Assembly: GCF_020438995.1 (NCBI RefSeq)
Contig: NZ_JAGQTN010000159.1
Span: 1 to 56,138 of the forward strand
DNA from: Gordonia sp. (in: high G+C Gram-positive bacteria)
GTDB taxonomy: Bacteria > Actinomycetota > Actinomycetes > Mycobacteriales > Mycobacteriaceae
Direction: 5' to 3'
Length of the DNA stretch: 56,138 nucleotides
This document shows, in pieces, positions 1 through 56,138 of the stretch. How positions within the stretch are numbered: the first letter of the stretch is position 1; every line of letters begins with the position of its first letter. Below the pieces are notes generated by a model that saw only the letters and a program-made list of their open reading frames with translations, did not search any database and was not told the origin of the DNA. The position numbers were made by a program, and so were the translations under genes.

Positions 1-609
1 CCGCCCGCGGTGCGGGCAGTGTCGCCGCCCGCGGGGCGGGGGGTTTCGACCCCACCCGTCACGATGGCCGGGCCGCGCAGGGGAGCCGAGGACGCCCTGT
101 TCGCGCTGCTCGGCGTGTCGACCGGATTCGGCGTGGGGCGTGCCATCGCCGCCGGGGTGTCCGCGATCGGAGGTGGATCGATGGGTGCCGGGTCCGCTGT
201 GGCGTGGGCACTCACCCCACTCACGGTGGTAACCGGCCTGGCGATCGCGCTGTGGGTGATCGGGGTGCGACGCACGTCCGCGGCCCGGACCCAGCTGCGA
301 GCGGCGACGGCTTCGGCGCTCGCCGAATTGCGCGCCACCTGCGAGCGGCTCGTCGTGGCACGGTCGTCGGCGCTGGAACTTGAGGTCACCGGTCATATCG
401 CCCGCCACTACGACAGACTCGCCCGGGACACGGCCCGGCGGGCGGCGGCCATCGACGCCGAGATCGGCAGACTGCGGAGTCCGGCTGCGGATCCGGCCCG
501 GCTGCGATCCGCCCGTGCCCTCGCCGACCGGCTGGCGGTACTCGCTGATCCCGAAGCGGCCAACACTCCCGGACCCGGACCGGGGACCGACGACGAACAG
601 GACAGGTGA
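1..609 (+). CDS. C-terminal part of an unknown membrane/coiled-coil protein (truncated by window start)
   Basis: The reading frame is open from base 1, so the true start probably lies outside the window; the first possible start inside is a GTG at 10. The visible part holds two hydrophobic, glycine/alanine-rich stretches (about residues 30-55 and 63-84, counted from base 10), a short basic stretch, then a long Arg/Ala/Leu-rich helical region ending in a Pro/Gly/Asp tail. A paired membrane segment followed by a coiled coil resembles the C-terminal half of some bacterial dynamin-like or GTPase proteins, but no GTPase motif is visible here, so no function is assigned. It is followed immediately by the next gene. 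Confidence 0.5.
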   Translation, partial: PPAVRAVSPPAGRGVSTPPVTMAGPRRGAEDALFALLGVSTGFGVGRAIAAGVSAIGGGSMGAGSAVAWALTPLTVVTGLAIALWVIGVRRTSAARTQLRAATASALAELRATCERLVVARSSALELEVTGHIARHYDRLARDTARRAAAIDAEIGRLRSPAADPARLRSARALADRLAVLADPEAANTPGPGPGTDDEQDR

Positions 610-626
610 TGGTCATGGAGGCGGAC

Positions 627-959
627 ATGTTCGGAGACAGCGATGGATGTACCCCAACCCCAGACCCCGACAACCAGTTCACGGACGTGTCCCGGGCCGG
701 CCCGGCGGACCATCTGTGGCTGTCGCAGGGCGATGACGTGTGGGATCTGGGCCCCGCCGACATCGACACCGACGCCGACGGGATCGCCGACTCGCTGACC
801 CGGCCGGGCCCGGACGGCATGGCGGTGTACACCGATTCCGACGCCGACGGCCGCGTCGACCTGATCACCGAGATCGGCGCGGACGGTACCTATTCGACGC
901 AGCGCCTGGACACCGAGAGTGGAACCTGGCGGTCCACGGATTCGGGCCGCCTCGCCTGA
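627..959 (+). CDS. DUF6802-like small acidic protein
   Basis: A 110-residue acidic protein. Two Asp-rich motifs, [12 protein letters not shown] and DSDADGRVD, look like the calcium-binding loops of EF-hand or thrombospondin type-3 repeats (DxDxDGxxD), a pattern seen in actinobacterial proteins labelled DUF6802. Four in-frame starts exist (606, 609, 615, 627). ATG 627 is chosen because GGAGG at 617-621 lies five bases upstream of it; starts at 606 or 609 would overlap the previous stop codon. No signal peptide is visible. Calcium binding is inferred from the motif only, and the role is unknown. Confidence 0.6.
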
Positions 960-1101
960 GACCTGGCCCGGCACGGGACAAAAGCGGAAAATCTCACGTG
1001 GGGGCGGCTACCTAGCGTCCGCTCGGTGCCGGTACCCTTGGACAAACGACGCAACGCCGGTGACGGCTATCAGAGGCCATCACCATTCTCGAGGAGACCT
1101 G

Positions 1102-2931
1102 ATGACGTCTGCCACAATTCCGGGCCTGGATCCGAGCAGCGCCCCCACCAAGCACGCCGCACTCCTCGAGTGGGTCGCCCAGATCGCCGAACTCACCCAG
1201 CCCGACGCCGTCGTGTGGTCCGATGGCAGCGACGACGAGTGGAACCGGCTGACCGCACAGCTCGTCGAGGCGGGCACGCTCATCAAGCTCGACGAGGAGC
1301 GCAAGCCCAACTCGTTCCTGGCCAACTCCGATCCCGCCGACGTCGCGCGCGTCGAGTCGCGTACCTACATCTGTTCGGAGAAGGAAGAGGACGCCGGCCC
1401 CACCAACAACTGGGTCGAGCCCGCGCAGATGCGTGAGACCATGACCGGTCTGTACCGCGGCAGCATGCGCGGCCGCACCATGTTCGTCATCCCGTTCTGC
1501 ATGGGCCCGCTCGGCTCCGACGATCCGAAGCTCGGCGTCGAGATCACCGACTCGGAGTACGTCGTCCTGTCGATGCGGATCATGACCCGCGTGGGCACCC
1601 CTGTCCTCGAACTGCTCGGTGACGACGGCTTCTTCGTCAAGTGCCTGCATTCGGTGGGTGCCCCGCTCGAACCCGGTCAGGCCGACGTGCCGTGGCCGTG
1701 CAACACCGACAAGTACATCACCCACTTCCCCGAGTCCCGTGAGATCTGGTCGTACGGATCGGGTTACGGCGGCAACGCGCTGCTGGGCAAGAAGTGCTAC
1801 GCGCTGCGCATCGCGTCGGTGCTCGCGCACGACGAGGGCTGGCTGGCCGAGCACATGCTGATCCTCAAGCTCACCAGCCCGCAGAACAAGGTCTACTTCG
1901 TAGCCGCGGCGTTCCCGAGTGCCTGTGGCAAGACCAACCTGGCGATGATCCAGCCCACGATCCCCGGCTGGAAGGCCGAGACCGTCGGCGACGACATCGC
2001 CTGGATGCGCTTCGGCAAGGACGGCCGTCTCTACGCGATCAACCCGGAGTTCGGGTTCTTCGGCGTGGCTCCCGGCACCAGCTTCGACTCCAATCCGAAC
2101 GCGATGGAGACGATCGACCGCGGCAACACCCTGTACACCAACGTCGCGCTCACCGACGACGGCGATGTGTGGTGGGAGGGTATCGACGGTGAGACGCCCG
2201 CCCATCTGACCGACTGGCTCGGCAACGACTGGACCCCGGAGTCCGACGCGAAGGCCGCGCACCCCAACTCGCGGTACTGCACCCCGCTGGTCCAGTGCCC
2301 GTCGCTGGCGACCGAGTGGGACGACCCGCAGGGCGTGCCGATCTCGGCGATCCTGTTCGGTGGCCGCCGCAAGACCACGGTTCCGCTGGTCACCGAGGCC
2401 CGCGACTGGCAGCACGGTGTGTTCATGGGTGCCACGGTCGGCTCGGAGCAGACCGCCGCCGCCGAGGGCAAGGTGGGCACCGTCCGCCGCGACCCGATGG
2501 CGATGCTGCCGTTCATGGGCTACCACGTGGGCGACTACCTCTCGCACTGGATCGACCTCGGCAAGAACGCCGATGCCGCCAAGCTGCCCAAGATCTTCTA
2601 CGTCAACTGGTTCCGCCGTGGTGATGACGGCCGCTTCCTGTGGCCCGGCTTCGGTGAGAACAGTCGCGTCCTGGAGTGGATCATCGGCCGCATCGAGGGT
2701 GAGGTCACCGGCGAGCAGACCCCGATCGGCATCGTCGCCAAGCCCGAGGAGTTCAACCTCGACGGACTCGACGTCGAGAACCAGGATCTCGTCGAGGCGC
2801 TGGCCGTCAACTCCGAGGAATGGGAACGTGAGCTGCCGTTGATCGACGAGTTGTTCGACTTCGTCGGCGACAAGCTCCCGTCGTCGCTGCGGGACGAGCT
2901 CGCCGCGCTGCGCGAGCGCCTGGGCGCCTGA
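1102..2931 (+). CDS. pckG: Phosphoenolpyruvate carboxykinase (GTP)
   Basis: A 609-residue cytosolic enzyme that converts oxaloacetate and GTP to phosphoenolpyruvate, GDP and CO2, the entry step of gluconeogenesis from TCA intermediates. The kinase P-loop with the reactive cysteine, FPSACGKTN, is at Cys275, and the PEPCK motifs [20 protein letters not shown] and NWFRRG are present. Length matches the GTP-dependent family. ATG 1102 is chosen over upstream in-frame starts because GAGGAGA lies just before it and family N-termini begin with a short Thr/Ser-rich segment followed by LLEWV. Together with the isocitrate lyase elsewhere in the window it equips the cell for growth on acetate or fatty acids. 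The stop codon lies inside a 17-bp tandem repeat. Confidence 0.97.
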
Positions 2932-2996
2932 ATCCCCAGACGCGCTGAATCCCCAGACGCGCTGAATCCCCAGATGCGCTGAGTTCTCGGACGTAC
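2929..2996 (+). repeat. 17-bp tandem repeat overlapping the pckG stop
   Basis: The unit tgaatccccagacgcgc occurs exactly at 2929-2945 and 2946-2962, with one change at 2963-2979, and a degenerate fourth copy at 2980-2996. The first TGA is the pckG stop codon, so every unit carries a stop in a different frame register. It precedes the terminator hairpin. Confidence 0.9.
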
Positions 2997-3003
2997 TGAA
3001 TTT

Positions 3004-3045
3004 AGGAGAGCAGGGTCGTGACTTCGGTCACGGCCCTGCTCTCTT
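3004..3045 (+). terminator. Rho-independent-type terminator after pckG
   Basis: A 16-bp stem (3007-3022 with 3027-3042, one G-T wobble) closed by a TTCG tetraloop at 3023-3026. The stem can be extended outward to 3004/3045. A short pyrimidine-rich tail follows. It lies between pckG and the ABC transporter genes. Confidence 0.88.
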
Positions 3046-3116
3046 ACCTTTATCAGGGCTGAGATCAGGGTGAGACCGGATAGCCCGGCCCGCGGATTTT
3101 TGGAAGTCTGGACGGC

Positions 3117-3881
3117 ATGACACTCAGCGAGGGCGGTACCCGGACGCAGGTCGCGGCAGTTGCCGACAGTCTCACCAAGCTCTACGGATCCGGCGACACC
3201 GAGGTGGCCGCGTTGCGAGGGGTGTCGGTGACGTTCACCGCGGGCGAGTTCACCGCGATCATGGGACCGTCGGGTTCGGGCAAGTCGACGCTCATGCACT
3301 GTCTGGCCGGGCTCGACGTCGCGACGTCGGGCAGCGTGCGCATCGGTGACGTCGAACTGACCGCGCTGGGTGACAAGGCCATGACCACGTTGCGGCGCGA
3401 CCGGATCGGATTCGTGTTCCAGGCGTTCAATCTGGTGCCGACGCTGACGGCGGCCGAGAACATCACCCTGCCCCTTGACATCGCCGGCCGTGATGTCGAC
3501 AAAGCGTGGTTCGACACGGTGGTGTCGCGGCTGGGTCTGACCGACCGGCTCACGCACCGGCCCGCGGAGCTCTCGGGCGGACAGCAGCAGCGGGTCGCGT
3601 GTGCGCGGGCGCTGGTCGGGCGGCCCGACATCATCTTCGGCGACGAGCCGACCGGCAACCTCGATTCGCGATCGTCGGGGGAGGTGCTGGAGATCCTGCG
3701 GGCGGCGACCGACGAGTTCGGGCAGACCGTCGTGATCGTCACGCATGATCCGCGGGCCGCGTCGTACGCCGATCGCGTCGTGTTCTTGGCCGACGGGCAG
3801 ATCGTGCGGGAGTTGCGAGCGCCGAAGGCCGACGACGTCTTCGAGGTGATGAAGAACCTCGACAATCCGGTGGGTGCCTGA
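3117..3881 (+). CDS. ABC transporter ATP-binding protein (MacB/LolD type)
   Basis: A 254-residue ATPase with Walker A GPSGSGKST, signature LSGGQQQR, Walker B IIFGDEPTGNLD and an H-loop in VIVTHD. The YGSGDTEVAALRG N-terminus and the DEPTGNLD motif are typical of the MacB/LolD/FtsE subfamily, which works with FtsX-like permeases rather than with solute-binding importers. The next gene is such a permease and starts one base after this stop, so the pair forms one transporter. Likely substrates are lipids, lipoproteins or peptides at the cell envelope; the sequence does not decide. ATG 3117 gives a normal N-terminus. Confidence 0.93.
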   Translation: MTLSEGGTRTQVAAVADSLTKLYGSGDTEVAALRGVSVTFTAGEFTAIMGPSGSGKSTLMHCLAGLDVATSGSVRIGDVELTALGDKAMTTLRRDRIGFVFQAFNLVPTLTAAENITLPLDIAGRDVDKAWFDTVVSRLGLTDRLTHRPAELSGGQQQRVACARALVGRPDIIFGDEPTGNLDSRSSGEVLEILRAATDEFGQTVVIVTHDPRAASYADRVVFLADGQIVRELRAPKADDVFEVMKNLDNPVGA

Positions 3882-3882
3882 C

Positions 3883-6444
3883 ATGCGACGGACCTCGGTG
3901 ATGCGGCGGGTGTCGCTGCGTAATCTCGCCGCGCACAAGCTCCGGCTCGCGCTGACGGTGTTCTCGATCATGCTGGGCACGTCGTTCGTGGCCGGGTCGA
4001 TGGTGTTCACGGCGTCGATCTCGAATGCTTTCAGCAGCCTTTTCGACAATGTGGCGCCGGGGGTGTCGGCGGAGGTGTCACCGTCCTCCGACGCCCTCGG
4101 CGCCGGTGTCGACAACCGGATTGTCGACGAATTATCCTCGCGCAAAAGTGAACTCGGGATCAATCGACTGGTGACCGATGTCCGGGCGACGGTCACAGTG
4201 GCAGGTGGTGACGGTAAGGCGATCTCGACGGGCGGTGCCCCGGCCATCGCCTCGGCATTCACTCCGCCCGACGAAGCGCTCGCACCCGATGCCGACAGGA
4301 TCATGCCCGGTGGCCGGGCCCCGAAAGGCAAGGGCGAGATCGCGATCAATCGCTCGGCTGCCGAGAAGAACGGCCTGGAGGTCGAATCCAAGACCAAAGT
4401 CGTTGTGGGACAAGGATCTACCGAACCGATGGATGTCACCGTGGTGGCTCTGATCGACCAGCCGGGCGCGACCAGTGGTTTCGTCAACATCTGGTTCGAC
4501 GAACAGACGGCCCGCGAACTCATGACCGATGGCACCTACGTCGGCTTCGTCGAACTGCAGGCTGTTCCCGGGGTGTCGCCGCAGCAACTGCGGGACAGGG
4601 TGGCGGCGATCTTGGATCCCGAACGGTACCGGGTGCGCACCGGTGATCAGGTCCGCGCCGACGCGAAGGGTGCGTACACCCAATTTCTCGACATCTTTCA
4701 GGGAATCCTGCTCGCGTTCGCGGCCATCGGCCTGGTGGTGGGTACCTTCATCATCTACAACACCTTCTCGATGATCGTCGCCCAGCGGAACAAGGAGTTG
4801 GCGCTGCTGCGCGCGGTCGGGGCGAGCAGGCAACAGATTTCGCGGTCGGTGCTGTTCGAGGCGTTCGTCGTGGGCCTCGTCGGCGGTGGCATCGGTCTGG
4901 CCGTCGGGATCGGTCTGGCCGCCCTGCTCAAGATGCTGGCGAACTCGGGTACGGGCCTGCCCGATGGTCCGCTGACCGTCACCCCGGCGGCGGTGCTGGC
5001 CGCGCTGTTCGTCGGCATCGTGGTCACGATGGTCAGCGCCTGGGTGCCGGCGGCACGCGCTGCGCGGGTGGCGCCGGTGGAGGCGATGCGGGCCAGTGCC
5101 GCCGAGGACGGTACCACGCTGGGCCGCCGTACCCTCGTCGGTGCGGGTTTCGCGGTCCTGGCGATCGCGCTCATCGTCGGCGGTGCGACCCGTGTCGGCG
5201 TCGGTCCGGCGGTGACGGTCGGGTTGGGCGCCGGTGCCGCGATCATCGCCGCGGTCCTGGGGGGCCCGGCACTGTCGCGGCCGTTCGTCGGCGGGCTCGG
5301 ACGTATTCTGGGCGCGCCGTTCGGCAAGGTCGGGCAGCTCGCCCGGACCAACGCGGTCCGCAACCCGCGCCGCACGTCGGCCACGGCGTTCGCCCTGACC
5401 CTCGGTCTGCTGCTGGTCTCGATCATCGGCATCCTCGGTGCCTCGTTCAAGGGCACCGCCGATGCCGCGGTCGACACCGGGGTGGGCGCGTCGTTCATCG
5501 TCAGCGACTCCAACCAGCAGGCCCTGCCCGCTTCCATCGCCGAGGCGATCTCCGGCACGGAAGGGGTCGGCAGCGTCGTCGCGTTCGGCGTCGTGCAGGC
5601 CAAGTACGACGGCAGGTTCGTCACCGGGCAGTCCGCGGTCGGCACCGGTCTCGGTGACCTGCTGCACCTGCCGATGCTCGACGGGGCATCGTCGGAGGTA
5701 CCCGGCGACGGCATCCTGGTGCCCGAGACATGGGCGCGGGACAAGGGCTGGAAACGCGGCGAGGTCCTCACCTTCTCGACGATCGGCGGCAAGGACGTCC
5801 ACGTCCGGGTCGCCGGGGTGTTCGAGGACAACCCGCTGGTGCAGTCGTGGGTCATTGGTGCCGACGCCTATCGCGAGCTGGTCCCGGCATCGCTGCGGAT
5901 GACGACGATGGTGCTGGCCGATCCCGCACCGGGCGTGGCACCGGACGTGCTGCGGGCGCGTCTGGACGCGGCCACCGCCGACTACCTGACCGTGCAGGTC
6001 CAGGACCCCGAGCAGTTCAAGGGCACGATTTCCAGCATGATCGACCAGATGCTGGCCGTGTTGTACTCGATGCTCGGGCTGGCGCTGGCCATCGCGATTC
6101 TCGGCATCGTCAACACGCTGGCGTTGTCGGTGGTCGAACGCAAACGCGAGATCGGGACGTTGCGGGCGATCGGCATGCTGCGGGCGCAGGTGCGCCGCAG
6201 TATCTACCTGGAGTCGGTGCTGATCGCAGTCTTCGGGGCGGTGCTCGGAGTGGGGCTCGGTTCCGTGATCGGCTGGGCGCTGACCAGGACACTCGCCAAG
6301 TGGGGTCTGGGTGATCCGGTGATGCCGTGGTCGCTGATCGGCGGAACGGTGCTGGCCGCGGGTCTCGTCGGTATCCTCGCCGCGCTGTGGCCGGCGGTGC
6401 GGGCGGCCCGGACCAAACCGCTGGAGGCCATCGCGGATCTGTGA
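3883..6444 (+). CDS. ABC transporter permease with two FtsX/MacB domains
   Basis: An 853-residue integral membrane protein. It has an N-terminal membrane helix near residues 15-37, an extracytoplasmic MacB-like domain, a first FtsX domain (three helices, about residues 265-400), more membrane helices, a second periplasmic-type domain, and a C-terminal FtsX domain (about 720-850) with the usual VVERKREIGTLRAIG and AARTKPLEAI signatures. This duplicated layout is that of large actinobacterial FtsX-like permeases. ATG 3883 follows the ATPase stop by one base; an alternative GTG at 3874 would overlap the ATPase gene. It forms the membrane part of the transporter encoded with the preceding gene. 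Confidence 0.92.
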   Translation: MRRTSVMRRVSLRNLAAHKLRLALTVFSIMLGTSFVAGSMVFTASISNAFSSLFDNVAPGVSAEVSPSSDALGAGVDNRIVDELSSRKSELGINRLVTDVRATVTVAGGDGKAISTGGAPAIASAFTPPDEALAPDADRIMPGGRAPKGKGEIAINRSAAEKNGLEVESKTKVVVGQGSTEPMDVTVVALIDQPGATSGFVNIWFDEQTARELMTDGTYVGFVELQAVPGVSPQQLRDRVAAILDPERYRVRTGDQVRADAKGAYTQFLDIFQGILLAFAAIGLVVGTFIIYNTFSMIVAQRNKELALLRAVGASRQQISRSVLFEAFVVGLVGGGIGLAVGIGLAALLKMLANSGTGLPDGPLTVTPAAVLAALFVGIVVTMVSAWVPAARAARVAPVEAMRASAAEDGTTLGRRTLVGAGFAVLAIALIVGGATRVGVGPAVTVGLGAGAAIIAAVLGGPALSRPFVGGLGRILGAPFGKVGQLARTNAVRNPRRTSATAFALTLGLLLVSIIGILGASFKGTADAAVDTGVGASFIVSDSNQQALPASIAEAISGTEGVGSVVAFGVVQAKYDGRFVTGQSAVGTGLGDLLHLPMLDGASSEVPGDGILVPETWARDKGWKRGEVLTFSTIGGKDVHVRVAGVFEDNPLVQSWVIGADAYRELVPASLRMTTMVLADPAPGVAPDVLRARLDAATADYLTVQVQDPEQFKGTISSMIDQMLAVLYSMLGLALAIAILGIVNTLALSVVERKREIGTLRAIGMLRAQVRRSIYLESVLIAVFGAVLGVGLGSVIGWALTRTLAKWGLGDPVMPWSLIGGTVLAAGLVGILAALWPAVRAARTKPLEAIADL

Positions 6445-6536
6445 CCGGACGCCGATCGGGTCACGTGACCAGGATCGCCGGGAACATTCGCGTGTTTCCG
6501 ACTGCCGGTGTCGGCGGGCACGGTAGGTTCTTCGGC

Positions 6537-6977
6537 ATGACTGTGACTGCAAGAACTGAATTCGACGTCGACGCCCCGGCGTCGCTGATCATGGAGATCC
6601 TGCTCGACATCGACTCACTGCCGAAGTGGTCCGAGGCGCACAAGTCCGCCGAGGTGCTCTCGACGCATCCCGACGGCACGCCCGACCGGGTACACATCGT
6701 CGCGGGCCTGTCGGGTATCTCCGACGAGCAGACGCTGGCATACAAGTGGACCGAGAACTCGTGCACCTGGGATCTGGTGGAGGGCAAGCAGCTCAGCCTG
6801 CAGCACGGTTCGTACACGCTCACGCCCACGGCCACCGGGACGCACGTCGATTTCGAGCTTGAGGTCGATCTCAAGATCAAGCTGCCCGGTCTGATCGTCA
6901 AACGCGGCCAGAAAGCTGCCGTCGAAACCGCGAAGAAGGGACTCGTCGCCGAGGCCAAGCGGCGCTCGGCGAGCTGA
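6537..6977 (+). CDS. SRPBCC (START-like) family protein
   Basis: A 146-residue cytosolic protein with the helix-grip fold pattern of polyketide cyclase/START-like proteins: a beta strand with EFDVDAPASLIMEILLDIDSLPKW, central strands, and a long C-terminal amphipathic helix ending RGQKAAVETAKKGLVAEAK. Such proteins bind small hydrophobic ligands; many actinobacterial paralogues have no known ligand. ATG 6537 is chosen because the family begins directly at the first beta strand; upstream in-frame sequence is low-complexity and overlaps the permease. It is probably an independent unit, about 90 bases after the permease. Confidence 0.85.
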   Translation: MTVTARTEFDVDAPASLIMEILLDIDSLPKWSEAHKSAEVLSTHPDGTPDRVHIVAGLSGISDEQTLAYKWTENSCTWDLVEGKQLSLQHGSYTLTPTATGTHVDFELEVDLKIKLPGLIVKRGQKAAVETAKKGLVAEAKRRSAS

Positions 6978-7153
6978 CTTTCAGCCTCCCCGGCCTCGTC
7001 GACCGGACCGCTTCGGGCGGTTCGTGGATTTCGTGACCGGACCCGGAACCAATTGTTGTGGTGCCGTCACCCGACGGACGTCCACGTCGTCTACGGTATA
7101 GGCACCGTGACGCCGGTGGACGTCCGTTTTTCGTTTCGAGGAGGCCGATCATA

Positions 7154-7675
7154 TTGAATATCAACAAGTTTCGCTTTCGCATCGCCAGTGCGATCGTCGG
7201 ACTTGGTGCGGGACTTGCAGTTCTGTGTGCGGGTGGGGGCGCCGGTACGGCGTCGGCGGTGAGTTGCCAGGCGGTCGACGGCCAGCAATTCGAGAAAGTC
7301 GTGGAGAAATCGGGGTGTGGGGTCAAGGCGGGTAAGGGCAGCCGGGCGACGGCACTCGAAAGCAGCGGCCGGGGAACGGCCGTGGCCATCGCCGACACCG
7401 GCGGTGAGGCGACCGCCGACAACAGGCAGCCGGGTTCGATCGCGCTCGCGGGCGCGTCCGAGGGGGGTAACGCGCGAGCGGTGACCATCGGACCGAACGC
7501 GCTCGCGCTTGCCAAGGCAGCGAAGGGTGAGGACACGCTCGCGGTCGGCGGCGCCGGCAGTCAGGCCAAGATCGGCACCGACGGTGCTGTCTGCTACGGC
7601 ACGGCCGCGCTGGCGGTGGAGCTGAACAAGGCCAGGGGCTGCGCCAAACTCGGGCCCGCGCTGGTCGTTCAGTAG
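7154..7675 (+). CDS. Secreted Gly/Ala-rich repeat protein (DUF6764-like)
   Basis: About 173 residues. GAGGAGG at 7138-7144 points to a TTG start at 7154; upstream in-frame GTG codons would give a basic leader with no signal sequence. The N-terminus is a signal peptide (basic FRFR, then a hydrophobic stretch, with cleavage likely after GTASA). The mature part has four spaced cysteines and a run of short units of the form xAxAxGxG (for example SIALAGAS, ARAVTIGPNALALAKAAKG), reminiscent of left-handed beta-roll repeats in adhesin heads. Similar exported proteins are annotated DUF6764 in Gordonia and Rhodococcus. Function is unknown; a surface role is inferred. A hairpin terminator follows. Confidence 0.7.
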   Translation: MNINKFRFRIASAIVGLGAGLAVLCAGGGAGTASAVSCQAVDGQQFEKVVEKSGCGVKAGKGSRATALESSGRGTAVAIADTGGEATADNRQPGSIALAGASEGGNARAVTIGPNALALAKAAKGEDTLAVGGAGSQAKIGTDGAVCYGTAALAVELNKARGCAKLGPALVVQ

Positions 7676-7682
7676 TCGGGAA

Positions 7683-7720
7683 GCGGTTTGTGGGCCCGGC
7701 TTCACGGGTCCACAAACCGC
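7683..7720 (+). terminator. Hairpin terminator after the DUF6764-like gene
   Basis: A 16-bp stem (7683-7698 with 7705-7720, one G-T pair) with a 6-base loop, eight bases after the stop codon. There is no U-tract, which is common for actinobacterial terminators. Confidence 0.75.
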
Positions 7721-7835
7721 GAGTCGGCGCAAACCGCAAGTCGGGGACGGCCGGCACAGGACTTTCGGCCCGAATCGTCGGTCGGGTTCAGCTCTAATTC
7801 ACCTTCCGGTCAGGTGGTGCGCATATGGTGGCAGG

Positions 7836-8798
7836 GTGACCGAGGTTTATACACCGGCCGTGGACGGCCAGGCCCAGTTCGGACCGGATTTCAGCAAACT
7901 CAACGGCCGCGAGGCGCTGCAGGAGCTCGTCGATCTGCGTAACGTCACGCAGTTCGCGGTCAACGACGACGACGATGACGACCCGGTGCTCCTGACGCTG
8001 CCGAGCCGCAACGTCGTCGACACCTGGCGCGAGGACTACCCGTACGACGACCGGATGAGCCGCCGCGAGTACGAGATCACCAAACGCAAGCTACAGATCG
8101 AGCTGCTGAAACTGCAGAAGTGGACCAAGCAGACCGGGCAGCGGTTCCTGCTGGTATTCGAGGGCCGCGACGCCGCCGGCAAGGGGGGCACCATCAAGCG
8201 GTTCAACGAGCATCTCAATCCGCGCGGTGCCCGCATCGTCGCGCTGGAGAAGCCGAGTGAACGTGAATCCACCGAATGGTATTTCCAGCGGTATGTGCAG
8301 CATCTGCCGGCCGCCGGGGAGATGGTGTTCTTCGACAGGTCCTGGTACAACCGCGCCGGCGTGGAGCGGGTGATGGGTTTCTGCACCGACGACCAGTACT
8401 CGCAGTTCATCGCGCAGGTACCGGCGTTCGAGAAGATGCTTGTCGACGACGGCATTCATCTGGTCAAGTTCTGGTTCTCGGTGTCGCCGCTGGAGCAGCG
8501 CACGCGGTTCGCGATCCGGCAGATCGATCCGGTCCGGCAGTGGAAGCTGTCGCCGATGGATCTGGCCTCGCTCGACAAATGGGACAGCTACGGCGCCGCG
8601 AAGGAGGCGATGTTCGCCGCCACCGACAACGATTTCGCGCCGTGGACCGTCGTCAAGAGCAACGACAAGAAGCGCGCCCGCCTCAATGCGATGCGGCATG
8701 TGCTGGCCTCGTATGAGTACACCGGCAAAGACGTCGAGTTGGTCGGCGATCCCGATCCGCTGATCGTCAGTCGGGCGCGCGACACCATCGGGGAATAG
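7836..8798 (+). CDS. ppk2: Polyphosphate kinase 2 (GRDAAGKGG type)
   Basis: A 320-residue cytosolic kinase that transfers phosphate between polyphosphate and nucleoside diphosphates. Walker A is FEGRDAAGKGG (residues 108-118), Walker B is VFFDRSWYNRAG, and the lid region ERVMGFCTDDQY and the IRQIDPVRQWKLSPMDL block are all typical of the PPK2 class that phosphorylates nucleoside diphosphates. The start is GTG 7836 with a weak purine-rich stretch before it; the acidic N-terminal extension (DDDDDD at 44-49) is commonly variable. A second, different PPK2 is encoded at 40138-41001. The next gene starts 24 bases downstream. Confidence 0.94.
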   Translation: MTEVYTPAVDGQAQFGPDFSKLNGREALQELVDLRNVTQFAVNDDDDDDPVLLTLPSRNVVDTWREDYPYDDRMSRREYEITKRKLQIELLKLQKWTKQTGQRFLLVFEGRDAAGKGGTIKRFNEHLNPRGARIVALEKPSERESTEWYFQRYVQHLPAAGEMVFFDRSWYNRAGVERVMGFCTDDQYSQFIAQVPAFEKMLVDDGIHLVKFWFSVSPLEQRTRFAIRQIDPVRQWKLSPMDLASLDKWDSYGAAKEAMFAATDNDFAPWTVVKSNDKKRARLNAMRHVLASYEYTGKDVELVGDPDPLIVSRARDTIGE

Positions 8799-8822
8799 TC
8801 GCTGCCGGAGTAGTCTGGCGGC

Positions 8823-9650
8823 GTGCGGACAATTCTCAGTGCTGTTCTGACACTCGCCGCGATGGCTGCCATCGTGCTGGCGGTGCCGTCGTGGTGGGTC
8901 AATGCGCGGCTGGTCGATTCCAACGGTTTCGCGTCGACGATGCGTCCGGTGGCCGAGCAGCAGAAGGTCCGGGACTACATGACCGAGCAGATCACGCAGG
9001 GCGTGATTGACCGGACGGGCGGTTCGGGGAGTTTCACGGGCGGGGTGACGAGCGCTTTCGTTACTCCGCTCGCCCGTGCATACACCAATTCTGCCGAGTT
9101 CAAGGACGATTTCGTCGCGGTCGTCTCCGACCAGCACGACTATCTGTTCAACAAGCCGGCCGCCGACGGGCGCGAGGACCATGGTCTCGAACTCGACATC
9201 GCACCGATGGTGAATCGGGTGCTCAAGAAGCTCGGCGTTCCGGTGCAGACGTCCCAGCAGGTGCTGGTGCAGTTGAGCGGTTCGAATCTGGAGGCCGGGC
9301 GATACCACGAGACCGGCCTCAATATCGCCCGGCTGGCGTACGGGTCGGCGGCTGTCGCGATCGTCGGCGCCCTCGGCGGGTTGGTGATCGCCCGCCGCCG
9401 GGGCCTGGTGCTGCTGGCCCTGGGCCTGGCCACGATAGCCGCCGCCGTCGTCAGCTACGCGGCGGCCGTGGTGGGCGCCGGCCGCGCCAAGGACGAACTC
9501 ACCGGCGGCGCGGGTTCGGACCGTGCGGTGAGCGAGGCGATCGTCGACACCGTGCTCGGCAATCTGCGTGAGCTGTCGTACATCGTCGGCGGAGCCGGCC
9601 TGGGTGTGTTGCTCCTGGGTGTGGCCATCACTGTGATCACGCGCCGCTGA
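8823..9650 (+). CDS. Membrane protein with extracytoplasmic domain, unknown function
   Basis: A 275-residue protein starting at GTG 8823. An N-terminal membrane helix (about 3-24) is followed by an extracytoplasmic domain (about 30-155, containing a DYMTEQITQGV helix and a tandem of charged helices) and then two or three hydrophobic segments (about 165-185, 190-215 and 247-270). This layout resembles small actinobacterial integral membrane proteins that carry a soluble loop after a signal-anchor. No catalytic motif was recognised. It lies 24 bases after ppk2 and could be cotranscribed with it; convergent with the peptidase gene. Confidence 0.75.
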   Translation: MRTILSAVLTLAAMAAIVLAVPSWWVNARLVDSNGFASTMRPVAEQQKVRDYMTEQITQGVIDRTGGSGSFTGGVTSAFVTPLARAYTNSAEFKDDFVAVVSDQHDYLFNKPAADGREDHGLELDIAPMVNRVLKKLGVPVQTSQQVLVQLSGSNLEAGRYHETGLNIARLAYGSAAVAIVGALGGLVIARRRGLVLLALGLATIAAAVVSYAAAVVGAGRAKDELTGGAGSDRAVSEAIVDTVLGNLRELSYIVGGAGLGVLLLGVAITVITRR

Positions 9651-9660
9651 GTACCCCGCC

Positions 9661-9700
9661 TGTTGAGGTGCGAGGAGCGCTGGCGACGAGCCTCGAAACT
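9661..9700 (+). repeat. Dispersed intergenic repeat, copy 1
   Basis: A 40-base element of the form TTGAGGTGCGAGGAGCG...GACGAGCCTCGAAAC between two convergent genes. Related copies are at 11803-11840 and, as an inverted pair, at 32745-32850. Elements of this kind are scattered in many actinobacterial genomes and can fold into a hairpin when paired. Confidence 0.75.
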
Positions 9701-9708
9701 CCGCGAGA

Positions 9709-11775
9709 TCACACGCTACCGATTGTGCGCCACAGGAATTCGTAAGCCAGAGCGGATTTGAACGCCGACTGCTTGTTGTCGGCGGCACCGCCGTGCCCGC
9801 CTTCGATATTCTCGTAGTAGCTGACGCGGTGCCCGGTCTCCTCGAGTCTGGCGACGAACTTGCGGGCGTGCCCCGGGTGCACCCGGTCGTCGCGGGTGGA
9901 GGTGGTCACCAGGATCGGCGGATAGTCGGTGTCGGCGTCGATGTGCTGGTATGGCGAGTACTCGCCGATGTACGCCCATTCGTCGGGGTTGTCGGGGTCG
10001 CCGTATTCGGCCATCCACGACGCGCCGGCGAGCAGCAGATGGTAGCGACGCATGTCGAGCAGCGGAACCTGACACACGATGGCGCCGAACAACTCCGGAT
10101 AGCGCGTCAGCATCACCCCCATCAGCAGGCCACCGTTGGAACCGCCCTGCGCGGCCAGTTGCCGCGGTGTGGTGAGCCCGTCGGCGACAAGCTTTTTCGC
10201 GACCGCCGAGAAGTCCTCGTATACCTTGTGCCGGTTGGCTTTCTGGGTCTGGGTATGCCACAGCGGACCGTACTCGCCGCCGCCGCGGATGTTGGCGATC
10301 ACGTAGATGCCGCCCCGGGAGATCCAGTTGCGGCCGCTCACCGCGGTGTACGTCGGTGTCTGCGACACCTGGAAACCGCCGTAGCCGTACAGCAGTGTGG
10401 GGCCGCTCGTCACATTCTCATCCCGGATCACGAAGTACGGGATCTCGGTGCCGTCGGCGGAGGTGGCGAAGTGCTGTTCGGTGCTCACCGTCGACGTGTC
10501 GTATTGTGCCGGTGCGGATTTGATCACGGTGACCGGCGCGCCGCTGTCTCCGTGCAGCAACGCCGGTGGCGTGGTGAACGACGAAGCGGTCCAGAAGGCT
10601 TCGTCACTGTTGTCGGGGTCGGTGTCGAGTACGGAGATGGTGGCCAGGTCCGGCAGTCCCGGCTGCGGTACCGGCGTCCAGTCGCCGAGTGTGATCACCT
10701 CCACCTCGGTGGCCACGTCGCGCAGTTTCACCAGAATCAGATGGGATCTGGTGAACGCGAACTTCTCGAGAGAGGTGTGCGCGTCGGGGGCGAACAGCAC
10801 CGTGTGATCGCGGCCGCTCGCGAGATAGTCGTCGTAGTCGAATACCAGCAGGGTGTCGGCGTCGTAGGTGATGTCGCCGGCGGCCGGTGCTGACACGGTC
10901 GGTGATGACACGGTCCAGGGGGATCGGGTCAGCACCAGCAGCCAGTTCCGGAACACGGAGAACCGCGAGTCGGTGGGCACCTCGATCTCGACCAGCGCGC
11001 TGTCCACCAGCTCGTAGGTGATGGTGTTGTAGAAGTCGGTGCTGCGCATGACGTAGTCGCGCTCGAATCCGGGTGTCGAGTCGTGCGATGCGGACACCGC
11101 CACGTCGCCGGGGTCGCCGGTGAACACGGTGATCGCGTCGTCGAGGGGGGTGCCACGTGTCCAGCGTTTGGTGACCCGCGCATACCCCGACGACGTCATC
11201 GCCCCGTGTCCGTCGGGCTGCCCACCGAAGTCGGTGCCCACCCAGATGGTGTCGTGATCGATCCAGTCGATGCGGGACTTGTTCTCCGGCAACACGAATC
11301 CGTCGGTGACCCAGGTGCGGGCGTCGACGTCGAACTCGCGGATCACTACCGCGTCGGCGCCGCCCCGCGACAGCGACACGAGGGCTCGCGTGTAGTCGGG
11401 GCACAACATCGTGACCGACGACCACACCCAATTCTCGTCCTCGGCGGCGGCGAGGGCATCGACGTCGATCAGCACATCCCAGTCGGGGGTGTCCGTCGCG
11501 TACGACTCCAAAGTGGTCCGCCGCCAGAGCCCCTTCGGATTCTGCGCGTCCTTCCAGAAGTTGTACAGAAACTCACCGCGTCTGCGCACGTACGGAATCC
11601 GCTCGTCGGTGTCGAGCACCTCCAGCGTCTGCGCCCGCATCTGACGGAACCGATCGCAGTCGGTGAGCGATGCGACGGTCGGCTCGTTGTGCGCCCGAAC
11701 CCACTCGAGCGCCGCCTCCCCGGTCACCTCTTCGAGCCAAAGATACGGATCGTCTGCTGCAGGCGTCTCGGTCAC
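9709..11775 (-). CDS. Prolyl oligopeptidase family serine peptidase (S9)
   Basis: A 688-residue peptidase with an N-terminal beta-propeller (DDPYLWLEEVTG at the start is the family hallmark) and a C-terminal alpha/beta-hydrolase domain. The nucleophile is Ser546 in GGSNGG, the acid is in TRDDRVHPGH and the histidine is His661 in EGGHGG. These enzymes cut short proline-containing peptides in the cytosol or periplasm; no signal peptide is seen. GTG 11775 is chosen because it gives the start VTETPAADDPYLWLE; the longer frame to 11838 crosses a dispersed repeat. A repeat element flanks each end of the gene. Confidence 0.93.
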   Translation of the reverse strand: MTETPAADDPYLWLEEVTGEAALEWVRAHNEPTVASLTDCDRFRQMRAQTLEVLDTDERIPYVRRRGEFLYNFWKDAQNPKGLWRRTTLESYATDTPDWDVLIDVDALAAAEDENWVWSSVTMLCPDYTRALVSLSRGGADAVVIREFDVDARTWVTDGFVLPENKSRIDWIDHDTIWVGTDFGGQPDGHGAMTSSGYARVTKRWTRGTPLDDAITVFTGDPGDVAVSASHDSTPGFERDYVMRSTDFYNTITYELVDSALVEIEVPTDSRFSVFRNWLLVLTRSPWTVSSPTVSAPAAGDITYDADTLLVFDYDDYLASGRDHTVLFAPDAHTSLEKFAFTRSHLILVKLRDVATEVEVITLGDWTPVPQPGLPDLATISVLDTDPDNSDEAFWTASSFTTPPALLHGDSGAPVTVIKSAPAQYDTSTVSTEQHFATSADGTEIPYFVIRDENVTSGPTLLYGYGGFQVSQTPTYTAVSGRNWISRGGIYVIANIRGGGEYGPLWHTQTQKANRHKVYEDFSAVAKKLVADGLTTPRQLAAQGGSNGGLLMGVMLTRYPELFGAIVCQVPLLDMRRYHLLLAGASWMAEYGDPDNPDEWAYIGEYSPYQHIDADTDYPPILVTTSTRDDRVHPGHARKFVARLEETGHRVSYYENIEGGHGGAADNKQSAFKSALAYEFLWRTIGSV

Positions 11776-11802
11776 CCGTCCAGTCTGCACCACCCCCTCG
11801 CT

Positions 11803-11840
11803 GGAGGAGGTACGAGGAGTGTCAGCGACGAGCCTCAACC
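11803..11840 (+). repeat. Dispersed intergenic repeat, copy 2
   Basis: A degenerate copy of the element at 9661-9700: GAGGTACGAGGAGTG then CAGCGACGAGCCTC. It lies upstream of the peptidase gene and downstream of the TerD gene. Confidence 0.6.
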
Positions 11841-11851
11841 GGCAGTGGGGA

Positions 11852-12541
11852 CTACTTGCGGCCGGCCTTCCAGTTCAGGCCCCAGTTGTAGGCCTCGTCG
11901 ACCTTGTCCTGGGCACCGCGGATGTAGCGCACCTCGCGGTTGACGACGAGTTCGCCGCCGCGGTTCTCGAACAGGGCGATCGCGCACGAGAGCGCGCTCT
12001 GGTCGGCCTCGTCCAGGCGGACCTCGATCTGCGGTCCGTTCGTCGGGAAGACGGTCACCACGCCGTTGGCGGCGGCCCAGTTGGGGGCGCCCTCGTAGAT
12101 GTAGGCGAAGATGAGGATTCGCCGGATCTGCTGTGTCGCAGCCAGATCGATGTACATGTTCTCGCCGCCGGTGCCCGAACCCGAGCGGTCGTCGCCGTCG
12201 AGGAGAATGATCGGCTTGCCCTCACGCGGCGCCTGGAACGAGTTGCCGAGGGCCTGTACGATGCCCTTGCTGCCGTCGGTGAACTCCCACAGGCAGGCCA
12301 GGTCGAGGTCGATTCCGCTGGACCGTTTGAAGAAGCCGCCCTTCTTGGCGCCGCTGGTCCAGTTGAGGTTCACCCGCAGTTGTCCGACGGCCGAGCCCTG
12401 CTTGGCCAGCGAGACGCTGGGTGCCGACTTGGTGAGCGTCACCTTCTGCAGCGATATCCCGGGTTGGGCGGGGGCCTGCTGGGTCGGGGGCTGCTGCGGG
12501 GCGGCAGGCTGCGACGGTCGCTTGTTGTAGTCGATACCCAT
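11852..12541 (-). CDS. TerD-family stress protein
   Basis: A 229-residue cytosolic protein. A Pro/Gln-rich linker (about residues 8-30) precedes a complete TerD domain with ISLQKV, LRVNLNW, the acidic metal-binding segment SGIDLDLACLWE and GDDRSGS, and a C-terminal IYEGAPNW/NGVVTVF block. TerD domains bind Ca2+ and occur in tellurite-resistance and phage or stress response systems. Here the gene is alone among Ter genes but lies 109 bases downstream of an Hsp70 and its partner on the same strand, so a shared role in protein-quality control under stress is inferred. Start ATG 12541 is chosen because the long upstream frame is only a shadow. Confidence 0.9.
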   Translation of the reverse strand: MGIDYNKRPSQPAAPQQPPTQQAPAQPGISLQKVTLTKSAPSVSLAKQGSAVGQLRVNLNWTSGAKKGGFFKRSSGIDLDLACLWEFTDGSKGIVQALGNSFQAPREGKPIILLDGDDRSGSGTGGENMYIDLAATQQIRRILIFAYIYEGAPNWAAANGVVTVFPTNGPQIEVRLDEADQSALSCAIALFENRGGELVVNREVRYIRGAQDKVDEAYNWGLNWKAGRK

Positions 12542-12650
12542 TGTCACTGTTCCTCTTCGGTATTGGTGTCGGTGCTGTTCGTGACGGTTGTGCGCGATGA
12601 AACCTGTTGTGGTGTCGTATGTTTTGGAATCCATGTCGGGGACGGAATGG

Positions 12651-14159
12651 TCAGCGGACCTCGATGCGGGCGCGGCGGCCGAATCCGTCGGCCACCTCCA
12701 GGGTTCCCGACGGTGTGCGGCGGCAGCTCGCGACCGCCGCATAGCAGGGACGTGAATCGTCGGGCACCACGAATCCACCGTCGACGTGATAGCGGGAGTT
12801 GGTGATCTTGACGGCGACCGCCGACGGGTCGCCGGGTGCCGCCGGGGGCGCATCGCGACGTAGGTAGACCATCGCCTCGGTCACCCCCGGCGGCCAGGCG
12901 AATGTCAGGACGCCGCCACCCGCGCCGAACACGGCGATGTCGGGCAGGCCGGGGACGGTGGGGGGTCCGGTCGGCACTGGATCAGCTTCGGTACGTTGAC
13001 GTTTCGGTGCTCTGCGGGTGGTGTCGATGCGTCCGGGAACCGGCGGTGCGGGGGTGTCCGAGGGTGGTGGCGTGACTTCTGGTGCCGGGACGGGCTGTGG
13101 GTCCGGAGGTCGGGGCCGTGCGGGGGCGGGCTGGAAGATCTCCGGGGGCTGCGAGGGTGGTTCCTCGCTCTCCACCGAGGCCCCGAATTCACCCGCGAGG
13201 TCGTGCAGAATCTGGCGCGCACCGGCCGGGCCGAGACCGCGATCGATTGCCTCCTCGAACAGGAACTCGTAATCACCGTGCCGCAGAACATCTTCGACGA
13301 GCACAGCGGCCCGCACCCGGGGACGCAGGTAGTCGGCGACGGATTCGCTGACCGCCTTGCAGTAGGCGATGAGCCGGGCGATGTCGCCGAGCAGGATATC
13401 GCGGCAGTGGACGACGAGTTCGTCGAGCACCGCCCGCATCGGGCCGGCCGGCATCTCGCGGACCCGATCGGACAGGATCCCGACGCGGGTCTCGATCCGC
13501 TCGGCGTCGGTGGCGTCGTCGAGGCTCATTCGCAGCAGCGCGAGGAGTGTCGGGGTGGGTTCGTTGCCGGACTGGATGCGGTCGAATTCGCCTAGCAGCC
13601 TGGTGATCTGGCTCAGGCGCTGTTCACTGATCGGGTCAGGTGGCGCCGTCGGCGGCGCGGGTTGCGTGGTGTCGCCGATGATGCGGTGCCGGCGCATCCG
13701 GGCCTCGATCTCGTCCGGGGTGAGCCCTCCCATCGCACCGATGTCGGACAGCCCGGCCCGTTTGGATTCGGGGATGCCGCCGTACCGTTCGACGAGCCGT
13801 TCGATCGCGTTGTCGAGCAGTTCATATCGTCCCGCATCCCGCTGTTCACGTTGTGCGGCAACGGCTCTGGCTTCGACGATCCGGCTGGTGGCGTACCGCA
13901 GCGGCTTCGACCGCGTGTCGTGGGAGCGCACCAGCTGGGTCACCAGGCTGCGGTACTTGGGGTGATCGCGTTGCTTCTGCCAGAACGCCCACACCGCTTC
14001 GATTCTGCCGACGGCCTGATCGTCGGTGATCCGCTCGGCCTCGTCGAGCGGAATATCGTACAGCTCAAACGAATCGGAGGACGACAGTCCGCCGCGCCGG
14101 TCGACGGCGGCGAGGACGCGTTTGCGGTAGTCGTTGGAGTTGAACGGTTGCATCACCAT
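12651..14159 (-). CDS. Hsp70-operon partner protein with FN3-like C-terminus
   Basis: A 502-residue protein. The N-terminus (about 1-85) contains SFELYDIPLDEAE and AVWAFWQKQRDHPKYRSLVTQL, which weakly resembles the divergent J-like domains found next to actinobacterial Hsp70s, but no HPD tripeptide is present (it has RDHPK). A helical middle region with LLRMSLDDATDAERIETRVGIL follows, then a Pro-rich linker (about 335-395). The last about 100 residues form a beta-sandwich pattern (GVLTFAWPPGVTEAMVYLR, RYHVDGGF). The start overlaps the Hsp70 stop (TGATG), so the two are coupled. A co-chaperone or client adaptor role is inferred, not shown. Confidence 0.75.
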   Translation of the reverse strand: MVMQPFNSNDYRKRVLAAVDRRGGLSSSDSFELYDIPLDEAERITDDQAVGRIEAVWAFWQKQRDHPKYRSLVTQLVRSHDTRSKPLRYATSRIVEARAVAAQREQRDAGRYELLDNAIERLVERYGGIPESKRAGLSDIGAMGGLTPDEIEARMRRHRIIGDTTQPAPPTAPPDPISEQRLSQITRLLGEFDRIQSGNEPTPTLLALLRMSLDDATDAERIETRVGILSDRVREMPAGPMRAVLDELVVHCRDILLGDIARLIAYCKAVSESVADYLRPRVRAAVLVEDVLRHGDYEFLFEEAIDRGLGPAGARQILHDLAGEFGASVESEEPPSQPPEIFQPAPARPRPPDPQPVPAPEVTPPPSDTPAPPVPGRIDTTRRAPKRQRTEADPVPTGPPTVPGLPDIAVFGAGGGVLTFAWPPGVTEAMVYLRRDAPPAAPGDPSAVAVKITNSRYHVDGGFVVPDDSRPCYAAVASCRRTPSGTLEVADGFGRRARIEVR

Positions 14160-15829
14160 CACCCGTCGCGGCGCCGGGACCGGTGGACCTGTTCGAGTTC
14201 GCGATTGACCTCCGATTGTGACAGTGTCGCACCGGTTTTCGCCGACAATCGCAATGGTATCCCGGCGTCGACGTGGAAGGCCGTCACGTGCAGCACGCCG
14301 TCGAATCCCATCTCGAAAGTCACCTGCACCTCGCTGCCCTCGTCGTGGCCGCGGGGGATGTCGCGAATGGTGCCCTCTATCAGTATCTTTGCGTCCTGGG
14401 GGCGGGAGGATTCCTGCTGCCCGGCCTGTTCGAGGACGGTCAGCTCGATGATGTCCTGGTCGGCACGCATCGTGCCGAACGACCGTCGCACCCGGATGGG
14501 CAGGGTCTGGTTGCGGTGCACCAGCCACGATGCCTGCAGGTCGCCGTCGCGAACGGCGAGCACTCCGAAGCCGCGGGACACCACCGTGTCGACGGTGATC
14601 TCCAGCATCCGACGCACCCCGCTCACCGGCAGCCCGAACGCCGCGGCCACCCGACTGCACGATTCGTCGACGTCGGTGGGCGATGCCGACAGCACCGGCG
14701 CACCGTCGGCGAGGCGGCCCCGGGTGCGCAGGTCGGCCGTCACCAGCCGTTCCACTTCCAGTTTGTCGCCGTAGATGGCGGCGCCCTTGGCGACGGCCAG
14801 ATCCGGGTCCGACAGTTGCGGATTGAGGCCCAGTTCGTCGCGGATCATGTTGGCGACCATCGGCATTCGCGATGAGCCGCCCACCAGCAGCACCCGGTCG
14901 ATGTTGGCCGCACCCCGGTCGCGCGCGGCGGCCAGACAGGACCGGGTCAGTTCGACGGTGCGCTTGAGCAGCGGCCCGGTGAGGTCTTCGAGTTGCGCGC
15001 GGGTCAGCGTGATCACCGACCGCACCCCGTCGTGGGCGACGATCACCGACGTCGAATCCGAATCCGACAGTTCATGTTTGGCGCGTTCGGCGGCCAGCAC
15101 CAGCGCCTGTGATCCGGCCGAGTCGTCGAGTGGGTCCTCGGCGTCGGGATGTTCGGCGCAGAATTGCTGCGACAGGTACAGCGCGATCCGTTCGTCCCAG
15201 TCGGCGCCGCCGAGTTGATGATCGCCGTCGACGGCCAGCACCGAGATACGCCGGTCGGCCAGTTCGATGACGGTGGCGTCGAATGTTCCGCCGCCCAGGT
15301 CGTACACCAGCACCTTCTCATCGGGTGTCGACGACGAGAAGGCGTCGGTGATCTTGCTGAACCCGTACGACAGGGCGGCGGCGATCGGCTCGGACAGCAC
15401 ACCGGCCACCTCGATGCCCGCGTAGCTGCCGGCCTGGATGGTGGCGCGGCGTTCGTCGTCACCGAAGTAGGCGGGCACGGTGATCACCGCCCGCTGCACC
15501 TGCTCGCCGGAGAACGCGGCGTCGGAGATCAGCGACTTGAGGATGAGCGCGGAGATCGCCGGCGCCGACCACGTCTGCCCGTGCGCCACGAACCGCCAGT
15601 CCGCATCCCCCATACGTCGCTTGACCAGCGCGCACACGTTGTCGGGGTCCAGCCGGGCCTGCCTGCGGGCACCCTCACCGACCACATGGTCATAGGCCGA
15701 CGCCAGCAGTACCACGCTCGGGGTGGTCTGGGACCCGTCCAGACCTGCGATGATCCGGGGCCGGCTCCCGGCGTCCACCGTCGCGATGGCGGAGTTGGTC
15801 GTGCCCAAGTCGATTCCGTAGACGCCCAC
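14159..15829 (-). CDS. Hsp70 (DnaK-like) protein lacking the helical lid
   Basis: A 556-residue DnaK-like ATPase. Its nucleotide-binding domain is intact: GIDLGTTNSAIA (phosphate 1), VPAYFGDDERRAT, LSEPIAAALSYG (connect), VYDLGGGTFDATV (phosphate 2) and VLLVGGSSRMPMV (adenosine). A segment of about 50 residues replaces the usual interdomain linker, and a short beta substrate-binding domain follows (GFGVLAVRDGD, NQTLPIRV, IEGTIRDIP, FDGVLHVTAF). The protein ends soon after, without the C-terminal helical lid of the housekeeping DnaK (about 610-640 residues). Start GTG 15829 places MGVYGIDLGTTN at the N-terminus. It is divergent from a GrpE-like gene and coupled to the next gene. Confidence 0.92.
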   Translation of the reverse strand: MGVYGIDLGTTNSAIATVDAGSRPRIIAGLDGSQTTPSVVLLASAYDHVVGEGARRQARLDPDNVCALVKRRMGDADWRFVAHGQTWSAPAISALILKSLISDAAFSGEQVQRAVITVPAYFGDDERRATIQAGSYAGIEVAGVLSEPIAAALSYGFSKITDAFSSSTPDEKVLVYDLGGGTFDATVIELADRRISVLAVDGDHQLGGADWDERIALYLSQQFCAEHPDAEDPLDDSAGSQALVLAAERAKHELSDSDSTSVIVAHDGVRSVITLTRAQLEDLTGPLLKRTVELTRSCLAAARDRGAANIDRVLLVGGSSRMPMVANMIRDELGLNPQLSDPDLAVAKGAAIYGDKLEVERLVTADLRTRGRLADGAPVLSASPTDVDESCSRVAAAFGLPVSGVRRMLEITVDTVVSRGFGVLAVRDGDLQASWLVHRNQTLPIRVRRSFGTMRADQDIIELTVLEQAGQQESSRPQDAKILIEGTIRDIPRGHDEGSEVQVTFEMGFDGVLHVTAFHVDAGIPLRLSAKTGATLSQSEVNRELEQVHRSRRRDG

Positions 15830-15895
15830 GATCAGCCAGCCTAACAGCGCAAAACGCCCAACGGCAGGGGTGCGCGGCGGCGCTACTCTGAGCAG
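15830..15895. promoter_or_regulatory. Divergent promoter region between hsp70-like and grpE-like genes
   Basis: Only 66 bases separate the two divergent start codons, so both promoters must lie here or inside the coding ends. TACTCT near 15883 is a weak -10 candidate for the plus-strand gene. No HAIR (CTTGAGT-N7-ACTCAAG) or CIRCE heat-shock operator was seen. Confidence 0.35.
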
Positions 15896-16327
15896 ATGAC
15901 AGACGTTGACGACCAGTTGCGACAACTCGCCGAACGCGTGGAGGACCTGACCCGCGTGGTGGTCAGGCAGGCGCAGACCCTCGACCAACTCGTCGACGCC
16001 GACCGCGCCCGCACCTCCGGCCCCGACCTGCCCCTGCTTGTGGAACTGTTCGCCGTCTTCGTCGACGCCGACGCCTGCGCCCGCTCCGGCGACGCCGCCT
16101 TCGCCTCCATCGCGGGCAGCCTCGAACGCCTCATCACCGGCCGCGGCGGCGAGATCATCACCCCGTCGGTCGGCGACCCCTTCGAGGTCTCCACGATGGA
16201 AGCCGTCGACGTCCGCCCCGCCACCGCCGATGACACCCCCCGCACCGTCGCCGACCCCATCCGCCCCGGTCTGCGCGTCGGCCCCCGCTCCGTCCGCCCC
16301 GCCATGGTCACCGTCTTCGGAGACTGA
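15896..16327 (+). CDS. GrpE-like nucleotide exchange factor, short form
   Basis: A 143-residue protein. The first about 40 residues (DDQLRQLAERVEDLTRVVVRQAQ) are a coiled coil like the GrpE long helix. A short helical core follows, and the C-terminus (VGDPFEVSTMEAVDV, then TVADPIRPGLRVGPRSVRPAMVTVF) matches the GrpE beta-wing, whose usual form is VGxPFDPxxHEAV with RxGYxxxxRVLRPAxVxV. It is shorter than housekeeping GrpE (about 180-210). Divergent from the lid-less Hsp70 gene, it probably serves as its dedicated ADP-release factor. Start ATG 15896 follows GAG; no strong ribosome site is visible. Confidence 0.75.
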   Translation: MTDVDDQLRQLAERVEDLTRVVVRQAQTLDQLVDADRARTSGPDLPLLVELFAVFVDADACARSGDAAFASIAGSLERLITGRGGEIITPSVGDPFEVSTMEAVDVRPATADDTPRTVADPIRPGLRVGPRSVRPAMVTVFGD

Positions 16328-16329
16328 CA

Positions 16330-16440
16330 GTCGACAAGCTGCGCGCGCTCATGGTTGAACGGGGCGTGAGCGAGGACGATATCGTCGCCCAATTCAGTGC
16401 GGCACGCCGAGCGAGCCGGAAGGTTCCGACTGAATCGTGA
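16330..16440 (+). pseudogene. Antitoxin-like remnant
   Basis: Immediately after the GrpE-like stop the frame reads VDKLRALMVERGVSEDDIVA and ends with a basic tail at TGA 16438-16440. The text looks like the C-terminus of a small antitoxin. It has no proper start (the only ATG is at 16351, giving 29 residues) and runs straight into a PIN-toxin start through a GTGA overlap. Read as a degraded antitoxin, this is inference from composition and from its neighbour. Confidence 0.45.
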
Positions 16441-16481
16441 GCGTGAAGCGGATTGTGCTCGACGCGAACATCTCTATATGA
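16437..16481 (+). pseudogene. PIN-domain toxin remnant (VapC-like N-terminus)
   Basis: GTG 16437 begins VSVKRIVLDANISI followed by TGA at 16479. The motif KRIVLDAN is the first strand and catalytic Asp of PIN-domain RNase toxins (usual form MKxIVLDTNV). The rest of the about 130-residue domain is missing; the acetyltransferase gene ends at 16514 on the other strand. The GTGA overlap with the preceding frame is typical of toxin-antitoxin pairs. Confidence 0.5.
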
Positions 16482-16513
16482 CGTTGGAGTGCCGCGGTCA
16501 GTCACATCGCGCT

Positions 16514-17077
16514 TCACAGCGCCCGGCGCATGATGATTCTCGGGAAGCCGTCGATCACCGAAGTGGTGTCGGCGGCTTTCTCGAATCCGGCTTGTTCGAA
16601 CATCTTTCGGGTTCCGACGTAGGCCATGGTCATGTTGACGCGGTCGTTGCCGTTGTCGACGGGGTAGGCCTCGATGACAGGGGCGCCGTGGTCGCGGGCG
16701 AAGTCGACGGCGCCGGCGATCAGCGGTGCGGCTATGCCGCGTTTGCGGAAGCCGGGCCGCACCCGTACGCACCACAGCGACCACACGGGCTGGTCATCGA
16801 TGTGGGGGATCTTGCGGTTTCGGGCGAAGGTGGTGTCCGCGCGGGGTGCGACGGCGGCCCACCCGACGACGTCGCCGCCGTCGTAGGCGAGGACCCCGGG
16901 CGCGGTCTGCCGGCTGCACAGGTCACGCACGAACTCGCCGCGTTCGAGTCCGCGCATCGCGAGGTTCTGTTTCGACGGGATCCGGTAACTGAGGCACCAG
17001 CACACGTTGGCGTCGGGCCGTTTGGGTCCCACCAGGGTGCGGACGTCGTCGAAGTTCGATGCCGGTCGTATCTCCAT
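16514..17077 (-). CDS. GNAT family N-acetyltransferase
   Basis: A 187-residue acetyltransferase. The acetyl-CoA binding loop is visible as VWSLWCVRVRPGFRKRGIAAPL (motif A, with RKRGIA as the Q/RxxGxA turn), followed by a helix and the C-terminal YVGTRKMFEQAGF segment. The N-terminal region has CWCLSY, seen in a subgroup of actinobacterial GNATs of unknown substrate. ATG 17077 is chosen because a G-rich stretch precedes it; an ATG at 17095 would add six residues. It is a lone gene on the minus strand; the toxin remnant lies just beyond its 3' end. Confidence 0.88.
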   Translation of the reverse strand: MEIRPASNFDDVRTLVGPKRPDANVCWCLSYRIPSKQNLAMRGLERGEFVRDLCSRQTAPGVLAYDGGDVVGWAAVAPRADTTFARNRKIPHIDDQPVWSLWCVRVRPGFRKRGIAAPLIAGAVDFARDHGAPVIEAYPVDNGNDRVNMTMAYVGTRKMFEQAGFEKAADTTSVIDGFPRIIMRRAL

Positions 17078-17202
17078 GCCCCCACTGTTCCGCATAACGC
17101 GGTCAGCAACTGTCCGGTTTCGGGCACAAGTACCTGCGGTTGGCGATCAAAGGAAATACGGCGGCGCTGCTGCCGCTGTTCACACCAGTGATTCGCGGCC
17201 GC

Positions 17203-18108
17203 CTATCGCCGCCCGGGCGCGACGAGGATGAGCAACGCCAGCCCGAGCAGCGCCATCCCGGACCAGCCGATGAGCCCGAGGTGTTCGTCGAGGATCAGCA
17301 CGGCCAGCACTGTCGCGACGGCGGGTTCGACGAGGGTGACGGTGGTGGCGGTGGTGGCGTCGATCCCGGCCAGTCCACGGCTGAACAGTACGTAACCGAC
17401 GAACATCGGCACCAGTGCGAGGTACGCGAGCACCAGCCAGGCGTCGGCGGGAATGCTGTCGGTGACAATGAGTCCGGCGGTGGCGATCGGTGTGAGCAGC
17501 ACCCCACCGGCACCCAGCACGGCGCCGGCCGCGGCACCACGAGGAATGCGGCGGTTGATGATGCGGCGCAACGCCCACGAATATCCGGCATATGTGGCAC
17601 CGGCGACCAAACCCAATGCGACACCCGCAGGCACCGATGACGCCGCTGCTCCGTCACCGTCCGTCATGCACAGCGCGGCGCTGCCCACGACACCGACTGC
17701 GCACGCGATCATCCACCGCACGGTCAGTGCCCGCTCGTCGAGTACGCGTTCAATGATCGCCGAGGCCATCGGCGCCGATGCCAACGACACCACCGTTCCC
17801 AGTGCAACGCCACCCACCCGCATCGACGTATAGAACGCCAACGGATAGATCGCGACACACACCGCCCCGAATGCGATGACACCGACGCTGCGCGTCAACG
17901 TATCTCGGTGCCAGAGCAAGACCCTGGCATTGACGATCGCCTGCAGCAGTCCGCCCCCGCCCATGGCGACCGCCCCGATCACCAGCGGACTCACCGTCGG
18001 CGCATACGCCGCAGCCAACCCCGTGCTCCCCCACAAGACAGCCGCCGCAAACACCGACAACGTCGCCGATTCGTGCAGCTTCACCAGTCGCACGCTACCG
18101 CGCCGCAT
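17203..18108 (-). CDS. EamA/DMT-family transporter
   Basis: A 301-residue integral membrane protein with ten hydrophobic segments arranged as two EamA repeats (AAAVLWGSTGLAAAYAP in the first, GATYAGYSWALRRI in the second, ending with LVEPAVATVLAVLILDEHLG). These proteins export small metabolites or amino acids; the substrate cannot be read from sequence. The first in-frame ATG is at 18108, and a GTG a few codons later (start VRLVKLHES) is also possible. It is not obviously linked to its neighbours. Confidence 0.88.
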   Translation of the reverse strand: MRRGSVRLVKLHESATLSVFAAAVLWGSTGLAAAYAPTVSPLVIGAVAMGGGGLLQAIVNARVLLWHRDTLTRSVGVIAFGAVCVAIYPLAFYTSMRVGGVALGTVVSLASAPMASAIIERVLDERALTVRWMIACAVGVVGSAALCMTDGDGAAASSVPAGVALGLVAGATYAGYSWALRRIINRRIPRGAAAGAVLGAGGVLLTPIATAGLIVTDSIPADAWLVLAYLALVPMFVGYVLFSRGLAGIDATTATTVTLVEPAVATVLAVLILDEHLGLIGWSGMALLGLALLILVAPGRR

Positions 18109-18192
18109 TGTCCTGACGACTCGATTGCAACCGCGCTTTCACGGGAGGGAATATCCGGAGAATGTCGTCTCACGGTCGAGGTGCGGGGGAGC

Positions 18193-19287
18193 TCACGTCA
18201 GAGCGTTGAGGATGTCGGTGAGGGTGGGGCCGGGAGTGATGGTGATGGACAGCTTTTGTTCGGTGGACTCGGTCCGGGAGATGCGGGTGATCCGGTCGCG
18301 GTACCAGTGATAGATGTTCGGGGAGACGCCGTCGGTGGTGTTCTCGTGGTGCTGGGCGGTGATCGAGGCGAGTTCGTTGATCGCCGCGACCGCCGAGGGG
18401 TTGGAGATGCGGTGCATGAAGATCCGGTGCCGGTCGGGGATGCCGAAGATCACCCCGTGGTGGGCTGATTTTCCGCAGTAGACGTGCGCGATCAGCGAGC
18501 GCATCGTCAGGATTCTCGACGCGACGAACACCGACGCTCCGCCGAGCGCCTTGAGCGACTTGTCGGTGGAGGTGGCGATCCGGTCGAGGGGTTCGGCGTC
18601 GGTGTTCTTGGTGCCGATGGCGAACAGCCGATCGGCGCCTCCCGCGGCCACCTGCGCGGCGTCGAGGTACATCACGTCGTCGTGATCGTCGGGTGTGGCG
18701 GTGAGCGAGATGACCCGGAACGGATTGGTGGGGATGGCGTGCGCGGCCGGGAACCGGTCGGTGCGGGGTTCGTCGACGAGTACCGCCTTCGCCGACGAAC
18801 CGGGCTTGGTCAACGGTGCGAACCGGGTGGTCGGTGCGTCGTCCGCCATGGTGCCGGGTGGCCGGAAACCTATCCGCGTGGCGCGGCCGGGGTACGACGC
18901 CCGATGACGTTCGACGCACAGCACGACGCACAGATCGTCGGTGAGGGGCCGCGCGTACGACAGGTCGGTGGTCGATGCGGTGATGCTCGCGGTAGGCAGC
19001 ACACGCGCCCTGACCTGGGTTTCGAGCTCGGCTGCGGTCATCTCGTCGACGCGGGGCTCGGACCGGACGGCCAGGAGCGCGTCGAGGTGACCGCTGATCG
19101 CCTGTGCCCAGTTGCCGCGTGACGTCGAGGCGCACAGCCGGACGATCTCCTCGAACCGGTACACCGTGCCGTCGGCGCAACACAGATCCGACGCGTCGTC
19201 GGCGACGGCCTCGATCCCGTGGTCGGCGAGAAAACGCAGCGAGTGGCCGCGGATCCAGTCGAGGTCGTCCGAGTGCAGGGGCACCAC
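18193..19287 (-). CDS. Conserved-looking 364-residue protein of unknown function
   Basis: Codon use is normal for this genome and the frame is far more protein-like than the overlapping Arg-rich frames. It starts with GTG 19287 or 19284 (VVPLHSDDLDWIRGHSLRFL). No membrane helix, signal peptide or known catalytic motif was recognised. Noticeable segments are DLCCADGTVYRFEE, ATRIGFRPPGTMADD and VYCGKSAHHGVIFGIPDRHR. It is upstream of and divergent from the lpd gene, about 135 bases away. No function is assigned. Confidence 0.65.
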   Translation of the reverse strand: MVPLHSDDLDWIRGHSLRFLADHGIEAVADDASDLCCADGTVYRFEEIVRLCASTSRGNWAQAISGHLDALLAVRSEPRVDEMTAAELETQVRARVLPTASITASTTDLSYARPLTDDLCVVLCVERHRASYPGRATRIGFRPPGTMADDAPTTRFAPLTKPGSSAKAVLVDEPRTDRFPAAHAIPTNPFRVISLTATPDDHDDVMYLDAAQVAAGGADRLFAIGTKNTDAEPLDRIATSTDKSLKALGGASVFVASRILTMRSLIAHVYCGKSAHHGVIFGIPDRHRIFMHRISNPSAVAAINELASITAQHHENTTDGVSPNIYHWYRDRITRISRTESTEQKLSITITPGPTLTDILNALT

Positions 19288-19422
19288 AACAAACTACCTG
19301 CACTCGCCTGCCGATGCCCCGCCCGCCCGCCGATGTCACAACTTCGCCGGGTGCGGAAAGAAGCTACTACCGAGTACGCGGGACTCCTGCGCCACCGAAG
19401 GCGACGGACGTAGGGTAGGGGC

Positions 19423-20808
19423 GTGTCTGAACACTTCCAAACAGTTGTCCTGGGTGCTGGTCCAGGTGGGTACGTGGCTGCGATCCGGTCGGCTCAGCTG
19501 GGCATGAAAACTGCCGTCATCGAAGAAAAGTACTGGGGGGGTGTGTGCCTGAACGTCGGGTGCATTCCTTCCAAGGCGCTGCTGCGTAACGCCGAACTCG
19601 CGCACGTCTTCAACCACGAGGCCAAGACGTTCGGCATATCCGGTACCGCCACCTTCGACTTCGGCGCCGCTTTCGACCGCAGCCGCAAGGTCTCGGACGG
19701 CATCGTCAAGGGTGTCCACTTCTTGATGAAGAAGAACAAGATCACCGAGATCGACGGGTACGGGGTGTTCACCGACGCCAAGACCATCACCGTCGGCGAC
19801 CGGGTGATCACGTTCGACAACGTCATCATCGACACGGGCTCCACCGTCCGGCTGCTGCCGGGCGTGGAACTGTCCGACAACGTGGTCACCTACGAGACCC
19901 AGATCCTCACCCGTGAGCTGCCCGGCTCGATCGTGATCGTCGGCGCCGGCGCCATCGGTATGGAGTTCGGGTATGTCCTGGCCAACTACGGCGTGGACGT
20001 CACCATCATCGAGTTCATGGACCGGGTGCTGCCCAACGAGGACGTGGACGTCTCCAAGGTCATCGCCAAGGAGTACAAGAAGCTCGGTGTGAAGGTCCTC
20101 ACCTCCACCGGTGTGCAGACGGTCACCGACAACGGCGATTCGGTCACCGTCACCTATAAGGACAAGGCGGGCAACGACGGTTCGCTCACCGTCGACAAGG
20201 TGCTCATGTCGGTCGGTTTCGCGCCCCGCGTCGACGGTTTCGGCCTGGAGCGCACGGGTGTGCAGCTCACCGAACGCGGCGCCATCGCGATCGACGACTA
20301 CATGCGCACCAATGTCGACGGCATCTACGCGATCGGTGACGTGACCGCCAAGCTGCAGCTCGCGCACGTCGCGGAGGCACAGGGAGTGGTGGCCGCCGAG
20401 ACGATGGCCGGCGCGGAGACGATGACCCTCGGTGACTACCGGTTCATGCCGCGTGCCACGTTCTGCCAGCCGCAGGTCGCCTCGTTCGGTTTGACCGAGG
20501 CGCAGGCCAAGGACGCCGGTTACAACGTCAAGGCCACCCAGTTCCCGTTCTCGGCCAACGGCAAGGCGCAGGGCCTGGCGGCCACCGCCGGCTTCGTCAA
20601 GCTGGTGACCAATGCCGACACCGACGAGCTGTTGGGCGGACATCTGGTGGGCGACAACGTCTCCGAGATGCTGCCTGAGCTGACCCTGGCCCACAAGTGG
20701 GACCTGACCGCCAAGGAACTGGCCCGCAACGTCCACACGCACCCCACCCTTTCTGAGGCTCTCCAGGAGACCTTCCACGGGGCTATCGGGCACATGATCA
20801 ATCTGTGA
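19423..20808 (+). CDS. lpd: Dihydrolipoyl dehydrogenase
   Basis: A 461-residue flavoprotein that reoxidises dihydrolipoyl groups with NAD+, the E3 component of pyruvate and 2-oxoglutarate dehydrogenase complexes; in mycobacteria it also serves the peroxidase/peroxynitrite reductase system. Visible are the FAD motif [17 protein letters not shown], the redox-active disulfide Cys42/Cys47 in [13 protein letters not shown], the NAD motif [18 protein letters not shown], the second FAD motif [16 protein letters not shown], and the catalytic His-Glu near the end ([10 protein letters not shown]). Start GTG 19423 with GGGGC before it. In M. tuberculosis the orthologue lies upstream of ramB and icl, which in this window are 15 kb away. 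A strong terminator follows. Confidence 0.96.
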
Positions 20809-20816
20809 TCGGGTAC

Positions 20817-20882
20817 AAAAACCGCCCTCCACAACGCGGCGGATGCAGATACGCATCGCCGCAGTCGTGGAGGGCGGTTTTT
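20817..20882. terminator. Nested bidirectional-looking terminator after lpd
   Basis: An outer stem of 16 bp (AAAAACCGCCCTCCAC at 20817-20832 pairing with 20867-20882) flanks an inner hairpin, about GCGGCGGATGC with GCATCGCCGC. The A-tract and T-tract at the two ends make it usable from both directions. Confidence 0.88.
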
Positions 20883-20896
20883 GTTCGGGGGTTCGG

Positions 20897-21775
20897 GTGA
20901 ATGAGGTGAGCAGGGTCTGGGTGCCTCCGTGGGTGTTGGATATTCGGGGAACAGTCGAGTGTCTGCACCGGGGGTCGGGGGATCCCGCGATGCGGTATGC
21001 GCCCGACGGGTCGGTCTGGCGGGCGTCCCACACCCCAGATGGTCCGGGAACCCTCCGGTTACTGGCCGTACCGGAGGGTGTGCGGGGAACGGGCTGGGGT
21101 CCGGGCGGGCCCTGGCTGGTCGAGCACTTTCCGGAACTTATCGGAGCACTGGATGATCCGGAAGAACTGCGTACCGACGATCCGGTGGTGAACGGACTTG
21201 TCCACCGGGCCCGGGGTTTCCGGATCTGCCGGACCGGCCGGGTGTGGGAGGCGCTGGTACCGGCGATCCTCGAACAGAAGGTGGTGGGTACCGAGGCGTT
21301 CCGCGCCTGGCGATATCTGTTGCGGCGCTTCGGTGAACCCGCCCCCGGACCGGTCGCCGCATCGATGCGGGTGCCGCCGCCACCGCAGGTGTGGGCGCAG
21401 ATCCCGTCGTGGGAGTGGCATCGCAGCGGTATCGAACCGGTACGGATGCGCACGATCCGCGGGGCAACATCGATGGATGTGGAACGCCACCCCGACAAAC
21501 TGACGGTGCTGCGCGGTGTGGGGCCGTGGACGGCGGCCGAAACCCGGATGCGGGCCGTCGGCGACCCGGATGCGGTGCCGGTGGGCGACTTCCACATCCC
21601 GAGAGTCGTGGGGCAGACGCTAGCCGGCAGCCCCGTCGACGACGCCGGGATGCTCGAACTCCTCGAACCCTTTGCCGGACAACGGGGCCGGGTGGTCCGG
21701 CTGTGCGTCCGGTACGGCGAGTGGCCGCAACGCAAGGGCCCCCGAATGTCGGTGCGCGACTACCGCTCTCTGTAG
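20897..21775 (+). CDS. DNA-3-methyladenine glycosylase-like HhH-GPD protein
   Basis: About 292 residues. It follows the AlkA-type layout: an N-terminal domain, then the helical core with LVPAILEQKVVGTEAFRAWRYLLRRFG, the hairpin-helix-hairpin LRGVGPWTAAETRMRAVGD and the catalytic Asp region DAVPVGDFHIPRVVG. Such enzymes remove alkylated purines from DNA; the hairpin LxGVGPWTA is diagnostic for the superfamily. The longer frame would start inside the terminator at 20843, so GTG 20897 (VNEVSRVWVPPWVLD) after GGGGTTCGG is preferred; GTG 20906 is possible. It converges on the ABC exporter gene. Confidence 0.88.
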   Translation: MNEVSRVWVPPWVLDIRGTVECLHRGSGDPAMRYAPDGSVWRASHTPDGPGTLRLLAVPEGVRGTGWGPGGPWLVEHFPELIGALDDPEELRTDDPVVNGLVHRARGFRICRTGRVWEALVPAILEQKVVGTEAFRAWRYLLRRFGEPAPGPVAASMRVPPPPQVWAQIPSWEWHRSGIEPVRMRTIRGATSMDVERHPDKLTVLRGVGPWTAAETRMRAVGDPDAVPVGDFHIPRVVGQTLAGSPVDDAGMLELLEPFAGQRGRVVRLCVRYGEWPQRKGPRMSVRDYRSL

Positions 21776-21782
21776 AACCGCC

Positions 21783-23666
21783 TCATGCACGCGCGAACTG
21801 GGTCCGGTACAGCTGCGCGTAGCGACCGTCACGTTCGAGCAGGGCCGGATGATCACCGCGTTCAACGACGCGTCCGTCCTCGATGACGACGATCTCGTCG
21901 GCGGCCCGGATCGTGGAGAGCCGATGCGCGATGACCAGCGACGTCCGCCCCGCGAGTGCCTCGGCGAGGGCGTCGGCGACCTCGGCCTCCGATGTCGAAT
22001 CCAGATGTGCGGTGGCCTCGTCGAGGATCACGACGGCAGGTTTGGCCAGCAGCAGCCGGGCGATCGTCAGGCGTTGCCGCTCACCACCGGAGAGCCGGTA
22101 TCCACGTTCTCCGACAATGGTTTCCAGACCGTCAGGTAGCATCCGCACCAGTTCGTCCAGCCGGGCCCGGCGCAGCGCGGCCCACAGTTCATCGTCGGGG
22201 ATGTCGGGCCGGGCCAGCGTCAGATTTGCGCGGACGGTGTCGTGGAACAGGTGACCGTCCTGTGTCACCATGCCGACGGTGCGGTGCACCGAGGCGCCGG
22301 TGAGGTCGCGGACGTCGACACCGTTGAGGGTGACCGCCCCGGAGTCGACGTCATAGAGCCGCGTCGCCAGCGATGCGATGGTGGATTTGCCGGCGCCGGA
22401 ACTGCCGACGAGCGCAACCATTTTCCCGGCCGGAATGTCGAGGTCGACGTGGTGCAGGATCGTGGTTCCGCCCCGGCTATCCAGTTGCGCAACCTCTTCC
22501 AGAGAGGCGAGCGAAACCTTGTCTGCGGCCGGATAGGTGAAGGACACGTCGTTGAACCGCACCGAGACGCCGTCGCCGACCCCGGGGACGTCCACGGCAT
22601 CCGGTCTATCCTGGATCAGCGGTTCGAGGTCGAGGACCTCGAAGACCCGCTCGAAACTCACCAGCGCACTCATGATCTCGACGCGGGCGTTGGCCAGCGC
22701 GGTCAGCGGTGCGTACATCCGGGTCAGCAGCAACGCCAGCGACACCACCGCGCCGGCCGAAAGGTGGTGGTGCACAGCCAACCAGCCGCCCAGGCCGTAC
22801 ACCAGCGCCAGCGCCAGCGCCGACACCAGCATCAGTGCGCTGAAGAAGTAGGTTTGCAGCATGGCCTGACGAATTCCGATGTCGCGCACCGCATCCGCGC
22901 GGTCCGCGAACTCTGCGGATTCGCGGTCGGGACGGCCGAACAGCTTCACCAGGGTGGCGCCGGGTGCGGAGAACCGTTCGGTCATCTGCGTCGACATCCG
23001 TGCGTTGTACTCGGCACTCTCCCGTGCCAGGCCGGCCATGCGCCGGCCCATCCGTCGGGCGGGCAGCACGAACACCGGCAGCAGGATCAGCGTCAGCAGG
23101 GTGATCTGCCAACTGATCGCCAGCATCACCCCGAGTGTCAGGACGAGGGTCACGAAGTTGGAAACCACCCCCGAAAGGGTGTCGCTGAACGCTCGTTGCG
23201 CCCCGATCACGTCGTTGTTCAGGCGGCTGACCAGGGCACCGGTGCGGGTGCGGGTGAAGAACGCGACCGGCATACGTTGTACGTGATCGAAGACGGCGCG
23301 ACGTAGATCCAGGATCAGGCCCTCGCCGATGTTCGCCGACAACCAACGCGCCCCGATTCCGGTGACAGCCTCTGCTACGGCGATCAGCGCGATTACCACG
23401 GCCAGTCCGACGATCGCGCCGCCCGCCGACGAATCGGCGTCGGTGATCAGGTCGATGACGCGTCCCGCCAGCAGCGGCGTGACCACGGTAAGGACGGCCA
23501 TCAGCACCGACAGCGCCAGAAACACGACGATCCGCCGCCGGTGGGGGCGGGCGAATCCACCGATACGGCGGGTGGTGGCGCGCCGGTCCGCCCGTCGCGT
23601 CTTGTTGTCGTCGGGGGTGTGGGACGACTTGTACATCACGTCCCACGCCACGGATTCCATGCTCAT
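21783..23666 (-). CDS. ABC exporter, fused membrane and ATPase domains
   Basis: A 627-residue half-transporter. Residues about 45-330 form a six-helix exporter domain, and residues about 360-620 the ATPase with Walker A GSSGAGKST, signature LSGGERQR, Walker B VVILDEATAHLD and H-loop IAHRLST. These efflux pumps act as homodimers or heterodimers; no second half gene is adjacent, so a homodimer is inferred. Start ATG 23666 has GAGG eight bases upstream. The promoter contains a SoxR box and is divergent from soxR, so the gene is very likely induced by redox-active compounds, as are ABC-pump genes under SoxR in Streptomyces. Confidence 0.95.
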   Translation of the reverse strand: MSMESVAWDVMYKSSHTPDDNKTRRADRRATTRRIGGFARPHRRRIVVFLALSVLMAVLTVVTPLLAGRVIDLITDADSSAGGAIVGLAVVIALIAVAEAVTGIGARWLSANIGEGLILDLRRAVFDHVQRMPVAFFTRTRTGALVSRLNNDVIGAQRAFSDTLSGVVSNFVTLVLTLGVMLAISWQITLLTLILLPVFVLPARRMGRRMAGLARESAEYNARMSTQMTERFSAPGATLVKLFGRPDRESAEFADRADAVRDIGIRQAMLQTYFFSALMLVSALALALVYGLGGWLAVHHHLSAGAVVSLALLLTRMYAPLTALANARVEIMSALVSFERVFEVLDLEPLIQDRPDAVDVPGVGDGVSVRFNDVSFTYPAADKVSLASLEEVAQLDSRGGTTILHHVDLDIPAGKMVALVGSSGAGKSTIASLATRLYDVDSGAVTLNGVDVRDLTGASVHRTVGMVTQDGHLFHDTVRANLTLARPDIPDDELWAALRRARLDELVRMLPDGLETIVGERGYRLSGGERQRLTIARLLLAKPAVVILDEATAHLDSTSEAEVADALAEALAGRTSLVIAHRLSTIRAADEIVVIEDGRVVERGDHPALLERDGRYAQLYRTQFARA

Positions 23667-23705
23667 CGGCCGACCTCGATTCTGCTCATGCCGTAGAGTT
23701 CACTT

Positions 23706-23723
23706 CATCAAGTGCACTTGATG
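23706..23723 (-). promoter_or_regulatory. SoxR operator in the exporter promoter
   Basis: A perfect 18-bp palindrome, CATCAAGTGCACTTGATG, very close to the known SoxR box CCTCAAGTTAACTTGAGG. On the minus strand the -35 hexamer TTGACA (23727-23722) overlaps its edge, and a -10-like TGAACT (23702-23697) lies 19 bp away. A long 19-20 bp spacer holding the box is characteristic of SoxR-activated promoters. Confidence 0.88.
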
Positions 23724-23750
23724 TCAAGCGAATTGTCGAAAGAGCGGATC

Positions 23751-24194
23751 GTGCCCGAGGGACTGTGGCTCAAACCGGGACAGGTCGCCCAGCGGGCCGG
23801 GGTGGCGGTGTCAACGCTGCACTACTACGAGGAGTACGGGCTCATCAGCAGTCGACGCACCTCGGGGAACCGGCGGGAGTACCGGCGCGACACCCTACGT
23901 CTCGTCGCGTTCGTGCGGGCGTCGCAGACATTGGGCATTCCGCTGGCCCGGATCAAAGCGGCGCTCGCCGACCTGCCGCACGATCGGCCGCCCACCAAAC
24001 AGGATTGGGCTCGCCTGGCAGAGGACTGGCGCGCCGATCTCGACCAACGCATCGCCGGGCTGATCGCGTTGCGCGACAATCTCGCCGACTGCATCGGCTG
24101 TGGCTGCCTGTCACTGACGACGTGTCCGTACGTCAATCCGGGTGACAGACTGGGCAAGGAAGGGCCCGGGGCACGTAAACTGCTGCCCGACTGA
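23751..24194 (+). CDS. soxR: SoxR, redox-sensing MerR-family activator
   Basis: About 147 residues. It has an N-terminal MerR winged helix (LKPGQVAQRAGVAVSTLHYYEEYGLI), a dimerisation helix, and the [2Fe-2S] cluster motif CIGCGCLSLTTC with the exact C-x2-C-x-C-x5-C spacing of SoxR. Oxidation of the cluster by redox-cycling compounds activates target promoters. GTG 23751 is preferred because the ATG at 23721 and GTG at 23712 both sit within the SoxR box; those longer starts cannot be excluded. The divergent ABC exporter is the evident target. SoxR boxes of this kind can also influence the soxR gene itself. Confidence 0.92.
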   Translation: MPEGLWLKPGQVAQRAGVAVSTLHYYEEYGLISSRRTSGNRREYRRDTLRLVAFVRASQTLGIPLARIKAALADLPHDRPPTKQDWARLAEDWRADLDQRIAGLIALRDNLADCIGCGCLSLTTCPYVNPGDRLGKEGPGARKLLPD

Positions 24195-24626
24195 ATGATT
24201 CGACAACCCGTCGATCTTTCGGGAGATAACTGGTCGGACGATGACGCCCCCGATGGCCGGCGCGCGGCGCCGTCTATGTCGGCACCGCACTTATCGACGA
24301 GAACTCGTCGATACCCCCTGCGTCTGCCGCCCCACCGATGTGTCAGGCGTCACCGCCCGCCCTATCTCCCCGGATTTCTCCCCGACCCGAAATCACGTTG
24401 TGACAACTGATCGTGTGGGTTAGTAAACACTACTGATGCGCGTCTGTCCAGAATCGCCGCTATGCAGAGTTTTGCCGCTCCAAGGTCCGCGATCTTGTCT
24501 TAGGAATACAGAATATCGAAACTGGTGACGGTGGTCACAAATTGACAGGTTGATGATCTTGACCTTGAATTCTGTTGCTGATCAGCAAATCTCGGACATG
24601 GGGTGGTGCTGTATGTGATCGGGGAC
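24195..24626. other. 432-base region without a convincing gene
   Basis: The stretch between soxR and the DUF3558 gene has lower GC in its second half, unlike most of the window. Short frames here have poor codon use and no recognised motif. It holds a perfect inverted repeat (listed separately). No tRNA or insertion-sequence end was seen. It may mark the edge of an inserted block. Confidence 0.6.
24292..24313. repeat. Perfect 10-2-10 inverted repeat
   Basis: TATCGACGAG at 24292-24301, two bases (AA), then CTCGTCGATA at 24304-24313. The 2-base centre is too short for an RNA hairpin loop, so a protein-binding palindrome is more likely than a terminator, although it lies about 100 bases downstream of soxR. 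Confidence 0.75.
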
Positions 24627-25313
24627 TTACGACTCTGGTGGCGGCATTCGGTCGATGACACGTTTCATGAAATCGATCGCCCGTTGGCAGACGGCCTCTC
24701 GGCCGATGGGCTTGAAGAGTTTGCTCGTGCCCACGATCACTGGTGATTTACCGGACTTTACGGTAGCCATGCAGTCAGTTGTATCTCTGGAGTCTACGAG
24801 AACGAGTCGCCCCTTGATGGAGATGTCGTAGGAAACTTCGTACCATCCACGATCCTTCATATCCTGCTCGAAGGTAGGGCGGTTTCCGGTAGCGTGCGAG
24901 AGCAATCCGGCGTCAGGGCCTCCGTGAAAGTACCAGATGCATCCTCTCGCCGTCTGGTGGTTGGCGACCGCTACATCCATAGCGGTGGCGGGGTCGAGTC
25001 CTGCGTCGCCGAGCTCTGCGTCGGTCAGAGCGGTGCAGGGTTCGTAGGTGGTTCCGTCATTATTTGTCGACCAGCGGTCCGGGAACGGAGTCACGAATGG
25101 GAGTGCGACTCCTCGGGCATCGGTTTGACGAATGCTCGATCCGGGTACTCCTACTCTGGAATCAACTGTTGCAGTGGGTGAACCGTCGACCGAACAGCCG
25201 GATGGCATGCACATGACGCCGACAATTGCCAGCGCAAGCGGGCGCGAGCTGTTGCCGCGTCTGATGTCATCGGGACTGTCTATAGGTGGCATTGCCATTG
25301 AGGTTCGGCTCAC
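24627..25313 (-). CDS. DUF3558-family lipoprotein
   Basis: A 228-residue exported protein. Its N-terminus has a hydrophobic stretch ending in a lipobox-like LALAIVGVMCMPSGC, and the mature domain shows DUF3558 features: YEPCTALTDAELGDAGLDPATA, GCIWYFHGG and a Cys pair (DCMATVKSG, VCQRAIDFM). DUF3558 lipoproteins are common in mycolic-acid bacteria and their function is unsettled. Start GTG 25313 overlaps the preceding stop by four bases (GTGA), so it is translationally coupled to the WXG-like gene. An ATG at 25298 is an alternative that would shorten a rather long leader. Confidence 0.83.
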   Translation of the reverse strand: MSRTSMAMPPIDSPDDIRRGNSSRPLALAIVGVMCMPSGCSVDGSPTATVDSRVGVPGSSIRQTDARGVALPFVTPFPDRWSTNNDGTTYEPCTALTDAELGDAGLDPATAMDVAVANHQTARGCIWYFHGGPDAGLLSHATGNRPTFEQDMKDRGWYEVSYDISIKGRLVLVDSRDTTDCMATVKSGKSPVIVGTSKLFKPIGREAVCQRAIDFMKRVIDRMPPPES

Positions 25314-25663
25314 GTTTCTGTGATGATTACAGCCGATTCTTGATCGGTCACGGCGAGGGTCCTGGCTGCGTCGGAGCACGCGGAAGCCAGATTCTTCGCC
25401 GACGCGGCGCGAAGTTGCAGACTCGCGACCCACTCGTTGATGTTGTTGCGAAACATGGCATGCATGTACTGTCCTTCAACACAGTCGCCGAAGTGGTTCA
25501 AGACGAACAACCTCTTCGCGCGATCGGCGATAAGGTCGAGTTCGTCGCCGACGTGCTGTGCCACCAGTCCCCGTTCTTTCCACCAGGCTTCGGTGAACTG
25601 GAACACCTGCTCGGATGTGAACGAGTAGTGCTGCCCGTCCGGTTTATCCTCGTCGCCTGCCAT
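25310..25663 (-). CDS. Small helical protein, WXG100/ESX-like (tentative)
   Basis: A 117-residue, mainly helical protein with no signal peptide. It contains QVFQFTEAWWKERGLVAQHV, a central NHFGDCVEGQYMHAMF segment and a C-terminal SLQLRAASAKNLASACSDAA helix. Length, helical character, lack of a signal and position (next to a DUF3558 lipoprotein and opposite a PPE-like protein) fit a type VII secretion-associated protein. No exact WxG turn is present, so the family is an inference. ATG 25663 has GGGGGA before it. Confidence 0.5.
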   Translation of the reverse strand: MAGDEDKPDGQHYSFTSEQVFQFTEAWWKERGLVAQHVGDELDLIADRAKRLFVLNHFGDCVEGQYMHAMFRNNINEWVASLQLRAASAKNLASACSDAARTLAVTDQESAVIITET

Positions 25664-25843
25664 AGCGTCCCCCTGCGCTCGGTCACCCCCGTACACGACT
25701 GGCGCAGGTAGCGTCGATCGTGAACCATCTTCACCGTACGAAAGGTGTTGATAGTTGACTTAACTCGTAGCAGTGAACACGGTATGGTCGCCGTTGTCCA
25801 GACTGTGGACAGATGTTGTGGACAACTGGTATCGGGGGATGCG

Positions 25844-27187
25844 GTGGCGGCACGGAGCCCATGGTCGGCGATGAGTATCGGTGAGGTGATCGGTGTCGTT
25901 GGTACGATGTCGGGCGGCAGCGCATCCGGCGACACGCAGGCATTCAACGAACTCGTTACGGCGGCAGGGAAACTCGGCGACTCGATGATCGAGAGCTTCG
26001 CCGGGGGCGACGCACGCGGCGAAGGTGCCGATGCCGGTCGTTCGGCGGGACGTGAACTGGGAGAATTGATCCTGACCGACTCCGACGTCGCTGCGGTGAC
26101 CAGCAATGCCATGTCCTCGGCCGCGGATGTGGTCGCCGCCACGTCGAAGGAGACCCCGCTCCTGGAGTCGATGCGCAGGGACGCGGAGACCAAGACGGCC
26201 TCCATTATCGAGGTCCGGGCGTCGGTGGAGCGTCTGATGAACTATTCGTACACCGATCCGATGAATGAGATCGACGTGCACACGGACACTGTCCTGGGAA
26301 TCGTACAAAATCGTTGGATCGCGAACACGGCGACGACCGCCGGTACGGATCTTCTGTCGACGACCGGCGATACCACCATCGCGACGACATCAAACACACC
26401 GTACGGCAACATATCTACACCCCTGACGACCACGACGGGCGGCACACCGACAACCAGCACGCCGACAACCAGCACGCCGACGAACAGCGGCCCGACCACC
26501 ACGTCCCGTGCGACGACCGACCCCACCGGTACGCCGAGCAACACCAGGACGACCACGACACCCACACCGGTGCGAGCTGCGGACAATCAGACCACCGCCG
26601 ACAACAGGACGACCAGCCGCGCCACCCCGTCAACCGGACAATTGCCGAACAGTACTGTGTGGCAAACGAATCAGGATGAGAAGAGCCGGCCGAACGGCAC
26701 GCCGGGCGCCGACAGCCGGGACGATCCCGCCGCGCACAACCCGGACCACGATGTCACCGACCCGAATCTCGCCGGACCGGTGCCGTACTCCGGCCTGAAT
26801 CTGCCCGCGAATCCCACCGGGTCACCGACCGGAACGCCGGTGGGAAGTCCACGGGTCAACGGGATTCCGCCGACCACACTCCCGCCCAGATCCATCACGG
26901 GCACGTCACCGGTGCCGACGACAGCTTCCGGGCCGGTGAACACAGGTGCCCGACCACTGGCGTCCGGCCCGATGGCGCCTGCTGCCAGGGCCGGTGGTTC
27001 GGGCGACGACAAGAAGGCGCACAAGTCCGCGGGCTACCTACACACCACCGACAACGGCTCCGAGGCAGTGGGTGCGATGCCGCTGGTGGCACCGCCCGTC
27101 CTCGGTGACTGGTCGCACCCCGGCGACGACGTCGCAGACGAAACCCGTGCCGGCGGGGAAACCGGAAGCGGACCGGTCCGGACGTGA
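25844..27187 (+). CDS. PPE-like protein with Thr/Pro-rich domain
   Basis: About 447 residues. The N-terminal third (to about residue 170) is helical and contains EVIGVVGTMSGGSASGD and a long Ala/Ser-rich section. A low-complexity Thr/Pro/Ser/Asn domain follows (about 180-400), and a conserved-looking C-terminus HKSAGYLHTTDNGSEAVGAM then PLVAPPVLGDW. A helical head, disordered Thr/Pro linker and AGYL...PLVAPPV tail occur in ESX-associated PPE-like proteins of Nocardia, Gordonia and Rhodococcus. GTG 25844 is preferred over the distal start at 25745 because GGGGGA lies six bases upstream. Divergent from the WXG-like gene. Confidence 0.6.
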   Translation: MAARSPWSAMSIGEVIGVVGTMSGGSASGDTQAFNELVTAAGKLGDSMIESFAGGDARGEGADAGRSAGRELGELILTDSDVAAVTSNAMSSAADVVAATSKETPLLESMRRDAETKTASIIEVRASVERLMNYSYTDPMNEIDVHTDTVLGIVQNRWIANTATTAGTDLLSTTGDTTIATTSNTPYGNISTPLTTTTGGTPTTSTPTTSTPTNSGPTTTSRATTDPTGTPSNTRTTTTPTPVRAADNQTTADNRTTSRATPSTGQLPNSTVWQTNQDEKSRPNGTPGADSRDDPAAHNPDHDVTDPNLAGPVPYSGLNLPANPTGSPTGTPVGSPRVNGIPPTTLPPRSITGTSPVPTTASGPVNTGARPLASGPMAPAARAGGSGDDKKAHKSAGYLHTTDNGSEAVGAMPLVAPPVLGDWSHPGDDVADETRAGGETGSGPVRT

Positions 27188-27198
27188 GCATCCATGCG

Positions 27199-27999
27199 TC
27201 AGCGACGTCGCAATCGTGATGCCCAGCAGGCGATCACAAACATCAGGACAGCGATACCGGCGCAGTAGACGAGTGCGCCGTTGACACCCCACGGCGGCAT
27301 CACCACGATCTCCTGCCCGGTGCCGTACACGCCGTTGAGGAATGGCATATATCCCTGGATGGTGTAGCCGTTCGGGATCAGCGCGACCGTGTTCTCCACG
27401 ATGTACACCCAGCCGAGCAGCACCGCCACCGATGCCGCCGGATTGCCGATCGCAGCGGCCACACCGAGCGAAATACCCACTGCTGAAACGGCATACATCG
27501 GGATCGTCAGCACGAACCGCAGACCTTCCGCGGAAACCAGGTCGACGTCGCCGTACACATTGGGGTAGAAGACGGGCAGTGCGATCATCGTCAGAATCGC
27601 CAGGGCGACAGCGCAGATCGCTGCCCCGCCGCCGTAGAAGATCCACCGGGCGGCGACGGTCGTCCCGGATCGCGGAAACAGTATCCGCCCGAGGTCGCCG
27701 ACGTCGCCGCGTTCGGCGGCACTCTGCGTATACGCTGCCGCACAACACCATACGGTGACTGTGAACGTCAGAATCCAGTAGACCGAGTTGGTGGTGCCCA
27801 CGGCCACCACCTCGACGTCGGTCGATATCGTCGAAAAGTGTTCGGACACAGTGGCCACCACCGCGGTGACCAGCAACGGCAATATGACCGCGCCCGGCAG
27901 GACGACGGTGGACAGGAGGCCGCGTCGTCCGCCGGTGCGGATCCGTTCGGCGGCAACAGCTCTGCCGATCCGGCTCACGGAGGCCGGCACAGTGATCAC
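27199..27999 (-). CDS. ABC transporter permease (ABC-2 like)
   Basis: A 266-residue integral membrane protein with about six hydrophobic segments (ILPLLVTAVVATV, YWILTFTVTVWCCAAAY, IFYGGGAAICAVALAILTMIAL, and three further). There is no solute-binding motif. Start GTG 27999 overlaps the ATPase stop by four bases (GTGA), so it is the membrane partner of that ATPase. It is the last gene of an overlapping minus-strand operon. Confidence 0.85.
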   Translation of the reverse strand: MITVPASVSRIGRAVAAERIRTGGRRGLLSTVVLPGAVILPLLVTAVVATVSEHFSTISTDVEVVAVGTTNSVYWILTFTVTVWCCAAAYTQSAAERGDVGDLGRILFPRSGTTVAARWIFYGGGAAICAVALAILTMIALPVFYPNVYGDVDLVSAEGLRFVLTIPMYAVSAVGISLGVAAAIGNPAASVAVLLGWVYIVENTVALIPNGYTIQGYMPFLNGVYGTGQEIVVMPPWGVNGALVYCAGIAVLMFVIACWASRLRRR

Positions 28000-28718
28000 C
28001 GGGCTTCTCCGATCGCAACCAGATACGCGTCTTCGAGTGAGCGGTGGCCGTCGACGAAATCGGCAATCGGTGTGTCGGCGACGATCCGGCCCCCGTCGAG
28101 AACGGCGACCCGGTGGCCGTTGCGTTGCACCTCATCGAACAGATGCGAGGCCACCAGAATGGACCGTCCTTCGGCGGCGAGTTCGGCGAGTAACCCACGC
28201 ACCCAGCGAATCCCCATGATGTCCAGTCCGTTCAATGGCTCGTCGAGTACCAGCGTCGGTGCGTCACCGAGCAAAGCCCCGGCGATTCCGAGCCGCTGCC
28301 GCATACCCAGTGAGTATCCGGAAATACGGTCACCGGCGAACGGCGTCAGCCCAGCAATGTCGAGTACTGTCTCCACTCGGTCCTGGTCGATGCCGGAAGC
28401 CGTTGCGAGCCAGCGAAGATGGCGAACACCGGTGTGACCGTGATGGAAGCCGTCGGAGTGTAGATGCGTGCCGATCTCGGCGAGCGGTCGTGCCGCTCGT
28501 GCCGCCTCGCCGCCGTTCACCGAAATCGAACCCGACGACAGCGGCACGATTCCGGCGATCGCTCGGAGCAGCGTCGACTTCCCGGCTCCGTTGCGCCCCA
28601 GCAGGTAGGTGATCTGCCCGGCGGCAGCTGTCAGGGTGACCTCGCGCAGAATCTCGCGGCGACCCAGGCGCACACCGATGCGGTCGACGAGGATTCCCGG
28701 CGGGGCCGCCGCGGTCAC
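27996..28718 (-). CDS. ABC transporter ATP-binding protein
   Basis: A 240-residue ATPase with Walker A GRNGAGKST, signature YSLGMRQRLG (a non-canonical form common in drug- or lipid-export ATPases), Walker B TLVLDEPLNGLD and a switch histidine in VASHLFDE. GTG 28718 overlaps the preceding stop by four bases (GTGA). It pairs with the permease that follows. The substrate is unknown; the secreted protein gene immediately upstream suggests an envelope role. Confidence 0.9.
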   Translation of the reverse strand: MTAAAPPGILVDRIGVRLGRREILREVTLTAAAGQITYLLGRNGAGKSTLLRAIAGIVPLSSGSISVNGGEAARAARPLAEIGTHLHSDGFHHGHTGVRHLRWLATASGIDQDRVETVLDIAGLTPFAGDRISGYSLGMRQRLGIAGALLGDAPTLVLDEPLNGLDIMGIRWVRGLLAELAAEGRSILVASHLFDEVQRNGHRVAVLDGGRIVADTPIADFVDGHRSLEDAYLVAIGEAR

Positions 28719-29215
28719 CGGTTGCAGTAGACGTTGAGGCCCACGGTCTTGACGCCGGTGCACAGCGACTTTGCCGAGAGCTTCCAGTTGCCGTCCAGCT
28801 TCTTGAATTCGATCGTCAGACGGATCGTCGGGCGGCCGGTCGAGCCGCTGTTGAGGGTGGCTTTCGCGCTGTTGCCTTGCTGCCGAAGCGGTCCGGTCAC
28901 GTTGTGCCAGCCGCGCGGCGGGCGGAACAGGCCCAGCCGGTACACGGTTTTCGGCACCACGACCGCGTTCATGCCGCCCTCGACGTTCGCGGCCTTGGCC
29001 CGGTCGGAGGCGTTGGTGGCCACCAGGAAGGTGACGATGTTGCCGAGCTCTTTGAGTGACGGTTTGGCCGAGGTGACCCGGTAGTCGGCGGGCAGCGTCC
29101 CGGTCGGTGTGCGTACCGTCGGGGCTGCGATCGCGGCGCCGGCGGCACCCACCAGCGCGGATGCGGCGACCGCGGCTGTCGCGGTGGTCATGGCGATCGA
29201 TGGACGGATGTGCAT
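28715..29215 (-). CDS. Secreted Mtb12-like small protein
   Basis: A 166-residue protein with a clear signal peptide (RPSIAMTTATAAVAASALVG, cleavage likely after AAIAA). The mature part has a helix, then ANVEGGMNAVVVP, then strands and LTIEFKKLDGNWKLSAKSL and a Cys pair near the end. The VEGG-like segment followed by strands resembles the Mtb12 (low molecular weight antigen) fold of mycobacteria, an NTF2-like shape. ATG 29215 has AGGAG seven bases upstream. It is encoded inside an ABC transporter operon and may be exported or membrane-associated with it. The homology is tentative. Confidence 0.6.
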   Translation of the reverse strand: MHIRPSIAMTTATAAVAASALVGAAGAAIAAPTVRTPTGTLPADYRVTSAKPSLKELGNIVTFLVATNASDRAKAANVEGGMNAVVVPKTVYRLGLFRPPRGWHNVTGPLRQQGNSAKATLNSGSTGRPTIRLTIEFKKLDGNWKLSAKSLCTGVKTVGLNVYCNR

Positions 29216-29251
29216 CGGTACTCCTGAATTTCGTGAATGGATTGGGTTGCG

Positions 29252-29911
29252 TCAGTTGAATGCGGCGGACCGGGCCAGGCGCAGTGTGATCTCGCAGTCA
29301 CCGTCGGGTGCCGGGATCACGTGTACCCCGTACTGTCCGGCGAGTGCGGGTGAACTCGACTCGATGGCGTATTCGACGGCGCCGCGGGCTATTCCGCGAG
29401 CGATCTCCGGATGCGAGGTGCCAACCTGCCGCAGCGGGCACGAGCACATGGTGATCTCGTGGGTTCCGAACGCGCTCAGCACATTCGACACTTTGAAGCC
29501 GAGTGCGCGCAGCGCGTCGGCTGTGACGGTTGCAGGGTCGGGGAACATCGCCGGGTCGGCAGGCGCAGTACCGGCGAGAACCTTTGCCGCCCACTGTCTC
29601 CCGGCCAGCACCCCGGTCTGCTCTCGTTCCTCCGGAGAACCACCGAGGTGGCCGAGCAGAATACTCAGCAGATTGTCGACGGCCAGTTCGTTGACGGCGA
29701 CGTACCCGGTACGCGGCCGGCCCGCCGACTCCGACCGCAGCACCACCGACGCCGCCTTGCCGTCGTCGACGAGATTACGCAGGTGAAAGCGGGCGGTGGT
29801 GACGTGCACACCGAGTTGCTGCGCCACCTGCGCCGCCGTGACCGGTTCCTCGGCCATCCGTAGTATCCCGAGCACGGTGGTTCGCGGATCGCCGGACATG
29901 CTGGGGCCCAC
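29252..29911 (-). CDS. Winged-helix regulator of the SufR/COG2345 kind
   Basis: A 219-residue regulator. The N-terminal winged helix (VLGILRMAEEPVTAAQVAQQ, HVTTARFHLRNLVDDG) is typical of ArsR-like SufR relatives. The C-terminal half has MCSCPLRQVGTSHPE and a later Cys (GDCEITLRL), similar to the Fe-S-binding region of SufR-type proteins, although the full four-Cys pattern is not complete here. GTG 29911 overlaps the cupin stop by one base (TAGTG); ATG 29899 is possible. Being in the operon it likely autoregulates it through the inverted repeat at 31107-31135. Confidence 0.85.
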   Translation of the reverse strand: MGPSMSGDPRTTVLGILRMAEEPVTAAQVAQQLGVHVTTARFHLRNLVDDGKAASVVLRSESAGRPRTGYVAVNELAVDNLLSILLGHLGGSPEEREQTGVLAGRQWAAKVLAGTAPADPAMFPDPATVTADALRALGFKVSNVLSAFGTHEITMCSCPLRQVGTSHPEIARGIARGAVEYAIESSSPALAGQYGVHVIPAPDGDCEITLRLARSAAFN

Positions 29912-30255
29912 TATGATCCGCTTGATTCGAGCACCATCAGGGTGGCGACGGCGTCGGTGGTCGCGTGCAGTGAATGGGTGACCTTGGCCTCGACGTGTAC
30001 GGCGGAGCCGGGTTCGAGATCGATGTGCCTGTCTCCGATGGTGAAGTCGATTCGACCGGATTGCCCGAGGACCAGAATCGGTTTGCCCGCACGATGATCG
30101 GGCATCTTCTGTCCGGCACGGAAAACGAGCCGGATGACGACGACGTCATCGCCGCGGTACATCACCGAGATGTTCGGCCGCGCCGAATCCGCCGGCGATT
30201 GTTCGGGATCGTTCAAACCGGTGATCTCGGTGAACGGTGCGGTGTCGGCCGTCAC
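29911..30255 (-). CDS. Small cupin-domain protein
   Basis: A 114-residue single-cupin protein. Cupin motif 1 is visible around KMPDHRAGKPILVLGQSGRI and motif 2 around EPGSAVHVEAKVTHSLHA, with His residues in each that could bind a metal. Its start GTG 30255 overlaps the methyltransferase stop by four bases (GTGA). Small cupins of this kind are sensors or isomerases; no specific reaction is indicated. It sits between the methyltransferase and the regulator, suggesting a metal- or metabolite-sensing role in the operon. Confidence 0.83.
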   Translation of the reverse strand: MTADTAPFTEITGLNDPEQSPADSARPNISVMYRGDDVVVIRLVFRAGQKMPDHRAGKPILVLGQSGRIDFTIGDRHIDLEPGSAVHVEAKVTHSLHATTDAVATLMVLESSGS

Positions 30256-31073
30256 GCCGCGTCCTTGACGGCGACGAGTTCGATGGCCGCGAGGTTGTCG
30301 CGGTACTTGCTGAACGTGGCCCGCATCCCGAGAATACGCTTGCGGGCCTTGGGGTTACGGACCACATTCGCGACGAAGCGCAGCGTGCGCGGCACCCCCT
30401 CGTCGGCGATGACCCGCCGCGGTTCGAGCAGAGCCATCGGTGCGAAGGCTACCTTCTCGATGGTGAAGCCGTTGTCGGTGAACAGTTTTCGCCACTCCTG
30501 CTCGGTGAGTGGGCGGGCGTTGACCTTGATGGAGCGGGCCAGCGATTTGCGGATCTCGGTCTTCTCATCGTCGCCGAGGGTGTCGGGGTTGAGAGCGAGT
30601 TCGTGGATCGCGTACCGGCCACCCGCACGTAGCACCCGGTGGGCCTCGGCGACGATGGCGGCCTTGGCGCGGTCGGACTGCATGGTCAGCATCGCCTCGC
30701 CGATCACGGCGTCGGCCGACGCGTCGTCGAGTCCGGTGGCGGCGGCGTCGCCTTCGACAACCCGGCCCCGGCTGCCGACGGCCTGTGCCGTGAGCGAGAC
30801 GGCGGCCGGATCGGCTTCGACGCCGATATATCCGGCCGGGCTGCGACCCAGGATCGACACCGCCGTCTTGCCGAGGCCCGGGGCCAGTTCCACAACCTGG
30901 GCGCCGGCGAGACGGGCGTCGTCGAGCAGTTGTTCGGTGAGGGCGCGGCCACCCGGTCGCAGAACTCGTTTGCCGAGGCGGGCGAGCAGCCAGTGGCCGG
31001 GCATGTCCTCGGGTTTGCGGCCCGCAAGGGGCAGATCGCCCGCGGGGGTGTGACTGGTGGGGGTGTCGCTCAT
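30252..31073 (-). CDS. Class I SAM-dependent methyltransferase
   Basis: A 273-residue enzyme. The SAM-binding motif I is VVELAPGLGKTA, motif II is YIGVEADPAAV, and VLRAGGRYAIHELAL is motif III. The C-terminal KARKRILGMRATFSKYRDNL extension is basic. Methyltransferases of this layout act on quinones, small metabolites or lipids; the substrate is not shown. It is the first gene after a perfect 9-bp inverted repeat and is the head of the operon running to 27199. Confidence 0.88.
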   Translation of the reverse strand: MSDTPTSHTPAGDLPLAGRKPEDMPGHWLLARLGKRVLRPGGRALTEQLLDDARLAGAQVVELAPGLGKTAVSILGRSPAGYIGVEADPAAVSLTAQAVGSRGRVVEGDAAATGLDDASADAVIGEAMLTMQSDRAKAAIVAEAHRVLRAGGRYAIHELALNPDTLGDDEKTEIRKSLARSIKVNARPLTEQEWRKLFTDNGFTIEKVAFAPMALLEPRRVIADEGVPRTLRFVANVVRNPKARKRILGMRATFSKYRDNLAAIELVAVKDAA

Positions 31074-31106
31074 GATGCGCTCCCTGATGGTTGCGGCGAA
31101 CCTCTC

Positions 31107-31135
31107 GATTTAGAGGATTAGAACTACTCTAAATC
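31107..31135 (-). promoter_or_regulatory. Inverted-repeat operator of the methyltransferase-ABC operon
   Basis: GATTTAGAG at 31107-31115 and CTCTAAATC at 31127-31135 form a perfect 9-bp inverted repeat with an 11-base spacer. It lies 34 bases upstream of the first gene, in an AT-rich segment unlike the surrounding DNA. It is a candidate target of the operon's own HTH regulator. Confidence 0.72.
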
Positions 31136-31154
31136 ATCTAAGGGTTGCCTGTCA

Positions 31155-31694
31155 CTACCCACGGCGAGTATCCCGCTGGATGCGCAGCGTGCCGATGGTG
31201 GTGGCCAGCGAGTCGTACTGCCCGACCAGCAGCGTGAACGAGATGAGCCGCGGTTCGTCGAGGTGCCGGGCCAGCGCCGACCAGGTGGCATCGTCGATGT
31301 CGTGGGTGGTGACCAGCTGGTCGACGGCCAGCAGCATCGACCGCTCCCGATCGCCCCAACCTGCGTCGGGACCTTCGATGATGTCGGCGAACTCTCCGTC
31401 GGTGACGCCGGCCCGCTTGCCGAGCCGGCGATGATGGTCGAGCTCGTAGTCACAGCCCCGCAGATGCGCCACCCGGATGATGATCATCTCGGTGTCCTTG
31501 CGGGACAGTTTGCCGAACGGCATCATCCGCGAACTGAAGTACAGCCACCCCCGGAACAGGCCCTTTGACCGGCCCAGCGTCGAGAAGATCCGGGCATCAT
31601 CGACGCCGATCACCCTCGCCGCCGCCTGCGAAAAGGCCCAGTTGAACGGCCCGAGTTGCCAGAAACCGCCGGGTTCGATACGAGGTGTGCTCAT
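31155..31694 (-). CDS. Carboxymuconolactone decarboxylase-family protein (AhpD-like)
   Basis: A 179-residue, all-helical protein. The family motif is seen in EMIIIRVAHLRGCDYELDHHRRLG, where Cys and His lie on the usual helix, although only one of the AhpD Cys pair is present. Members act as alkylhydroperoxidase-like thiol proteins or as decarboxylases; the reaction here is unknown. ATG 31694 is chosen from context (MSTPRIEPGGFWQLGPFNW); the upstream frame is a shadow. It ends 20 bases beyond the operator of the neighbouring operon and is transcribed toward it. Confidence 0.85.
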   Translation of the reverse strand: MSTPRIEPGGFWQLGPFNWAFSQAAARVIGVDDARIFSTLGRSKGLFRGWLYFSSRMMPFGKLSRKDTEMIIIRVAHLRGCDYELDHHRRLGKRAGVTDGEFADIIEGPDAGWGDRERSMLLAVDQLVTTHDIDDATWSALARHLDEPRLISFTLLVGQYDSLATTIGTLRIQRDTRRG

Positions 31695-31779
31695 GGGGGC
31701 CACGGTAGCCGACGGATGGGCGATCGAGACCGTGGCCGTTACGATGGGAAAACACATGTGCCGACCGGAGGGATCACTG

Positions 31780-32196
31780 ATGAGTTCACCACGAAGCGGA
31801 CGGGCCGCACGGTTCGGTGCAGGTGCCGCTGCCGCGGCTCTGGTGGCCGGTGGCCTGCTGTGGGTACCGGCCGAAGCACACGCCGCCGACGGACCGTACG
31901 GAGCCATCGCCTACTCGAAGCAGACCAAGCGATACGGAGTGTCCACCGGCAAGTCGTCGGCCAAGAAGGCATCGAGATCAGCTAAGAACAAGTGCGCGAC
32001 CCTCGGCGCGACCGACTGCAAGGTGGTCGCCCGCATGAACGACGACTGTGCCGCCGTGGCGGTCAACCCGTACACCGGCCTGTCGTCGTCGGCGAATGCG
32101 AGTAACGTCCTCGCCGCCCAGCGCGCGGCGAAGGAAGGTACCGCCAACGGTCAGATCGTCGCATCCGGCTGCGCCAAGTCCAACGATCCGTTCTGA
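31780..32196 (+). CDS. Secreted DUF4189 protein, copy 1
   Basis: A 138-residue protein. A signal peptide (basic start, then AAAAALVAGGLLWVPAEAHA) is followed by a DUF4189 domain with YGAIAYSKQTKRYG, the Cys residues of NKCATLGATDCKV and DDCAAVAVNP, and a C-terminal SGCAK. DUF4189 proteins are small, disulfide-stabilised exported proteins of unknown function. ATG 31780 has GGAGGG eight bases upstream; longer in-frame starts lack a signal sequence. A paralogue is at 33030-33443, with a MaoC hydratase gene between. Confidence 0.86.
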   Translation: MSSPRSGRAARFGAGAAAAALVAGGLLWVPAEAHAADGPYGAIAYSKQTKRYGVSTGKSSAKKASRSAKNKCATLGATDCKVVARMNDDCAAVAVNPYTGLSSSANASNVLAAQRAAKEGTANGQIVASGCAKSNDPF

Positions 32197-32256
32197 GCGG
32201 TGATGATTCCTCGCACCCGCGGTCGGCAGGGTGATGAGGGCCACTAGTCTTGGTGC

Positions 32257-32724
32257 ATGACTGATTTTGAACCGAAAGTATTCACCTCCGTCGATGAGCT
32301 GCGCGCCGCCATAGGCACCGACCTCGGGTCGGGTGAATGGCTGGAGATCACGCAGGAGCGGGTCAATGCCTTCGCCGAGGCCACCGGCGACCACCAGTGG
32401 ATTCACGTCGACGTGGAGAAGGCGAAGTCGGGGCCGTTCGGCGCCACCATCGCCCATGGTTACCTCACCCTCTCGCTGCTCCCGGTGATCGCCGGTGGCA
32501 TCTTCACCGTCGAGGGCCCCAAGATGGTCATCAACTACGGCGCCAACAAGGTGCGCTTCCCGCATCCGGTGCCGGTGGGCTCGCGTATCCGCTCCAACGC
32601 CGTCATCACCTCCGTCGAGGAGACCAAGGCCGGGGTGAACGTGGTGGTCACCAACACTGTCGAGATCGAGGGCGTCGAGAAGCCCGCCCTGGTTTCGGAG
32701 AACATCCGCCTGCTCGTCTACTGA
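32257..32724 (+). CDS. MaoC-like (R)-specific enoyl-CoA hydratase
   Basis: A 155-residue single hotdog-fold hydratase. The hydratase motif is visible as FAEATGDHQWIHVD followed by SGPFGATIAHGYLTLSLLP, with catalytic Asp and His in place. Such enzymes hydrate trans-2-enoyl-CoA to (R)-3-hydroxyacyl-CoA; in mycobacteria similar proteins include HtdZ. The start ATG 32257 gives a short acidic N-terminus. It is flanked by two DUF4189 genes on the same strand but spacing is large, so it is probably separately transcribed. Confidence 0.93.
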   Translation: MTDFEPKVFTSVDELRAAIGTDLGSGEWLEITQERVNAFAEATGDHQWIHVDVEKAKSGPFGATIAHGYLTLSLLPVIAGGIFTVEGPKMVINYGANKVRFPHPVPVGSRIRSNAVITSVEETKAGVNVVVTNTVEIEGVEKPALVSENIRLLVY

Positions 32725-32744
32725 GATACCGCAACCCGCACGCC

Positions 32745-32850
32745 GGCTGAGGTGCGAGCCCCGCGAGCCTCGAAACCGAGGTGAGACTACATTGTCCGCT
32801 CACGAGGTTTCGAGGCTTGTCGCTTACGCTCCTCGCACCTCAACCAGCTG
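32745..32850. repeat. Dispersed repeat, facing pair of copies
   Basis: Left arm 32745-32777 and right arm 32806-32850 are related as an inverted repeat: GAGGTGCGAG...GCGAGCCTCGAAACC, a 28-base centre, then GGTTTCGAGGCTTGTCGC...CTCGCACCTCA. The left arm lacks about 8-10 bases of the centre. Single copies are at 9661-9700 and 11803-11840. It could fold into a long hairpin and occupies most of the 305-base gap between the MaoC gene and the second DUF4189 gene. Confidence 0.85.
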
Positions 32851-33029
32851 AAGGGGTCAGCAACTGCTTCGCCGGACCTCGCCCGATTCGGTCGATATCC
32901 TTCGGGTGGATGAATGTGGCGTCTGAGTGTCGGTCGAACAATGGAACATGCGGATGGGGATGCTCAGAACCCCCGTGCGTTGTGCGTATTGTCGACGGGT
33001 CCCAATACTTCGCTCGGAAGGCTAACGAA

Positions 33030-33443
33030 ATGAATCTTCTGCCACGCAAGTCCACCGCGGTGCGAGCAGGCCTCGCCACGATGGCCGTCGGAATGGCTGC
33101 GACGGGGCTGATCGCCACCGGTCCGGGCGAGGCGCAGGCACGTGACGGCCACTGGTACGGCGCCATCGCGATCTCGCTGGAAACCGGCAACGCGTCGGTG
33201 GTGGTCGACTACCCGACGGTCGCTTCGGCGAGGCGGGCCGCGATCCGTAAATGTGGTGCGTACGACTGTGATTGGGCAGTCACCATGGACAACAGTTGCG
33301 GTGCGGCCGCACAGAACCCATACACCCGGCGCTGGGGTTACTCATACGCGCCGACGCGCGCTCGCGCCGAGCGTCTGGCCAAGAGCAAGGCCGGTGGCGG
33401 ACGCACGATCGTGTGGGGTTGCACCACCCGTCCGCGCTACTGA
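33030..33443 (+). CDS. Secreted DUF4189 protein, copy 2
   Basis: A 137-residue exported protein: signal peptide (RKSTAVRAGLATMAVGMAAT, likely cleavage after AQA), then DUF4189 with HWYGAIAISLETGNASVVVD, Cys residues in RKCGAYDCDW, DNSCGAAAQNPYT and WGC. It shares the layout of the protein at 31780-32196 but differs in sequence, so the pair probably arose by an old duplication. ATG 33030 is preceded by a weak site (GGAAGG at 33016-33021). Function unknown. Confidence 0.86.
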   Translation: MNLLPRKSTAVRAGLATMAVGMAATGLIATGPGEAQARDGHWYGAIAISLETGNASVVVDYPTVASARRAAIRKCGAYDCDWAVTMDNSCGAAAQNPYTRRWGYSYAPTRARAERLAKSKAGGGRTIVWGCTTRPRY

Positions 33444-33471
33444 CCTGCGCTGAAAGCCGGCCTCACCGCCG

Positions 33472-34851
33472 TCAGCAGTTGTTGGGGGCGGGTTTGCCCT
33501 GTAGGCGGTTGTCGAGCCAGGTGAGGGCGTCGGGAAATCCGGTGACCGTCGCCAGGAAGTGTTCGCCGGGGACCTCGCGGTAGGTGACGTTGGCGCCGAG
33601 CCGGCACTGCTGCGCGAACAGATTGCGGGTGCCGGCGGGCGGAATCCAGAACTCCTGGGCGCCCTGGTAGATATACAGCGGTACCACCGACTTCTTGTCG
33701 GCCATCTGGGTGATCTTGTAAATATGCTGGGCCACAGGTGAATTGAACGGATCATTGTCGTTCGATAGCAGCTGTGACGGCATGAACGTCAGCCCGCCCA
33801 GGATTCCCCAGGTGGCGCAGCCGTCCTTGAGTGGTGAGGTCACCAGCCACTTCGTCGCATTGTTGGCGAGGGTGAGCAGTTCGGGACGTTCGCGGGCCAC
33901 CCCGAACATGGCCTCGTGGAACAGACCGGTCGCCAGGTTGGCGTTCATGCTGGCCGAGAGGATCCGGTAGTCGGCGGGAACGCCGCCCATCGCCGCCCCC
34001 ACGAGTCGGGGCGCGATGTCGGGGGCGTACTCGCCGGCGAGTTTGGTGGCGCCGTTGGTGGCGATAGCCCCGCCCGAGTAACCGGTCATCCCGACTCGGG
34101 AATCGCTGAAAGCCTTTGCATCGTAGTTGGATACGGCTCGGATCGAGTCGAGGACGATGTGTCCGGCGGTGGTCGGTTCGGCGTAGGCCATCCGCGGTCC
34201 CTGATGGTCGGGGACGATCACCGCATACCCGCGGTGCAGGGACAGTTGGGTGGTCGGCGGGAAGAAGTCGGTGGTGTTGGTGTCGCCGCTGAAGCCGTGG
34301 GCCAGCGTGTAACCCGAGGTGCATTTGGTGCCCATCGAATCGATCGGCAGATTATTCACCACGATGGGGCGCGCGCCGCCGCGGGTCCACCGGGAACGGG
34401 GGACGACCAGCGTGGCGGTTCCGAACGACGGCTGCCCCAGTGCATCGGTGCTGACGAACTTGATCTGCTGCGCGTAGCGGATGGGTACGGTGACCAGCGG
34501 CGCGGCTACCCGCGTGACGTCGCGGGTACGCAGAATGGTGCCCGGCTTCTGGCCGGCCAGATTCTTGGGCCACGCGTCGAAGAATGCGTCACCCACCGGC
34601 GACGGCAGGATCGCCGCCCGCAACTCCTGGACGCTGTGCGGATAGCCGGGCGCCTTCGCCCGGTCGGGGATGGTCTTGAGGCGTGGATACGGTGCGGGCG
34701 GGACCACCGAGTCGATGGTCTTGGTGACCTGCTCGGGCACCGGGCGCATGTTGGGCGGCACCGCCGAAGCGGTGACTGACGTCGACATCCATAGTGTCGC
34801 CGCCACGATGAGCACGCCTGCGCCACGTGTGAACCCTGAAACGCGCCGCAT
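33472..34851 (-). CDS. Secretory lipase family protein
   Basis: A 459-residue exported alpha/beta hydrolase. A signal peptide (VSGFTRGAGVLIVAATLWMS, cleavage after TASA) is followed by a LIP-type domain. The nucleophile is in GMTGYSGGAIAT (GxSxG), and DNDPFNSPVAQ and PGEHFLATV carry the likely acid and histidine. Cys residues in GTKCTSGY and the C-terminal NNC suggest disulfides. The family cleaves triacylglycerols or related esters outside the cell. ATG 34851 has GGGAGG a few bases upstream; a longer frame has no signal peptide. Confidence 0.9.
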   Translation of the reverse strand: MRRVSGFTRGAGVLIVAATLWMSTSVTASAVPPNMRPVPEQVTKTIDSVVPPAPYPRLKTIPDRAKAPGYPHSVQELRAAILPSPVGDAFFDAWPKNLAGQKPGTILRTRDVTRVAAPLVTVPIRYAQQIKFVSTDALGQPSFGTATLVVPRSRWTRGGARPIVVNNLPIDSMGTKCTSGYTLAHGFSGDTNTTDFFPPTTQLSLHRGYAVIVPDHQGPRMAYAEPTTAGHIVLDSIRAVSNYDAKAFSDSRVGMTGYSGGAIATNGATKLAGEYAPDIAPRLVGAAMGGVPADYRILSASMNANLATGLFHEAMFGVARERPELLTLANNATKWLVTSPLKDGCATWGILGGLTFMPSQLLSNDNDPFNSPVAQHIYKITQMADKKSVVPLYIYQGAQEFWIPPAGTRNLFAQQCRLGANVTYREVPGEHFLATVTGFPDALTWLDNRLQGKPAPNNC

Positions 34852-34978
34852 CCGGCCTCCCGTCCTGTGGTGCCACGTGAAAGTCGAGGTGGCGCGAAGT
34901 CGCACTTTATTGGTGTGGATTGGTGCCGGTGTGGGAACGGACCGCTAGTTACAAAGCTGTGATGATGGCCGGGTGGGG

Positions 34979-36427
34979 TCAGTTCATGTAGGGGGAGACG
35001 CTGCTGCGGTGTTCGTTGATGCGCAGCGTCGAGCCGAGGGGCGGGAAGGCGCGCTGGGTGCAGTTGGCGCGTTCGCAGACGCGGCAGCCGGCGCCGATCG
35101 GGGTGATGCTGGCCTGCGGGCCGATCTCGAGGCCGTCGGAGTAGATGACGCGGCCGGCGTGGCGCAATTCACAGCCCAGGCCGATCGCGAACGTCTTGCC
35201 GGGCTGGCCGTAGCGGGTAGCGCGGCGCTCGACGGTGCGTGAGACCCAGAAGTAGTCGCGGCCGTCGGGCATCTCGGCGATCTGGGTGAGGATCTTGCCG
35301 GGGGAGGCGAAGGTCTCGTACACCGCCCACAGTGGGCAGGTGCCCCCGCTGGAGGAGAAGTGGAAGCCGGTCGCGGACTGGCGTTTGGACATGTTGCCGG
35401 CCCGGTCGACGCGGACGAACGACCACGGGATGCCGCGCAGATTCGGCCGCTGCAGAGTGGACAGCCGATGGCAGATCGTCTCGAAGGAGACTGCGTAGAA
35501 GGCGGACAGGCGTTCGATGTCATAGCGGAAATCCTCCGCGGCGCCGTGGAACTGGCCGTACGGGAGGATTGCCGCCGCGGCGAAGTAGCTGGCCAGGCCG
35601 GTCAGCGCCAGCGAGCGTGAGGTGTCGTCGGAGAAGTTGCCCTCGGCGACGAGTCCGTCGAGGAGGTCGCCGAACTCCAGGTAGGCGAGTTCGGCGGCGA
35701 GCCGGAAGGTGCGCCCGCCCGCCGACAGCGCGTTGGAGATGTCGAGTCTGCGAGTCTCGGGATCGAAGTTGTGCAGCACGTGATCGCCCATGTCGACGCG
35801 GGTGACGATTGTGACGCCGTGCGCATCGCTCAGGCGCTGGGCGATACCGCGCCGGATGTCGGCCGAATGCATCCGCATCCGGCTGGTCATCTCCTCCGCG
35901 GCGACGTCGAGCTCGTGGATGTAATTGCGCCGCTGATAGAAGAAGTCGCGCACCTCCTCGTGCGGGGCGGTGATGGTGCCGCGTCTGCTGCGGTCGCCGC
36001 GTTCGTCGGTGGCCGCGGCGAGTTGGTCGGTGACGATGCGGTAGCGCCGGTGCAGGTTGACCATGGCCTGCGCCATCGCCGGGTGCGAGGCGACCAGACC
36101 GCTGATCGCCTGCGCGTCGGTGGCCTCTGCGGGGGCGTCGACGTCGTCGTCGAACAGCGCCTCGCGCAGCTCGGCGATCAGGCGCATGTCGTCCTGGGCG
36201 TCGAAGAAGCCGTCGTCGACGCCGAAGCGTTCGGTGATCTTCGCCAGGACCTTGGCGGTCATCGGCCGGGCGTCGTGCTCGATCTGGTTCAGGTACGACG
36301 GTGAGATGCCGAGCGCGCCGGCCAGCGCGATCTGCGAAAGGCCCTGCTCGGAGCGGAGTCTGCGCAGGCGAGCGCCGACGAACGGCCGGGCGTGGGTTTT
36401 GCCGGTCCCTGTGGTGATTTTGCCCAT
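34979..36427 (-). CDS. ramB: RamB-like regulator of acetate metabolism
   Basis: About 482 residues. It has an N-terminal Xre-type helix-turn-helix (ARLRRLRSEQGLSQIALAGA, ISPSYLNQIEHDARPMT), a central IrrE/DUF955-like region, and the C-terminal ScfR domain with Cys residues (GTCPLWAVYETF, CRVCERANC). RamB senses carbon source and controls acetate and glyoxylate genes. The ATG at 36427 is chosen because the alternative GTG 36463 lies inside a perfect CRP/GlxR palindrome. It is divergent from isocitrate lyase; a RamB-type box is seen in the shared region. The M. tuberculosis orthologue (Rv0465c) is also next to icl1. Confidence 0.93.
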   Translation of the reverse strand: MGKITTGTGKTHARPFVGARLRRLRSEQGLSQIALAGALGISPSYLNQIEHDARPMTAKVLAKITERFGVDDGFFDAQDDMRLIAELREALFDDDVDAPAEATDAQAISGLVASHPAMAQAMVNLHRRYRIVTDQLAAATDERGDRSRRGTITAPHEEVRDFFYQRRNYIHELDVAAEEMTSRMRMHSADIRRGIAQRLSDAHGVTIVTRVDMGDHVLHNFDPETRRLDISNALSAGGRTFRLAAELAYLEFGDLLDGLVAEGNFSDDTSRSLALTGLASYFAAAAILPYGQFHGAAEDFRYDIERLSAFYAVSFETICHRLSTLQRPNLRGIPWSFVRVDRAGNMSKRQSATGFHFSSSGGTCPLWAVYETFASPGKILTQIAEMPDGRDYFWVSRTVERRATRYGQPGKTFAIGLGCELRHAGRVIYSDGLEIGPQASITPIGAGCRVCERANCTQRAFPPLGSTLRINEHRSSVSPYMN

Positions 36428-36448
36428 CGGATCAGCGACGTCGCGTAG

Positions 36449-36464
36449 TGTGAGCTTGCTCACA
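36449..36464. promoter_or_regulatory. Perfect CRP/GlxR-type operator
   Basis: TGTGAGCTTGCTCACA is an exact TGTGA-N6-TCACA palindrome between ramB and the isocitrate lyase gene. In Corynebacterium, GlxR (a CRP homologue) controls both acetate genes and ramB. The site also argues against a ramB start at 36463. Confidence 0.85.
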
Positions 36465-36607
36465 TGATTGATCGAGGGAGGGCGGAGTCGGGCTTACCGC
36501 CCGGTAAGCAGGGTGCCGGGCCGGCGCCCGGGTACCGGTCACCAAAATCCCAGTACGCGCGTACTTTTTTATTCTCCGTCCCGTCGATTTCACATCTCCA
36601 GCTTCGC

Positions 36608-36619
36608 AAACTTTGCAAA
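36608..36619. promoter_or_regulatory. RamB-type binding site upstream of isocitrate lyase
   Basis: AAACTTTGCAAA is an exact match to the C. glutamicum RamB consensus, (A/C)A(A/G)CTTTGCAAA. A related TTTTGC element follows immediately. It is about 200 bases upstream of the lyase start, within a 390-base control region that contains no gene. Confidence 0.78.
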
Positions 36620-36817
36620 ATTTTGCCCGACTGTGGCTCCGATTCGCATTCGTCAGGTGTTTGACCTGCGAGTTTTCTTTGTGGCAACCTCGTTTCAGAC
36701 ATCACCGGCACCCCACCGCGGATTCGCAAATCGAACGCGCAGTGCTGTGTCGGCCGTCTCCTCAGGCAAGCGGCTCGCAAGAGCTGATCGCAGGACATTG
36801 AGAAAGCGAAGTAGGCA

Positions 36818-38110
36818 ATGAGCAACGTCGGAAAGCCCCGCACAGCCGCGGAAATCCAGCAGGACTGGGACACCAACCCCCGGTGGGCGGGCATCACGCG
36901 CGACTACAGCGCCGAGCAGGTCGCCGAGCTGCAGGGCAACGTCATCGAGGAGCACACCCTCGCTCGCCGCGGCGCCGAGATCCTCTGGGAGGGTGTCACC
37001 AAGGGCGACGACAGCTACATCAACGCACTCGGTGCCCTCACCGGCAACATGGCCGTGCAGCAGGTGCGCGCCGGCCTCAAGGCCATCTACCTCTCCGGCT
37101 GGCAGGTCGCCGGTGACGCCAACCTCTCGGGCCACACCTACCCCGACCAGTCGCTCTACCCGGCCAACTCGGTGCCGAGCGTCGTCCAGCGCATCAACAA
37201 CGCCCTGCTGCGCGCCGACGAGATCGCCCGCGTCGAGGGTGACACCTCGGTCGACAACTGGGTCGTGCCGATCGTGGCCGACGGCGAGGCCGGCTTCGGT
37301 GGCGCCCTCAACGTCTACGAGCTGCAGAAGGCCATGATCAAGGCCGGCGCCGCGGGCACCCACTGGGAAGACCAGCTCGCCTCGGAGAAGAAGTGCGGCC
37401 ACCTCGGTGGCAAGGTGCTCATCCCCACCCAGCAGCACATCCGCACCCTGACCTCGGCCCGTCTGGCCGCCGACGTCGCCAACACCCCCACCGTCGTCGT
37501 CGCCCGTACCGACGCCGAGGCCGCCACCCTGCTGACCTCCGATGTGGACGAGCGTGACCGTCCGTTCCTCGACGGCACCCGCACCTCCGAGGGCTTCTAC
37601 GGCATCAAGAACGGCATCGAGCCCTGCATCGCCCGTGCCAAGGCCTACGCTCCCTACGCCGACCTGATCTGGATGGAGACCGGCAAGCCCGATCTCGAGC
37701 TGGCCAAGCAGTTCGCCGAGGCCGTCAAGTCCGAGTACCCCGACCAGCTCCTGGCCTACAACTGCTCGCCTTCGTTCAACTGGAAGCAGCACCTGGACGA
37801 CGCGACCATCGCGAAGTTCCAGAACGAGCTCGGCGCGATGGGCTTCAAGTTCCAGTTCATCACCCTGGCCGGCTTCCACGCCCTCAACTACTCGATGTTC
37901 GATCTGGCCTACGGCTACGCCCGCGAGCAGATGAAGGCATACGTCGACCTGCAGGAGCGCGAGTTCGCCGCCGAGAGCCGTGGCTACACCGCCACCAAGC
38001 ACCAGCGTGAGGTCGGCGCCGGCTACTTCGACCGGATCGCTACCACCGTCGATCCCAACACCTCGACCGCAGCGCTCAAGGGCTCGACCGAAGAGGGCCA
38101 GTTCCACTAG
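36818..38110 (+). CDS. aceA: Isocitrate lyase
   Basis: A 430-residue enzyme that splits isocitrate into succinate and glyoxylate, the first step of the glyoxylate shunt, needed for growth on acetate or fatty acids. The catalytic motif KKCGHLGGK places the active Cys at residue 193; the metal site lies in [11 protein letters not shown], and NCSPSFNWK is conserved. Length and C-terminus (STEEGQFH) match the short actinobacterial type (Icl1). Start ATG 36818 follows GAAGTAGGC. RamB and CRP/GlxR sites upstream suggest carbon-source control. The 3-hydroxybutyryl-CoA dehydrogenase gene follows, as in M. tuberculosis. Confidence 0.97.
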
Positions 38111-38343
38111 GAGTTGCCGACCGGAGCCGTGCACCGCGGTTCCGATCAGACTGCCGACGTCGCGTCGAGGTCGAATGCCTACCGATCGCGACGTGACGCC
38201 CAGCTGACACGCCGGGGTGGGCGGGACTTCCCCGCCTGCCCCGGCGCTGTCATATCCGCGCCCAGGCGCTTGTCATATACGGGTGCGGGTGACCGTGACC
38301 TGTCTGTCCCGCCTGTACCGATTGCCTTCAGCGAGGAGCCGCC

Positions 38344-39234
38344 GTGACGCCCCAGGCGATCTGCAGGGTCGGCGTGGTCGGCGCCGGTCAGATGGGTGCC
38401 GGCATCGCCGAGGTCTGCGTCCGGGCGGGCACCGACGTGCTGGTCTACGACAGGACCCCCGAACTCGCCGCCGACGGCCGGGCCCGTGTGCTGCGCTCGC
38501 TCGATCGCGGTGTGTCCGGCGGCAATATCACCGCACGCGAACGCGACCAGGCGTCGTGGCGGCTGACGTTCACCTCCGACCTGACGACGTTCGCCGACCG
38601 GCAATTGGTCATCGAGGCCGTCGTCGAGGACGAGAGCGTCAAGACCGGCCTGTTCGCCGAACTCGATGCGATCGTGACCGATCCCGATGCGGTGCTCGCG
38701 TCGAGTTCGTCGTCGATCCCGATCCTCAAGCTGGGCATGGTAACTGCCGACCCCGGCCGGGTGATCGGCATGCACTTCTTTCATCCGGTCGCGGTGCTGC
38801 CGCTGGTCGAGTTGGTGGGCACACTGCTGACCACGGCCGAGACATCCACGCGCGCAGAGGCTTTCGCACACGACGTCCTCGGCAAGCAGGTGGTGCACTC
38901 GGACGACAGGTCCGGGTACATCGTCAACGCGTTGCTCGTGCCGTATCTGCTGTCGGCAATTCGTATGGCAGAGAGCGGATTTGCTTCTGTCGACGACATC
39001 GACAAGGGGATGACTCTCGGCTGCGCGCACCCGATGGGGCCGCTGAAGGTGGCCGATCTGGTGGGCCTGGACACCGTCAAGGCGATCGCCGACAAGATGT
39101 ACGAGGAGTTCCGCGAACCCCTGTACGCGCCGCCGCCACTGTTGCTGCGCATGGTCGACGCGGGTCATCTGGGCAAGAAATCGGGCCGCGGATTCCACAC
39201 CTATGGCGCAGCCCCCTCCAGTGCCGCTCGGTGA
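38344..39234 (+). CDS. fadB2: 3-hydroxybutyryl-CoA dehydrogenase (FadB2-like)
   Basis: A 296-residue NAD(P)-dependent enzyme converting 3-hydroxyacyl-CoA to 3-ketoacyl-CoA. The dinucleotide fold is VGVVGAGQMGAGIAEVCVRAG at the N-terminus, SSSSSIPILKLG and GMHFFHPVAVLPLVELV mark the substrate site (catalytic His in HFFHP), and the C-terminal domain has KSGRGFHTYG. GTG 38344 has GAGGAGCC upstream. It lies downstream of isocitrate lyase, matching the icl1-fadB2 order of M. tuberculosis, so it likely serves fatty-acid or butyrate use. Confidence 0.94.
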   Translation: MTPQAICRVGVVGAGQMGAGIAEVCVRAGTDVLVYDRTPELAADGRARVLRSLDRGVSGGNITARERDQASWRLTFTSDLTTFADRQLVIEAVVEDESVKTGLFAELDAIVTDPDAVLASSSSSIPILKLGMVTADPGRVIGMHFFHPVAVLPLVELVGTLLTTAETSTRAEAFAHDVLGKQVVHSDDRSGYIVNALLVPYLLSAIRMAESGFASVDDIDKGMTLGCAHPMGPLKVADLVGLDTVKAIADKMYEEFREPLYAPPPLLLRMVDAGHLGKKSGRGFHTYGAAPSSAAR

Positions 39235-39258
39235 GGTCAGCCACAATGCTAGCTAGGC

Positions 39259-39277
39259 GCTTGCATTTGCTAGCAAT
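39259..39277 (+). promoter_or_regulatory. Promoter element shared with the HTH-hbhA operon (copy 1)
   Basis: GCTTGCATTTGCTAGCAAT here differs at only two of 19 positions from the element at 43290-43308. TTGCAT (39261-39266) could be a -35 box, with TTACCG 17 bases further on. TGCTAGC occurs at 39247-39253 and again at 39268-39274. Confidence 0.7.
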
Positions 39278-39404
39278 GCGCGCTTACCGTGGAGAGGTCA
39301 GAAAAACACCCACCGCCCAACCCCGCCACTTCGGTAGGCGCACGAGGACCGCATCCGGGCCCGTGAGTTGAAGGGTAAAGGGTACAGGACCTAAGGAGTT
39401 CGAC

Positions 39405-40073
39405 ATGACCACTCTCGCCACCCCCCTCTACGCAGTCGTCGGCGCCGGCGATCTGGCCCTCACCCAGCTCAACGAGGCCGTCGCCTCGCTGCGTGAGCGC
39501 ACCGAAGCCGCCACCGAAGACGCCCAGGCCCGCTTCGAAAAGGCCAAGGTTCGCTTCAACGAGCTGCCCGAAGAGGTTCCGGCCAGCCTCGAAGAGCTCA
39601 AGGGCAAGTTCACCGCCGATGAGGTCAAGGAGCAGGTCGACGCCTACGTCGCCCTGGCCACCACCTTCTACAACGGCCTGGCCGAGCGCGGCGAAGAGGC
39701 TCTCGACCGTCTGCGCACCCAGCCGCTGGTCGCCGAGAACATCGAGCGCGCCGAGAAGGTCTACAACGACGCCGTCGAGCTGACCGAGGACGCCCTGGGC
39801 GTCGTCTCGACCCAGACCCGCGCCGTCGGTGAGCGTGCCGCCAAGCTGGCCGGCACCGTCAGCGGCAAGACCGTCGACGCCGCCGCAGCCGTCGAAGAGG
39901 CCGCCGAAGGTGTTGCCGAGAAGCTCGAAGAGGCCGCTGTGGCCATCGAGGACGCCGGCGCCAAGGTCAAGGCCGACGCCGAAGAGGCTGCTGCCGACGT
40001 CGCCACCAAGGCTCCGGCCCGCAAGGCTCCCGCCAAGAAGGCTCCGGCCAAGCGCGCCCCGGCCGCCAAGTAA
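39405..40073 (+). CDS. HbhA-like heparin-binding protein, copy 1
   Basis: A 222-residue protein. The N-terminal about 160 residues are a long helical, coiled-coil region with LYAVVGAGDLALTQLNEAV, as in mycobacterial HbhA, and the last about 25 residues are a short Lys/Ala/Pro tail (KAPARKAPAKKAPAKRAPAA). HbhA is surface-exposed, binds sulfated glycans through this tail and influences aggregation and adhesion. Start ATG 39405 follows AAGGAG. The copy is extra compared with the M. tuberculosis neighbourhood; a longer-tailed copy is at 43875-44771. A terminator follows. Confidence 0.9.
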   Translation: MTTLATPLYAVVGAGDLALTQLNEAVASLRERTEAATEDAQARFEKAKVRFNELPEEVPASLEELKGKFTADEVKEQVDAYVALATTFYNGLAERGEEALDRLRTQPLVAENIERAEKVYNDAVELTEDALGVVSTQTRAVGERAAKLAGTVSGKTVDAAAAVEEAAEGVAEKLEEAAVAIEDAGAKVKADAEEAAADVATKAPARKAPAKKAPAKRAPAAK

Positions 40074-40087
40074 TTTCGCGTAGCAAC

Positions 40088-40122
40088 AACACCCCCGTGG
40101 TCTTTGAGACCACGGGGGTGTT
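40088..40122. terminator. Bidirectional terminator between hbhA-like and ppk2 genes
   Basis: A perfect 16-bp stem, AACACCCCCGTGGTCT (40088-40103) with 40107-40122, and a TTG loop. It can serve the plus-strand hbhA-like gene and the minus-strand ppk2 gene. Confidence 0.9.
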
Positions 40123-40137
40123 TGTAGTCAGTGTGGT

Positions 40138-41001
40138 TCAGTCGAGGGCGGCGACGCGGGCGCGCTCGGTCTCGATGTCGAAATCGGCTTTGGGCCAGTC
40201 CAGTTCGAGGTTTTCCAGGGTCTCGATCAGGAGTTCGCAGATCGAGAGCCGGGCGAACCACTTCTTGTTGGCGGGAATCAGGTGCCAGGGTGCCGAGTCT
40301 TTGTCCGTCTTGTCGAAGATCGCCTGATACGCCTCGAGGTAGTCGTCCCAGAACCCGCGCTCGTCGATGTCGCCCGGATTGTATTTCCAGTACTTGTCGG
40401 GGCGTTCGAGCCGTTCGGCCAGCCGCGCCTTCTGCTCGTCCTTGGACACGACGAGCGCGCATTTGATCACGGTGGTGCCCGCGGCGACGAGTTCGGATTC
40501 GAACGCGTTGATCAGTTCGTAGCGCCCCGACCATTCCGACTCGGGCACCAGATTGTGCACGCGCACCGGGAGCACGTCCTCGTAGTGGGAGCGGTCGAAG
40601 ATGCCGATCCGGCCCGCGGGCGGCAGCGCCTTGCGGATACGCCACAGGAAGTCGTGTTCGAGTTCTTCCTTGGTGGGTTTGCCGAAACCCCTGATCGTCA
40701 GCCCCTGTGGGTCGACGAGACCGCCCACGTGCCGGACGATGCCGCCCTTGCCCGCGGTGTCCATGCCCTGTAGCACCAGCAGCACCGAACGGTTGTCGCC
40801 CGCCCGTCCGTTGGCGTACAGCAGTTCCTGCAGGTCGGCCATGACCTGGCCGCGTTCGGCGAGCAGGCTTTCGCCGAACTCCTTGTCGCCGTCGAAACCG
40901 GGTGTCGACTCGGCGTCGAACTCGGCTATCGGTCCGGTCGCGCCGACCCGGAGCGCCTCGGTGGCGGTTGCGTTCCATCCTGGCTTGCGGTGTCGTGACA
41001 T
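40138..41001 (-). CDS. Polyphosphate kinase 2 (GMDTAGKGG type)
   Basis: A 287-residue PPK2. Walker A is LQGMDTAGKGG, Walker B IGIFDRSHYEDVL, followed by RVHNLVP and YWKYNPGDIDERGFWDDYLE. RSHYEDVL in place of RSWYNR places it in a different PPK2 subgroup from the enzyme at 7836-8798, resembling those that can phosphorylate nucleoside monophosphates as well as diphosphates. That is an inference from motif class. ATG 41001 is chosen because GAAGGG precedes it with proper spacing; ATG 41007 is possible. Confidence 0.92.
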   Translation of the reverse strand: MSRHRKPGWNATATEALRVGATGPIAEFDAESTPGFDGDKEFGESLLAERGQVMADLQELLYANGRAGDNRSVLLVLQGMDTAGKGGIVRHVGGLVDPQGLTIRGFGKPTKEELEHDFLWRIRKALPPAGRIGIFDRSHYEDVLPVRVHNLVPESEWSGRYELINAFESELVAAGTTVIKCALVVSKDEQKARLAERLERPDKYWKYNPGDIDERGFWDDYLEAYQAIFDKTDKDSAPWHLIPANKKWFARLSICELLIETLENLELDWPKADFDIETERARVAALD

Positions 41002-41084
41002 GTGCATCCCTTCAGACGCGTGCGAACTGATACTGCCAACAGGTTCTACTCGCGGAGTCCGGCCGCCGGTGGAGGAAATTCAGA

Positions 41085-41864
41085 TCACGGGGGTGTAATC
41101 CGCGGCGGGGCCGCCAGGAACTCCTCACGTGATCCGTTGACGGCGACGATGCCCACGATCGAACTCCACACGAACATCGTCAGATAGTCGATCACCTCGC
41201 CGACCGAATCGCCGCCCTCGGCCATCCACCAGTCGACCGAACGGGTGATCGACCCGACCAGCGCGTGCGCCCACACCCCGACGCCCGAGATGTCGGCGCC
41301 GCGTTCGGTGAGCCGCATCGTGATCAGGACGGTGATCAGCTCGATGACCAATTTCTCCGAGTCGGCGCTGATCATGGCGTCGCCGGACTGCGAGGTCAGG
41401 GCGAATCGGTACAGATTGGGTTCGTCGGCCACGGAGGTGACATACACCTCGATCACGGTCCGGGTCAGCGAGTACTCGTCCGCATCGTCGGTGATGGCTG
41501 AGGTCAGGCGCGGCAGGATGGTCGACTCGAAGATCCGCGCGGCCATCGCCAGGCGCAGGTCGTTCTTGTCGGTGAAGTAGCGGTACAGCACCGTCTTGGA
41601 CACCCCGATATGGGTCGCGATGTCGTCCATGCCGACGTCGGCGCCGAGCTCGTGCACCGCGCCGATCGCCCCGTCGATCAGATCGGTGCGCCGGGTGAGC
41701 CGATGCTGCTCCCAGCGCAGTTTGCGGCCGTCGGTCTTGCCGTCCTGATCGCCGCGGGCGGCCGTGATGTTGGCCAGCAACACCTGTTCGATGCTGCGCG
41801 TCATCGCGCCGGCCGCGGAAACTGCTGCACGGGCCGCGGCTGCGGGACTGGGACGGGTGGCCAC
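41085..41864 (-). CDS. TetR-family regulator
   Basis: About 259 residues. An unusual N-terminal extension (SPAAAARAAVSAAGAMTRSI, then the charged ARGDQDGKTDGRKLRW) leads into a TetR helix-turn-helix, DDIATHIGVSKTVLYRYFTDKNDL, and a helical ligand domain ending VGIVAVNGSREEFL. The same Ala-rich plus charged leader occurs, from memory, in the M. tuberculosis Rv0472c family, so the GTG at 41864 is chosen; ATG 41804 is an alternative. It is divergent from the DUF445 gene by 37 bases and may control it. Confidence 0.88.
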   Translation of the reverse strand: MATRPSPAAAARAAVSAAGAMTRSIEQVLLANITAARGDQDGKTDGRKLRWEQHRLTRRTDLIDGAIGAVHELGADVGMDDIATHIGVSKTVLYRYFTDKNDLRLAMAARIFESTILPRLTSAITDDADEYSLTRTVIEVYVTSVADEPNLYRFALTSQSGDAMISADSEKLVIELITVLITMRLTERGADISGVGVWAHALVGSITRSVDWWMAEGGDSVGEVIDYLTMFVWSSIVGIVAVNGSREEFLAAPPRITPP

Positions 41865-41901
41865 GTGGCAAGCGTAGTGGCTGGTGCGCAAGACTGGTCC
41901 A

Positions 41902-43236
41902 ATGCGGCAGATACAGGACGTAAGCCCTGCACCCACGAAGCCCCCGGCCCCGCCGTCGACAGCGTTTGCCCTGGGCGACAGCGCCGCCGACGCACAACGT
42001 CGCCGGGACCTGACGAAGATGAAGGTCGTCGCCACCGGATGTCTGGTGGTCGCGGCGATCATCTACCTGTTCACCAGGTATCTCGAACATCGCGACGGCC
42101 ACGACGTCGCGGCGTGGGTGGGCTATGTGCGCGCCGCGTCGGAGGCCGGGATGGTGGGTGCCCTCGCCGACTGGTTCGCGGTGACCGCTCTGTTCCGGCA
42201 TCCGCTGGGGCTGCCGATCCCGCACACGGCGCTGATCCGTAAGAAGAAGGACGACATCGGCGATCAGCTCGGCGGGTTCATCGAGGACAACTTCATGACA
42301 CCCGCGGTCATCGAGCATCGGGCATACACCTTGGAACTGCCGCGCAGATTGTCGACATGGGTGGCCGATCCGGCCAATTCCGACCGGATCGCCGATGAGG
42401 TGGCACGGGGCTTCTCCCTCGCGGCGGAGATGCTGCGCGACGAGGACATCGAAGGGCTGATCACCTACGCAATCAAGTGGGCGGGCGAACCGCAGTGGGC
42501 GCAGCCGCTGGGGCGGGTGCTCGAACAGCTGATCACCGAGGACAGGCTCGAACCGGTCTTCCAGCTCGCCTGCGACAAGGCGCACGACTGGGCGCTGGGC
42601 AGCCAGTGGCTCATCGACCGGATCATCGACGAGGACGTGGGGCCGTCGTGGAAGCCGAAGTTCGTCAACACGCTGCTCGGCGACCGGATCTACCGCGAAC
42701 TGGTCGACTTCACGTACAAGGTGCGCGCCGACCCCGGACATCCGGTGCGTCGGTCGATGCACACCTTCGTCCGCGACTTCGCTGACGATCTGCAGCACGA
42801 TCCGGAGATGATCGCGCGGTTCGAGGCCATCAAGAACGAGTTGCTCGGCCGTGACGAGGTGGGCAACGCGGCGTCGACGGCCTGGAAGACCGGCAAGGCG
42901 GTGATCGAGCAGATGCTCGAGGACCCCAACAGCACGCTGCGAAACTCGCTGTCGGACGCCGTTGTCCAGCTCGGTGTGCGGATTCGCGACGACCGGCCGC
43001 TGCAGGAGAAGATGAACGGCTGGGTGGCGCGTTCGGGCAAGCACATCGCCGAGAACTATTCGCGTGAGATCGTCTCGGTGATCACCGAGACGGTGCGCGG
43101 CTGGGATGCGGACGAGACCAGCAAGAAGATCGAACTCCAAGTGGGCCGGGATCTGCAGTTCATCCGGATCAATGGAACAGTCGTCGGTTCGCTGGCCGGG
43201 CTGGCCATCTATACGGTGTCGGTGCTGATCTTCTGA
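41902..43236 (+). CDS. DUF445-family membrane protein
   Basis: About 444 residues. It has an N-terminal membrane helix (VVATGCLVVAAIIYLFT), the DUF445 signature GALADWFAVTALFRHPLGLP, IPHTALIRKKKDDIGDQLGG, long amphipathic helices, and a C-terminal membrane helix (VVGSLAGLAIYTVSVLIF). DUF445 proteins are membrane-anchored, of unknown function. ATG 41902 is preferred to GTG 41884. It occupies the position of Rv0473 in the M. tuberculosis order. Confidence 0.9.
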   Translation: MRQIQDVSPAPTKPPAPPSTAFALGDSAADAQRRRDLTKMKVVATGCLVVAAIIYLFTRYLEHRDGHDVAAWVGYVRAASEAGMVGALADWFAVTALFRHPLGLPIPHTALIRKKKDDIGDQLGGFIEDNFMTPAVIEHRAYTLELPRRLSTWVADPANSDRIADEVARGFSLAAEMLRDEDIEGLITYAIKWAGEPQWAQPLGRVLEQLITEDRLEPVFQLACDKAHDWALGSQWLIDRIIDEDVGPSWKPKFVNTLLGDRIYRELVDFTYKVRADPGHPVRRSMHTFVRDFADDLQHDPEMIARFEAIKNELLGRDEVGNAASTAWKTGKAVIEQMLEDPNSTLRNSLSDAVVQLGVRIRDDRPLQEKMNGWVARSGKHIAENYSREIVSVITETVRGWDADETSKKIELQVGRDLQFIRINGTVVGSLAGLAIYTVSVLIF

Positions 43237-43289
43237 CAGCATGTGATCGGATTGGCGGATGTGTACCCGGGTTGAACCAGATCACCACT

Positions 43290-43308
43290 GCTTGCATTTG
43301 TTAGCACT
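43290..43308 (+). promoter_or_regulatory. Promoter element shared with hbhA-like copy 1 (copy 2)
   Basis: GCTTGCATTTGTTAGCACT. TTGCAT (43292-43297) and GATACT (43315-43320) are 17 bases apart and make a plausible promoter for the HTH gene at 43345. The near-identical element at 39259-39277 precedes the other hbhA-like gene. Confidence 0.75.
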
Positions 43309-43344
43309 CGTGCGGATACTGGACCCTGCGATGAGAAAGCGAGT

Positions 43345-43878
43345 GTGACGGTGACAACGGACGGCGAGTCGGCCACCGGCGACGAGTCAGCAAACCACGG
43401 CGACGGAACCGGTGTCGCCGATGGCGGCCCTGTCGACGCCGTCGCGCACGCCGCCCAGGACGCGGTCACCCACGCCGCGCAGGACATCGGCACCTTCATC
43501 CGTTCACAGCGGGTCGCCGCCCAGGTGTCGCTGCGGCAACTGGCCGAACGGGCCGGGGTGTCCAATCCGTACCTCAGTCAGATCGAACGCGGCCTGCGCA
43601 AACCGTCGGCCGACGTGCTCGCACAGATCGCCAAGGGCCTGCGCCTGTCGGCCGAGGTGCTGTACGTTCGCGCGGGAATCCTGGAAGAGCGCCCGGCCAG
43701 CCCGGTGCGCGACGCACTGATCGCCGACGACGCGATCAGTGAACGACAGAAGCAGATGCTGCTGGAGATCTACGAATCCTTCCGCAAGGAGAACGCCGAA
43801 ACGGCCCAGTCGGGGTTGCTGCAGGAGTTCGCATCGCGACAGGAAGATCCAGACCGACGAGGAAGAGACAACACATGA
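43345..43878 (+). CDS. Xre-type HTH regulator upstream of hbhA
   Basis: About 177 residues. A disordered acidic N-terminus (to about residue 40) precedes a helix-turn-helix, IGTFIRSQRVAAQVSLRQLA, then ERAGVSNPYLSQIERGLRKP and a C-terminal helix. It matches the family of Rv0474, which lies directly upstream of hbhA in M. tuberculosis. GTG 43345 starts the frame. The stop overlaps the start of the hbhA-like gene (ATGA), so they are coupled. The shared 19-nt element upstream is a candidate operator for autoregulation and for control of the distant paralogue. Confidence 0.92.
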   Translation: MTVTTDGESATGDESANHGDGTGVADGGPVDAVAHAAQDAVTHAAQDIGTFIRSQRVAAQVSLRQLAERAGVSNPYLSQIERGLRKPSADVLAQIAKGLRLSAEVLYVRAGILEERPASPVRDALIADDAISERQKQMLLEIYESFRKENAETAQSGLLQEFASRQEDPDRRGRDNT

Positions 43879-44771
43879 CCGACAATCGACTGACCGCCGC
43901 ATTCGGTCAGGTGGCCGACATCGTCGAACAGCTCCGCGATCGGGGCGAGGTCGTCAGCGGGCAGGTCGCCGGCAGGCTGTCGTCCGGGGTCGAGGACGCC
44001 AAGGAGAGCGCGCAGACCCGGCTCGAAGCGGCGCAGGCCGCCTTCGATGACGCGGTGGCGCAGGCCCTGGCCCGGTTCGACAAGGCCAAGGACAAGCTGT
44101 CGGTGGAACTGCCGGAGGAGTTCGAGGAACTGCTCGCCAAGTTCTCGCCCGAGGAACTGCGCAAAGTCGCCGAGGCGTACCTCGGTGTGGCCGCCGCGAT
44201 CCTCAAGGCCCTGCAGGAGCGGGCCGCGACCCTGGGGCTGCCGGTGGCCGGTAAGTCCGGCGGGGCCGGCACCGACGGGGAGACCGACGAGCCTGCGCCG
44301 CTCGCGGTTGCGGCTCCCGTGGAGCCTGTTGTCGAGAAGAGCATTGTCGAGAAGCCGGTCGTCGAGAAGCCGGTTGTCGAGAAGGATGTTGCCGAGAATC
44401 CTGTAGCCGAGGAGCCTGCGGCTGAGAAGACGGCGCCGGCCAAGACCGCGGCCGCGAAGAAGGCCGCGCCCGTCAGGAGCGCCCCGGCCAAGAAGGCTGC
44501 TCCGGCCCGCACCGCCGCGGCCAAGAAGGCGGCTCCCGCCAAGAAGGCCGCTCCGGTCAAGAAGGCCGCCCCGGCGAAGGCCGCTGCGACGACGACGGCG
44601 GCAGCCCAGAACACGGCAGCCCAGAAGGCAACAGCCCAGAAGGCGGCCCCTGCCAAGAAGGTGCCGGCGAAGAAGACACCCGCCAAGAAGGCCGCCGCGA
44701 CCCAGACACCGGCTGCGAAGGCCACCGGAACGGCTCGCAAAGCAGCACCGGCGAAGCGGACGGCCAAGTAG
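43875..44771 (+). CDS. hbhA: HbhA-like protein, copy 2 with long Lys/Ala/Pro tail
   Basis: About 298 residues. The first about 120 residues form the HbhA helical domain (VEDAKESAQTRLEAAQAAF, FEELLAKFSPEELRKVAEAY). A linker carries short VVEK/IVEKP repeats, and the last about 135 residues are KKAAP and KAAPAKK repeats, much longer than the tail of the copy at 39405 and of mycobacterial HbhA. The tail would be strongly basic and could bind glycans or nucleic acids (it also resembles histone-like tails). The start overlaps the preceding HTH stop (ATGA). It occupies the position of hbhA in the M. tuberculosis order. Confidence 0.9.
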   Translation: MTDNRLTAAFGQVADIVEQLRDRGEVVSGQVAGRLSSGVEDAKESAQTRLEAAQAAFDDAVAQALARFDKAKDKLSVELPEEFEELLAKFSPEELRKVAEAYLGVAAAILKALQERAATLGLPVAGKSGGAGTDGETDEPAPLAVAAPVEPVVEKSIVEKPVVEKPVVEKDVAENPVAEEPAAEKTAPAKTAAAKKAAPVRSAPAKKAAPARTAAAKKAAPAKKAAPVKKAAPAKAAATTTAAAQNTAAQKATAQKAAPAKKVPAKKTPAKKAAATQTPAAKATGTARKAAPAKRTAK

Positions 44772-44810
44772 CCGGCACGTCGGGTCACCGGGGGTCACTA
44801 CAGTGGACCC

Positions 44811-45122
44811 GTGACTATCGCATCGTTTCTGGACTATGGCCGTAATCTCGTCCTGCTGCTGATCACCGTTGCCGCCGGTATCGCGTCCGCCGTCGCGCTG
44901 GCGCACGCAGCGGTCCAGCGTCCCGACGCGTTTACCGCCGTCGACCGCCAGAGCAAGGTGTTCTGGGTGTCGATCCTGGCCGCGGCAACTCTGTTCATCT
45001 GGCTGTTCGGCGCCATCGGGATGCTCGGCATCATCGGTGTTGTCGCTATGCTCGTCTACCTTGTCGATGTGCGGCCGCGCGTCGACGCGATCCAGGGCAA
45101 GTCCTGGTTCAGCAAGAAGTAG
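44811..45122 (+). CDS. DUF2516-family membrane protein
   Basis: A 103-residue protein with three hydrophobic segments (VLLLITVAAGIASAVALAHA, VFWVSILAAATLFIWLFG and IIGVVAMLVYLVDV) and a basic C-terminus. Matches the DUF2516 family (Rv0476 in M. tuberculosis), which is found next to hbhA. GTG 44811. Function unknown. Confidence 0.9.
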   Translation: MTIASFLDYGRNLVLLLITVAAGIASAVALAHAAVQRPDAFTAVDRQSKVFWVSILAAATLFIWLFGAIGMLGIIGVVAMLVYLVDVRPRVDAIQGKSWFSKK

Positions 45123-45174
45123 CGTGCAAGCTCGCGATGGGCGTGCTCATATGAGGCGAAGAGAGGTCTGCGCG

Positions 45175-46032
45175 GTGGCGAACGAGTACCGGATCACCGA
45201 TCTGGCGAAGGCGGCCGATGTCAGCGTCCGCAATATTCGCGTGTACCAGGATCGTGGTCTGCTGCCGCCGCCGAAGATTCTCGGACGCACCGGTTGGTAT
45301 TCCGAAGAACATCTCGTTCGGCTGAAACTGATATCCGGGATGCTCGACCGCGGCTACACGTTCGCCACGATCAGTGAGCTGCTGCACGCCGCCCATCATG
45401 GGATGAAAGTGGAACAGGTGCTGCGGGGCACGCCGAAATCGGGCCGCTTCCGCAACTTCAAACGTGCCGCCACCATCACGATCACCGAATTGCGCAACAG
45501 TCTCGGCGCCAGCGACCGGACCATCGCGCTCAGCCAGAAGCTCGGCCTGCTCACCAAGGACGGCGCGCATTACGCCATCCGCAACCCCGAGGTCCTCGAA
45601 GGCGCCGAGGTGCTGGTCAAGAGCGGCATCGAGATTGACGTCCTGCTCGACCGCTGGGTGCGGGTGCAGGACGACCTCGCCGACGTCGCGAAGAGTTTTG
45701 TCTCCATCATCACCGACAAGTATTTCAACGAGAATCTGCCCAATCTCGGGGACAAGGCGATCAAAGAGATGGCTGAATTGATCCAGACGGTCCGGCCGAT
45801 GGCGCACGATATCGTCGAGACCACCTTCCGCAAGGCGCTCGACGAGCAGATCTCCAAGGCGATCGGTGAGGCGTCGACGTACTTCAACGCGTCGCCGTCG
45901 GCCACCAGGGACGCCGCCGAGCAGGCTGTCGAGGGGCAGGCTGTCGAGGGGCAGGCCGTCGAGGGGCAGGCCGTCGACGATGGCCCCACCGACGATAAGC
46001 CGGAGCCGGATACCGGGAGCGCGGCGGAATAG
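45175..46032 (+). CDS. MerR-family regulator with large C-terminal domain
   Basis: About 285 residues. The N-terminal MerR winged helix is clear (EYRITDLAKAADVSVRNIRVYQDRGLLPPP), followed by a helical linker. The rest, about 190 residues, is a helical region that is longer than that of classical metal sensors (GASDRTIALSQKLGLLTKDG, VLLDRWVRVQDDLADVAKSF) and carries no Cys/His metal or cluster motif. The C-terminus contains a VEGQA repeat. GTG 45175 is chosen because GAGAGG lies eight bases upstream; ATG 45151 would add eight residues. It probably regulates the hydrolase gene 24 bases downstream or neighbouring genes. Confidence 0.88.
   Translation: MANEYRITDLAKAADVSVRNIRVYQDRGLLPPPKILGRTGWYSEEHLVRLKLISGMLDRGYTFATISELLHAAHHGMKVEQVLRGTPKSGRFRNFKRAATITITELRNSLGASDRTIALSQKLGLLTKDGAHYAIRNPEVLEGAEVLVKSGIEIDVLLDRWVRVQDDLADVAKSFVSIITDKYFNENLPNLGDKAIKEMAELIQTVRPMAHDIVETTFRKALDEQISKAIGEASTYFNASPSATRDAAEQAVEGQAVEGQAVEGQAVDDGPTDDKPEPDTGSAAE
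45921..45977 (+). repeat. 15-bp in-frame minisatellite in the MerR gene
   Basis: Units of GCAGGCTGTCGAGGG (two exact copies, then GCAGGCCGTCGAGGG and a partial copy) encode repeated QAVEG. Each is a multiple of three, so length changes would keep the frame. Confidence 0.85.
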
Positions 46033-46056
46033 GCCGCATCGGATGAGGAGCATGAA

Positions 46057-47139
46057 GTGACACGTAAATCGGTGATCGGTTACGGGGGCGCCGCGCTCCT
46101 CGGCGGTGCTGCGGCGGGTGTCGGCGCGGGCGTCGGGTTGCTGTTCGGGGCCATCACCTGGGAGGCGATCCGCGGTGCACGGCCCCTTGACGACGGACCC
46201 GACGACCAGTTGGCATCACCGGCTGAACGCGTGGCCGGGACCGTACTCACCGCCGATGGCACCCGCCTCAACGTCGTCACCTATGGGCCGTCCGCGCGGG
46301 AGCAGGCCGATCGGGACGTGATCGTGTTCGTGCACGGATGGACGTGCACCACCGAGTACTGGAATCCGCAGCTGAACCACCTGCTCGCCGGCAGTTCCGG
46401 CGATCGCACCGTGGTGGCCTACGACCAGCGTGGGCACGGCCGCAGTGAACTCGGTACGCGCAAGCTGTCGGTCGACATCCTCGGACAGGATCTCGACGCG
46501 GTGCTCTCCCAAGTGGTGCCACCGGGACGTAAGGCCGTTCTCGTCGGGCACAGCATGGGCGGGATGACGATCATGTCGTGGGCGCAGCAGTTCCCCGACC
46601 GGGTCGCGCAGATCGCGTCGTCGGTGGTTCTGGTGTCCACCGCAGCGGCCGACGTGGTGCAGAACATCGACGTGCTGCCACAGGTTTTTCCGCGCTACAC
46701 CACACCGTTCCGGCCGCTGGTGACCAAGATGATCACCTCGACGCCGATCCCGTTGCCACGCACCGCAGTCGGGCATCGCGTGGCTCATTACGCGACCCTC
46801 GGGCCCGACGCTCGGGTGGCACACGTCAACTTCGTCGACGACCTGGTGTGCAACTGCAGCGCCCGTGCCCGCGCAGGCTGGGGTTCGGCGATGGGCAAGC
46901 TGAACGTCACCAGCGGCCTGCGGAATCTGACGGTCCCGGTGACCGTCGTCGTCGGCAGCGCCGACCGTCTCACCCCGCCCGCACATGCGGACTTCATGGC
47001 GGAAATGTTGCGCCACAACGGAACCCTGCGTGACTACGTCACCTATGACGGCGTCGGCCACATGCTGAGCATCGAGGCCGAGGACGATTTCAACATCCTC
47101 CTCGACAAGGTCCTGGCCGAGATTTCGCCTATTTCGTGA
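46057..47139 (+). CDS. Membrane-anchored alpha/beta hydrolase
   Basis: A 360-residue protein with an N-terminal hydrophobic Gly/Ala-rich segment (AALLGGAAAGVGAGVGLLFG) that may be a signal-anchor, then an alpha/beta-hydrolase fold. The oxyanion region is FVHGWTCTTEYW, the nucleophile is in GHSMGG, and GVGHMLSIE holds the His. It could be an esterase or lipase acting at the membrane. Start GTG 46057 follows GAGGAGCATGAA. Confidence 0.88.
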   Translation: MTRKSVIGYGGAALLGGAAAGVGAGVGLLFGAITWEAIRGARPLDDGPDDQLASPAERVAGTVLTADGTRLNVVTYGPSAREQADRDVIVFVHGWTCTTEYWNPQLNHLLAGSSGDRTVVAYDQRGHGRSELGTRKLSVDILGQDLDAVLSQVVPPGRKAVLVGHSMGGMTIMSWAQQFPDRVAQIASSVVLVSTAAADVVQNIDVLPQVFPRYTTPFRPLVTKMITSTPIPLPRTAVGHRVAHYATLGPDARVAHVNFVDDLVCNCSARARAGWGSAMGKLNVTSGLRNLTVPVTVVVGSADRLTPPAHADFMAEMLRHNGTLRDYVTYDGVGHMLSIEAEDDFNILLDKVLAEISPIS

Positions 47140-47166
47140 CGGCCGTCGCAGGGCTATCGTGACAGG

Positions 47167-48036
47167 ATGAGCGTTGCGGGAAAGACCGTACTGATCACCG
47201 GTGGCGGTAACGGAGTGGGTGCCGAGACGGCGCGTCAACTGCGTGCCAGGGGTGCGAACCTCGTGCTCACCGACGTCGATCGCAGCGCGCTCGACGGCGT
47301 CGTCGGTGAACTGGGCGCCGGGCACGCGCTCGGCATCGTCGCCGATGTGACCGATCTGGCGGAGATGGAGTCGGCGGTGGCCGCCGCCACCGAACGTTTC
47401 GGCGGTGTGGACGTCGTCGTAGCGAACGCCGGAATCGCCTCGTACGGAAGTGTTCTCAATGTGGACCCGGCAGCCTTCTACCGGGTGATCGACATCAACA
47501 TCAAAGGTGTGTTCAACACCGTCAGGGCCGCTCTGCCGTCGATCATCGAGCGCCGGGGTTATGTTCTCGTCGTCTCTTCGCTCGCGGCATTCGCCACCGG
47601 GGCGGGTATGGCCCCCTACAGCGCGTCGAAAGCGGCGGTGGAGAACTTCGCCAACACCCTGCGGCTGGAGGTGACCCATCTCGGCGTGGCCGTCGGCAGC
47701 GCCCACATGAGCTGGATCGACACCCCGCTGGTCCGTGATGCCAAATCCGACCTGCCGTCATTCGGCAAGATGATCAGCAGACTGCCCCCGCCACTGAGTA
47801 AGACGACCTCCGTCGACAAGTGCGGGAAGGCGTTCGTCAAGGGGATCGAGAAACGCAAACGACGCGTGTACTGCCCGGGGTGGGTGGGTGTGTTGCGGGT
47901 GATCAAGCCGCTGCTGTCCACCGCGGTCGCGGAGGCCTCGGTCGGCAAGGACGCCGCGACACTCATCCCGGAGAGTGACGCGGAGATCGCGGCGCTCGGG
48001 CGGTCGGTATCCGCCCGCTACGTCAACGACGAGTGA
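47167..48036 (+). CDS. Short-chain dehydrogenase/reductase
   Basis: A 289-residue SDR. The coenzyme motif is TGGGNGVGAETA, NAG is in VVVANAGIASYG, and the catalytic Tyr-Lys is in YSASKAAVENF with the Ser in VVSSLAAF. The C-terminal region has KRKRRVYCPGW and SAVAEASVG-like text that is common in mycobacterial SDRs acting on lipids or steroids. The motif fits NAD(H) or NADP(H) use; substrate unknown. ATG 47167 lies 27 bases after the hydrolase stop, so the two are probably cotranscribed. Confidence 0.93.
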   Translation: MSVAGKTVLITGGGNGVGAETARQLRARGANLVLTDVDRSALDGVVGELGAGHALGIVADVTDLAEMESAVAAATERFGGVDVVVANAGIASYGSVLNVDPAAFYRVIDINIKGVFNTVRAALPSIIERRGYVLVVSSLAAFATGAGMAPYSASKAAVENFANTLRLEVTHLGVAVGSAHMSWIDTPLVRDAKSDLPSFGKMISRLPPPLSKTTSVDKCGKAFVKGIEKRKRRVYCPGWVGVLRVIKPLLSTAVAEASVGKDAATLIPESDAEIAALGRSVSARYVNDE

Positions 48037-48047
48037 TCGGACACGCG

Positions 48048-49115
48048 TTAGATTTCGCAGCCGACGAGGACCGGTTCGGGATGTAGGTCGACGCCGAAGG
48101 CGTCGCGGACTCCGGAGCGGACCTCGCGGGCCAATGTGAGTAGGTCTTCGGTGGTTGCTGGTCCCCGATTGGTCAGGGCGAGTGTGTGTTTCGTGGACAG
48201 GCGGGCGGGAGCATGTTCGCCCGGGTGGCCCTTGGCGAAACCGGCTCGTTCGATCAGCCAGCCGGCGGAGAGTTTCACCGCGCCATCGGGGGCCGGGTAC
48301 TGCGGGATCGTCACGTCCTTGCCCAGGCGGGTCCTGATCCGGTCCAGGATCTCCGGCGCGCGGGCGGCGTCGACGATGGGGTTGGTGAAAAACGAACCGG
48401 CACTCCAGGTGTCGTGATCGTCGGGGTTCAGGACCATGCCCTTGCCGCCGCGTAGCGACAGGACGGCGGTGCGGACGTCGGCAGCGTCGGCGTCCTGTCC
48501 GGCGTCGACGCCGAGAGCGGTGAACAGTTCCCGGTAACGAAGCGGCCTGCTCCGGCGGTCGGGGGTCAGCCAGAACGACACCGCCACAACAACTTTGTCG
48601 GCGCGATACTTGAGAATGCTGCTGCGGTAACCGAGTTCGAGATCATCCGGGGTCAGGGTGCCGGCGGTGCGGGTGGCACGGTCATAGACGTCGACCGACC
48701 GCAGAATGTCGGCGATCTCCACCCCGTAGGCGCCTACATTCTGTACCGGGGTGGCGCCGGTGGAACCGGGAATCCCGGACAGGCATTCGAGGCCGCCGAA
48801 GCCGTTGTCGATGGTCGCGGCGACCAGCGTGTCCCATTCCAGACCGGCATCCGCGCTCACGTACGGCTTACCGTCCTCATCGGCGGCGAAGGTGTATCCC
48901 GAACTCTCGATGACCACCGCGGTGCCGGGGAAACCGTCGTCGCCGATCACCAGGTTGGAACCGCCGCCGACGATCAGCACCGGGGTGCCGGCGTCGTCGA
49001 GCGCAGCGAGGGTCGCGATGAGTGAGGTGGTATCGGCGCAGCGCACCACATCGCGTGCGGGGCCGCCGAGGCGCAGCGTGGTCAGCCCGGACAAGAGCAG
49101 CGAGGAATCGGTCAC
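48048..49115 (-). CDS. murB: UDP-N-acetylenolpyruvoylglucosamine reductase
   Basis: A 355-residue flavoprotein that reduces UDP-GlcNAc-enolpyruvate to UDP-MurNAc, an early step of peptidoglycan precursor synthesis. The FAD-binding motif is VLIVGGGSNLVIGDDGFPG, GLECLSGIPGSTGATPVQNV follows, catalytic Ser is in AGSFFTNP, and C-terminal Glu is in HPEPVLVG. It is a type I MurB. Starts at GTG 49115. In the M. tuberculosis order it lies beside lprQ, here represented by the transpeptidase gene 6 kb on. Confidence 0.97.
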   Translation of the reverse strand: MTDSSLLLSGLTTLRLGGPARDVVRCADTTSLIATLAALDDAGTPVLIVGGGSNLVIGDDGFPGTAVVIESSGYTFAADEDGKPYVSADAGLEWDTLVAATIDNGFGGLECLSGIPGSTGATPVQNVGAYGVEIADILRSVDVYDRATRTAGTLTPDDLELGYRSSILKYRADKVVVAVSFWLTPDRRSRPLRYRELFTALGVDAGQDADAADVRTAVLSLRGGKGMVLNPDDHDTWSAGSFFTNPIVDAARAPEILDRIRTRLGKDVTIPQYPAPDGAVKLSAGWLIERAGFAKGHPGEHAPARLSTKHTLALTNRGPATTEDLLTLAREVRSGVRDAFGVDLHPEPVLVGCEI

Positions 49116-49191
49116 GAAGTCAGCCTAATGACCGGCGGCCAGTGTCATGAACTTCGCCGACTTCGTCGGCTGGAGCGGTACCGTTACGGCC

Positions 49192-49695
49192 ATGGCCACC
49201 AGGTTCGAGCATTCCGTCGACTACCCGTTCTCCACCGCCAGACTGTGGGAACTGTTCTCCGTCGAGAACTACTGGATCGATCTGCTCAAGGAGATCAACG
49301 GCGACTACGGTGTGCTGGAGGAATTCACCCGCGCCGGCGACACCGTCACCGTCGCGATGACCCAGAGCATCCCGGAAGCCAAACTGCCGTCGATCATCAC
49401 CACCGTCCGCCGGGGCGATCTGAAGATTCCGCGCCGCTTCACCCTCAAATACGCGGGCGGCAACATCAGCGGCGACACCAAGGCGAGCGTGTCCGGGGTG
49501 TCGGCCGGCATCACGGGGAGCCAGATCAGTTCCGGTGACAAGGCGTCGACGCTGTACCGCGGAGAGATCAAGGTGTCGATACCGTTCGTCGGCGGCAAGA
49601 TCGAGAGAATCGTCAAGAATGAGCTGGTGGACCTGTTCAACAGCGAACGCGACGAGACCATCAGCTGGGAAAGCCGAAACAGAAGCCAGGGGTAG
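49192..49695 (+). CDS. DUF2505 protein, copy 1
   Basis: A 167-residue protein of the SRPBCC-like DUF2505 family (the Rv0481c type): EHSVDYPFSTARLWELFSVE at the start and VSIPFVGGKIERIVKNELVD near the end. It probably binds a lipid or hydrophobic ligand; function unknown. ATG 49192 gives the family N-terminus (MATRFEHSV); a start at 49147 is possible but has no ribosome site. A second copy follows 20 bases downstream. Confidence 0.88.
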   Translation: MATRFEHSVDYPFSTARLWELFSVENYWIDLLKEINGDYGVLEEFTRAGDTVTVAMTQSIPEAKLPSIITTVRRGDLKIPRRFTLKYAGGNISGDTKASVSGVSAGITGSQISSGDKASTLYRGEIKVSIPFVGGKIERIVKNELVDLFNSERDETISWESRNRSQG

Positions 49696-49715
49696 GCCAC
49701 TGTAGCCTGAATCGC

Positions 49716-50225
49716 ATGGCAAGACGGCTCAGCTACTCCGCGCGCTACCCGTACCCCGCGGAACAGGTCTATCGGGCGCAGACCACACCGCGGTACTGGT
49801 ACGAGATGATGGCGGGTTTCGAGATGTTCTCGCCCAAATGTGAGGTGGTCGACTTCACCTCCGACGATTCGGGCCTCAAGGTGGTCCTGCAGCAGACCAT
49901 CGGCCGCGACCAACTGCCGCCGATCGCACAGACCGTCCTCAAGAAGGACATGGTGATCACCCGCGAGGAATCGTTGGGGATCTTCGATCCGGGTATGACC
50001 AAGGGCGATTACACCGCGTCGATCCCGGCGGGACCGGGCAGCCTCAAAGGCTGGCAGGAACTGTTCCCCACCGATACCGGCTGCACCCTGCGCAAGACCA
50101 GCGAGGTCAAGGTCTTCGTGCCGTTCGTCGCCGGCAAGCTCGAACAGCTGATGCTGGTCAACCTCGTCGACCTGTTCCGCGCGGAGGCCGCCTACGCCAA
50201 GGACTGGATCGTCAAGAACTTGTGA
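49716..50225 (+). CDS. DUF2505 protein, copy 2
   Basis: A 169-residue DUF2505 protein starting MARRLSYSARYPYPAEQVYR and ending with SEVKVFVPFVAGKLEQLMLV and a short helix. It is clearly related to the previous gene but diverged. The end overlaps the methyltransferase start by four bases (GTGA). A tandem pair followed by a methyltransferase suggests a shared pathway. Confidence 0.88.
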   Translation: MARRLSYSARYPYPAEQVYRAQTTPRYWYEMMAGFEMFSPKCEVVDFTSDDSGLKVVLQQTIGRDQLPPIAQTVLKKDMVITREESLGIFDPGMTKGDYTASIPAGPGSLKGWQELFPTDTGCTLRKTSEVKVFVPFVAGKLEQLMLVNLVDLFRAEAAYAKDWIVKNL

Positions 50226-51016
50226 GCGCTGCCCGGGCATCGGGGCGCATCACCCGCGGCACCACCAACATCAACCGGTTGCGCCGCGTCGATCGTTGGA
50301 TGGCGCATGAGCCGGCTGTCGTTGCCGCGCTGACCGGTCATGCGCGTCCGCTGGTCATCGACCTCGGTTATGGGGCCCGTCCGGATACGGCCGTGGAGAT
50401 GGCCGGCCGGTTGCGTGTCGTCGCGCCCGATCTGGAGATGGTGGGGTTGGAGATCGACCGCGATCGGATCGTCGAACCCCGTGACGGGGTGCGGTTCGCG
50501 CTCGGCGGTTTCGAACTCGCCGGGCTGCGGCCAACGCTCGTGCGGGCGTTCAATGTGCTGCGGCAGTACGACGAGGGCGAGGTCGAGGCCGCGTGGGGGC
50601 AGATGCGGTCGGCGCTGGCACCGGGCGGGCTGATCGTCGAGGGTACGTGCGATGAGATCGGGCGGCGCTGCTGCTGGGTGCTGCTCGACGCCGACGGGCC
50701 GCGGTCGCTCACCTTCAGTTGGTCGCCCGCACATACCGGATATCCGTCGGAGCTGGCCGAACGGCTGCCCAAGGTGCTTATCCATCACAATGTGCCGGGC
50801 GAACCTGTCCACGAGTTGCTGGCCGCCGCCGATCGGTGTTGGGACATGGCCGCCGGCTTCGCCCCGTTCGGGCCGCGGGTCCGGTGGCGGCAGGCGCTGG
50901 CGTTGCTGCGGGAGTCGGGGGTTCCGGTGCGGGTGAGTCGGCGGCCGACTCGGGACAATGTGCTGACGGTTCCGTGGGGTGCGGTCAGGAGCCTCGGGTC
51001 ACCGGACCCTTCGTGA
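50222..51016 (+). CDS. Class I SAM-dependent methyltransferase-like protein
   Basis: About 264 residues. Motif I-like LVIDLGYGARPDTAVEMA and MVGLEIDRDRIVEP (motif II region) are present, as is a LAPGGLIVEGTCDEIG strand. The usual G-rich loop is partly altered (GYGARPD). The start GTG 50222 overlaps the DUF2505 gene by four bases, so the three are likely cotranscribed. Substrate unknown. Confidence 0.75.
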   Translation: MSAARASGRITRGTTNINRLRRVDRWMAHEPAVVAALTGHARPLVIDLGYGARPDTAVEMAGRLRVVAPDLEMVGLEIDRDRIVEPRDGVRFALGGFELAGLRPTLVRAFNVLRQYDEGEVEAAWGQMRSALAPGGLIVEGTCDEIGRRCCWVLLDADGPRSLTFSWSPAHTGYPSELAERLPKVLIHHNVPGEPVHELLAAADRCWDMAAGFAPFGPRVRWRQALALLRESGVPVRVSRRPTRDNVLTVPWGAVRSLGSPDPS

Positions 51017-51019
51017 CCC

Positions 51020-51098
51020 TCGCTCCTTCGTCGCTTCGGCCTCAGGGATCAAGGAGATTTGGTCGCTCGTTCGTCGTATCGGCTGCAGGGATCAAGAG
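51020..51098 (+). repeat. Two tandem copies of a 43-bp-period element
   Basis: TCGCTCCTTCGTCGCTTCGG...CAGGGATCAAG at 51020-51053 recurs with changes 43 bases later at 51063-51098. The CTCAGGGATCA core is typical of short intergenic repeats in actinobacteria. It lies between the methyltransferase and carbon-nitrogen hydrolase genes. Confidence 0.7.
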
Positions 51099-51163
51099 GG
51101 TGGCTCCGTTTCCTTTGATGCGGGCGAACTCGCTACGTGGCCGGGCGGCATATCCTGGTGGTC

Positions 51164-51976
51164 ATGCGAGTTGCGATGGCGCAGATCAGCTCCGGTACCG
51201 ATCCCGCGGAGAATCTGGAACTGGTGGCGGCGGCCACCGAACGGGCGGCGGCCGGAGGGGCCGAACTTGTGGTGTTCCCGGAGGCGACGATGTGCCGGTT
51301 CGGGGTGTCGCTCGGCCCGATCGCGCAGCCGCTCGACGGGCCGTGGGCCGACGGGGTGGCCGAGATCGCGGCGCGGAACGGGGTCGGGGTGGTGGCCGGG
51401 ATGTTCACGCCCGACGGTGATCGTGTGAAGAACACCCTGCTGGCCGTGACACCCGACGGGGAACGGGCGGGCTACGACAAGATTCACCTGTACGACGCGT
51501 TCGGGTTCGCCGAATCACGGACCGTCGCGCCCGGCGCCGAACCGGTGATCATCACCGTCGCCGGTTGCCGCGTCGGCCTGGCCACCTGCTACGACATCCG
51601 GTTTCCGCGGCTGTTCACCACCCTTGCCCGCGCCGGCGCTGATCTGATCGTCGTGCCGGCGTCGTGGGGGGCCGGGCCGGGCAAAGTGCATCAGTGGCAG
51701 ACCATGGCCACCGCGCGGGCGCTCGACTCGACCGCGTTCGTCGCGGCCGTCGGGCAGGCCGAACCGGCCGATCCGCAGGTCGCGGCGTCCGGGGCGCCCA
51801 CCGGAATCGGACACAGCCGCATCACAGATCCCTTCGGTAGCGTGGTCGCCGAATACGGCAGCGCTCCCGAGGTCGGCGTCCACGACATCGACCTCGCCGC
51901 TGTCGGCAAGGCCCGCACCGCGCTGGCCGTCCTGGACAACGAGCAGCACATCACGGAACCTCGTCTGGCGTTCTGA
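51164..51976 (+). CDS. Carbon-nitrogen hydrolase (nitrilase superfamily)
   Basis: A 270-residue enzyme. The Glu-Lys-Cys catalytic triad is visible in VVFPEATMC, YDKIHLYDAFG and LATCYDIRFPRLF. These enzymes cut amides such as deaminated glutathione or omega-amides; the neighbourhood suits the Rv0480c orthologue of M. tuberculosis. ATG 51164 is chosen because the protein starts at the first beta strand (MRVAMAQISS); upstream in-frame starts are in repeat-flanked DNA. Confidence 0.94.
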   Translation: MRVAMAQISSGTDPAENLELVAAATERAAAGGAELVVFPEATMCRFGVSLGPIAQPLDGPWADGVAEIAARNGVGVVAGMFTPDGDRVKNTLLAVTPDGERAGYDKIHLYDAFGFAESRTVAPGAEPVIITVAGCRVGLATCYDIRFPRLFTTLARAGADLIVVPASWGAGPGKVHQWQTMATARALDSTAFVAAVGQAEPADPQVAASGAPTGIGHSRITDPFGSVVAEYGSAPEVGVHDIDLAAVGKARTALAVLDNEQHITEPRLAF

Positions 51977-52093
51977 CGTTGTCCGTAGGTACCCGGGCCT
52001 GACGTGCCTGATGACGACGAGAACTGGGCGGGGAGCGAGGACGCGGCAGGCACCCGTCCCGAACCCTGCCACCGGAGAATCTAGGACCGACGT

Positions 52094-53407
52094 ATGAGTG
52101 ATGAACACCGGCCCGACGCGACGGTCGGCGACCCTGATCAGTGGACCGCCGCGGGTGAGGACACCCTCGACGGTTCTGCAGCCGTCGACGGACCGGGATC
52201 GTCGCCCACTCAGGAGAACGCGACCCAGCCCGTCGACCCCGATCGCACCGTGCACGGTACCGGGCCGGCGGATCCGGATCAGACCCTGCGCGGCGTCGAA
52301 CAAGTGAACCTGGACGTGCCGCCGTACGAGACCGGACCGGTCGATTTCGGGAAGACCGCGCGCGGTTCGGATGTGAGCGAATCACCGGATTCGCGGTTCG
52401 CGGCCACGGCGTCGCGGCCGACGATCCCCGGGTCCGCGCCGGTGCGGACCGACGACACGGGCACCATGAAGATCGAACCGCAGTCCGCGTTCAGCGGAAC
52501 TCAGGCATACTCCCAGGTCGAAGGCGCCGGCCGGGTGCCGACCACGCCGTTCGACCACGGTGAGGACACCGCGCATCTCGGCGGGCAGACCCCGCCGCCG
52601 GCCGGACACGGTGGTGGTGTGGTCGCCAGTTCGCCGTCGCGGCGCAACCGCGGCAAGATCCTCGCCTGGACGTCGGCGACGTTGGCGCTGGTGTTGGTGA
52701 TCGGGCTCGTCGGCAGCGAACTGTTCTTCCGCAATCGCGCACAGAGCTGCATGGAGAAGGCGTTCAGTGACCTGACGGGCTCACCGACGAACGTCGCCCT
52801 GTCCAAGAAACCGGTCCTGCTACAGGCGATGAGCAACGAGTTCCCGTATGTGCAGGTCGACACCAAGAACGAATCCGGCACCGGCATGACATTGCACGCC
52901 CGGGCCGAGGGTATCCAGCGCTCCGGTGACGACACGACGATCCGCAGTCTCGACGGCACCGGATCGGTCCCCTTCGACCGGGTGACCGAACTCGGCGAAC
53001 AAGCTCAGGACCAGAATCAGTCGGGCGGCGGGGGTCTGCTCAGTGCCGGCGAGATCACCAAGGTGTCGGGCAACGCCGCCGACGGCACCGTGTCCATCGA
53101 GGCCAGCGTGAAGGCACTGTTCCTGTCGATCCCGGTGTCGACGACGATCAAACCGGTCGTCGAGGACGGCAAACCGCATTTCGAGGTGCAAAAGGCCAAC
53201 GCCTTCATCTTCGGTGTGCCGTCCGACTTCGCCCAGCAGATCGTCGACGAGGTCACCACCACCATGTTCGGGACCTTCTTCGACGAGGTGAGCATCGACA
53301 ACCTCAAGGTCACCGATACCGGCGTCGACTTCACCGTGTCGGGCAGCGACGTCAAACTCATCGCCGACAACAACACCGTCGCCGGCAACACCGTGAAGTG
53401 CGGCTGA
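52094..53407 (+). CDS. DUF2993 membrane-anchored protein
   Basis: About 437 residues. A long acidic, Asp/Pro-rich disordered N-terminus (to about 185) lies on the cytosolic side, followed by a single membrane helix (ILAWTSATLALVLVIGLVGS), and then an extracytoplasmic DUF2993 domain (to the C-terminus, with VDTKNESGTGMTLHARAEGI and VKALFLSIPVSTTIKPVVED). It matches Rv0479c in the M. tuberculosis order. DUF2993 resembles lipid-binding TULIP-like domains; that is inferred. GTG or ATG is not in question: ATG 52094. Confidence 0.9.
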   Translation: MSDEHRPDATVGDPDQWTAAGEDTLDGSAAVDGPGSSPTQENATQPVDPDRTVHGTGPADPDQTLRGVEQVNLDVPPYETGPVDFGKTARGSDVSESPDSRFAATASRPTIPGSAPVRTDDTGTMKIEPQSAFSGTQAYSQVEGAGRVPTTPFDHGEDTAHLGGQTPPPAGHGGGVVASSPSRRNRGKILAWTSATLALVLVIGLVGSELFFRNRAQSCMEKAFSDLTGSPTNVALSKKPVLLQAMSNEFPYVQVDTKNESGTGMTLHARAEGIQRSGDDTTIRSLDGTGSVPFDRVTELGEQAQDQNQSGGGGLLSAGEITKVSGNAADGTVSIEASVKALFLSIPVSTTIKPVVEDGKPHFEVQKANAFIFGVPSDFAQQIVDEVTTTMFGTFFDEVSIDNLKVTDTGVDFTVSGSDVKLIADNNTVAGNTVKCG

Positions 53408-53410
53408 TTC

Positions 53411-54328
53411 TCAGCTGAAGACGACGGTCTTGCGGCCGTGGACCAGAACGCGGTCCTCGAGGTGCCAGCGCAGGCCGCGGGCCAGGACCAGGGTTTCGAT
53501 GTCGCGGCCCTGACGGACCATGTCGGCGACCGAATCACTGTGGTCGATGCGAATGACGTCCTGCTCGATGATCGGTCCGGCGTCGAGGTCGGCGGTCACG
53601 TAGTGGCAGGTGGCGCCGATCAGTTTGACGCCCCGCGCGAACGCCTGATGGTAGGGGCGGGCGCCGACGAAGCTGGGCAGGAAGCTGTGGTGGATGTTGA
53701 GCGCCCGGCCCGCCCACGCCTCACACAGGATGGGCGGCAGGATCTGCATGAACCGGGCCAGGACCACCGCGTCCGGGTGGTAACTGTCGACGATGCTCGC
53801 GACCTGCGCGAACGACTGTGCCTTGCGCTCGGCGGTGAACGGTACGTGGTGGAACGGGATGCCGAACCGTTCGGTCAGTTCGGCCAGGTCGGCATGATTG
53901 CCGACGACTGCGCTGATCGTGGCGGGCAGTTCACCCCGGTGGGCGCGCCCGAGCAGGTCGATCAGGCAGTGCGATTCCTTGCTCACCAGCAGCACCACCG
54001 ACTTGGCCGCGGCGGGGTCGGTGAGCTTCCATTCCGCGTTGAGCGGGTCGCCGACCTCGGTCTGGAATCTGGCCGCGATCTCGTCACGGGTCAGCGTCAC
54101 GGCGTCGGCGCGGATCGCCTGCCGGGTGAAGAACCATCCCGAATCGGGGTCCGAATGGTAGCCGGCCTCGGTGATCCAGCCGCCGATGTCGGCCAGGAAT
54201 CCGGAGATCCGGGCGACGATGCCCGTCGTGTCGGGGCAGCCGAGGGTCAGGACGTAGCGGTCTGTACCCGAAGATGAAGGGCCGGAAAACGAGGGGCTTG
54301 AGGACGAAGGCCCGGTCGGTGAAGTCAC
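53411..54328 (-). CDS. purU: Formyltetrahydrofolate deformylase
   Basis: A 305-residue enzyme that hydrolyses 10-formyl-THF to THF and formate, balancing one-carbon and purine pools. An N-terminal ACT-like domain ([20 protein letters not shown]) is followed by a formyltransferase domain with [20 protein letters not shown] and the catalytic Asp in [15 protein letters not shown] 54328 gives a short Ser/Pro-rich leader; the longer frame to 54439 crosses into the deoC region. It is convergent with the DUF2993 gene and divergent from deoC by 27 bases. Confidence 0.94.
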
Positions 54329-54355
54329 ATCGTCAAGTGTGCCAAGCTCGACTGT

Positions 54356-55066
54356 GTGACCAACAACGACCTCAGGGTGACCGACACCGATCTCATCACC
54401 CGCTATCCGCGCCGCGACGTCGCGGCCATCGTCGACCACACGCTGCTCAAACCGGAGGCCACCCGCGCGGACGCCGAGGCCGCGATCGCCGAGGCCGTCG
54501 ACCTCGGGGTGTTCTCGGTGTGTCTGTCACCGTCGATGCTGCCGATCGACACCGGGATCGTGTATACCTGCGCCGTCGCCGGATTCCCGTCGGGGAAGCA
54601 TCATTCGCTGGTCAAGGCGGCCGAGGCGCGGCTGGCCGTCGACACCGGCGCCGACGAGATCGACATGGTGATCGACGTCGGAGCCGCGGTCAACGGCGAC
54701 TACGACGAGGTGTTCGCCGACATCCTGACCGTGCGGGAGGCCATCGGGCGGGAGAAGGTCCTGAAGGTGATCATCGAATCGGCTGCGCTGCTGGAGCTTT
54801 CGGGTCCGGATGCGGTGACGCAGGTGTGCAAGCGGGCGGTGACCGCCGGCGCCGACTACGTCAAGACCTCCACCGGTTTTCATCCGCTCGGCGGGGCGAG
54901 CGTCGAGGCGGTCGAGTTGATGGCCGCGGCCGTCGGCGACGGCGCCGAGATCAAGGCATCCGGCGGCATCCGGACCGCCGAATTCGCCGCCGCACTCATC
55001 GATGCCGGAGCCACCCGTCTCGGATTGTCGGGCTCACGGGCGGTCCTGGACGGTTTCGCCGAGTAG
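54356..55066 (+). CDS. deoC: Deoxyribose-phosphate aldolase
   Basis: A 236-residue cytosolic aldolase converting 2-deoxyribose-5-phosphate to acetaldehyde and glyceraldehyde-3-phosphate, in nucleoside salvage. The Schiff-base lysine is in [25 protein letters not shown] and KVIIESAAL are further family signatures, and [20 protein letters not shown] is the second active-site region. GTG 54356. It is the counterpart of Rv0478 in M. tuberculosis. Confidence 0.95.
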
Positions 55067-55204
55067 CGCGATCTGTCGGGTGTCGATCTCGGTGCCGGTC
55101 TTGCCGGGATCGGGGTGGTGCGAGTCGTGATTTCAGCCACTCAGGGCACAATTGCACCGTCGCACATAGCGTGACACGCATGGTTCGCCGGTAGATTTGA
55201 TGGG

Positions 55205-56138
55205 ATGAACTGGCAGTGTCACCCGGATCAACCGCACCTCAACCGACGCACAGTGCTGGTCGCGGCGGGCATCGGTGTGGCCGGGCTGGTCGCGGCGGCG
55301 TGCGGCACCGGATCCGACGACGACAAGAAGGACACCGGGCCCAAGAAGCCGAAGGTGTCGGTCGCCTACACCCCGGACCTAGCCTCGCCGGACGCCCCCA
55401 ACCCGACGGACGAGTTCTCGGTGAAGGCGAGTAAAGGTACGTTCAACCCGGACGTGAAGCTGCTGAACCCGCAGGGTGTGGCCGTCAAGGGCGAATTGTC
55501 CGACGACCGCACCACCTACACGATCACCGAACCGCTCGGCTACGGCGCCACCTACACTTGGCGCGGCACGGCCGTGGGTTCGGACAACCTGCCGGTGAAG
55601 GTGCGCGGCAGGTTCACCACGCTCACCCCCGACGCGCAGCCCAACGTGGTCATCAACGTCGCCGACGGCCAGGAAGTGGGCATCGCCGCTTCGCTCATCC
55701 TCAAGTTCGACAGCACCATCGACGACAAGGCCGCCGTCGAGAAGGTCCTCAAGGTCACCACCACACCCGAAACCGAGGGCAGTTGGGCGTGGCTTGGTGA
55801 GGACGACGGATCGCGCGTGCACTGGCGGCCCCGCGAATACTGGAAACCGGGCACCAAGATTCATCTCGACGCCAAGCTGTACGGGCTGAGGATGGGCGAG
55901 GGGGTCTACGGCGCCGCGGACATGACCAGCGACTTCGCCATCGGGCGGTCGCAGATTGTCAAGGCCGAGGCGTCCTCGCACCAGATCGTGGTGATCCGCG
56001 ACGGTTCGACACTGATGACGCTGCCGTGCAGCTACGGCGAAGGGGACCTCGACCGTAACGTCACCCGCAGCGGGATTCACGTCGTGTCCGAAATGCACGA
56101 AGATTTCTATATGACCAATCCGGCCGCCGGATACTTCA
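55205..56138 (+). CDS. L,D-transpeptidase lipoprotein (LprQ-like), truncated by window end
   Basis: An N-terminal 311 residues are visible. The start has a twin-arginine-like pair (HLNRRTVLVAAGIGVAGLVA) and a lipobox (LVAAAC), so it is probably a lipoprotein. A Ig-like extracytoplasmic domain pair (about 50-240, e.g. GATYTWRGTAVGSDNLPVKV) precedes the start of a YkuD catalytic domain (about residue 257 on, HQIVVIRDGSTLMTLPCSYG). The catalytic Cys/His motif would lie beyond the window. These enzymes form 3-3 crosslinks in peptidoglycan, as with lprQ (Rv0483) beside murB in M. tuberculosis. Confidence 0.9.
   Translation, partial: MNWQCHPDQPHLNRRTVLVAAGIGVAGLVAAACGTGSDDDKKDTGPKKPKVSVAYTPDLASPDAPNPTDEFSVKASKGTFNPDVKLLNPQGVAVKGELSDDRTTYTITEPLGYGATYTWRGTAVGSDNLPVKVRGRFTTLTPDAQPNVVINVADGQEVGIAASLILKFDSTIDDKAAVEKVLKVTTTPETEGSWAWLGEDDGSRVHWRPREYWKPGTKIHLDAKLYGLRMGEGVYGAADMTSDFAIGRSQIVKAEASSHQIVVIRDGSTLMTLPCSYGEGDLDRNVTRSGIHVVSEMHEDFYMTNPAAGYF

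Follow-up and report, generated by a model that had tools for sequence, protein, structure and literature searches.

The locus considered here raises the question of why a Gordonia sp. genome with a separate dnaK-grpE-dnaJ operon should carry another Hsp70 next to a TerD-like gene, and what the proteins encoded there might do together. The window, i.e., the whole stretch of DNA that was analyzed (56,138 nucleotides), contains the following elements:

11852..12541, minus strand: TerD-like gene (229 aa)
12651..14159, minus strand: partner gene (502 aa)
14159..15829, minus strand: gene for a lidless Hsp70 (556 aa)
15830..15895, no strand: divergent gap between the Hsp70 and GrpE-like genes (66 bp)
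15896..16327, plus strand: gene for a short GrpE-like nucleotide exchange factor (143 aa)

Gene-by-gene examination of profile matches, overlap and gap established that the four genes described in an earlier note are all real. As that note had stated, the 502-residue partner is coupled to the Hsp70, its ATG sharing one base with the Hsp70 TGA (TGATG), and the GrpE-like gene diverges from the Hsp70 start across 66 bases. Since the dnaK-grpE-dnaJ operon of the source genome lies separately on contig C142, the Hsp70 of this module is an additional Hsp70 and not the sole DnaK of the genome. The reading favored here, with modest confidence, is that of a dedicated Hsp70 machine encoded at this locus, working for the Ter stress response and insulated from the housekeeping DnaK and DnaJ.

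The Hsp70 and its J-contact residues

The Hsp70 matches PF00012 at 320 bits and indeed lacks the C-terminal lid, as only 21 residues align past the beta-substrate domain, compared with 131 in the DnaK of the same genome; at the 11-residue linker stretch, about 46 residues are aligned. The catalytic residues E171, T199, D148 and P143 are present in all 39 module Hsp70s compared. Five residues of the J-contact surface, namely R167, Q378, E217, L391 and D393, are all changed in 39/39, whereas they are intact in 11/11 housekeeping DnaKs. At position 167 (E. coli DnaK numbering), the module Hsp70s have Gly (23/39) or Asp (16/39), while the housekeeping DnaKs uniformly have Arg (11/11). The residue comparison included loci L109 and L110 and left out L096 and L111; L105 and L106 are genes of L067 and L068. 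For the L068 Hsp70, which alone has Trp at 378 and Ser at 391, the match was split into separate tblastn pieces and the best piece was taken unmended. In the window, position 167 corresponds to the following codon:

15401..15403, minus strand: codon for Gly143 of the Hsp70 (Arg167 of E. coli DnaK in the alignment)

In a tree that took in 24 of the 39 module Hsp70s, these formed a single clade (support 100/98) away from housekeeping DnaK. The nearest neighbors of this clade, with support of 90/95 on long branches and with warnings on the long branches L004, L097 and L003 that meet, are Hsp70s of a GAP1-N2 system on contig C231 of the same genome, which comprises two lidless Hsp70s, GrpE, DO-GTPase, vWA and an fn3 partner. 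This placement, for which the earlier note had called, agrees with its proposal of a chaperone set apart from the housekeeping dnaK-grpE-dnaJ, the set having its own Hsp70 clade, a GrpE-like factor and a partner whose predicted fold is J-like.

The partner protein and a proposed chaperone cycle

The partner has no match in Pfam, NCBIfam, PADLOC or PHROG, and no tblastn match in the phage collection. AlphaFold models and structure comparison yielded the layout below, with a disordered linker between the second helical half and the FnIII domain:

13782..14138, minus strand: first J-like domain (partner residues 8-126), predicted fold
13956..13964, minus strand: HPK (partner residues 66-68), at the proposed place of the J-domain HPD motif
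13170..13625, minus strand: second helical half (partner residues 179-330), which may be another J-like domain, from the model
12654..12956, minus strand: fibronectin type III-like (FnIII) domain (partner residues 402-502), predicted fold

At the HPD place, HPK is found in 37/39 partners, HPR in 2/39 and HPD in 0/39. The stretch VWAFWQKQRDHPKYR is invariant across the 19 rows of partner alignment A1 and shows little change in 20 further loci. By hhalign, the first domain reached a probability of 0.4% against 15 J domains (15 of a set of 16, with L116, not extracted by the pattern, left out; the pattern itself required HPD), and the second half, with all rows, reached 5.6% against the J profile. 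The 12 Geodermatophilaceae-type and f9 rows of the second half placed RPD on HPD, albeit weakly (11.5%, P 0.0026), and a profile comparison of the two domains with each other gave 2%. J homology is not proved by sequence at these values (hhalign 0.4-11.5%), nor is there a Pfam match, so the J-likeness is one of fold only. The partner is accordingly described as carrying a predicted J-like domain, with a moderate fold match and no sequence support, and a predicted FnIII domain. For the FnIII part, Foldseek returned no match at E<=0.001, and many VIA rows in the structure comparison are labelled FnIII; others (insulin receptors and the like) contain FnIII domains as well. The J-protein that, according to the earlier note, an Hsp70 usually needs is probably supplied here by the partner.

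The contact between HPD and Arg167 is regarded as the trigger that Hsp70 chaperones share, and in this module the contact that normally couples Hsp70 to its helper appears to have been rebuilt. According to PMC8215388, DnaJ D35 contacts DnaK R167 and Q378; D35N in DnaJ suppresses R167A in DnaK (PMC13012618), so that matched changes on the two sides of this contact are known to be tolerated. What is new here is the occurrence of HPK or HPR at the HPD place together with Asp or Gly for Hsp70 Arg167, the catalytic residues being intact. This combination points to insulation of the chaperone pair from DnaK/DnaJ and, where Asp is present, to a reversed charge.

In the proposed cycle, the first J-like domain would dock on the Hsp70 via HPK/HPR instead of HPD, using the face that lost Arg167, Gln378, Glu217, Leu391 and Asp393; Asp at 167 would form a reversed salt bridge, and this Asp may have become Gly in Gordonia and Nocardia. 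Docking would trigger ATP hydrolysis and the GrpE-like factor would reset the cycle, while the lidless binding domain would grip its client, partly folded or in assembly, for a short time only. Through the FnIII tail the machine would be tethered to this client, which would most likely be the TerD-like protein or a DUF475/TerC-linked Ter complex at the membrane. We put forward only tentatively the specific proposal that Lys/Arg and Asp167 form an orthogonal pair, private to the Ter complex and free of DnaK/DnaJ cross-talk, with the Gordonia-Nocardia lineage later acquiring Gly.

It is also conceivable, although rather unlikely, that the J-like domains have degenerated into scaffolds that fail to stimulate the ATPase and that the Hsp70 acts as a nucleotide-dependent switch or assembly subunit, not as a cycling chaperone. 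The absence of HPD from all 39 partners, the change of all five tested J-contact residues, the missing lid and the linker stretch with its roughly 46 aligned residues point in this direction; however, the constancy of VWAFWQKQRDHPKYR is unlike a decaying motif, the Hsp70 catalytic residues are kept, and the retention of a GrpE-like gene in Gordonia, Nocardia and one f2 genome implies turnover through a cycle.

GrpE-like and TerD-like genes and their linkage

The window GrpE-like protein scores 23.8 bits for Pfam GrpE, slightly below the 25.8 cut-off. All 8 members of alignment A4, which includes it, match GrpE (best 7.2e-11), hhalign profile comparison of 24 GrpE-like proteins with 11 housekeeping GrpEs gives 94.6%, and the Tsukamurella gene at the same place carries a GrpE annotation. 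Mobility was considered and rejected: the Tsukamurella "plasmid" match carries rpsB, so this record is probably chromosomal. In the divergent gap of the window, viewed together with an alignment of 24 such gaps, a TANNNT box can be seen by eye 6-8 nt ahead of each start, and such boxes would suit leaderless mRNAs. A promoter scan of the divergent gap detected no sigma-70-type site. Heat-shock control via HspR/HAIR was discarded as a candidate, the motif not being found by pattern in the 24 gaps.

The TerD-like protein scores 21 bits for Pfam TerD, under the cut-off of 25.3, and is therefore a divergent TerD-like protein. In an alignment with 12 relatives, the LDxDDRSG and GGEN stretches are invariant, and the start MGIDY is common to the relatives read from their start; 5/13 members of this alignment (A3) match TerD Pfam at E<=0.01. 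Because profile comparison with one classical TerD gave a probability of 4.6% and no solved structure was matched by sequence, TerD membership is weak and leans on the sub-threshold Pfam score and on context.

This context is provided by relatives of the locus. The Hsp70 gene precedes the partner gene in 38/38 relatives, and a TerD-like gene lies within 3.5 kb in 26/38, so the grouping is not due to chance; a GrpE-like gene is near the partner in 23/38. The co-occurrence of the four genes, for which the earlier note proposed a search, holds for the Hsp70-partner pair and is not invariant for the GrpE-like and TerD-like genes. The 17 Gordonia loci have Hsp70 (17), GrpE-like (17) and TerD-like (16) genes. 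In G191 and G040 the TerD-like gene is elsewhere in the genome, and in G214 and G317 only weaker TerD-like relatives are found elsewhere. The TerD-like gene is downstream on the same strand in Gordonia, upstream and divergent in Geodermatophilaceae, and upstream on the same strand in two family f5 genomes. The link to Ter that had been suspected is real. In the window itself it consists of the TerD-like gene only, the wider ter genes being seen in relatives. In L067 the chaperone set sits within a ter operon, one strand encoding TerD, DUF475/TerC, a TerD-like protein (344 bits with the A3 profile), a 220-aa protein related to the GrpE-like family, Hsp70, partner, C-C_Bond_Lyase, PRTase_2-TRSP and StiP-PELOTA_1. 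L013 and L023 have DUF475 plus TerD or AIM24 nearby, and L137 has StiP nearby.

These surroundings also bear on whether the module is instead a stripped conflict (antiviral) module of the GAP1-N2 type, in which the Hsp70/GrpE/FnIII triad would be triggered by infection to act as an assembly or threshold device, TerD being one of several variable attachments. This is an unlikely but far from negligible explanation, to which the composition of the C231 system and the proximity of its Hsp70s lend support, as does a GAP1-N2/tubulin system on contig C141 of the same genome that adjoins TerD-DUF475. The module partner profile matches the GAP1-N2 partners of L165 (E 2.9e-5) and L171 (8.5e-5) but not those of L168, L169, L173 and C231 (2/6 of the GAP1-N2 loci with an Hsp70 matched), the C231 partner reaching an hhalign probability of 0.8%. 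A conflict role for GAP1-N2 systems is argued by Kaur et al. 2020. Against this explanation, no GTPase or GAP1 family was detected among the proteins scanned (10 in the window, 9 in L067, 2 in L013 and 5 in L023), PADLOC gave 0 matches for 4/4 module proteins, the gene set is stable over the 17 Gordonia loci, and the L067 surroundings are Ter metabolic genes, not effectors.

It is quite improbable that the TerD-like gene is merely a neighbor by descent and the chaperone set unrelated to Ter. The partner occurs in at least 15/397 genomes, and in all 15 the TerD subfamily is matched as well (E<=1e-40), compared with 75/397 overall (by genus, 8/8 partner-bearing genera versus 30/85); the counts of 15/397 and 2/396 may be undercounts, with 8 candidates per genome scored among the rows listed. 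This co-occurrence, the three linkage arrangements across separate families and the embedding in the L067 ter operon outweigh the 12/38 relatives without a TerD-like gene within 3.5 kb, the greater frequency of the TerD subfamily and the finding that 0/14 TerD regions from genomes without a partner match held Hsp70 or partner. Finally, a redundant copy of the housekeeping DnaK-GrpE, to which Hsp70 and GrpE are related by sequence, is scarcely credible given the separate clade, the lidless form, the J-contact surface changed in 39/39 and the dnaK operon already present.

Significance and relation to known systems

Both sides of the contact are consistently replaced here across a natural family in which the catalytic residues are kept, and such a family offers a test of what this contact requires and of how parallel Hsp70 machines escape cross-talk. 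A dedicated Ter chaperone, as favored here, would supply the poorly understood Ter system with such a machine and would therefore provide a handle on the identity of Ter clients.

With the housekeeping DnaK/DnaJ/GrpE, the module shares an Hsp70 with conserved catalytic residues, a GrpE-like factor and a partner predicted to adopt a J-like fold, but it differs in having no lid, five changed contact residues, HPK/HPR for HPD and a separate clade. Ter clusters, reportedly described by Anantharaman et al. 2012, include TerD, TerC/DUF475, TelA, PRTase_2-TRSP, C-C lyase and StiP-PELOTA; the module resembles them in its adjacent TerD-like gene and in the ter operon that encloses the chaperone set in L067, and no report of an Hsp70/GrpE/J-like set in ter operons was present among the literature matches listed.

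The closest parallel lies in the GAP1-N2 theme, which, according to Kaur et al. 2020, combines a lidless Hsp70, GrpE and an FnIII protein that is fused to either a DnaJ domain or TPRs. The likeness is one of sequence for Hsp70 and GrpE and one of predicted fold only for the FnIII and J parts, and R167 is absent from module and GAP1-N2 Hsp70s alike. The differences are that no GAP1-N2, DO-GTPase or vWA was found among the 10 window proteins scanned, that the module is joined to TerD-like genes and, in L067, enclosed by a ter operon, and that its partner has HPK/HPR where KKT and RLK are aligned in L165 and L171. The module is thus a GTPase-free, Ter-linked branch of the known Hsp70/GrpE/FnIII theme of GAP1-N2 systems.

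Gene products and their surroundings

The layout claimed in the earlier note, namely a lidless Hsp70 gene with an overlapping partner and a TerD gene on the same strand and a short GrpE-like gene diverging 66 bases away, is present in the window.

Genes of the chaperone set in the window
14159-15829, minus strand: lidless Hsp70 (PF00012, 320 bits)
12651-14159, minus strand: partner of 502 residues, its start overlapping the Hsp70 stop
11852-12541, minus strand, after a gap from the partner: TerD-like (Pfam TerD, 21 bits, just under cut-off)
Divergent from the Hsp70 gene, 66 bases apart: GrpE-like, 143 residues (Pfam GrpE, 23.8 bits, just under cut-off)

From its sequence, the product of 14159-15829 is certain to be an Hsp70. 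The GrpE identity of the 143-residue protein holds up, since GrpE is matched by all eight members of the family alignment (window protein included), the family aligns with housekeeping GrpE (hhalign, 94.6%), and the Tsukamurella gene at the equivalent place carries a GrpE annotation. The partner has no match in Pfam, NCBIfam, PADLOC or PHROGs, and its folds are predicted.

Several further features were observed in and around these genes. In most of 24 gaps inspected by eye (15830-15895 in the window), a CTGNTA-type box accompanies a TANNNT box 6-8 nt ahead of the Hsp70 start, and TANNNT also precedes the GrpE-like start in the window; such boxes would suit leaderless transcripts. The partner spans 502-519 residues in the window, L008 and L073 and 545-728 (read from the match) in 14 other Gordonia loci, so that branch lacks the middle part of most other Gordonia partners. 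Its second half (13170-13625) may hold a second J-like domain, a weak signal; in Geodermatophilaceae, likewise weakly, this half reads RPD at the would-be HPD place while domain 1 reads HPK. A prolyl oligopeptidase gene (9709-11838) flanks the set downstream of the TerD-like gene in the window, L008 and L073, and upstream of the GrpE-like gene in L009, L010, L072 and L074-L078; the partner gene of L023 directly adjoins one for an S9 peptidase. GC falls to 58-59% at 24001-26000, against mostly 63-69% around it.

Separation from housekeeping DnaK and linkage to ter genes

The proposal that this chaperone set is distinct from housekeeping dnaK-grpE-dnaJ is borne out. That operon lies on another contig (C142) of the 4.8-Mb genome, so the module Hsp70 is not the sole DnaK; contig C231 encodes two more lidless Hsp70s, and contig C161 gives a distant Hsp70-like match (25 bits). 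The 24 module Hsp70s included in a tree of 41 sequences make up a single clade with 100/98 support; E. coli DnaK and the 11 DnaKs of actinobacteria fall outside it, and the C231 Hsp70s are nearest to it (90/95, long branches). The closest named relative in this tree is Gordonia amarae (Hsp70 92% identical).

Counting the window's own genome, the partner occurs in 17 of 59 genomes of the genus, at least 15 of 397 in the order-level sample and at least two of 396 in the phylum sample, both from the window's genus. A partner search of named genomes yielded 18 loci (L008-L025), which with 20 others gave 38 besides the window. The expected four-gene co-occurrence stood only in part: Hsp70 lies upstream of the partner in 38/38 loci, whereas GrpE-like and TerD-like genes occur within 3.5 kb in 23/38 and 26/38, respectively. 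In 16 of 17 Gordonia loci, counting the window, the TerD-like gene lies downstream of the Hsp70-partner pair and shares its strand. Where Geodermatophilaceae carry the gene, it is upstream of the pair and diverges from it; in the two genomes of family f5 it is upstream in the same orientation. At genome level, a TerD-subfamily match (E<=1e-40) was found in 15/15 partner-bearing genomes versus 75/397 overall, and per genus in 8/8 versus 30/85 (hypergeometric 1.2e-4, kinship among genera ignored). The gene lies about 10 kb away in G035, about 27 kb away in G253 and elsewhere in the genome in G191 and G040; G214 and G317 have only weaker matches elsewhere (E about 1e-53). The 14 TerD regions retrieved from genomes lacking a partner match showed neither Hsp70 nor partner.

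Two loci have additional features. In Nocardia inohanensis (L012), another GrpE gene (2152-2844; 38.8 bits, above cut-off) lies some 3 kb away from the GrpE-like gene of the module. The Tsukamurella record NZ_LR134461.1, labelled plasmid 19, carries GrpE and Hsp70 with a partner-sized hypothetical gene after them; it is probably a chromosomal piece, as rpsB is aboard.

Synteny with Ter loci, also anticipated, is clearest in L067 (genome G004, family f5), where the set lies within a ter operon, a nine-gene run on one strand.

Gene order in L067
1-3: TerD (279 bits); DUF475/TerC (432); TerD-like (no Pfam match; 344 bits with the TerD-like family profile)
4: 220-residue protein, related by hhalign to the GrpE-like family at 74% and to housekeeping GrpE at 47%
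5-6: Hsp70; partner, with a double zinc ribbon that scores slightly below cut-off
7-9: C-C_Bond_Lyase; PRTase_2-TRSP; StiP-PELOTA_1

DUF475 and TerD adjoin the TerD-like gene in L013, DUF475 and two AIM24 proteins lie near the set in L023, and StiP in L137. These four neighbourhoods are the strongest evidence from which we infer that the chaperone set serves a Ter system, which would supply its client. Among the matches listed, no title or abstract in the open-licence PMC literature reports such a set.

Altered residues at the proposed J-Hsp70 contact

According to two E. coli studies, DnaJ D35 bonds DnaK R167 and Q378 while H33 bonds L391 (PMC8215388), and DnaK R167A is suppressed by DnaJ D35N (PMC13012618). 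At the proposed counterpart of HPD (residues 66-68 of the window partner), module partners read HPK in 37/39 and HPR in 2/39, never HPD. In the 39 module Hsp70s, position 167 (E. coli DnaK numbering) is Gly in 23 and Asp in 16; Gln378 becomes Tyr/Phe/Trp, Glu217 Ser/Ala/Thr/Gln, Leu391 Val (Ser in one) and Asp393 either Thr or Asn. E171, T199, D148 and P143 are unchanged in all 39. The 11 housekeeping DnaKs retain every one of these residues. The partner would give J-type stimulation, and the pair would be insulated from DnaK.

Asp167 is probably the older state, since it occupies the tree's deepest branch (L067, L068), families f9 and f2 and Geodermatophilaceae, with Gly confined to the Gordonia-Nocardia branch. 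A reversed Lys/Arg-Asp salt bridge is a reasonable reading for the 16 of 39 pairs that combine HPK/HPR with Asp167; it does not fit the window pair, where Gly would face Lys. One observation speaks against such a bridge: 38/39 module Hsp70s have Asp at the position aligned with D481, a residue that touches R167 in DnaK (PMC8215388). Titles and abstracts among the matches listed in the open-licence PMC literature contain no HPK J-protein paired with a changed R167.

GAP1-N2 systems as relatives

Kaur et al. (2020; PMC7159879) describe HSP70 and GrpE in about 14% of GAP1-N2 neighbourhoods, along with an FnIII protein that usually carries a fused DnaJ domain or TPRs. Contig C231 of the window's genome (L005, 361-13276) carries a system of this kind, with GAP1-N2 (70.5 bits), GAP1-M, vWA, two DO-GTPase2-like proteins (one over, one under cut-off), GrpE (30.7 bits), the two lidless Hsp70s and an 896-residue partner with an fn3 match under cut-off. 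Contig C141 (L178, 1806-17872), a second Ter/GAP1-N2 neighbourhood of this genome, has TerD and DUF475/TerC beside a GAP1-N2 protein and a Tubulin_2 protein further on.

GAP1-N2 occurs in 15/197 genomes of the class. Fifteen loci, one from each of 14 other genomes plus C141, were searched with the C231 locus; counting the latter, 6/16 have a near-full-length Hsp70 (L165, L168, L169, L171, L173, L005), and L167 has a partial match. The module partner-domain profile matches the partners of L165 (E 2.9e-5) and L171 (E 8.5e-5), but not those of L168, L169, L173 or L005. The place aligned to HPK/HPR reads KKT in L165 and RLK in L171, and position 167 is N in L165, D in L168, L169 and L171, and G in L173; the C231 pair has G and E there. 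Judged by these residues, loss of R167 is common to the wider lidless Hsp70 group, and HPK/HPR was seen only in the Ter-linked branch.
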